Source: Thiobacillus sp. (GTDB lineage Bacteria; Pseudomonadota; Gammaproteobacteria; Burkholderiales; Thiobacillaceae). Taken from it: 34,235 nt of DNA. Positions 1 to 34,235 of the stretch are shown one piece after another; position 1 is the stretch's first letter, and the number at the start of each line of letters is the position of its first letter. The position numbers and the translations under genes are program-made. The notes under the pieces are model-generated. The model was not told the DNA's origin. It worked only from the letters and a program-made list of their open reading frames with translations, and did no database searches. The stretch is from positions 1-34,235 of the forward strand of contig JANJXF010000056.1 of assembly GCA_024709165.1 (NCBI GenBank), given 5' to 3'.

Positions 1-176
1 GGACCTGACGGGACAGCTGCGTCCTGAGGGCGCGAAAACGGGGGAAAATCCCCGGGAAATGGCCAAAAACAGCAAAAATCTGTGGTGCACGCTGCAAATC
101 ATGAAAAATCTGACGAAGCGAACGTTCGGGCTTGTGCTCGGTGTCGGAAATTGTGAATAAATCAGCGTCTCCCAAG
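1..176 (+). repeat. Structured ~175-bp repeat, copy A
   Basis: The first ~176 bases align end to end, almost without indels, with 33392-33568. Both copies start GGACCTGACGGG and end near GTGAATAAATCAG, which lies 152 bases (A) or 151 bases (B) from the start. Outer bases GGAC and GTCC (1-4, 21-24) can pair. A second hairpin pairs CGGGG (39-43) with CCCCG (50-54); in copy B the outermost pair is T-A instead of C-G, a compensatory change. No gene lies in it. It may be the terminal part of a transposable element or a MITE-like repeat. The element family is not recognised, and copy A may extend beyond the left edge. Confidence 0.7.
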
Positions 177-496
177 GAAACTAAACCGCTGCCATGCACA
201 CCCGTTTTTGTGGAAAATTACGATTCAACTCGTTGATTTGCAATGGAGGTTCGTGGAGAAACCTCGGGCACTGCTCGATTTTCCATCCAATTCAAGAAGC
301 GGCTGCCTCAGATGTGAATGAAATACCGTTTGCTCAAAATATTGGACAGGCCCGGACACGGTTTGGAGATGGGAGGCGAGGTGTTACACTTGCCGCCGCC
401 CAGTCGGCCATGTCATGTCGCCGCGAACCGTCAGCTCGTTGGAAATGACTTCCGGGGTCTCGCCTCGGCCCGAACGTAGCTTGCCATCAACTCAAC
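177..496. other. Leader region without a convincing gene
   Basis: About 320 bases separate repeat copy A from the glycosyltransferase gene. An 84-codon open frame at 194-448 exists on the plus strand, but its translation resembles no family I know, has no clear ribosome site and is rich in residues typical of chance frames. The only regulatory signal seen is a weak promoter-like pair at 363-390. I see no RNA gene here. Confidence 0.5.
363..390 (+). promoter_or_regulatory. Possible sigma-70 promoter for the GT2/TVP38 pair
   Basis: TTGGAG (363-368) and TACACT (385-390) are separated by 16 bases and lie about 105 bases upstream of the glycosyltransferase start. The match is fair but not strong, and no other promoter for this gene pair is visible. 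Confidence 0.35.
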
Positions 497-1246
497 ATGC
501 CCAAACATGCCTACCACGGCAGCCTGTCCGTGGTTGTTCCCGTCAAGAACGAGCAGGACAACGTCGAACCGCTGGTGCGTGAAATCGCGGCAGCGCTGCA
601 CGGGCGCGCAGGCTTCGAGATCGTTTACGTGAACGACGGCAGCACCGACGGCACGCAGGCACGGCTCGATGCGCTGAAGACCGAATTCCCCATGCTGCGG
701 ACCATTCGCCATCGCGCATCCTGTGGCCAGAGCCGCGCGGTGACGAGCGGGGTGCGCGCGGCCCGATACGCATGGATCGCAACGCTCGACGGTGACGGAC
801 AGAACGATCCGGCGGATATCCCGGCGCTGCTCGACACGCTGGCCGATCCGGCGCAGCCGGCCAATCTGGAACTGCTGGCGGGTTGGCGCGCTCGGCGCAA
901 CGATACCTTCATCCGCCGGCTGTCCTCGAAAGTCGCCAATGGCGTGCGTTCGCGCATGCTGCGCGATAACACGCCCGATACGGGCTGCGGCCTGAAACTC
1001 TTTGCGCGCGAGACCTTCCTGGAACTGCCCAACTTCGATCACATGCATCGTTTCCTGCCCGCGCTGGTGCTGCGCAACGGCGGTGCGGTGGTGTCGGTGC
1101 CGGTGCGTCATCGCGCGCGCGCGCGCGGAACGTCCAAATACGGCGTGCACAACCGGTTGTGGGTCGGTATCGTCGATCTCTTTGGTGTTGCCTGGCTGCA
1201 GCGGCGCGTGCGCCTGCCCGTCATTGAGGCCGATTCCGACCTTTAG
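497..1246 (+). CDS. Family 2 glycosyltransferase (polyprenyl-phosphate sugar synthase-like)
   Basis: This 249-aa soluble-looking protein starts with the GT-A signature VVVPVKNEQDNVEPLV (residues ~11-26), followed by YVNDGSTDGT (~44-53) and the metal/nucleotide motif LDGDGQNDP (~97-105). The family transfers a sugar from a nucleotide donor to a polyprenyl phosphate at the cytoplasmic face of the membrane (dolichol-phosphate mannose synthase/ArnC type). It lacks the two C-terminal membrane helices of ArnC, so it is closer to the short Dpm1 type. The next gene starts directly after its TAG stop (ATG at 1247), so the two are translationally coupled. The ArnT-like and PAP2 genes nearby support a role in making a lipid-linked sugar. 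The sugar is unknown. Confidence 0.85.
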   Translation: MPKHAYHGSLSVVVPVKNEQDNVEPLVREIAAALHGRAGFEIVYVNDGSTDGTQARLDALKTEFPMLRTIRHRASCGQSRAVTSGVRAARYAWIATLDGDGQNDPADIPALLDTLADPAQPANLELLAGWRARRNDTFIRRLSSKVANGVRSRMLRDNTPDTGCGLKLFARETFLELPNFDHMHRFLPALVLRNGGAVVSVPVRHRARARGTSKYGVHNRLWVGIVDLFGVAWLQRRVRLPVIEADSDL

Positions 1247-1933
1247 ATGAGCGCACGCGTCATCCTCAAGGGCTTGGCGTTGATCCTGAGCCTGGCGCTG
1301 CTCGGTTATCTCTTCAAGACCAGCGATCTGGGCAACAGCGTCAACGAGGCGTGGATCGATGCGCGGGTGCGCGGCCACGGCGTCAGCGGCGCGCTACTGT
1401 TCCTGTTGATGGGGTGTGTCTTCACCGCCATCGGTCTGCCGCGCCAGGTCGTCGCTTTCCTTGGTGGCTATGCCTTCAACGTCGGCCTCGGCACGCTGCT
1501 CGGTGCGCTGGCGGCCCTGCTCGGCTGCATGCTGGGCTTCGCCTACGCCCGCTTGTTCGGCAAGGGTCTGCTGCGCGCGCGGCTGGGTGCGCGCGCCGGG
1601 CGCTTCGACCGCTTCATCCATGACAATCCTTTTTCGATGACGATGCTGATCCGCCTGTTGCCGGTGGGAAGCAACCTGCTGACCAATCTCGCCGCGGGGA
1701 TGTCGAGCATTCGCCCCTTGCCGTTCTTCGGTGGAACGCTGCTCGGCTATCTGCCGCAGACGCTGGTGTTCGCGCTGGTCGGCAGCGGCGTGCATATCGA
1801 TCCGCTGTTGAAGATCGGGCTTGCCGTCGCGCTGTTTCTTGTTTCGATGGCGCTGGGCGTGTATCTGTACCGCAACCGGCGTGGCACGGCGCGGGACGTT
1901 GCACTGGAGAACGAGGACGCCATGCGGCTTTGA
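1247..1933 (+). CDS. TVP38/TMEM64 (DedA superfamily) membrane protein
   Basis: A 228-aa polytopic membrane protein with hydrophobic segments near residues 5-22, 45-75, 78-105, 130-165 and 175-205. The central stretch FTAIGLPRQVVAFLGGYAFN followed by a Gly-rich helix and FIHDNPFSMTMLIRLLPVGSN is typical of the TVP38/SNARE-associated family. Members of the DedA superfamily have been linked to undecaprenyl-phosphate recycling and membrane lipid transport. That role here is inferred from the coupling to a GT2 gene immediately upstream and the adjacent PAP2 gene. The exact substrate cannot be told from sequence. Confidence 0.85.
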   Translation: MSARVILKGLALILSLALLGYLFKTSDLGNSVNEAWIDARVRGHGVSGALLFLLMGCVFTAIGLPRQVVAFLGGYAFNVGLGTLLGALAALLGCMLGFAYARLFGKGLLRARLGARAGRFDRFIHDNPFSMTMLIRLLPVGSNLLTNLAAGMSSIRPLPFFGGTLLGYLPQTLVFALVGSGVHIDPLLKIGLAVALFLVSMALGVYLYRNRRGTARDVALENEDAMRL

Positions 1934-1945
1934 CCGCACGCCAGA

Positions 1946-2674
1946 TCAGGCGTCGTGCGAGGGTTGGGCCGCGCGCCAACGTGGCAGCAGATACACGTGC
2001 AGGGTGACGCCGACGATGCCAATGGCCAGGGTGAGGCCGGCGAGGACATCGGACAGGTAATGCTTGCCGACGAGCACGCGCGACACGCCCATCAGCAGAG
2101 CGGCGACGACCGCAAGAGCCGGCAGGCGCCGGCCCTGCCAGAAGAGGGCCACGAACATCGCTCCCACCATGGCATCGACGGTGTGATTGGACGGGAACGA
2201 CGAATGGAGGGCGTGGGTGAGACGTGGAATATGGAGAAAAGTGTCATGAAACGGTCCTTCGAAGGGGCGGGGCCTATCGGAAACAAGCTTGAGCAGGTGC
2301 ACCAGCAGGGCCGTTCCGGACGCCTGGGCGAGGAGATAGGCATGAGCAAGCGTCTTCCACGGTGCGCGTCGCTTCAGGTATCCGAGCACAAGCAGCGCGA
2401 GGAACAGCAGGTAGAAAGGGTACAGGCCCCAGTTCGAGTACCAGGTGCCGAATGCGCGCAAGAGCTCGAGTGCTGCGCTCGCCTTGAGACGTTCGACGAG
2501 CCAGGCGTCGGTGTGGGTGTGCCAGGACAGCAGCGCGCCCACCCACAGCAGCCACGACACGTGTATGGCCAGGCGCAATCGTCTGCGGACTTCGCGGGAA
2601 TCCACGAAGATCGAGTGCCGGCGGGCGCTTGCTGCGTTGAACATCGTTTCGAATTGGACAGAAGCCGCATTCAT
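1946..2674 (-). CDS. PAP2-family membrane phosphatase
   Basis: Starting at the ATG at 2674 (an upstream in-frame ATG at 2863 would overlap the divergent gene), the 242-aa protein carries all three PAP2 motifs: KLVSDRPRP, SSFPSNH (the usual PSGH read as PSNH) and GVSRVLVGKHYLSD. About six membrane helices are visible. The family removes phosphate from lipid phosphates. BcrC/YbjG-like members dephosphorylate undecaprenyl pyrophosphate on the outer face of the inner membrane, and others act on phosphatidylglycerol phosphate or lipid A. It converges with the TVP38 gene (12 bases between stops) and diverges from the ArnT-like gene. The N-terminal ~25 residues are hydrophilic and the exact start is uncertain. 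Confidence 0.88.
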   Translation of the reverse strand: MNAASVQFETMFNAASARRHSIFVDSREVRRRLRLAIHVSWLLWVGALLSWHTHTDAWLVERLKASAALELLRAFGTWYSNWGLYPFYLLFLALLVLGYLKRRAPWKTLAHAYLLAQASGTALLVHLLKLVSDRPRPFEGPFHDTFLHIPRLTHALHSSFPSNHTVDAMVGAMFVALFWQGRRLPALAVVAALLMGVSRVLVGKHYLSDVLAGLTLAIGIVGVTLHVYLLPRWRAAQPSHDA

Positions 2675-2823
2675 GCGGCGGATTGTGCCGCGGGGAACCG
2701 GAATGCGCAGCCGGGCGCAAGAAGACCGCGTCATCGGCGCGGTGGCGATTGTTGCACGGAGCATCCCGCGGAACGGGGGTTGCGGGCTGCCAAGGTTACA
2801 CGATTTGCGATGGGCAGGATGAA

Positions 2824-4425
2824 ATGACAGATGAAACATCCGCTGCGCGCGGGCGCGGGGCACTCGTTGCGAGCGTTGGCATGCTGGCGGTACTGGCTTG
2901 GGTCGCGATCGTCACACGCCCGCTGACGCCGATCGACGAGACGCGCTACGTGAGCGTGGCCTGGGAGATGTGGCTGCGCGGCGATTTCCTGGTGCCGTTC
3001 AAGAACGGTCAACCGTACAGCCACAAACCGCCTTTCATCTTCTGGATGTTCCACGCCGGCTGGGCGCTGTTCGGCGTCAGCGACTGGTGGCCGCGCCTGG
3101 TGTTGCCCCTGTTCTCCGCGGGCTCGTTGGGATTGACGGTGCTGCTGGCGCGCCGCCTGTGGCCGCGTCATGCCGGGCTAGGCGGACAGGCCGCGCTGGT
3201 ACTGGCGAGCACTTTGCTGTGGATCGTGTTTTCCACGTCGGTGATGTTCGACGTCATGCTGGCGTTCTGGGTGCTGCTGGGCATGCACGGCATCCTGAGC
3301 GCAGCCGAAGGCAGAGGCCGCGGCTTTGCCATTCTGGGAATCGCCATTGGCATGGGCGTCCTGACCAAGGGTCCGGTCATCCTCCTCGACCTGTTGCCGG
3401 TGACGGTGCTGGCGCCGTGGTGGAATCCGGGGCTGACGTGGCGGCGCTGGTTCGGCGGGGTATTGCTCGGGGTGTTGCTGGGTGCGGCGATTGCGCTGGC
3501 GTGGGCGATCCCGGCCGGCTTCGCGGGCGGCGAAGCCTATCGCAACGCGATCTTCTGGGGACAGACGGCCAACCGCATGGTGGAATCCTTTGCCCACCGG
3601 CGGCCGGTCTGGTGGTATCTGCCCTTGCTGCCGATTTTGCTGTTCCCGTGGTTCGTCTGGCCCGGGTTCTGGCAGGCGCTGAACCGCAGGCGCCGGGAAG
3701 GGCTCGACCGTGGCATGCGCTTCTGCCTGGCCTGGATGCTGCCGGTGCTGGTCGCGTTTTCCTTCATCAGCGGCAAGCAGCCGCATTACCTGATTCCGCT
3801 GTTTCCCGCCTTTGCGCTGTTGACGGCGCGCCTGCTGGCGGAGGGGCCATCGATGCGCGTCGGCCTGCCGGCGCTGCTGGTCGCGGCGCTGGGCATTGCG
3901 CTGATTTTCGTCGCCACTGGCCGGGTCCACGCGCTGCACGACGAGGTGGCTGCATTGCCGCCGGTCTGGACAGGTGCGGCGCTGGTGGCGCTGGCGGTCG
4001 CCGTCTGGTGGGCCGGACGCCGGGGGCTCCCGGCCGGCTGGACGCTGGCGGCACTCGGTGCCGTCACGATGGTGCTGGTGCAGGTCGCGGCCATGCACGC
4101 GCTGCACTCACTCTACGATATCAAGCCGATGGCACGGGCCATCCGCGCGGTGCAGGATGAGGGACACGCGGTGGCGAACCTTGCCACCTACCATGCGCAA
4201 TACCAGTTCCTTGGCCGGCTCGAACAGCCACTGGTCGAATTGCGCGGTGCGGAGGTGACGTCCTGGCTGGCAACGCATCCGGACGCCTACGCGGTGGTGT
4301 ATCTGAATGACAGGAAGGCGCTCGCGACAGTGGCGGCGCGCTACAAGCAAGCCTACCGTGGCGGTGCAGCCGTTCTGGTGGATACGCGAACGGCGGCCAG
4401 CTTGCTGGCCGCCCACGTCGAATGA
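2824..4425 (+). CDS. ArnT-like GT-C glycosyltransferase (PMT/GT83 family)
   Basis: A 533-aa multi-spanning protein of the GT-C fold. The first periplasmic loop carries PIDETRYVSVAWEMW (acidic DE pair, ~residues 37-51) and then PYSHKPPFIFWM, both typical of ArnT/4-amino-4-deoxy-arabinose transferases and related PMT proteins. About a dozen hydrophobic helices follow, then a C-terminal soluble part. These enzymes move a sugar from undecaprenyl phosphate to an outer acceptor such as lipid A or protein. The ATG at 2824 is preceded by CAGGAT and gives a normal N-terminal helix. It is divergent from the PAP2 gene and convergent with hfq (6 bases apart). The specific acceptor is not predictable. Confidence 0.87.
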   Translation: MTDETSAARGRGALVASVGMLAVLAWVAIVTRPLTPIDETRYVSVAWEMWLRGDFLVPFKNGQPYSHKPPFIFWMFHAGWALFGVSDWWPRLVLPLFSAGSLGLTVLLARRLWPRHAGLGGQAALVLASTLLWIVFSTSVMFDVMLAFWVLLGMHGILSAAEGRGRGFAILGIAIGMGVLTKGPVILLDLLPVTVLAPWWNPGLTWRRWFGGVLLGVLLGAAIALAWAIPAGFAGGEAYRNAIFWGQTANRMVESFAHRRPVWWYLPLLPILLFPWFVWPGFWQALNRRRREGLDRGMRFCLAWMLPVLVAFSFISGKQPHYLIPLFPAFALLTARLLAEGPSMRVGLPALLVAALGIALIFVATGRVHALHDEVAALPPVWTGAALVALAVAVWWAGRRGLPAGWTLAALGAVTMVLVQVAAMHALHSLYDIKPMARAIRAVQDEGHAVANLATYHAQYQFLGRLEQPLVELRGAEVTSWLATHPDAYAVVYLNDRKALATVAARYKQAYRGGAAVLVDTRTAASLLAAHVE

Positions 4426-4431
4426 ACTGAA

Positions 4432-4674
4432 TCAGGCTTCCGCGTCGCGCGGCGGCAGCACCACTTCACGCGACGGCGAAATGGTCGAGATGGCGTGTTT
4501 GAAGATCATCTGCGCGGCCTGATCCTGACCTTTCAGCAGCACGACGAACTGGTCGAAGGATTCGATGCGTCCCATCAGCTTGATGCCGTTGACGAGAAAG
4601 ACCGCGACCGGAATGCGCTCCTTGCGCAGGGTGTTGAGAAAAACATCTTGCAGGTGGTTATGTTCTTTGGCCAT
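4432..4674 (-). CDS. hfq: Hfq-family RNA chaperone (divergent paralogue)
   Basis: The 80-aa protein has the Sm1 region ([20 protein letters not shown]) and the Sm2 region ([11 protein letters not shown]) of Hfq, plus the N-terminal [13 protein letters not shown] helix. Hfq forms hexameric rings that pair small RNAs with mRNAs. Two departures from ordinary Hfq are visible. The loop before Sm2 reads [11 protein letters not shown], two residues longer than the usual KNTVSQMVY-type loop, and the Tyr of YKH is Phe. The acidic tail is very short. It does not sit in the usual miaA-hfq-hflX context, so it is probably a second Hfq. The start is preceded by AGGGGA. Confidence 0.88.
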
Positions 4675-4731
4675 TTTTTGGTCCCCTGTCAGTTGAAATC
4701 GGAACGACGCTCCGTCTGTATTATTAGCGGA

Positions 4732-5538
4732 TTATTCGATCTTTGCATTGGTACGAGCGGCGGAGATGGCGTCACGCACGCGCTGCTGCTGAAGCTGCCG
4801 CGTGATTTCGCCGCGCACCACGTCCAGCGGCGGCAACTTCTGATCGCGCACGTCGTCGAGGCGGATGACGTGCCAGCCGAACTGGGTTTTCACCGGGGCC
4901 TTGGTCGTCTCGCCTTTCTTCAGCGCGGCCATCGCTTCGGAAAATTCCGTGACGAAGGCACCACGGTCCGACCAGTCGAGCTGGCCGCCGTTCTTGGCAG
5001 AGCCGGGATCCTGTGACAGCTTTTTCGCCAGGTCTTCGAATTTGGCTTTCTTGCCGAGATCGGCGATGACCTTCTTCGCCTCCGCCTCGGTCTTCACCAG
5101 GATATGGCGGGCGCGGTACTCGGTCGGTGCGGGCTGGGCGGCGGCACGCGCGTAGGCGTCCTCGATTTCCTTGTCGGTCACCGGATGGGATTTCACGTAG
5201 TCTTCCAGATAGGCTTTGGCGAGCTGGTCCTTGCGGCGGATATCGAGCGTCGCTGCCAGGCGCGGATCGCGGTCCAGGCCCTTGTCGAGGGCGGCGCGCG
5301 ACAATAGTTCCAGGTTGACCAGCGATTCACGCACGCGCGCGTCGAGTTGTGCGCTATCGGGCTGGCCCTGCGCCATTTCGCGTTTCACCAGCTCGCCATA
5401 CAGCGGGGGAATTTCCCGACCGTTGACCACGGCGAGCGGCTTGGCAGTATCGGCTGCCGCAGCGGGGGCAGGGGTCTGCGCCTGGGCCAGCGGAGCGAGC
5501 GCGAGCAGGATCAGGGTGGTGAGCGGGATGACGCGCAT
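4732..5538 (-). CDS. Periplasmic peptidyl-prolyl isomerase, parvulin type (SurA/PpiC-like)
   Basis: The 268-aa protein begins with a signal peptide (MRVIPLTTLILLALAPLAQA), then a SurA-like N-terminal helical region (~residues 35-130). A parvulin rotamase domain (~140-232) follows with the hallmark EYRARHILVKTEAEAK, LSQDPGSAKNGGQLDW and FGWHVIRLDDVR. Such proteins catalyse cis/trans isomerisation of Xaa-Pro bonds and chaperone outer-membrane proteins in the periplasm. It is the last gene of a minus-strand operon, 13 bases after bolA. This arrangement (yciB, yciI, bolA, parvulin) is familiar from betaproteobacteria. It is too short to be SurA itself, so no gene symbol is given. Confidence 0.9.
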   Translation of the reverse strand: MRVIPLTTLILLALAPLAQAQTPAPAAAADTAKPLAVVNGREIPPLYGELVKREMAQGQPDSAQLDARVRESLVNLELLSRAALDKGLDRDPRLAATLDIRRKDQLAKAYLEDYVKSHPVTDKEIEDAYARAAAQPAPTEYRARHILVKTEAEAKKVIADLGKKAKFEDLAKKLSQDPGSAKNGGQLDWSDRGAFVTEFSEAMAALKKGETTKAPVKTQFGWHVIRLDDVRDQKLPPLDVVRGEITRQLQQQRVRDAISAARTNAKIE

Positions 5539-5551
5539 GAGGTTTCCTTTT

Positions 5552-5815
5552 CTACAGTTCTTCGGGAGTGAGTGCGGTGATCGACAGCGCGTGAATCTCG
5601 CGCTGCATCATTTCGCCCAGTGTCTCGTAGACGAGACGATGGCGGGCGAGGGTGGAAAGCTTGTTGAAGCGCGGCGATACGATGGTTAGACGGAAATGGC
5701 CGCCGCCCCCCGCGGCTCCAGCGTGGCCCTTGTGCTGGGCACTTTCGTCTTCCAGCTGGATGGTTTCGGGGGCCAATGCGGCCAGGCGCGCGCGGATCAG
5801 GTCGGCCGTGCTCAT
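5552..5815 (-). CDS. bolA: BolA family protein
   Basis: An 87-aa BolA-fold protein: N-terminal helix with IRARLAAL, a Gly-rich loop ([12 protein letters not shown]), then [27 protein letters not shown], which contains the conserved helix-turn-helix-like part, and the end [13 protein letters not shown]. BolA proteins partner monothiol glutaredoxins in [2Fe-2S] handling and act as morphology/stress regulators. The conserved His of the RH motif is present. Its ATG overlaps the yciI stop by four bases (5812-5815), so translation is coupled. Confidence 0.92.
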
Positions 5816-6114
5816 GCGGGCAGTACTTTCTTGAAGGGTTTGACGGTCATGCCGGCATATACGCCGGCTGCCACATAGGGGTCGGCGTCGGCCCAGGTCT
5901 GGGCGGCGGCGAAGGATTCGAATTCGGCGACGACGAGGCTGCCGGTGAAGCCCGCGGACCCCGGGTCATTGGCGTCGATAGCAGGGAAAGGGCCGGCCAG
6001 CAGCAGGCGGCCTTCGTCCTGCAAGGCCCGCAGGCGCGCCAGATGCGCGGGGCGGACGGCCAGGCGCCGTTCGAGGCTGTCGGGCACATCCTGACCGACG
6101 AGGGCATACAGCAT
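5812..6114 (-). CDS. yciI: YciI family protein
   Basis: A 100-aa protein starting [13 protein letters not shown], with the YciI-type stretch [24 protein letters not shown] (conserved His and acidic residue) and ending in the typical [20 protein letters not shown]. The family has a ferredoxin-like dimeric alpha+beta-barrel fold; its activity is not well defined. The start codon shares one base with the yciB stop and the stop overlaps bolA, so it is embedded in a tightly coupled operon. In the wider family yciI commonly neighbours yciB, which matches what is seen. Confidence 0.9.
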
Positions 6115-6731
6115 TATTTGTTTTCTTCCTTGTCCAGATATTTGGTGAGCATCATGCTCTGCGCGACCACGAACACCAGCATCAGTCCAAGGCTGCCGAA
6201 CAGCTTGAAATTCACCCAGGTGTCCGTGGAGAAGTTGAAGGCGATGAACAGGTTTGCAAGACCCATGAATGCAAAAAAACCGCCCCAGCTCGCATTCAAT
6301 CGACTCCATGCGGGGTCGGGAAGTTCCATCTGCGTCTGCATCAGGCTGCGGATGACGTTGCGACCGAACGCCGCAGCCCCGAAAATGATCGCAGCGAAAA
6401 TCCAGTAGAGTACTGTCGGCTTCCACTTGATGAAGCTTTCGTCGTGCAGCCACAACGTGGCGCCGCCGAACACGACGATGAGGCCAAGGCTGACCCACAT
6501 CATGGTCTCGATGGCCTGGCCACGCAGCTTCACCCAGGCGATCTGGCCGAAGCTCGCCACGATGGCGAGCACGGTGGCCAGATAGATTCCGGGTTTTTCA
6601 CCCGTGCCGACCGGCTGCGGCAGGCCGATCCCGGCCATGAACGCGCGGGTGGCCTCGGCATTGGCGTCGCCGAGTTTGTAGGCGACGAAAAACACGATAA
6701 TGGGAAACAGATCGAACAGCAGTTTTTTCAT
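6114..6731 (-). CDS. yciB: Inner membrane septation protein A (YciB/IspZ)
   Basis: This 205-aa protein starts [19 protein letters not shown], the signature N-terminus of the family, and has five or six membrane helices. Other family landmarks are [45 protein letters not shown] and [14 protein letters not shown]. YciB is an inner-membrane protein tied to envelope integrity, cell-division proteins and cell elongation. It is the first gene of the minus-strand operon with yciI, bolA and the parvulin. A perfect 14-base palindrome at 6744-6757 sits just upstream of the start. Confidence 0.93.
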
Positions 6732-6743
6732 TTTGGTATGCGC

Positions 6744-6757
6744 CGCGGCCGGCCGCG
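6744..6757. promoter_or_regulatory. Perfect 14-bp palindrome upstream of yciB
   Basis: CGCGGCCGGCCGCG is self-complementary and lies 12 bases before the yciB start, in the 116-base gap between the divergent yciB and PHP genes. It could be an operator, a hairpin in the leader, or simply a GC-rich coincidence. Confidence 0.35.
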
Positions 6758-6788
6758 TGCCCGCCGCAATTCAGGTGACGGCGTATTT

Positions 6789-6797
6789 TGCTATGAT
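6789..6797 (+). promoter_or_regulatory. Extended -10 promoter for the PHP-yciO-protease genes
   Basis: TGCTATGAT is an extended -10 element (TGn followed by TATGAT at 6792-6797), 50 bases upstream of the PHP start. The -35 region (about 6769-6775, ATTCAGG) is poor, as expected for extended -10 promoters. Confidence 0.55.
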
Positions 6798-6847
6798 TCG
6801 CCCTCCTGACCAAGCGCCTGGCGCCGGGGTCGACGAATTTGTTCACG

Positions 6848-7720
6848 ATGCTCAATATCGATCTGCATTGCCACTCCGATGCGTCCGACGGCATGCTGCC
6901 CCCCGCTGCGCTGGTGGCCCGCGCCGCGGCCAACGGGGTGGACGTTCTCGCGCTGACCGACCATGACGAAGTTGCCGGCATCGCCGCGGCACGGGTTGCG
7001 GCGGAAGCGGCGGGCATCGTGCTTGTCCCCGGTGTCGAGATCTCGGTTACCTGGGAGGGCGTGACCGTACACGTCGTCGGCCTGCGTGTCGACCCCGCGC
7101 ATCCGGAACTTGCTGCCGGACTGGATGGAATCCGCAAGGGCCGCATCGAGCGGGCCCGCCGCATGAGCGAGGACCTTGCGCGGGCGGGGATTGGCGGGGC
7201 GTACGAAGGGGCCCATGCGCGTGCAGCCAACAAGCAGATGCTTGGCCGTGTGCACTTCGCCCGCTGGCTGGTGGAGCAGGGTCATGCCGGCGACCTGCGC
7301 GCCGCGTTCCGCCAGTTCCTCACGCGCGGCAATCCTGGGCATGTCGAACATGAGTGGGCGTCGCTGAAAGACGCCATCGGCTGGATCCGCAGCAGCGGTG
7401 GTACGGCGGTCCTGGCGCACCCAGGGCGCTACCCTTTCCCCACGCGCGACATGCACCGTTTGCTGGATGCCTTCCGCGCGCTCGGCGGAACGGGTATCGA
7501 GGTCATCACCGGCAGCCATCATCCCTCCGAATACGGCAAGTGGGCCGATCTCGCCCGCGCGTTCGACCTCAGGGCCTCGCGTGGCACGGATTTTCACGCG
7601 CCCGGCGAGGGAGTCGAGCTTGGCCGGGTGCCCGCCTTGCCGCATCATTGCCGGCCAGTGTGGGAGAACTGGCCGGAACTCGAACCGCTTCTTTCGCCGG
7701 CTTCGGCTACATGCCTCTAG
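6848..7720 (+). CDS. PHP-domain phosphoesterase (YciV/RNase AM-like)
   Basis: The 290-aa protein opens with the PHP metal motif IDLHCHSDASDG, followed by LALTDHDEVAG, VPGVEIS, a central VLAHPGRYPF and the C-terminal GTDFHAPGE. Together these supply the His/Asp/Glu ligands of the trinuclear metal site. The family (YciV, TrpH) hydrolyses 3',5'-nucleoside bisphosphates and trims 5' ends of short RNAs. The ATG at 6848 is chosen over a TTG nine bases upstream because the motif follows directly. It is followed after four bases by yciO, matching the usual betaproteobacterial order PHP-yciO-M50 protease-trpS. Confidence 0.92.
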   Translation: MLNIDLHCHSDASDGMLPPAALVARAAANGVDVLALTDHDEVAGIAAARVAAEAAGIVLVPGVEISVTWEGVTVHVVGLRVDPAHPELAAGLDGIRKGRIERARRMSEDLARAGIGGAYEGAHARAANKQMLGRVHFARWLVEQGHAGDLRAAFRQFLTRGNPGHVEHEWASLKDAIGWIRSSGGTAVLAHPGRYPFPTRDMHRLLDAFRALGGTGIEVITGSHHPSEYGKWADLARAFDLRASRGTDFHAPGEGVELGRVPALPHHCRPVWENWPELEPLLSPASATCL

Positions 7721-7724
7721 ACAC

Positions 7725-8348
7725 ATGGCGCAATTCTTCTGCATTCACGTTGAAAACCCGCAGCTGCGCCTGATCCAGCAGGCTGTGGAGATTCTGCGGC
7801 GCGGCGGCGTGATCGTCTATCCGACCGATTCGTGCTACGCACTGGGCTGCCGCATCGGCGACAAGGAGGCGGCCATGCGCCTGCTGTCGGTACGCGGCCT
7901 CGACAGCGGACACGATCTCACCCTGGTGTGCCGCGATCTCTCGGAACTGGGCCACTACGCCCAGGTCGACAACGCTCAGTTCCGCCTTCTGAAGGCGCAT
8001 ACGCCCGGAGCCTATACTTTCATCCTGCGCGGCACGCGCGAGGTGCCCAAGCGACTGCTCCACAAGAAGCGCGACACCATCGGCCTCAGGGTGCCCAGCC
8101 ATCCTGTCGTGCAGGCGCTGCTCGCCGAACTGGGCGAACCCGTACTCTCCTCAACCCTGCTGCTGGACGGCGAGGATGTACCGCTCACCGAGCCGTGGGA
8201 AATCCGTGAACGCCTGGAGCACCAGGTCGACCTTGTCATCGACGGCGGGGCCTGCGGCCTCACGCCGACCACCGTGGTGGATCTCACTGGCGACACGCCG
8301 GCGGTGCTGCGCTATGGCAAGGGCGACGCCGCGGATTTCGAGACCTGA
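7725..8348 (+). CDS. yciO: YciO/YrdC/Sua5 family protein
   Basis: A 207-aa protein with the YrdC fold. The KxR-type entry is replaced by GGVIVYPTDSCYALGCRIGD, followed by KRDTIGLRVPSH and LSSTLLLDGED. YrdC/Sua5 proteins make threonylcarbamoyl-AMP for tRNA t6A; YciO is a paralogue with weak or different activity. The N-terminus MAQFFCIHVENPQ is typical of YciO rather than YrdC, and it lies between the PHP gene and the M50 protease, where YciO is usually found. The true TsaC is presumably elsewhere. Confidence 0.9.
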   Translation: MAQFFCIHVENPQLRLIQQAVEILRRGGVIVYPTDSCYALGCRIGDKEAAMRLLSVRGLDSGHDLTLVCRDLSELGHYAQVDNAQFRLLKAHTPGAYTFILRGTREVPKRLLHKKRDTIGLRVPSHPVVQALLAELGEPVLSSTLLLDGEDVPLTEPWEIRERLEHQVDLVIDGGACGLTPTTVVDLTGDTPAVLRYGKGDAADFET

Positions 8349-8354
8349 CGCGGC

Positions 8355-9059
8355 ATGGAACTGACTCTCGTGCAGAAGGTTGCGGTGTTCGCGCTGCCAG
8401 TGATCTTCGCCATCACCCTGCATGAAGCCGCGCATGGCTATGTCGCGCGCCACTTCGGCGACACGACCGCGGCGGCGGCGGGACGCATCACCGCCAACCC
8501 CCTGAAGCACATCGATCCGGTGGGTACGATTCTGGTGCCGCTGGTGATCCTGCTCACCAGCAAGCTTCTGGGCGGCGGCGCCATCCTGTTCGGCTGGGCC
8601 AAGCCCGTGCCGGTCAATTTCGGCCGCCTGCGCCGGCCCAAGCAGGACATGCTGTGGGTGGCGCTCGCTGGCCCCGGCATGAATTTCGCCATGGCGATCT
8701 TCTGGGCGCTGACGATCCATCTCGGCGAGACGCTGGGCAGCGGGTTCGCAAGCGCGCCGCTGATGCTCATGGGCGCGGCCGGCGTGCTCATCAACGTCAT
8801 TCTCATGGCGCTCAACCTGATTCCGCTGCCGCCGCTCGATGGCGGCCGCGTCGCCGTCAGTCTGCTGCCGATGAAACAGGCCATTCAGTATGCGAAACTG
8901 GAACCGTATGGCCTGTTCATCCTGCTCGGCCTCCTGTTCACCGGCGTGCTCGGCCTGGTGTTGTGGCCACTGATCAGCGTGTTCATCGGTCTGGTTGCGC
9001 TCTTCACCCTCACCGATCTCGCGCATTTGCTGGCGCTGATCCAGATCGTCATTGCCTGA
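8355..9059 (+). CDS. Site-2-type membrane zinc protease (M50 family)
   Basis: A 234-aa integral membrane protein with the zinc-binding HExxH motif in ITLHEAAHGYVARHFGD (residues ~21-37) and the third-ligand region NLIPLPPLDGGRV (~155-167). About five to six helices are present and no PDZ domain, so it belongs to the minimal site-2 protease type rather than RseP. Members cut transmembrane substrates within the membrane. The substrate here is unknown. It begins six bases after yciO and is followed by trpS, so it is likely cotranscribed. Confidence 0.92.
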   Translation: MELTLVQKVAVFALPVIFAITLHEAAHGYVARHFGDTTAAAAGRITANPLKHIDPVGTILVPLVILLTSKLLGGGAILFGWAKPVPVNFGRLRRPKQDMLWVALAGPGMNFAMAIFWALTIHLGETLGSGFASAPLMLMGAAGVLINVILMALNLIPLPPLDGGRVAVSLLPMKQAIQYAKLEPYGLFILLGLLFTGVLGLVLWPLISVFIGLVALFTLTDLAHLLALIQIVIA

Positions 9060-9073
9060 CGAATTTTTCTTTC

Positions 9074-9094
9074 CCGCTTACCGCTTACCGCTTG
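9074..9094 (+). repeat. Three tandem heptamers before trpS
   Basis: CCGCTTA, CCGCTTA and CCGCTTG follow each other without a gap, five bases before the trpS ATG. They occupy the place where a ribosome-binding site would be, and no AGGAG-like sequence is visible. Confidence 0.8.
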
Positions 9095-9099
9095 CCACC

Positions 9100-10302
9100 A
9101 TGTATTCCGACCGCGTTCTTTCCGGCATGCGCCCCACCGGGCGCCTGCATCTCGGCCACTACCACGGCGTGCTGAAAAACTGGCTGCGTCTGCAGAACGA
9201 GTATCAGTGCCTGTTCTTCGTCGCCGACTGGCATGCTCTCACCACGCACTACGACACGCCGGAAGTGATCGAGGACAACGCGCGCGACATGGTGATCGAC
9301 TGGCTCGCCGCCGGTATCGACCCGGCGCAGGCGACGCTGTTCGTGCAGTCGCGCGTGATCGAGCACGCCGAACTGCATCTCCTGCTGTCGATGATGACGC
9401 CGCTCGGCTGGCTGGAGCGCGTGCCTACCTACAAGGACCAGCAGGAGAAGCTCTCCAACAAGGACCTGTCGACTTACGGTTTTCTCGGCTACCCGTTGCT
9501 GATGAGCTCGGACATCCTGATCTATCGTGCCAACCTGGTGCCGGTCGGCGAAGACCAGATCCCGCACATCGAATTCACTCGGGAAATCGCGCGCCGCTTC
9601 AACCACATGTACGGCCGCGAACCCGGCTTCGAGGACAAGGCACGCGCCGCGGTGAAGAAACTCGGCTCGAAGAAGGCGCGGGTGTACGAGGAGTGCCGCA
9701 CCGCCTACCAGGAGAAGGGCGACGAGGAAGCCCTGGAGTCCGCACGGGCGCTGCTCGACGACGCGCAGAATCTCTCGCTCAATGATCGCGAGCGGCTGTT
9801 CGGCTATCTTGAAGGCTCGGGCAAGATGATCCTGGCCGAACCCGATGCCTTGTTGACCGAGGCCTCGAAGATGCCGGGGCTCGACGGGCAGAAGATGTCG
9901 AAGTCCTACAATAACACCATCGCGTTGCGCGAAGACCCGGAAACGGTCACAAAGAAGATCCGCACCATGCCGACCGATCCGGCACGGGTGCGTCGCACTG
10001 ATCCGGGCAATCCGGCGAACTGTCCGGTGTGGCAGTTCCACCTGGTCTATTCCGACGACACCGTGCGGCAGTGGGTCAGCGCCGGCTGCACCAGCGCCGG
10101 CATCGGCTGCATCGAGTGCAAACAGCCGGTGATCGATGCCGTGCTCAATGAACTCGCACCGATCCGCGAGCGGGCGCAATACTACGAAGACAATCCCGAC
10201 CAGGTGCGCAACATTCTCGCCGACGGCTGCGAAAAGGCACAGGAACTGGCGCGCGACACCATGCGCGACGTGCGCGAGGCGATGGGGCTGACGTTCGGCT
10301 GA
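9100..10302 (+). CDS. trpS: Tryptophanyl-tRNA synthetase
   Basis: The 400-aa class Ic synthetase charges tRNA-Trp. The HIGH-type motif reads PTGRLHLGHYHG (residues ~10-21) and the KMSKS motif is in DGQKMSKSYNN (~265-275). The stretch AGIGCIECKQPVID near the C-terminus is a feature of the longer betaproteobacterial form. ATG at 9100 was chosen because the family begins M-x-S-x-R-V-L-S-G-x-R-P. A strong hairpin (10310-10329) follows the stop. scpA, which often comes next in related genomes, is absent; the flagellar cluster follows instead. Confidence 0.95.
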   Translation: MYSDRVLSGMRPTGRLHLGHYHGVLKNWLRLQNEYQCLFFVADWHALTTHYDTPEVIEDNARDMVIDWLAAGIDPAQATLFVQSRVIEHAELHLLLSMMTPLGWLERVPTYKDQQEKLSNKDLSTYGFLGYPLLMSSDILIYRANLVPVGEDQIPHIEFTREIARRFNHMYGREPGFEDKARAAVKKLGSKKARVYEECRTAYQEKGDEEALESARALLDDAQNLSLNDRERLFGYLEGSGKMILAEPDALLTEASKMPGLDGQKMSKSYNNTIALREDPETVTKKIRTMPTDPARVRRTDPGNPANCPVWQFHLVYSDDTVRQWVSAGCTSAGIGCIECKQPVIDAVLNELAPIRERAQYYEDNPDQVRNILADGCEKAQELARDTMRDVREAMGLTFG

Positions 10303-10309
10303 CCGGTGC

Positions 10310-10329
10310 GTCAGGCGCTGCCGCCTGAC
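10310..10329 (+). terminator. Hairpin after trpS
   Basis: GTCAGGCG (10310-10317) pairs perfectly with CGCCTGAC (10322-10329) around the loop CTGC, seven bases after the trpS stop. No T-run follows, so it may act as a weak or Rho-assisted terminator or protect the 3' end. Confidence 0.5.
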
Positions 10330-10423
10330 ACCAACCACAGTGCACCGGGGGAAGGGCGAGCCGGACAGCATCCGGCGGGCCTCGTCGGTGGTGACGATGA
10401 ATCCTTGCGCTGGCATCGGACAT

Positions 10424-10446
10424 GCTAGACTCGGTCACAACCCGAG
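10424..10446 (+). promoter_or_regulatory. Possible extended -10 promoter and hairpin before flhB
   Basis: TGCTAGACT (TGn plus TAGACT at 10426-10431) lies 35 bases before the flhB start. CTCGG (10430-10434) and CCGAG (10442-10446) form a short inverted repeat overlapping the expected start point. No sigma-54 or sigma-28 pattern was found here. Confidence 0.4.
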
Positions 10447-10465
10447 ACACTAAGCTTTGGTGTAA

Positions 10466-11284
10466 ATGGCCGAGGAGACCGATCTTTCCCGCAGCGAGCC
10501 GCCGAGTCCCCGCCGGCTCCAGGCTGCGCGCGGCGCGGGCGACGTGCCGCGTTCGGGAGAATTCGCACGCTGGGTCGTGCTGCTTGCCGGACTGGGCATG
10601 CTGGGCTGGCTGGCGGAGCGCGTGCTGACGGGTTTCGAGACGCTGACCGCGTCGGTGCTGCAGCAGGCCGCGGTGCCGGTGGGCACGGATTCCCTGCAGC
10701 CCGTGCTCGATTTTCTGCCTGTGCTGCTGCCGCTTCTGGCGGCGATCTTCGTCGCCACACTGGCGGCACCGCTTCTGCTGTCGGGCTGGACTTTCGCGCC
10801 ACAGGTCGCGCGCGCCAGATTCGATCGTGCGTCTCCCTTCAAGCCGGTTTCGCGTCTGCTGTCGCAGGATGCATGGTTCGACGTTTTTCTCATGGTGCTG
10901 AAGCTGGGGCTGATCGCCGGCGCAGTGGTCTGGGCGCTGGAAAACGGCTGGACCGACTTGCCGGCTGCGGACGGCACCACGACACTGCGTGAATTTGCCA
11001 CCTGGGTCGGCAATGCCGTGATGGCGGTGGCGCTGGCGCTGACCCTGACGGCTGCGCTGGATGCAGGCTGGCGCTGGTGGCGTTATCTGCGGCGGCACGC
11101 GATGACCCGGCAGGAAGTGCTGGCCGAGGCGCGCGAGGCCGAATTGCCGGCCGAGGTGCAGGCACAGCTCCGTGCGCGGCAGGAGCGGGCGGCGCAGACG
11201 GCGCGGGGAGCGGCGGGCCCTCTCCCTTCTGCGACGCAGGGGACGAGCGCTGGGCCAAAAACGATTGACGAGGTGCTCGGGTGA
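10466..11284 (+). CDS. flhB: FlhB-like flagellar export protein lacking the cytoplasmic domain
   Basis: The 272-aa product matches the N-terminal half of FlhB: MAEETDLSRSEPPSPRRLQA, four membrane helices, and the linker MTRQEVLAEAREAE. Normal FlhB (~350-380 aa) continues into a cytoplasmic domain that cleaves itself at NPTH and switches export from rod/hook to filament. Here the linker runs into an Ala/Gly/Pro-rich tail and stops; no NPTH or other part of that domain is encoded. The stop overlaps the flhA GTG by four bases (GTGA), so the truncation is joined cleanly to an intact flhA. The TM region is well kept. It may be a decayed export gate, or the missing domain is encoded elsewhere. Confidence 0.85.
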   Translation: MAEETDLSRSEPPSPRRLQAARGAGDVPRSGEFARWVVLLAGLGMLGWLAERVLTGFETLTASVLQQAAVPVGTDSLQPVLDFLPVLLPLLAAIFVATLAAPLLLSGWTFAPQVARARFDRASPFKPVSRLLSQDAWFDVFLMVLKLGLIAGAVVWALENGWTDLPAADGTTTLREFATWVGNAVMAVALALTLTAALDAGWRWWRYLRRHAMTRQEVLAEAREAELPAEVQAQLRARQERAAQTARGAAGPLPSATQGTSAGPKTIDEVLG

Positions 11285-13359
11285 GCGCGCAGGGGGTGAT
11301 GGTGATGGGCATGCCGGTGCAGCGTCTGGCGGTGCCGATGCTGGTGCTGCTGATCCTGGCGATGATGGTGTTGCCCTTGCCCACCTTCATGCTCGACGTG
11401 CTGTTCACGCTCAACATCGCGCTGGCGATGATCGTCCTGCTGGTCAGCCTGAACGCGCGCCGACCGCTGGATTTTTCGGTCTTTCCCACGGTGCTCCTGC
11501 TGACCACGCTGCTGCGCCTGTCGCTCAACGTCGCATCCACCCGCATCATCCTGATGCAGGGCCACACCGGGCCGGATGCGGCGGGCAAGGTGATCGAATC
11601 GTTCGGCAACTTTCTGGTCGGCGGCAACTATACCGTGGGCTTCGTGGTATTCCTGATTCTCGTCATCATCAATTTCGTCGTGATCACCAAGGGCGCCGGG
11701 CGCATCGCCGAGGTGGCGGCACGCTTCACGCTGGATTCGATGCCGGGTAAACAGCTCGCGGTGGATGCCGATCTCAACGCGGGCTTCATATCCGAGTCGG
11801 AAGCACGCACGCGACGCACGGAAATCAGCCGCGAGTCCGATTTTTACGGCGCGATGGACGGTGCCTCGAAGTTCGTGCGCGGTGACGCGATCGCCGGCAT
11901 GATGATCATGGTGGTCAACCTCATCGGCGGGATTCTGGTGGGCCTGTTCCAGCATCAGCTCGGCCTCACCGAAGCATTGGGCCGTTACGCGCTGCTGACG
12001 GTGGGCGATGGCCTGGTGGCGCAGATTCCCGCACTGGTGATCTCCACCGCGGCAGGCATCGTCGTGAGCCGTGCATCGAGCGAGCAGGATCTCAGCCGCG
12101 AGTTTTCCACGCAGGTCTTCGGCCGGCCGCAGACGCTGTTCGTGGCGGCGAGCGTGCTGGCCGTGCTGGGCCTGATCCCGGGTACGCCGCACGCGGCGTT
12201 CCTGCTGATTGCGGCGGCACTCGGTGCGGTCGGCCTGTGGCTGACACGCCAGCAGCAGCGTGCGACGTTCGATATCGAGCCGCTGGAAGTGATCGAAGAT
12301 GCCCCCGCGCCGCTCGATCTCACCTGGGACGACATCCCGCCGGTCGATGTGCTCGCGCTGGAAGTCGGCTACCGCCTCATTCCGCTGGTCGACCGCGCCC
12401 ATGGTGGCGTGGCGCTGGCGAGCATCACCGAGGCGCGGCGGCGGTTTGCCACCGACATGGGGCTGGTAGTGCCGCTGGTGCGGGTGCGGGACAACCTTAA
12501 TCTCAAGCCGAATGCCTATCGCATTACGCTGAAAGGCGTCGACGTCGCGCACGGCGAACTGCCGCCCGGCCAGGTGTTGGCCGTCGACATGGGCGATGTG
12601 CTGGGCCGTCTCGACGGTTCCTCAGGCGTCGATCCGCTGACGGATTGCGCAGGGATCTGGATCGAGGCGGAACGGGTGGAGGAAGCAGAGCTGCGCGGTT
12701 TCGTGGTGATGCAGCCGGCGGACCTGCTCGCACGGGAGGTCGAAGCGGTGTTCCGCCTGCACGCGCCGGAGCTGCTCGGGCGCACCGAGGTGCAGCAACT
12801 GCTCGACACGCTTGCGCGCAACCAGTCGGGCCTCGTCGAGGACGTCACTCCGCGCCATCTGCCGCTCACCAGCGTGCAGGCCATCCTGCAGCAACTCATC
12901 GCGGAAAACGTGTCGATCCGCGACAGCCGCACCCTGTTCGAAACCCTGGCAGCGCGTGCGCCGACCACGCAGGCGATCGACGACCTGGTCGAGACGGTAC
13001 GCGCCGCGCTCGGACGCAGCATTGTCGATCGCCTGTTCGAGGGCCGCGACATGCTGCATGTAATCGGCCTTGCCGCGGATACCGAGACACGTCTGCTGGA
13101 CGAAATGGGCGATGAAGGCGAGGCGCTGCTTACCCCGGCGACGCTCGATGCATTGAATGAAGCGGCCGAACGCGCACTCGCCGCACAGGAGGAGGCCGGC
13201 TACCCGGCGGTGTTGCTGACCTCGCCCGGACTGCGTGCGATCCTGTCGCGCTTGCTACGGCGCAACCTGCCGCGCCTGGCCGTCATCGCCTATGCCGAGG
13301 TGCCCGCCGATAAAATGGTGCAGGTGATGACGGAACTGACGATCGGAGGGGCGTCATGA
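11281..13359 (+). CDS. flhA: Flagellar export protein FlhA
   Basis: The 692-aa protein has the eight-helix N-terminal region and the FHIPEP-type signature (RESDFYGAMDGASKFVRGDA, residues ~195-214), then a full-length cytoplasmic domain (~340-692). FlhA forms a nonameric ring in the flagellar export gate that receives chaperone-substrate complexes. It looks full length and intact, unlike its neighbours flhB, flhG and fliA. GTG at 11281 overlaps the flhB stop and the stop overlaps flhF (ATGA), so translation of flhB-flhA-flhF is coupled. Confidence 0.95.
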   Translation: MSAQGVMVMGMPVQRLAVPMLVLLILAMMVLPLPTFMLDVLFTLNIALAMIVLLVSLNARRPLDFSVFPTVLLLTTLLRLSLNVASTRIILMQGHTGPDAAGKVIESFGNFLVGGNYTVGFVVFLILVIINFVVITKGAGRIAEVAARFTLDSMPGKQLAVDADLNAGFISESEARTRRTEISRESDFYGAMDGASKFVRGDAIAGMMIMVVNLIGGILVGLFQHQLGLTEALGRYALLTVGDGLVAQIPALVISTAAGIVVSRASSEQDLSREFSTQVFGRPQTLFVAASVLAVLGLIPGTPHAAFLLIAAALGAVGLWLTRQQQRATFDIEPLEVIEDAPAPLDLTWDDIPPVDVLALEVGYRLIPLVDRAHGGVALASITEARRRFATDMGLVVPLVRVRDNLNLKPNAYRITLKGVDVAHGELPPGQVLAVDMGDVLGRLDGSSGVDPLTDCAGIWIEAERVEEAELRGFVVMQPADLLAREVEAVFRLHAPELLGRTEVQQLLDTLARNQSGLVEDVTPRHLPLTSVQAILQQLIAENVSIRDSRTLFETLAARAPTTQAIDDLVETVRAALGRSIVDRLFEGRDMLHVIGLAADTETRLLDEMGDEGEALLTPATLDALNEAAERALAAQEEAGYPAVLLTSPGLRAILSRLLRRNLPRLAVIAYAEVPADKMVQVMTELTIGGAS

Positions 13360-14480
13360 GTGTGCGGGTGTTTGTTGCGGCGAATGCGCGCGAGGGGTTG
13401 GCGCGGGTACGGCGCGAACTTGGCAAAGATGCTGTGGTTTTGTCGACGCGCCCGCACCCGCAAGGCGTGGAACTGCTTGCCAGCGCGTACGGCGAGCTGG
13501 CGGCGCCCGCTGCGGTCGATGCGGCTGAAGTGCCGGGCAGTTCTCGCATCCTGCAGGAACTGAACCGTCTGCGCGGGCTGCTGCAGAACCAGCTTGCCGG
13601 CTTCGCCTGGGGCAGCACCCGACGGCGTGATCCTGTGCGGATAGCGCTGATGCAGACGCTGTTCGCCGCGGGTTTCGGCGGTGAACTGGCGCGCACGCTG
13701 GCGGCACGCCTGCCGCGCGGACTGGATATCGACGCCGCACAGCGCTGGCTGCGCCAGGTGCTGATCCGCAATCTGCCGGTGTTGCCGCGCAGCGAGGATC
13801 CGGTCGTCCGCGGCGGCGTGCTGGCGCTGGTCGGTTCCACCGGCGCGGGCAAGACCACGACGCTCGCCAAGCTCGCCGCGCGTGGCGTCGCTGTGCATGG
13901 CGCCGGCGAGGTCGTGCTGGTCGGGACGGACGTCTGGCGCGTCGCCGCTGGCGCACAGCTTGCCGTGTACGCCGACTTGCTCGGCGTCCCGGTTTACACC
14001 GCGGCCGATGCGGCCGCGCTTGCGGCGCTGCTGCCGCAGCTGGCGGACAGGAAGCTGGTGCTGATCGACACGGCTGGCCATGCGCCGCTGGACCCGCGCG
14101 TGCGCGACGTGGCGGCGTTTGACACACTTGGTGTGCGCCGTATCGCGGTGATCGCCGCGGGCCTGCAGGGCGTGGCGCTGGAGCAGGCGATGACCCGCTT
14201 CGGAACAGGTGCCGCCGCGTGTGTACTCACCAAGCTCGACGAGACGCCGCAGCCGGGCGCGGCGCTGGATTGCCTGATCCGGCATCGCCTGTCGCTGGCC
14301 CACGTCTGCACCGGCCAGCGGGTGCCGGAAGACCTGCACGCCCCTCACGCGGCCTACCTCGTCGACCGCGCACTCAAGGGCGGGCAGCTGGCCACGCCCT
14401 TCACGCTGGAAGCGGACGACTGGCCGCTGCTTGCCGGCGTCGAGGCCGAGCGCGCCGCGAAGGATACGCGTGCTGCCTGA
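13356..14480 (+). CDS. flhF: Flagellar SRP-like GTPase FlhF
   Basis: A 374-aa protein with FlhF layout: N-terminal segment starting MSVRVFVAANAREGLARVRR, a helical N-domain, then the SRP-type GTPase with P-loop VGSTGAGKTTT (~residues 158-168), GTDVWRVAAGAQL, LIDTAGH and VLTKLDETPQPG. FlhF sets the place and number of polar flagella and is regulated by FlhG. The GTPase motifs look intact. The DTAGH motif and the TKLDE specificity motif are present. The ATG overlaps the flhA stop by four bases. Confidence 0.94.
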   Translation: MSVRVFVAANAREGLARVRRELGKDAVVLSTRPHPQGVELLASAYGELAAPAAVDAAEVPGSSRILQELNRLRGLLQNQLAGFAWGSTRRRDPVRIALMQTLFAAGFGGELARTLAARLPRGLDIDAAQRWLRQVLIRNLPVLPRSEDPVVRGGVLALVGSTGAGKTTTLAKLAARGVAVHGAGEVVLVGTDVWRVAAGAQLAVYADLLGVPVYTAADAAALAALLPQLADRKLVLIDTAGHAPLDPRVRDVAAFDTLGVRRIAVIAAGLQGVALEQAMTRFGTGAAACVLTKLDETPQPGAALDCLIRHRLSLAHVCTGQRVPEDLHAPHAAYLVDRALKGGQLATPFTLEADDWPLLAGVEAERAAKDTRAA

Positions 14481-15114
14481 CCAGGCCGCCGGCTTGCGGC
14501 GGCGGACGAATCCCGCACCGCGGTGCATCCATTGCGTGGCCTCGTCGCCTGCCCCAGCCGAGCGGCTGGGCGAGGCCCTGCATCAGCAGGGCTGGCACGT
14601 GCTGCGGGTGGAGACCGCAAGATTCCATGCCACGCAGTTTCCTGCGCGAAATCTGTTCGACTGGCGTCAGCAACTCGCGCAGGGACGCATCAGCATATTG
14701 AAGACGACACATGGTGATGTCTGGCACGCGCCCGCACTGGAAGCGGGTGCACCCGGGGTCGTCGGGGTGGCGGCCCGCTACGATGCCGTGCTGCTGGACG
14801 CGGACTTGGCGTGCGACGCGTGGACGCCGATGCCCGGAGCCGACAATCGCATGATCATCGATGTGCCGGGCGAGCCCGGAGCCCTGCAACAGGTCTTCCG
14901 TCTGCTCAAGACCGCCGCTCACTGCTCACCCGCCTGCGAGGCGGTTCTCATCGGCGATGGGCTTGCCTGCACGCGCCTGCAGGAGGCTGCCGGCCGCTTT
15001 CTCGACATCGCCTTCACACGCACGCTTGTGCGCCTTGACAAAGAAGTTGAACCATTCGCCGTGCTTGCCGCTAGAATGGCGGGCGAGGAGAAGGGCCGGA
15101 GTGCCCGTTGCTGA
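14470..15114 (+). CDS. FlhG-like protein without a P-loop
   Basis: The gene lies exactly where flhG is expected, between flhF and fliA, overlapping the flhF end by 11 bases if the GTG at 14470 is used. The 214-aa product starts LPDQAAGLRRR, the DQAxxLR motif with which FlhG stimulates FlhF GTPase. The next stretch, PRCIHCVASSPAPAERLGEA, aligns in position with the MinD/FlhG Walker A segment (VASGKGGVGKT), but the Lys/Gly/Thr residues are gone. A later DAVLLDADLACDAW could be the remnant of the Walker B strand. FlhG is normally an ATPase of ~270 aa limiting flagellar number. This product probably cannot bind ATP but might still activate FlhF. No gene symbol is given because of this divergence. 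Confidence 0.75.
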   Translation: MLPDQAAGLRRRTNPAPRCIHCVASSPAPAERLGEALHQQGWHVLRVETARFHATQFPARNLFDWRQQLAQGRISILKTTHGDVWHAPALEAGAPGVVGVAARYDAVLLDADLACDAWTPMPGADNRMIIDVPGEPGALQQVFRLLKTAAHCSPACEAVLIGDGLACTRLQEAAGRFLDIAFTRTLVRLDKEVEPFAVLAARMAGEEKGRSARC

Positions 15115-15238
15115 TTCAGCAGACGCGATACATCGAGTGAAACGATGCCGCGCGGGATTGGCAATCATGAAGCAGCCAACTGCTTGGCGATCGGGTCGGC
15201 CCCGGCCGTTCGCCGTCAATAACAAGGGACGTCTGAAC

Positions 15239-15949
15239 ATGGCTGGTAAACCTTCGTCGCAGGACGAACAGATCACCAAGTATGCGCCGCTGGTCAAACG
15301 CATCGCGTATCACATGATGGCGCGCCTGCCTGCCAGTGTCGAAGTCGATGATCTGATCCAGGTCGGATTGATCGGGCTGATGGATGCGGTGACGCGCTTC
15401 GACGGCACGCAGGGAGCCCAGTTCGAATCTTATGCCACGCAGCGTATCCGCGGCGCGATGCTCGACGAACTGCGCGAGGCCGACTGACTGCCGCGCCACG
15501 TGCGGCAGAAGTCGCGCCAGATCGAGGCGGCAATCAGTCGCCTGGAACAGCGCCACGGCAAACCGCCCAGCGAACAGGAAATCTCTGCCGAACTCGGCAT
15601 GCCGATCGACCAGTACCAGACGATGCTGGGCGATGTGAAATGCTCGCAGCTCCTGTATTACGAGGATTTCTCCGACGAGGACAGCGCCAGCTTCCTGGAA
15701 CGCTATCTGGTCGACGGCGGCAGCGATCCGCTTGCCCTGCTGGAAGACGAGGGCTTCCGCGCAAGCCTTATCGCCGCCATCCATCACCTGCCGGAGCGCG
15801 AGCGCAGCATGATGGGCATGTACTACGAACAGGATATGAACCTCAAGGAAATCGGCGCGGTGCTGGGCGTATCCGAATCGCGCGTGTGTCAGTTGCATTC
15901 GCAGGCGGTCGCGCGCCTGCGCGCCCAGCTCAAGGTCTGGAAGGACTGA
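15239..15949 (+). pseudogene. fliA: fliA (sigma-28) interrupted by in-frame TGA
   Basis: The frame from ATG 15239 (preceded by AAGGGA) encodes region 2 of FliA ([35 protein letters not shown]) up to [12 protein letters not shown] at 15485-15487 then takes the place of the conserved Trp (READW). The same frame continues without any other defect through [15 protein letters not shown], region 3 and a complete region 4 ([35 protein letters not shown]) to 15949. One base change (TGG to TGA) therefore explains the break. Intact FliA would be ~236 aa and would transcribe late flagellar and chemotaxis genes. The frame is otherwise preserved, so the stop is recent, a sequencing error, or read through. 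Confidence 0.88.
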
Positions 15950-15975
15950 CGCGGGCCAAGTCTGGGCAAATCCGC

Positions 15976-15981
15976 GATAAT
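15976..15981 (+). promoter_or_regulatory. Possible -10 element for the malic enzyme operon
   Basis: GATAAT lies 34 bases before the malic enzyme ATG, in the 65-base gap after fliA. No good -35 hexamer is seen at 16-18 bases upstream, so the call is weak. Confidence 0.35.
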
Positions 15982-16014
15982 GGCGGCTTGTCCAATCCGC
16001 TCGCCCGTCTTGTC

Positions 16015-17250
16015 ATGAGCCAAGCCCCCCTTACAAAAAACGCAGCCAGGAAAAAAGCCCTCGATTACCATCGCCTGCCCAAGCCTGGCAAGCTGGAAGT
16101 CGTTTCCTCCAAACCCTGCGCCACGCAGGCCGACCTCTCCCTCGCCTACACGCCCGGCGTCGCGCAACCGGTGCTGGAAATTGCGAAGAACCCGGCCAAG
16201 GCCTACGACTACACCAACAAGGGCAATCTCGTCGCGGTGATCACCGATGGCACCGCCATTCTCGGACTTGGCGACCGCGGTGCGCTCGCCGCCAAGCCGG
16301 TGATGGAAGGCAAGGGCGTGCTGTTCAAGCAGTTCGCCGGCATCGACGTCTACGACATCGAGGTCAACGCGAAGACGCCGGCAGAATTCATCCGGGTGGT
16401 GGAAGCCATCGCGCCGACTTTCGGCGGCATCAACCTTGAGGACATCGCCGCGCCGCACTGCTTCGAGATCGAGGCGGCGCTGAAGAAGAAGCTCGACATT
16501 CCGGTGTTCCATGACGACCAGCATGGCACCGCGACCATCATCTGTGCGGGGCTCCTCAATGCGCTGCACGTGCAGGGCAAGTCGCTCGCGACCGCGAAGA
16601 TCGTCTGCCTGGGCGCTGGTGCCGCGGGCATCGCCTCGCTCAATCTTCTCGTGGCGATGGGCGCGAAGAAAGCCAACATTCTGCTGGTCGATTCGAAGGG
16701 GGTGGTGCACAAGGGCCGTGGCGATCTCAATGCCTTCAAGAAGGCCTATGCGCGCCAAAGCAAGCTGCGTACGCTCGCGGAGGCAATGGTCGGCGCCGAT
16801 GTCTTCGTCGGCGTCTCGGGAGCCAACCTCGTCACCCCGGCAATGGTGAAGGCCATGGCCGACAAGCCCATCGTGTTCGCGCTGGCCAACCCCAACCCCG
16901 AAATCCTGCCCGAGAAGGCCAAGGCCGTGCGCAGTGACCTGGTGATGGCGACCGGGCGTTCCGATTACCCCAACCAGGTCAACAACGTGCTCGGTTTCCC
17001 CTTCATCTTTCGCGGCGCGCTCGATGCACGTGCGAAACAGATTACCCAGGAAATGCTGATCGCTGCCGTGCACGCGCTGGCGGAGCTGGCGCGCGAGAAG
17101 GTGCCTGCGTCGGTGCTGAAAGCCTACAAACTTCCGAAGCTCGCCTTCGGCCCCGATTACATCCTGCCCAAGCCCTTCGATCCGCGTCTGCGGGAACGCG
17201 TGCCCCAGGCGGTCGCGCGGGCGGCGAAGCTGGGTGTGCGGCGGCGCTGA
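16015..17250 (+). CDS. Malic enzyme, short form without phosphotransacetylase domain
   Basis: The 411-aa protein converts malate to pyruvate and CO2 with reduction of NAD(P). Seen: [33 protein letters not shown], the metal/substrate part [11 protein letters not shown], the dinucleotide fold [16 protein letters not shown], and [10 protein letters not shown]. MaeB proteins often carry a C-terminal phosphotransacetylase-like domain and reach ~760 aa; this one ends after the malic-enzyme part, like other short forms. It is 20 bases upstream of sdhC and is likely the first gene of the TCA operon, placing a malate-draining step with succinate dehydrogenase and citrate synthase. Confidence 0.92.
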
Positions 17251-17270
17251 ATCCGGTTCGACGAGCCGAC

Positions 17271-17651
17271 ATGAAACCGGCTGCGCGTCCCGTCGACTTC
17301 AATCCCTTGCGCATCCGTTTGCCGGTCACCGGCTGGGTGTCCCTGCTGCATCGCGTGTCCGGGGTGCTCCTGTTCACGGCACTGCCGCTGGGTGTGACGG
17401 GACTGACGATTTCGCTCGCGGGCGAGGATGGTTTCCAGCGGGTCACCGGATGGCTTGGTCATCCGCTCGGCAAATTTGCACTGCTCGGCTGGACCTGGGC
17501 GTTCGCGCATCATTTCTGCGCCGGACTGCGGCATCTCGCACTCGACATGCACTGGGGCACTTCGCTTGCCCGCGCGCGGCGCAGCAGCGTCGCGGTGCTC
17601 GTCTTATCCGGCGTGGTCGCACTCGCCGCCGCGTGGCGGCTGTTCGGATGA
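17271..17651 (+). CDS. sdhC: Succinate dehydrogenase cytochrome b subunit
   Basis: The 126-aa protein has three membrane helices. It carries the quinone-site motif [15 protein letters not shown] (Ser and Arg near residues 23-29) and the haem-ligand region [15 protein letters not shown] (~residues 82-96). SdhC and SdhD anchor complex II in the inner membrane and bind haem b and ubiquinone. Its stop overlaps the sdhD start by four bases. Confidence 0.95.
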
Positions 17652-17992
17652 AGGTCACGGCGGGCTCGCACACCGGAACCGGGACCTGGCTCGTGCAGCG
17701 CGCCACTGCACTTGTGCTCGCACTTGCCATGCCGGTACTGTGCGCCTACGTTCTGGCCGCCGTGCCAGCCGATTTTGCTGCCTGGCGCGCGCTGTTTCAG
17801 CCGCAGGCGATGCGGGCGGCCTGCGTGCTGACGGCCGCGGCGCTGGCGCTGCATGCGTGGGTCGGCATGCGCGACGTGTTCATGGATTATGTGCGCCCGA
17901 CCCTGCTGCGCCTGACCCTGTATCTGGCCGTCATCGTGATCCTGGCGGGCAGCGTCGCCATGCTTGCGGCGACGCTGTGGAGCCTGCCGTGA
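17648..17992 (+). CDS. sdhD: Succinate dehydrogenase membrane anchor subunit
   Basis: A 114-aa protein with three membrane helices. It has an N-terminal [13 protein letters not shown] stretch, the haem-binding helix [18 protein letters not shown] (His ligand and the Asp-Tyr pair near the quinone site) and a last hydrophobic helix. Length and motifs are normal for SdhD. It overlaps sdhC upstream and sdhA downstream (GTGA), consistent with fixed subunit stoichiometry. Confidence 0.94.
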
Positions 17993-19743
17993 ACCGGCGG
18001 CGTTTCGACGTTCTCATCGTCGGTGGCGGCGGCGCGGGACTGCGTGCCGCACTCGAACTGGCGCGCTCCGAATACAAGGTCGCGGTGGTGTCCAAGGTCT
18101 TTCCCACCCGCTCGCACACGGTGTCGGCGCAGGGCGGCATCACCGCCGCACTCGCCAATGTCGACGACGACCGCTGGGAATGGCACATGTACGACACCGT
18201 CAAGGGTGGCGACTGGCTCGGCGACCAGGACGCGATCGAATTCATGTGCCGCGAGGCGGCGAGTGCCGTTTACGAACTGGAGCACATGGGGCTGCCGTTC
18301 TCGCGGCTGGAAAACGGGAAGATCTACCAACGTCCGTTCGGCGGGCAGTCCAAGCACTTCGGCGGAGAACAGGCCACGCGCACCTGCGCCGCCGCCGACC
18401 GTACCGGGCACGCGCTGCTGCACACGCTGTACCAGCAGAACGTCCGGCATCGCACGCAATTCTTCGACGAATATTTCGCGCTCGATCTCGTACGCGACGC
18501 AGCGGGCTATTGCCTTGGCATCACCGCGCTCGGCATCGAGACCGGCGAGCCGGTACTCATCGAGGCGCGGGTGACGCTGCTCGCCACCGGCGGGGCCGGG
18601 CGCGTGTTCGGCAACACGAGCAACGCGCTCATCAACACCGGCGACGGGCTTGGCATGGTATTGCGTGCCGGCCTGCCGCTGCAGGACATGGAATTCTGGC
18701 AGTTCCATCCTACCGGCATCGCCGGTGTCGGTTGCCTCATCACCGAGGGCGCGCGCGGCGAGGGCGGCTATCTCCTCAATCGGCACGGCGAGCGCTTCAT
18801 GCAGCGCTATGCGCCGCGTGCGCAGGATCTTGCAGGACGTGACGTCGTTGCGCGCGCAATCGCCATCGAGATCGCCGAGGGACGCGGATGCGGGTCACAG
18901 GGAGATCATGTCGAGTTGAAACTCGACCACCTCGGTGAAGCTGCCATTGCGCAGAAACTTCCCGGCATCCGCGACCTGTCCATCCGTTTCGCCGGCGTGG
19001 ATCCGGCGCATGCGCCGATTCCCGTCGCGCCGACCGCGCACTACATGATGGGCGGCATTCCCACCAATCTGCACGGACAGGTCGTCGCACCCGCACATTA
19101 CGGCCCGGAGGAACCGGTGCCCGGCCTGTACGCCGTCGGCGAGTGCGCCTGCGTGTCGGTGCACGGCGCCAACCGCCTTGGCGGCAACTCGCTCCTCGAT
19201 CTCATCGTCTTCGGTCGCGCCGCCGGGCGCCACATGCTGGAGACTCTGCGCGACACTCCCTATCCGCGCCCGCTGCCTGAAGATGCGGCCGAGGCCAGCC
19301 GCGCGCGCCTGGCACGCTGGGACCGCAAGGGCAGCGAACGCGTCGCGGCGATCACCGCCGATTTGCGCCGCATCATGCAGAAGCATTGCGGTGTATTTCG
19401 TACCGACGCCCTGCTGCGAGAGGGACTCGACAAACTTGATGGGCTCGAGGCGCGCCTCGCTCAGGCCGGCATCGACGACCGCAGCCGCGTGTTCAACACC
19501 GCACGCATCGAGGCGCTGGAACTGGAAAACCTTCTCGCCGTGGCACGCGCGACGCTGGTCTCGGCGCTTGCTCGCACGGAAAGCCGAGGCGCGCATACGC
19601 GCGAGGACTTCCCGCAGCGCGACGACGAGCGCTGGCTGAAGCATACGCTGTACGTGCGCGAGGGCGACCAGGTCGATACCAAGCCCGTGCAACTGAAACC
19701 GCTGACGGCGGAGTCGGTCAAGCCGAAGGAGCGGGTGTATTGA
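17989..19743 (+). CDS. sdhA: Succinate dehydrogenase flavoprotein subunit
   Basis: The 584-aa catalytic subunit oxidises succinate to fumarate. Seen: dinucleotide motif [17 protein letters not shown], the FAD-attachment motif [27 protein letters not shown], the substrate motif [11 protein letters not shown] with RGEGGYL, and [13 protein letters not shown]. All expected active-site His/Arg residues appear present. GTG at 17989 is chosen because it overlaps the sdhD stop and gives the standard N-terminus. A 241-base segment with repeat-like hairpins (19744-19984) separates it from sdhB, although the other sdh genes overlap. Confidence 0.96.
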
Positions 19744-19984
19744 TGACAGGGTGTTCTTTTTACTTGAGCGCACGAAGCGCCCGTCTCGTTTCGCCTGCGG
19801 ACGAGTGGGTGGAGCGCCCGGCCGCACGTACCCAATCGGGAACCCGAAGGGCAGCGAGGCGGGGGCGCTTTTCTTTGGTTCCGTTCTTTGGCGAGACAAA
19901 GAAAGGAACTCGTCCAAAGGCGAAACCGAGCCTGTGCAATGTGGTATTGGTTGATCGGCGTATTGTCCGACGCGAGGATGGGGC
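19744..19984 (+). repeat. Repeat-like hairpin element between sdhA and sdhB
   Basis: This stretch has no gene. GTTCCGTTCTTTG (19878-19890) pairs with CAAAGAAAGGAAC (19897-19909) with one mismatch around a 6-base loop. An outer AGCGCCC (19813-19819) can pair with GGGCGCT (19863-19869). The TTCTTTGG..CAAAGAA pattern resembles dispersed intergenic repeats seen in many beta- and gammaproteobacteria. Its place inside an otherwise overlapping operon suggests a later insertion. It may affect the sdhA:sdhB mRNA ratio. No second copy is present in the window. Confidence 0.6.
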
Positions 19985-20680
19985 ATGAAATTCCGCCTCT
20001 ACCGCTACAACCCCGAATCCGGTGAGCCTCCGTTCATGCAGGACGTTGAGCTCGACATCGATCGTGCCGGCACGATGCTGCTTGACGCACTCATCGCCAT
20101 CAAGGCGCAGGACGAGACGCTCTCGCTGCGCCGCTCGTGCCGCGAGGGGGTGTGCGGCTCGGACGCGGTGAACGTCAACGGCAGGAACCGGCTGGCGTGC
20201 ATCACGCCGCTCGTCGAACTGAAGGAACCCGTGGAGGTGCGCCCGCTGCCGGGGCTGCCGGTGATCCGCGACCTCATCGTCGATATGCAGCCATTTTTCA
20301 GACAATACCGTTCGATCAAGCCCTGGCTCGTCAACGACGCCCCCGAACCCGAAGTCGAGCGCTTGCAGAGCCCGGAAGACCGGTCCAGGCTGGATGGGTT
20401 GTATGAATGCATACTGTGCGGCTGCTGCACGACGGCGTGTCCTTCATACTGGTGGAACCCGGAGACCTTCGTCGGCCCGGCGGGCTTGCTGCAGGCCTGG
20501 CGCTTCATCGCCGACAGCCGCGACGAGGCAAGCGCTGCGCGGCTCGACCATCTGGAAGATCCGTATCGGCTCTACCGTTGCCGCGGCATCCTGAACTGCG
20601 TTGACATCTGCCCGAAGGGACTCAATCCGGCCGAGGCGATCGGGCGCATCCGCACGCAACTGGTGAAGCGGCGTGTGTGA
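19985..20680 (+). CDS. sdhB: Succinate dehydrogenase iron-sulfur subunit
   Basis: The 231-aa protein carries the three Fe-S clusters that pass electrons from FAD to quinone. The [2Fe-2S] site is SCREGVCGSDAV with a distant NRLAC (Asp in the third ligand position, as in E. coli). The [4Fe-4S]/[3Fe-4S] part shows CILCGCCTTACPSYWWNP and CRGILNCVDICPKGLNP. All ligands are present. The start at 19985 follows GATGGGGC. The end overlaps sdhE by eight bases. Confidence 0.96.
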   Translation: MKFRLYRYNPESGEPPFMQDVELDIDRAGTMLLDALIAIKAQDETLSLRRSCREGVCGSDAVNVNGRNRLACITPLVELKEPVEVRPLPGLPVIRDLIVDMQPFFRQYRSIKPWLVNDAPEPEVERLQSPEDRSRLDGLYECILCGCCTTACPSYWWNPETFVGPAGLLQAWRFIADSRDEASAARLDHLEDPYRLYRCRGILNCVDICPKGLNPAEAIGRIRTQLVKRRV

Positions 20681-20959
20681 GACCGACGCTTCTGATCCGC
20701 TCGGCACGGACCTCGTGGCGGAGCGCCGCGATGGCATTGCATGGCGCTGCCGCCGCGGCCTGCTGGAACTGGACCTGCTGCTGGGTGGCTTTTGGGCCGC
20801 TCGCCGCGCTACACTCCGTCCTGAGGCAAACGCCGCGTTCGAGCGGCTGCTGGCCCTGCCGGACATGACTATCGTCGACATGCTGCATGGCCGTATGCAA
20901 GCTGGCGATGCAGAGCTGGCACGGCTCATTGAAGGCCTGCAACATTTTCGAGACGCAAA

Positions 20960-20963
<4 letters not shown>
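20673..20963 (+). CDS. sdhE: Succinate dehydrogenase flavinylation factor SdhE
   Basis: A 96-aa SdhE/YgfY family protein with the key [13 protein letters not shown] motif (RGxxE, residues ~28-40) and a helical C-terminal part ([13 protein letters not shown]). SdhE promotes covalent attachment of FAD to SdhA. The GTG start at 20673 overlaps sdhB, and the stop overlaps gltA (ATGA), so it is translationally coupled on both sides. The first ~22 residues are longer than in E. coli SdhE; a later start is possible but no better ribosome site is seen. Confidence 0.9.
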
Positions 20964-22255
<1,292 letters not shown>

Positions 22256-22272
22256 TCGCGACGGCTTGTCAC

Positions 22273-24969
22273 GTGAGCGCGTCCGACTGGCATTGGAGTA
22301 CCCCGCTGTATGCCGGCAACATGGCGTACCTGGAAACACTCGCCAACGATGCGCTGATACCGTGGCTGGAGCAGCCGTTGCCCGGTGGGACGCAGTGTGC
22401 CGACGCGGCACAGGTCGCGGTGCTTCGACTCATCAACGCCTACCGCTACCTCGGCGTGCGGCAGGCGGAACTTGACCCGCTGCGCCGCTTCGAACCGCCG
22501 CCCACACCCGAGCTCGATCCTGCGCACTACGGTCTCACCGAAGCCGACCTTGCACGCGAGTTCGAGACCGGCTCGCTGTGCGGGGTGGAGCGCACCACCC
22601 TGGCCGACATCTTGCATCGTGTACGCCGCGCCTACTGCGGACGCATCGGTTTCGAGTACATGCACATCACCGATGTCGCGCGCAAGCGCTGGCTTCAGGA
22701 ACGCATCGAATCGGCGCAGGGTCGTTTCGACGTATCCCGCGACCTGAAAGTGCGCCTGCTCAGGCGGCTGGTCGACGCCGAGACACTGGAGAAATTTCTC
22801 CATACCCGTCATGTCGGCCAGAAGCGTTTCTCGCTGGAAGGCGGCGAAAGCCTGATTCCCCTGCTCGACCTCGTGATTGCGCGTTGCGCTCGTCACGGCG
22901 CCAAAGAAATCGTGATGGGCATGGCGCACCGCGGGCGCATCAACGTGCTGGTGAACCTTATGGGGCGCACCGTCGACAGCCTCTACGCCGAACCGGCGAA
23001 CGGTGATCCCGACACCCCGCTGTCGGGCGACGTCAAGTATCACCAGGGCTTTTCCACAGACATCGCGACCGAACATGGCCCGGTGCACTTCGCCCTGGCA
23101 TTCAATCCCTCGCACCTGGAGATCGTGCATCCGGTGGTGCGCGGCTCGGTGCGCGCGCGCCAGGATCGCCGTGGCGACGTGCTCGGCTACGAGGTGGTGC
23201 CGGTCATCCTGCACGGCGACGCCGCGCTGTCGGGGCAGGGCGTGGTGATGGAAAGCCTCAACATGTCGCAGACGCGCGGTTTTCGCAACAACGGCGCCAT
23301 TCACATCGTCGTCAACAACCAGATCGGTTTCACCACCTCCGATCCGCGCGACGTGCGCTCGACGCTCTATTGCACCGACGTCGCCAAGATGGTCGAGGCA
23401 CCGGTTCTGCACGTCAATGGCGACGATCCGGAAGCGGTCGCATTCGCCGTGCAGACCGCAGTCGATTTTCGCTACACCTTCCACAAGAACTGCTTCATCG
23501 ACCTGGTGTGTTACCGGCGTCACGGCCACAACGAGCAGGACGAGCCGCTGGCCACGCAGCCCATGATGTACCGCCGCATCAACGCCCATCCGGGCACGCG
23601 CGTGCTGTATGCGCAGCGTCTGGTGGAGGAAGGGGTACTGACGCAGGCCCAGGCGGACGATCTCGTCGATCGATGTCGTGAACGACTGGAGCATGGTGAA
23701 TCGCTGAGCCCGCCGGCACCGTCCGATTTCAAGGAGACTTTCGGCACGCACTGGGGGCGCTTTCGCAGCAGAAATCCCGGCGAGGTGCCGACGGCGCTGC
23801 CGGCTGCGCGCCTGGATTTTCTGGGCGAGCGCGTCACCACGCTGGAGTACGAAATCGAGCTGCATCCGCGCGTGCAGAAAGTGCTCGACGACCGCCGCAG
23901 GATGCGTGCCGGCGAACTGCCGGTGGACTGGGGCTATGCCGAGACGCTCGCGTATGCCAGCCTGCTCGACGCCGGACACAGCGTGCGCGTGTCGGGGCAG
24001 GATTCGGCGCGCGGCACCTTCTTCCATCGTCATGCGGTGTGGCACGACCAGAAGCGCGAGCGGCGGCAGAGCGGCGTCTACGTTCCGCTCGAGCACATCC
24101 ACGAGCGCCAGGGCAGCTTCACCGTCATCGACTCGATGTTGTCGGAGGAGGCGGTGCTCGCGTTCGAGTACGGCTACGCAACGGCCGATCCCGACACCCT
24201 GGTGGTGTGGGAAGCACAATTCGGTGACTTCGCCAACGGCGCGCAGGTGGTGATCGACCAGTTCATCACCCGTGGGGAAGCGAAGTGGGGCCGCCTGTGC
24301 GGGCTCACGCTGCTGCTGCCGCACGGCTTCGAAGGGCAGGGACCGGAACATTCCTCGGCGCGACTCGAACGTTTCCTGCAACTGTGTGCGCAGGACAACA
24401 TCCAGGTGTGCGTGCCGACGCTGCCGGCGCAGATGTTTCACCTGCTGCGGCGGCAGATCGTGCGGCCGGCGCGCAAGCCGCTGGTCGTGCTGACGCCGAA
24501 GAGCCTGCTGCGCCATCCGGCATCGACCTCGTCGCTCGAGGATCTCAGTGCCGGCGCGTTCCGTCCGGTGATCGACGATCTGCGCGCGCCGCGTGCGGCG
24601 AAGCGTGTCGTCGCGTGCAGCGGCCGCGTGTGGTTCGATCTCGAGGCCGCACGCGCCGAACGCAGGCTGGACGATGTCGCGCTGCTGCGCGTCGAGCAGC
24701 TCTACCCGTTCCCGGAAACGGCGCTGCGCGAGATCCTGCATGGCTATCCCCGTGACGCCACCTTCGTCTGGGCACAGGAAGAGCCGATGAACCAGGGCGC
24801 CTGGTACCAGACCCTGCACCATCTCAACCACTGCACGCCGGAAGGGCGCCGCTTCCACTACGCGGGTCGCCCTCCGGCTGCGGCCCCGGCGTCGGGCTAT
24901 GTGTCGCGCCACCGCGCCGAACTGGAAGCGCTCATTCAGGATGCGCTGGAGACTCCGTATGCGAATTGA
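22273..24969 (+). CDS. sucA: 2-oxoglutarate dehydrogenase E1 component
   Basis: The 898-aa ThDP-dependent E1 decarboxylates 2-oxoglutarate and hands the succinyl group to the E2 lipoyl arm. Seen: [97 protein letters not shown] and the C-terminal [12 protein letters not shown]. It is somewhat shorter than the usual ~930-950 aa, mainly at the N-terminus. That N-terminal part starts [18 protein letters not shown] rather than directly with the canonical E2-contact segment. Start is GTG. It overlaps sucB by 11 bases. Confidence 0.95.
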
Positions 24970-26116
24970 CGTGCGCGTACCCACCCTGTCCGATTCGGTC
25001 GCCAGCGGCACGCTGCTGCCGTGGCGCCGCCAGGTCGGTGACACGGTCGCGCGCGACGACACCCTGGTCGATCTGGAAACCGACAAGGTGATCCTGGAGA
25101 TTCCCGCCCCGGCATCCGGCACCCTGGTCGAAATCACCCGGCCGGAAGGAGAGTCCGTCGCTGCCGACGAGGTGATCGCCGTCATCGAGACCGGCGAGAA
25201 CGTGATCTCGAGCAGGCCAGCCGAAAAGCCAGGAGCGGCGAAAACGCCTGATCAGGCACGGACAGCTTCCTCTTCCTTGATGGAAGAGCGCGGGGGAGAG
25301 GGTGAAAGGACGTTGCCTGATGCGTCGCCGGATGCGTCCGCCTCAATGGGCGCAAGCCAATCATCCCCAGCCTCCGCCGGAACAGGGGAGGGTGCAAACC
25401 TTGGGCTGCGTGCGCCCACACCGATCAAACGCGAACCGATGTCGCGCCTGCGCCAGCGCGTGGCCGAGCGCCTCGTCGCGGCACAGCATACCGCCGCCCT
25501 GCTCACCACCTTCAACGAGGTCAATCTGGCACCGGTCAACGCGCTGCGACAGCGCTACAAGGCCGAATTCGAAGTGAGGCACGGCGTCAAGCTCGGCTAC
25601 ATGTCCTTTTTCGTGCGTGCGGTGTGCGCCGCGCTGCAGCAGTTTCCCATTGTCAACGCCGCCATCGACGGCGGCGACATCGTGTGGCACGACGACGCCG
25701 ACATCGGCATCGCCATTTCCACGCCACGCGGGCTGGTGGTGCCTATCCTGCACCGCGCCCAGGCCCTGACATCGGCCCAGATCGAGACCGCCATCGTCGA
25801 TCTGGGCCGCCGCGCGCGCGACGGCCGCCTCACCTTGGAAGAGCTTGCGGGTGGCACTTTTTCGATCACCAACGGCGGTGTGTTCGGCTCGCTGCTGTCC
25901 ACACCCATACTCAACCCGCCGCAGTCGGCCATTCTCGGCATGCACGCCATTCAGGAGCGGCCAGTCGCGGAGCACGGCCAGGTAGTGATCCGTCCGATGA
26001 TGTATCTTGCGCTCACCTACGACCATCGGCTTATCGACGGTCGCGACGCGGTGCAGTTTCTGGTCGCGGTGAAGGCGGCCCTGGAAGCGCCGGAAACACT
26101 GCTGGAGGTGTCCTGA
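24959..26116 (+). CDS. sucB: Dihydrolipoyl succinyltransferase E2, apparently lacking the subunit-binding domain
   Basis: The 385-aa protein has one lipoyl domain (residues 1-~80, lipoyl Lys 43 in [14 protein letters not shown]) and an intact catalytic domain (~155-385) with [27 protein letters not shown] and the active-site [12 protein letters not shown]. Between them, where E2 proteins carry the ~35-residue peripheral subunit-binding domain (a helix pair with GTGxxGRI), only a Ser/Ala/Gly/Glu-rich linker is present. Its DNA (about 25250-25400) looks like intergenic repeat: TCTTCC-TTGAT-GGAAGA, GGGGGAGAGGGTGAAA, AGGGGAGGGTGCAAACC. The E3-docking site therefore seems missing or replaced. The downstream gene is not lpd. 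Confidence 0.92.
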
Positions 26117-26117
26117 G

Positions 26118-26921
26118 GTGAGCGAGAACCTGGTCGAGATCCGTGATCTCCACTTTTCCTACGGTGAGCGGCCGGTTCTGCGCGGGGTGAATCTCGACAT
26201 TCCGCGCGGCAGGCTGGTCGCCATCCTCGGGGTGAGCGGCTGCGGCAAGACCACGCTCCTGCGCCATGTCGGCGGACAGCTGCAGCCGGCGCGCGGTCAT
26301 GTGAAATTCGACGGCCGGATCGTACACGAGCTCGGCAACGAGGCGCTCTACACGGTGCGGCGCAAGATGGGCATGATGTTCCAGGTGAGCGGCTTGTTCA
26401 CCGATCTCTCGGTATTCGACAACATCGCCTATCCCATGCGCGAGCACACCGACCTGCCGGAGGATGTGATCCGCGACCTGGTGTTGATGAAGCTGCACGC
26501 GGTCGGCCTGCGCGGCGCACGCGATCTGCGCACGGGAGAACTTTCCGGTGGCATGGAACGGCGTGTCGCACTGGCCCGTGCGATCGCGCTCGACCCGATG
26601 TTCATCATGTACGACGAACCCTTCGCCGGACTCGACCCGATTTCCCTCAACACCATCGCCAGCCTGATTCGGCGCCTCAACGATGCGCTCGGACTGACCT
26701 CGGTCGTGGTGACCTATGACGTCTCCGAGTCGCTCAAGGTGGCCGATTACGTCTATTTCCTTCATGACGGCGTGGTCGTCGCGGAGGGCGAGGCGGCAGA
26801 TATCGCCGATTCCGGCGATCCCTTCGTGCGGCAGTTCGTCCATGCCCGTCCCGACGGGCCGGTGGCGTTCCAGTACCCGGGCCGGCCATTCGCGGACATG
26901 GTCGGACTTGGCAGCGGCTGA
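26118..26921 (+). CDS. mlaF: MlaF-like phospholipid-transport ABC ATPase
   Basis: The 267-aa ATPase matches MlaF along its length: Walker A LGVSGCGKTTLLRH, LYTVRRKMGMMFQVSGLFTDLSVFDN, the signature ELSGGMERRVALARA, Walker B MFIMYDEPFAGLDP, and the MlaF-type tail RPDGPVAFQYPGRPFADM. MlaF powers retrograde phospholipid transport as part of MlaFEDB. Two oddities are seen. The H-loop His (VVxHDV) is Tyr here (VVTYDV). No mlaE/D/C/B genes follow, so it is an orphan in this window. Its GTG starts one base after the sucB stop, so it is probably read with the TCA operon. Confidence 0.88.
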   Translation: MSENLVEIRDLHFSYGERPVLRGVNLDIPRGRLVAILGVSGCGKTTLLRHVGGQLQPARGHVKFDGRIVHELGNEALYTVRRKMGMMFQVSGLFTDLSVFDNIAYPMREHTDLPEDVIRDLVLMKLHAVGLRGARDLRTGELSGGMERRVALARAIALDPMFIMYDEPFAGLDPISLNTIASLIRRLNDALGLTSVVVTYDVSESLKVADYVYFLHDGVVVAEGEAADIADSGDPFVRQFVHARPDGPVAFQYPGRPFADMVGLGSG

Positions 26922-26937
26922 TACCCCAGGCGGAAGG

Positions 26938-26964
26938 TTCAGTTTGCCGGCCAAGTGCCGATAA
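26938..26964 (+). promoter_or_regulatory. Strong sigma-28 (FliA)-type promoter
   Basis: TTCAGTTT (26938-26945), an 11-base spacer and GCCGATAA (26957-26964) match the flagellar sigma-28 consensus (TAAAGTTT-N11-GCCGATAA). The -10 matches 8 of 8 and the -35 6 of 8, with exact spacing. The start of transcription would be near 26971, leaving a ~58-base leader before the response-regulator gene. It is placed to drive the response regulator, kinase and PilZ genes as part of the motility regulon. Confidence 0.78.
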
Positions 26965-26983
26965 AACCTGAGAAATCCAGGAA

Positions 26984-27001
26984 ACCGCACCTTTGTGCGG
27001 T
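26984..27001 (+). promoter_or_regulatory. Leader hairpin before the response-regulator gene
   Basis: ACCGCAC (26984-26990) and GTGCGGT (26995-27001) pair perfectly around CTTT. It lies downstream of the sigma-28-type promoter and 27 bases before the start codon. It could be an early terminator/attenuator or the 3' end of mlaF transcription; the following bases are not T-rich. Confidence 0.45.
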
Positions 27002-27028
27002 ACGGACTCTTCGCAGGATCGCACGAAC

Positions 27029-28690
27029 ATGGCATTCCCTCCGGCTGCTTCCGGCAAACCGGCTATCGACTTTGGCGCGCTGCGCGCCCTGGTGGTGGAC
27101 GACTACTCAGGCATGCGCAACGCGCTGCGGCTGACGCTGTCCAATTTCGGCATCACCAAGGTACAGCTCGCCGCCAATGCCGCCGAGGCGATTTTCCAGA
27201 TCCGCAACAAGCCCTACGATTTCATCCTCTGTGACTTCAACCTCGGCGAGGGCCGGGACGGCCAGCAACTGCTGGAGGAATTGCGCCACAGCAACCTCAT
27301 TTCTCTGGATACCGTATTCATGATGGTTACTGCGGAATCCTTCTATGAAAAAGTCGTTGCCACGGCCGAGCTTGCGCCAGACGACTACATGATCAAGCCA
27401 TTCAGCGCCGAAGTGCTGTGCGCACGGCTGGTGTCGATCCTGTTGCGCAAGCGGGCATTCGCGGACACCTACCGGCACTTCAGGGAAAACCAGCTCGAAG
27501 CCGCCATCGGTGCGTGCGACACGCTCATGCGCGATCAGCCACGCTATGCGATCGATGCACTGCGCTTCAAGGGGGAAATCCTGAACGCCATGGGACGCTT
27601 CGAGGAGGCCGAGGCGCTCTACAAACAGGTGATCGCCATGCGTGCCGTGCCGTGGGCACGCCTCGGACTGGCGCGAGCCCTGCATCTGCAGCAGAAGGAC
27701 GAGGCGGCCGAGGAAGAATTGCGCGACGTCCTCGAACACGCGCCGGAGATGGTCGCCGCCTACGATCTGCTGGCCGATGTCTGTCTGGCGAAGAAAGATC
27801 CGGCAGCGGCGCAGGAGGCCTTGCAGCAGGGCGTTGCCGTCTCCGCGCGCACGGTGCGGCGGCAGCAGAAGCTGGGCGAAGTCGCGTTCGACAACGGCGA
27901 TCTCGACACCGCGCGCACCGCGTGCACCCAGGCCATCGAAAAGGGCCGTCATTCCGTCTTCATTACCCCTGCCGACTACGGCAACCTGTGCCGGGTACAG
28001 CTTCAGCAGGGCGATCTCAAGGCCGTGGCCAACACGCTCAAATTCAACAAACGCATGCTGGAAGCGACGCCCGAGGGCCAGTTGGTCATGGCCGTAACCC
28101 AGAGTGTGGCCTATACCCGCGAGGGCAAGTCGGCCGACGCGGCGAAGACGCTCGACACCGTTGCCAGCTTGCGTGCTGCCGGCACTCACGGCGATTCGCA
28201 CCTCATGCTCGATCTCGCCAGCACCTGTATGGCCAACGGACGCCTCGACGAAGCCGATGCCGTCGTCGCCGAAGTCGCCCGCAACGCGCACGACAGCGAC
28301 GCGCTGCTGGCGAAGGCACGCAAGATCTACGCCGACGCGGGGCGCGATGACGCCGGCAGCAGCGTTCTGGCCTCCGCCACGGCCGACGTGCGCAAACTCA
28401 ACAACGAGGGTGTCGTGTTCGCGCAGAAGGGCGATTTCCGCACGGCCGCGGACAGGCTACTCACCGCCTGTGAGGCCGCTCCGTTCAACCCGCGCATCAG
28501 CATGAACGCGGTGTGGGTCATCCTCAAGCACATCGACCAGGCCGGCATGGACGAACAGATGATCGCGGCCGCGCGACGGCAGCTCGGCGAGGCCGAACGC
28601 CAGGCGCCGGGGCATCCGCGCCTGGCCGGGCTGCGCCTGCATCTGCGGGAAATCGAGAGCCGCTTCGGCATCCACAGAAAGCACGCATGA
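27029..28690 (+). CDS. Response regulator with TPR repeats
   Basis: The 553-aa protein starts with a CheY-like receiver (residues ~15-140): acidic pair in LVVDDYSGM, phospho-acceptor Asp in FILCDFNLGEGRDG, switch Thr in FMMVTAES and Lys in MIKPFSAEVL. The remaining ~400 residues are helical TPR-like repeats (for example FEEAEALYKQVI, ARLGLARALHLQ, AAYDLLADVCLAKKDPAAAQ) and no DNA-binding or enzymatic output domain is seen. It probably works by protein-protein contacts. It shares four bases with the kinase gene downstream, which is its likely partner. The sigma-28-type promoter upstream suggests a motility or chemotaxis link. Start ATG at 27029 has an AGGAT ribosome site. Confidence 0.88.
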   Translation: MAFPPAASGKPAIDFGALRALVVDDYSGMRNALRLTLSNFGITKVQLAANAAEAIFQIRNKPYDFILCDFNLGEGRDGQQLLEELRHSNLISLDTVFMMVTAESFYEKVVATAELAPDDYMIKPFSAEVLCARLVSILLRKRAFADTYRHFRENQLEAAIGACDTLMRDQPRYAIDALRFKGEILNAMGRFEEAEALYKQVIAMRAVPWARLGLARALHLQQKDEAAEEELRDVLEHAPEMVAAYDLLADVCLAKKDPAAAQEALQQGVAVSARTVRRQQKLGEVAFDNGDLDTARTACTQAIEKGRHSVFITPADYGNLCRVQLQQGDLKAVANTLKFNKRMLEATPEGQLVMAVTQSVAYTREGKSADAAKTLDTVASLRAAGTHGDSHLMLDLASTCMANGRLDEADAVVAEVARNAHDSDALLAKARKIYADAGRDDAGSSVLASATADVRKLNNEGVVFAQKGDFRTAADRLLTACEAAPFNPRISMNAVWVILKHIDQAGMDEQMIAAARRQLGEAERQAPGHPRLAGLRLHLREIESRFGIHRKHA

Positions 28691-29340
28691 GCAGCGACAA
28701 CAACGATTTTTACGCGGCCCTGATCCACGAACTGAAGAACAATCTCGGTCTGCTGTCGATGACGCTCGACGCCATTCCGGCAAGCGGCGACACCGCTCGC
28801 GACGCGGCGGTCGATGCTGCGCGCATGCAATGCCAGGGTGTGGTCGAGCGCCTGCAGCAGGCCCTGCTGGTCTACAAGGCCAATCAGGGGCGCCTGAGCC
28901 CGACCATCGACGCCTATTCGCCACACGATCTCGTCGATGAACTCGCCCGGCGTGCGGAACGACTGGCGCATGGCCGCATCCGTGTTGTCACGGAAGTGAC
29001 CACCGATGTTCCGCCCATCGGGTTCTTCGATCGCGATCTCGTCGAGATGGCGTTGATCAACGCCGTCCACAACTCGCTCGTCTATGCGCGCTCGGGCATT
29101 CGCATCGAGGCGGCCATGCAGGACGGTTGTCTGGCGTTCAGCGTGCGTGACGATTCGGAAGGGTTTCCGGCACACATCCTTGCCAGCCTGGCCGACGGCA
29201 CACCCTATCGGGCACGCGGCACCGGGCTGGGCCTGCAATTCGCCCGCCTCATCGCCGAGGCCCACGAAAACCGTGGCCGCCGCGGCGCACTGCGCCTTGC
29301 CAACGATGGCGGCGCCGTATTCAGTTTCATAGTGCCGTGA
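28687..29340 (+). CDS. Small sensorless histidine kinase
   Basis: The 217-aa soluble protein has only a dimerisation/phosphoacceptor part and an ATPase part. H-box FYAALIHELKNNLGLL (His ~14), N-box LVEMALINAVHNSLVYA, a G1-type DDSEGFP and G2 GTGLGLQFARLIAEAH are visible. No sensor, HAMP or membrane segment is present, so input must come from a partner protein. The start overlaps the response-regulator stop (ATGA), a strong hint that they form a pair. It is similar in design to small CheA-independent kinases coupled to TPR receivers; a specific orthologue is not recognised. Confidence 0.85.
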   Translation: MSSDNNDFYAALIHELKNNLGLLSMTLDAIPASGDTARDAAVDAARMQCQGVVERLQQALLVYKANQGRLSPTIDAYSPHDLVDELARRAERLAHGRIRVVTEVTTDVPPIGFFDRDLVEMALINAVHNSLVYARSGIRIEAAMQDGCLAFSVRDDSEGFPAHILASLADGTPYRARGTGLGLQFARLIAEAHENRGRRGALRLANDGGAVFSFIVP

Positions 29341-29375
29341 ACGCGATCGCGTGACGGTCAACTCGTCAATCACCC

Positions 29376-30047
29376 ATGTCTGAAGACGACCTCCCCATTG
29401 CCTTCGAAGATCTTGCCCTGCAGCCGGGAGAAATGCTGCAGGTTCACTCGGCGCTCGAAGTCGTCGGCGAGTTCCTGCCGGTCGGGTTTCTCGGGTTCCT
29501 GAAGAACCAGACCCTCATCGTCACCAATCCGATCGCCGCGGGCAGGGTAGTCGCCGTTAAGGAGGGTACGCCCTATAACGTCAAGGGCTTTTCCGGCACC
29601 CAGCATTTCACCTTCAAGTCCAAAGTGGTGAAGCTGCATGCGCAGCCGTATCCGCACATGCACATCGAATATCCGCGGCAGGTGCTTGCCACACGCATCC
29701 GCAAGGACCTGCGCACCGTCGTCAACCTGCCCGCAACTCTGTTCAATCCGGTCAGCCGCAAGGAAACGGCCGTCACCCTGCGCGATCTCAGCGTCGGCGG
29801 CGGGCAACTGATCCTGCCCGGCCCGATGGGGCGCAAAGACACGAAATACATGCTCGGCTTCCGCGTGCGGGTGGCTGAGGACATCGAGGAAAAAGTCCGT
29901 ACCGAAGTCGTCGTGCGCGCACTCGACAGTCAGGTCGTGAAGGATGCCACGGTGCATACCATGGGCGTGCAATTCCTCGATCTCGACAAGGATGCGCGGC
30001 TGCTGGTGATGACCCTGGTCTACCGCCAGCGCCTGCGCAAGGAGTGA
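29376..30047 (+). CDS. YcgR-like PilZ-domain protein
   Basis: The 223-aa protein has an N-terminal beta-rich YcgR-N-like region (residues ~10-105) and a C-terminal PilZ domain. The c-di-GMP-binding motifs read RIRKDLR (RxxxR type, ~107-113) and DLSVGGGQL (D/NxSxxG, ~135-143). YcgR-type proteins bind c-di-GMP and act as a brake on the flagellar motor. It is 35 bases after the kinase gene, and all three genes probably share the sigma-28-type promoter. The ending overlaps an inverted repeat shared with the convergent gene. Confidence 0.85.
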   Translation: MSEDDLPIAFEDLALQPGEMLQVHSALEVVGEFLPVGFLGFLKNQTLIVTNPIAAGRVVAVKEGTPYNVKGFSGTQHFTFKSKVVKLHAQPYPHMHIEYPRQVLATRIRKDLRTVVNLPATLFNPVSRKETAVTLRDLSVGGGQLILPGPMGRKDTKYMLGFRVRVAEDIEEKVRTEVVVRALDSQVVKDATVHTMGVQFLDLDKDARLLVMTLVYRQRLRKE

Positions 30048-30063
30048 GCGCGCCGCTCACTCC
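30041..30063. terminator. Symmetric hairpin between convergent genes
   Basis: GGAGTGAGCG (30041-30050) and CGCTCACTCC (30054-30063) form a perfect 10-bp stem with a 3-base loop. It contains the last codons and stop codons of both the PilZ gene and the opposite-strand gene, so it could terminate or insulate transcription in both directions. T-runs are lacking. Confidence 0.55.
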
Positions 30064-30401
30064 TCGGCGAGTCGCACCGAGGCTTCGCCTGTGCCCGTGT
30101 CGACGGCGAATTCCAGCACACAGTATTCCGTCTGCTCGTCGATCGGCGTCGGATCGTCGGCGCAGCTGCAGCCGGCGATGATGCCGGTGTAGAAAATGCC
30201 GGTCTTGATACGCAGTTGCCCGTCCTCCCGGTCGGCGGCGAGCGGCACGGCCCGGAAGGGTGTGGCGGTGACATGACTGCTGCGCGCCAGACCTTCCTGC
30301 AGTGGCAACAGGCCGGGGTCGAGGCCTTCGACCTCATATTTGAAAACTTCCCGGAACATCGGCGTATTCCAGGCATCGAGGGTTTGCGGCAGTCTGATCA
30401 T
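30057..30401 (-). CDS. Conserved protein of unknown function with CSCADDPTP motif
   Basis: The 114-aa protein starts [20 protein letters not shown] and ends near [19 protein letters not shown]. Its most striking part is [20 protein letters not shown] (residues ~76-95), with two close Cys and an acidic pair. I recognise this as a small family found in many proteobacteria and sometimes labelled as a glucosamine-fructose-6-phosphate aminotransferase, but nothing in the sequence supports that enzyme. The ATG at 30401 is chosen because upstream in-frame residues belong to a macro-domain fragment. Function unknown. Confidence 0.75.
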
Positions 30402-30429
30402 GGGAGCCTCTGGTTTCAAGTGTGAAGCA

Positions 30430-30662
30430 GTATCTGGTATACAGCAAATGTGAGCAGTCGTCCCGTGGCAACAAAACGTGATCTCCCGAATGACCGGAAA
30501 CTGTGCCGTGCCGTCACGTACGGTGGCAACCGCGATTCTTGCGGCTACCACGAATGGGTAGCCGTATGCGCCGGTACTGATCGCCGGAAAGGGGATTCGG
30601 GCGGCACCTGCCACCGCCGCAACCTCAAGACTGCGACGGTAACAGGACGCCAGCAAATCAGT
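30430..30662 (-). pseudogene. C-terminal fragment of a macro-domain protein
   Basis: On the minus strand the frame reads [20 protein letters not shown], then [20 protein letters not shown] and EITFCC. This is the final part of O-acetyl-ADP-ribose deacetylase-type macro domains (LASCYRxSL; AFPAISTGxYGYP). The N-terminal half with the ADP-ribose-binding Asn/Gly loop is missing, no start codon fits, and the end has lost the family's normal terminus. It is fused in frame to the upstream side of the 114-aa gene. It is a dead remnant joined by rearrangement. Confidence 0.75.
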
Positions 30663-30900
30663 TTCGCTGTGACTGATGGATGCGCTCCCAATGGTGGCGG
30701 CCGTTCATTGCCGTGGCACAGCGCTTGTTGGGGGCGTTCTCGATCCAATAAGCCTTGAGCACGCTGCCCTTTATCTCGCCGACGGCTCGTTGCCGTCGGT
30801 GCTGTAGCGGCCATTCACGGCGCACCCGCTCTGGATGAGGATGCGTTGGCTCTCGGTGGTGCACCATTTGCCGGCGATCTGTGGGCTGCTCGCCGCGACC
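30658..30900 (-). pseudogene. Frameshifted fragment of a small secreted-type domain
   Basis: Two minus-strand frames together resemble one domain. The first reads ASSPQIAGKWCTTESQRILI then QSGCAVNGRYSTDGN; after a shift near 30781 the second gives GEIKGSVLKAYWIENAPNK then [15 protein letters not shown]. The layout W-..-Q-G-x-V-x-G-Y-..-G-x-I-x-G-x-V-..-G-Y-W-..-C-..-G-..-W-G/E-R is one I recall from beta-rich secreted proteobacterial proteins of unknown function. The frame break and loss of the ends mark it as a pseudogene. It abuts the macro-domain fragment. The family assignment is tentative. Confidence 0.5.
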
Positions 30901-30991
30901 GTGGCGGCAGTCTGGACGGCGGAGGAGTTAGATCTGTCGCCGGTGGTTACCCGCGGGATATGTCTGTCTCCGTTTTGATCTTGTCCGCAAC

Positions 30992-31019
30992 TTGTGGCAG
31001 TATTTTTTGTCCTTATACT
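30992..31019 (+). promoter_or_regulatory. Promoter of the cytochrome P450 gene
   Basis: TTGTGG (30992-30997) and TATACT (31014-31019) are separated by 16 bases in a locally AT-rich stretch (TATTTTTTGTCCT), unlike the GC-rich surroundings. It is 78 bases before the P450 start. Confidence 0.6.
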
Positions 31020-31049
31020 TCATGCACGGCGGCACCGGCGGACAGTGCC

Positions 31050-31071
31050 CATTTCGAACGCATTTCGAACG
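31050..31071 (+). repeat. Two tandem CATTTCGAACG repeats (possible operator)
   Basis: The 11-mer CATTTCGAACG occurs twice without a gap, at 31050-31060 and 31061-31071, between the P450 promoter and its start codon. Each copy contains the palindrome TTCGAA, one helical turn apart, a layout suited to a repressor. Confidence 0.5.
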
Positions 31072-31096
31072 CCGTTTAGCGCGGAGGGCATGGACA

Positions 31097-32239
31097 ATGA
31101 GCGAAATGCAGCACGAGGACTGGAATCCTCTTGATCCAGCCGTTCTGGAAAACCAGCGGCGCGCGTATGACGCGATGCGGGAACGCTGCCCCGTGGCGTA
31201 CAGCGAATTCATGGGCTGGTCGCTGTTTCGGCATGGGGATGTCGTCGCTGTTCTGGACGATGTGGAGGCCTACAGCAATGCGTCGAGATTTCTCGCCATC
31301 CCGAACGGGATGGACCCACCGCTTCACGACTCCCACCGCGCAGCACTCGACCCGCTCTTCGATCGGGATCGGATGACGCGGCTGGAACCGCGTGTCCGCG
31401 AGATCGCAATCGAGCTTACTGAATCGATGCGTGCCGGGGGAGAGGCTGAGTTCGTCGCTGCCTTTGCCATGCCATTTGCGTTCAGGACGCTCTGCGCCCT
31501 GCTCGGCTGGCCTGAGCGGCAGTGGGAAAGCTTGGGCGGCTGGGCACACGACAATCAGGTGGCCGCCGTCACCCGTACGCCGGGAGTCGGAAAGGCGCTG
31601 GCGAGTCTTTTCTCTGAACATGTCACAGCCAACCTGGCCTTGCACCGCGCAGCACCGGACGATACGGACGATGCCACGAGGAGATTGCTCGATACGGAGG
31701 TTGACGGGGTGCGGCTCGACGACGACCAGATCGTGGCTGTCCTGCGCAACTGGGCGGCTGGGCATGGAACGGTCGTGGCCGGACTGGGCATCCTGGTTCT
31801 GCATCTCGCACGTCTGCCCGAGTTTCAGGAACGCTTGCGGCGTGATTTTTCGCTCATTCCCGCTGCGATCGAGGAAATTCTGCGCAGCGATGGTCCGCTC
31901 GTTGCCAACCCCCGTACCACGACGCGAGAAGTCGAAATCGGGGGGCGGACCATCCCGAAAGGTGAAAAATTGACGCTGATGTGGATTGCCGCCAACCGTG
32001 ACCCGCGTGCATTCGAATACCCGGATACGCTCAGGATCGAACGTAGCCTCGAAGCTGGCATGGTATGGGGACGCGGAATCCATGTGTGTCAGGGGGTGCC
32101 TCTGGCGAGACTCGAAATGCGTGTTGCACTCGAAGAGCTGCTTGCACGCACGGATCGTTTTGAACTGACAGCTGTTGCTCCGCAACGTGCGATCTATCCG
32201 ATCAATGGCCTGGCCTCGCTTTCTGTTCGCTTCGTCTGA
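31097..32239 (+). CDS. Cytochrome P450
   Basis: The 380-aa soluble P450 has the haem-thiolate loop WGRGIHVCQG (Cys ~residue 333), the K-helix ExxR in IEEILRSDGPL, a following RTTTREVEIGGRTIPKGE and the I-helix WAAGHGTVVAG, where the usual acidic residue of the acid-alcohol pair is replaced (AGHGT). ATG 31097 with AGGG upstream is chosen; a longer frame upstream would run through the promoter. Bacterial P450s of this type hydroxylate small molecules and need ferredoxin partners, none of which is encoded here. The gene stands alone among decayed genes and insertion elements beside a tRNA, suggesting acquired cargo. Confidence 0.9.
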   Translation: MSEMQHEDWNPLDPAVLENQRRAYDAMRERCPVAYSEFMGWSLFRHGDVVAVLDDVEAYSNASRFLAIPNGMDPPLHDSHRAALDPLFDRDRMTRLEPRVREIAIELTESMRAGGEAEFVAAFAMPFAFRTLCALLGWPERQWESLGGWAHDNQVAAVTRTPGVGKALASLFSEHVTANLALHRAAPDDTDDATRRLLDTEVDGVRLDDDQIVAVLRNWAAGHGTVVAGLGILVLHLARLPEFQERLRRDFSLIPAAIEEILRSDGPLVANPRTTTREVEIGGRTIPKGEKLTLMWIAANRDPRAFEYPDTLRIERSLEAGMVWGRGIHVCQGVPLARLEMRVALEELLARTDRFELTAVAPQRAIYPINGLASLSVRFV

Positions 32240-32312
32240 GGGATCAGCGATCGTCCTGGATGACGAACAGGAATCCGTGCCGACAGGCGTATCTGTTTTC
32301 GCTGCTTTTCCC

Positions 32313-32357
32313 TATCTAGGCGCGAGGCGGCGTGCCTATCTTTCACTTGCCTAGATA
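32313..32357. repeat. Short inverted repeats after the P450 gene
   Basis: TATCTAGGC (32313-32321) and GCCTAGATA (32349-32357) are perfect inverted repeats; the second runs into the left end of the IS5-type element. AGGCGCG and CGTGCCT between them can form an imperfect terminator-like stem followed by ATCTTT. Confidence 0.4.
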
Positions 32358-33186
32358 CTGTCGTCACGAGATGTGTCATAATGACGCCTTCGCAACAAAC
32401 CTCATGACCGAATGCCAGAATCCGCTCATCGACACGACATTTCAGACAGGCACTGGGAATTGCTCGAACCGCATCTACCTGGGCGAGCGGGTGTTTGGGG
32501 CGGGATTGCACAGGATAACCGCCGGTTCATCAACGCCGTGTTCTGGATTCTTCGCGCGGGTGCGCCATGGCGGGATCTGCCCGCTTCCTATGGGGGGTGG
32601 AAAAACACCCACCGGCGCTTCTGCCGCTGGCGCGATCAGGGCATTTGGGAGTCACTGCTGGAAAAGCTCATTGTCGAGCCGGATTACGAATGGCTCATGA
32701 TTGATACCAGTCATTGCAAGGTGCATCCTCATGCCGCCGGAGCGCGCGGAGGCAATCAGGGCATGAGCCGTACAAAATGGGGCTCAACACCAAGGTACAC
32801 CTGGCCGTGGATGCGCATGGTATGCCGCTCAGAGTTGTTGTTACAGAAGGTACCCGAGCAGATTGCGCGGAGGCTGGCCGCTTGATTGACGGATTCGGCA
32901 TGATGCACCTGCTTGCGGACAAGGGCTACGACAGCGACGCGATCGTGGTGAAGATTGAAGAACAAGGCGCGCGGGCTGTGATTCCGCCGCGCAAGAATCG
33001 CAAGCAGCCGAGGGAATACGACAAGGCGCTCTACAAACTGCGCCATCTGGTCGAGAATGCCTTTCTGCACCTCAAGCGATGGCGGGGCATTGCCACTCGC
33101 TACGCGAAGAACCTCTCTTCGTTTGTTGCCGCCGTGCAGATTCGTTGCCTGGCACTTTGGCTGCCTATCTCGTGACGACAGTATCT
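32353..33186 (+). mobile_element. IS5-family insertion sequence (IS427-like)
   Basis: The 834-base element has perfect 20-bp terminal inverted repeats: AGATACTGTCGTCACGAGAT at 32353-32372 and its complement at 33167-33186. It contains a two-frame transposase, typical of the IS427 group of IS5. A clear target-site duplication was not found; the right end abuts an IS630-type remnant that begins at 33188. Confidence 0.9.
32412..33175 (+). CDS. IS5-family transposase, two frames joined by -1 frameshift
   Basis: The first frame (32412-32885) encodes the N-terminal part with WILRAGAPWRDLPASYG and the first catalytic Asp in WLMIDTSHCKVHPHAAGA. The second frame (in use from about 32775 to 33175) gives GLNTKVHLAVDAHGMP, LLADKGYDSDAIV (second Asp) and the DDE Glu in RHLVENAFLHLKRWRGIATR. 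The frames meet at ACAAAATGGGGCTC (~32771-32784), where a one-base backward slip on the A-run restores the usual protein (MSRTKxGLNTK). All three catalytic residues are present, so the element may be active through programmed -1 frameshifting; alternatively a single base was lost. Confidence 0.85.
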
Positions 33187-33187
33187 G

Positions 33188-33389
33188 GTGTAGTGTTCTA
33201 TTCTTGATGGAGTTTATATCAATCCCACCTCTCCAATGCACTCTACGTGCAGAGTGGAGAGGTGAGTACATTGCTCACCACAACACCCAACCCAAACCGT
33301 TCATTTGGACCAAGAACGCCCGCGACATCCTCCAGAAGGTCATTCGCGCCAACAGCCGCTTAAGTTCCAAACAGAATGGAACACTACAC
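33188..33389 (+). mobile_element. Internally deleted IS630-type element (202 bp)
   Basis: Terminal inverted repeats GTGTAGTGTTCTATTCT (33188-33204) and the complement of GTGTAGTGTTCCATTCT (33373-33389) match at 16 of 17 positions. A TA dinucleotide (33390-33391) flanks the right end, as expected for IS630/Tc1 elements. Only the last ~45 transposase codons remain (AHHNTQPKPFIWTKNARDIL, ending TLH). Most of the gene is gone, making this MITE-like. The left end touches the IS5 element. A hairpin (33226-33235 with 33255-33264) lies at the deletion region. Confidence 0.75.
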
Positions 33390-33391
33390 TA

Positions 33392-33568
33392 GGACCTGAC
33401 GGGGTAGTTGCGTCCTGGGTATGCGGAAATGGGGAAAAACCCCACAAAATGGCTGAAAAATGGAAAAAGCCGCTGGCGGGGCGCCCAGATTTTTGAAAAT
33501 CGTGCGAAACGCGCGATCAGGATCATGTAGAGCGGCCAAAAAGTGAATAAATCAGTGTTTCCTTAACG
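33392..33568 (+). repeat. Structured ~175-bp repeat, copy B
   Basis: This is the second copy of the element at 1-176, in the same orientation. The end segments are most alike (GGACCTGACGGG, GTGAATAAATCAG) and the middle has diverged, but the spacing is kept. TGGGG (33430-33434) pairs with CCCCA (33440-33444), replacing the C-G closing pair of copy A by T-A. It fills the space between the IS630-type remnant and the 3' end of the tRNA-Ser gene. Confidence 0.7.
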
Positions 33569-33571
33569 TTC

Positions 33572-33662
33572 TGGCGGAGAGGGGGGGATTCGAACCCCCG
33601 TCAGGGTATTACCCTGAACACGCTTTCCAGGCGTGCGACTTAAACCACTCATCCACCTCTCC
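33572..33662 (-). tRNA. tRNA-Ser (anticodon GGA)
   Basis: Read on the minus strand, the 88-nt tRNA (5' at 33662, discriminator G at 33575, followed by an encoded CCA at 33574-33572) has a perfect 7-bp acceptor stem GGAGAGG/CCTCTCC. It has a D-arm with GGTTTAAG, an anticodon loop CTGGAAA (anticodon GGA at 33628-33626), a long variable arm (CAGGGTAATACCCTG) typical of serine tRNAs, and a T-arm GGGGGTTCGAATCCCCC. It reads UCC/UCU codons. Its 3' side is full of mobile-element remains, consistent with tRNA genes being integration sites. Confidence 0.95.
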
Positions 33663-33674
33663 GGGAAGCCGCGC

Positions 33675-33703
33675 ATCATACCCGAAGCGGCATCAGGGGG
33701 CAA
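33675..33703 (-). promoter_or_regulatory. Promoter of tRNA-Ser
   Basis: On the minus strand TTGCCC (33703-33698) and TATGAT (33680-33675) are separated by exactly 17 bases, placing the start a few bases before the mature tRNA 5' end at 33662. Confidence 0.75.
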
Positions 33704-33797
33704 TTCGTAGCCTTATCCAACGACATATGCGCCTGGAGCCTGGGTCGTGAATCCTGCGTGAGATGAACTATTTTCCGGGTTTGCAGTTAGTTGCTAC

Positions 33798-33869
33798 ATG
33801 GACAAACAAGACGCAAGGAAGCTCGAGCCGGCGGCGCAATACGAATTGCGCAAGCAGGTCACCCGCTGA
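33798..33869 (+). pseudogene. N-terminal fragment of an IS630-family transposase
   Basis: ATG 33798 starts MDKQDARKLEPAAQYELRKQ, the typical first residues of IS630-family transposases, then VTR and a stop. The rest of the gene is replaced by unrelated sequence at ~33866. The C-terminal remnant at 33240-33392 lies upstream on the same strand, so the two are not one gene split by a simple insertion. Confidence 0.7.
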
Positions 33870-34034
33870 ACCTGGATGGGGAATCCTTGCGCCGACTCAA
33901 GCCAAAATTGACGGAGGAAGGCCTGCACCATTCGACGGTCAACGAGCTACTGCGCCTGGCCCTGCTGGAGCCAGTCATCATCCAAACCATCCTGGCCGGG
34001 CAGCAGCCCCGGTGTATGAGTTTGCTGTGGTTTC
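33866..34034 (+). pseudogene. Fragment of a recombinase-like protein with helix-turn-helix
   Basis: The frame reads EEGLHHSTVNELLRLALLEP, then IIQTILAGQQPRCMSLLWF. This resembles the HTH-containing C-terminal part of recombinase/resolvase-type proteins (…VNRLLRLALLAPDIVEAILAGRQP…). Both ends are broken: the left joins the IS630 fragment and the right is cut by the end of the IS21-type element at about 34035. Family assignment rests on memory of that motif. Confidence 0.5.
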
Positions 34035-34235
34035 TGCGCATTTCGGCGAACGTGACCGGCGGTTTCGCTCGAACGTGACCGGTCGTTTCGGCGTATCGTG
34101 ACCGCCGCGCAGCGGCGGGTGTTGCGCGCCTGAATTGTAACCTTGTCGGTCACGATGGGTCGTTTCCGGTGGCCTCCTTTCTCGTTTTCGGGCGCGACTG
34201 ACGGAGAGAATCGCCCGTCAGCGTGATCCGGTGGT
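34035..34235 (-). mobile_element. End of an IS21-type element (continues beyond window)
   Basis: Three 23-base repeats, each starting CGTGACCG (34051, 34074, 34097), form the multiple terminal repeats typical of IS21 elements. They are followed inward by the end of an IstB-like gene on the minus strand. The likely outer boundary is near TGCGCATTTCGG at 34035, where the recombinase-like frame is cut. The rest of the element is outside the window. Confidence 0.7.
34150..34235 (-). CDS. istB: IstB-like IS21 helper ATPase, C-terminal end (partial)
   Basis: The last 27 residues are visible: HRITLTGDSLRQSRPKTRKE and a short tail to the TGA at 34150-34152. The stretch H-R-I-x-L-x-G-[DE]-S-[LM]-R is the usual end of IstB, the AAA+ helper of IS21 transposition. 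The remainder lies past the right edge, so integrity cannot be judged. The 23-bp terminal repeats lie directly downstream, as expected for the istB side of such an element. Confidence 0.65.
   Translation of the reverse strand, partial: HRITLTGDSLRQSRPKTRKEATGNDPS

Follow-up and report, generated by a model that had tools for sequence, protein, structure and literature searches.

The window, by which we mean the whole analysed stretch of 34,235 nucleotides (contig JANJXF010000056.1 of the Thiobacillus sp. assembly GCA_024709165.1, forward strand), contains the gene run flhB'-flhA'-flhF'-orfX-fliA' (10466-15949), in which the last gene, fliA', is interrupted by an in-frame stop codon. It also carries a tRNA-Ser (GGA) gene (33575-33662, minus strand). 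The features of the run are as follows:

10466..11284, plus strand: flhB', 272 aa, without the C-terminal switch domain with NPTH
11281..13359, plus strand: flhA', 692 aa, above the TIGR01398 cut-off
13356..14480, plus strand: flhF', 374 aa, above the TIGR03499 cut-off
14485..15114, plus strand: orfX at the flhG position, degenerate flhG-like and fast evolving
15239..15949, plus strand: fliA', second sigma-28 gene, interrupted; orthologues in 52 of 56 genus genomes, own included
15239..15487, plus strand: upstream fragment of fliA', 82 aa, only sigma region 2
15485..15487, plus strand: in-frame TGA of fliA'; Trp in 51 of 51 other orthologues
15482..15513, plus strand: stable hairpin around the TGA and immediately behind it; the intact gene of the related genome G010 forms it equally
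15488..15949, plus strand: downstream fragment of fliA', 153 aa, sigma regions 3 and 4

The frame of fliA' runs from the ATG at 15239 to the end codon TGA at 15947-15949 and comprises 235 codons, with the stop at codon 83, directly preceded by GAC (the Asp of READ) and followed by CTG. In the 5' direction the frame stays open up to an ATG at 14861, thereby overlapping orfX. The upstream half matches Sigma70_r2 with residues 12-81 (E 1.5e-18), and the downstream half matches Sigma70_r3 (E 3.6e-13) and Sigma70_r4 (E 1.5e-18). Furthermore, both halves match the FliA profile NF005413 in register (13-89 and 91-240 of 241), with scores of 118.6 and 167.6 bits, each of which falls below the cut-off of 201 that applies to the whole protein. 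The claim of the first-pass annotation that a single TGA interrupts a fliA gene whose two parts lie in one frame and encode all FliA regions is thus borne out; among the sigma-28 hallmarks, regions 2, 3 and 4 are all present in FliA register and the uninterrupted frame is missing. The best named match of the C-terminal half originates from a Thiobacillus sp. (97%). Reinitiation of translation at GTG 15500, the first in-frame start after the stop, was considered and rejected, since a Shine-Dalgarno sequence is not obvious by eye and the product would be without region 2.

The orthologues were collected by a DNA search (identity at least 81%) with one genome per species, in which G009, G021, G022 and G030 gave no fliA' match; in G030, flhA' lies close to a contig end. 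The stop position could be read in all 52 orthologues, and TGA occurs exclusively in the window, which agrees with the earlier recognition of a conserved Trp codon. Trp is also found at this position in G078 and G065, the copy of the latter being situated at a contig end. G008 (70% complete) has a frame-shift close to the end of fliA' and an flhA' split over two frames (L207, G008:C222:2900-7120), which reflects either decay or poor assembly.

Compared with G010 and G014, the window copy has nine private codon changes ahead of the stop, all of them silent; behind it, 14 silent and two replacing ones were counted. Against both genomes, the C-terminal half has a dN/dS of 0.05. By parsimony with these three genomes, whose branching is weakly supported (96/34) and in which the window's branch is inseparable from the stem shared by G010 and G014, approximately 47 replacing changes would be expected in this half if it had been neutral over the whole branch, compared to the two observed. 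The neutral share of the branch has a 95% limit of approximately 9%, which rises to at most 20% if silent changes are taken at their low limit. Purifying selection has acted on both halves of fliA', and FliA' is the most constrained among the five cassette proteins. Because of the tight constraint after the stop, the lesion, if real, should be young. A pseudogene produced by old decay was rejected, since the relaxed selection after the stop that such decay implies was not found. Full readthrough would make the constraint on the C-terminal half appear identical.

Taken together, the TGA is probably a recent nonsense mutation with loss of function, or a metagenome strain variant, in the gene for the sigma-28 of a second export apparatus of flagellar origin, which most of the examined Thiobacillus genomes carry beside the ordinary flagellum. 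A recent nonsense mutation or a sequencing error had been proposed from the sequence, and this pair of alternatives is supported. Nevertheless, we regard it as rather unlikely that the stop stems from faulty assembly or sequencing, or from a minority variant in the consensus of this metagenome-type assembly. In favour of an error, only a single base is concerned in a gene with two strongly constrained halves, and the assembly is 87.25% complete, 2.41% contaminated and divided into 219 contigs (the window is contig 79). However, 27 other ORFs of the window (497-30398) align nearly full length and in one frame to G010, which attests the quality of the contig only in part, as these ORFs were chosen as open frames; the genes of the second system located elsewhere in the same genome align without stops as well. 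Among the long window ORFs, the worst alignment to G010 still covers 398 of 411 residues, and for the ORFs at 7398 and 28513 the start was probably placed too far upstream, which would explain single stops in the reference.

Functional readthrough, in which the ribosome sometimes passes the UGA and thereby provides a low dose of full-length FliA', was another earlier suggestion, which we now consider very improbable. A UGA with C as the next base counts as leaky, and the constraint on the C-terminal half as well as the hairpin, which comprises nine base pairs, begins immediately behind the stop and has a z of -4.3 relative to shuffled sequences, are compatible with such a mechanism. The native hairpin is stronger than 98.8% of 3000 synonymous recodings, with 1.2% of them folding as well. 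However, G010 forms the same hairpin behind a Trp codon with the same energy of -20.0 kcal/mol, and in many relatives it is weaker or disrupted. Hence, the hairpin predates the stop and is probably a by-product of coding, and its function as a recoding element was set aside. Moreover, the stop is present in just one of 52 orthologues, and a UGA-reading tRNA was not found among the 28 tRNA places of the assembly, which is without tRNA-Trp; for these 28 places a suppressor tRNA was rejected. Reading of UGA as an amino acid throughout is ruled out, as TGA is the end codon in 22 of 27 further ORFs of the window; the previous view that a changed code is unlikely therefore stands. One could also imagine that the entire second cassette has long been decaying in the lineage of the window, with fliA' as the first visible casualty, an explanation that overlaps with a young lesion and that we judge improbable. 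The fliA' gene itself is tight, and the shares of replacing changes in flhA' (12/72) and flhF' (13/50) resemble those of the sisters and show no excess, whereas orfX accumulated 32 replacing versus 20 silent changes on the window branch, compared to 17 versus 25 in the sisters (Fisher p 0.061). The frame-shifts in both flhA' and fliA' of G008 also indicate that decay, or else poor assembly, does occur in this cassette.

The interrupted gene is not the only fliA of the genome. An intact second FliA, which is 56% identical to the product of fliA' and 99.6% identical to its counterpart in G010, is encoded at C154:3622-4362 in the neighbourhood of flhD-like, flhC-like, flhB, flhA, flhF, flhG and motA-like genes, with names that follow from reading of the sequences and, for FlhA, FlhB and the sigma domain, are also backed by searches. 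The broken copy thus belongs to a separate, paralogous set, and the idea that the sigma-28 of the cell would be throttled is not supported.

The cassette itself differs from an ordinary flagellar operon in several respects. In 10 of 10 genus genomes, FlhB' ends ahead of the autocleaving C-terminal domain, and NPTH was not found in the FlhB' of the window. The same ten genomes encode a separate small protein with only the C-terminal domain of FlhB (C5:2204-2434 in the own genome), which might supply the missing switch in trans, so that the truncation of FlhB' need not mean lost function. OrfX gave no match in Pfam or NCBIfam. Among 15 more distant loci, 12 combine a complete FlhB with an FlhG that can be recognised; the other three, L056-L058, with a short FlhB and no FlhG match, form the sister group in the FliA tree. 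In this tree, Thiobacillus FliA' and its sister group join the Hydrogenophilus-type FliA (100/87), and the ordinary Thiobacillus FliA has a long branch in another part of the tree, where its placement is less well supported (94/98); 150 loci were given, the window (L009) entered with X, L198 is without a row, and the deep forks are not firm. Judged from this tree, FliA' may be the vertically inherited copy.

Other components of the second set are distributed over the genome. At least two FlhA matches, some of them being pieces, were found in 46 of the 56 genus genomes; in G063 the second match consists of two pieces in different open frames (G063:C44:14802-16660). Two FliP proteins are encoded in 10 of 10 genomes, and the second FliP of G024 is located within the run fliF-fliG-fliH-fliI-orf-fliO-fliP-fliQ-fliR. 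The counterparts of this cluster in the window's genome reside on contig C176 (L199, 9597-16873) and align without stops. The cut-offs of the flagellar equivalog profiles are passed by FlhA' of the window and by FliI, FliP, FliQ and FliF of G024, and the FliR of the second set in G024 was found under its cut-off. A second set of rod and hook genes or a second FliM/FliN pair was not found in any of five genomes tested, each with one set of six rod/hook matches and one FliM/FliN pair, and we therefore rejected a complete second flagellum. FlgM has two matches in nine of ten genomes and one in G014. In the own genome two flagellin matches were detected: the first directly follows a FlgK-type rod match (C207), and the second is truncated at the edge of its contig (C184).

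Five genomes (INDEPENDENCE: G015, G029, G068, G073, G075; 79-99% complete) have FlhA' and FliA', and an ordinary FlhA or FliA match was not found in them. Rod/hook matches were likewise absent from all five, compared to six in the control G066. G078 resembles these genomes; the rod/hook search covered the five and G066. A scan of the available stretches for sigma-28 promoters gave few matches, which were mostly chance-like. A perfect TAAA-N15-GCCGATAA is present upstream of a flgM-type gene outside the main flg cluster (L204, 6982, and counterparts) in four of ten genomes (G016, G024, G066 and G079), and the other six, including that of the window, have a weaker or different sequence there. 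A different upstream sequence of this second flgM-type gene, TAAGGTTT-N11-GCCGTA, is common to G000, G010, G014 and G011. As the window's genome resembles G010 and G014 in this region, there is no sign of promoter decay.

From gene content, the second set may be regarded as a remodelled export machine, in which FliF, FliG, FliH, FliI, FliO, FliP, FliQ, FliR and FlhA are kept, FlhB is without the substrate switch, rod, hook, FliM and FliN are missing, and an own sigma-28 is present. It would work without a flagellum and be kept where the swimming flagellum was lost, and the strain of the window would just have lost its sigma factor; we give this reading about even chances. Among the matches listed by literature searches on Thiobacillus with flagellar terms and on export without flagella, which covered few subscription papers, no description of a second flagellar export system in Thiobacillus was found.

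Related situations are described elsewhere, and the following comparisons refer to the accessible parts of the cited papers. In Pseudomonas putida, the sigma-28 factor FliA is encoded in a flhA-flhF-fleN-fliA operon (PMC6424431). The Thiobacillus cassette has the same gene order and the same kind of sigma factor, but represents a second copy in which flhB' is truncated and the flhG-like ORF degenerate, and in the window's genome its sigma factor is stopped after region 2. Lysobacter enzymogenes has a flagellar export apparatus without a flagellum, whose genes are needed for the export of foreign flagellin and in some cases for twitching (PMC7277350). Flagellar export genes are retained there without a flagellum being made, and this apparatus is the nearest tested precedent; in contrast, the Thiobacillus set mostly occurs beside an ordinary flagellar set, encodes a separate sigma-28 and has an FlhB' that lacks the switch domain. 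Some Legionella species possess a second, partial flagellar system, or FliA and FlgM without flagella, and provide a precedent both for partial second systems and for a sigma-28 kept without flagella, whereas one Legionella species, unlike Thiobacillus, retains only FliA and FlgM (PMC5655016). The non-flagellar type III systems of Myxococcales, which root the non-flagellar type III tree, likewise keep an export core without rod, hook and other motility parts (PMC3459982), but FlhA', FliI, FliP, FliQ and FliF of Thiobacillus score as flagellar and FliA' groups with the Hydrogenophilus-type FliA. In a survey, FliA matches were reported for 41% of the genomes classed as non-motile, which suggests that sigma-28 without a flagellum is not rare (PMC12199754).

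If the stop is real, translation would end after sigma region 2, most likely leaving the cell without active FliA'. A product without regions 3 and 4 should neither recognise the -35 element nor bind an anti-sigma factor through region 4. Unless the ordinary FliA takes over, the late genes of the second apparatus would then be silent. The stop should thus hit the late-gene sigma factor of an export apparatus that derives from a flagellum and has no rod, and swimming should not suffer directly.

Be it a young lesion or an error, the stop is confined to a single genome and nothing unusual; more interest attaches to the second set. A second flagellar export set is kept across a chemolithotroph genus without rod and hook genes of its own, and in five genomes FlhA' and FliA' outlive the swimming flagellum. 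As the most constrained protein of the cassette, FliA' offers a natural handle on its regulon, and the strain of the window would, if the lesion is true, represent a natural knock-out of the sigma factor of the second set. Hence, the purpose of half a flagellum becomes testable in a genus that is both harmless and cultivable.
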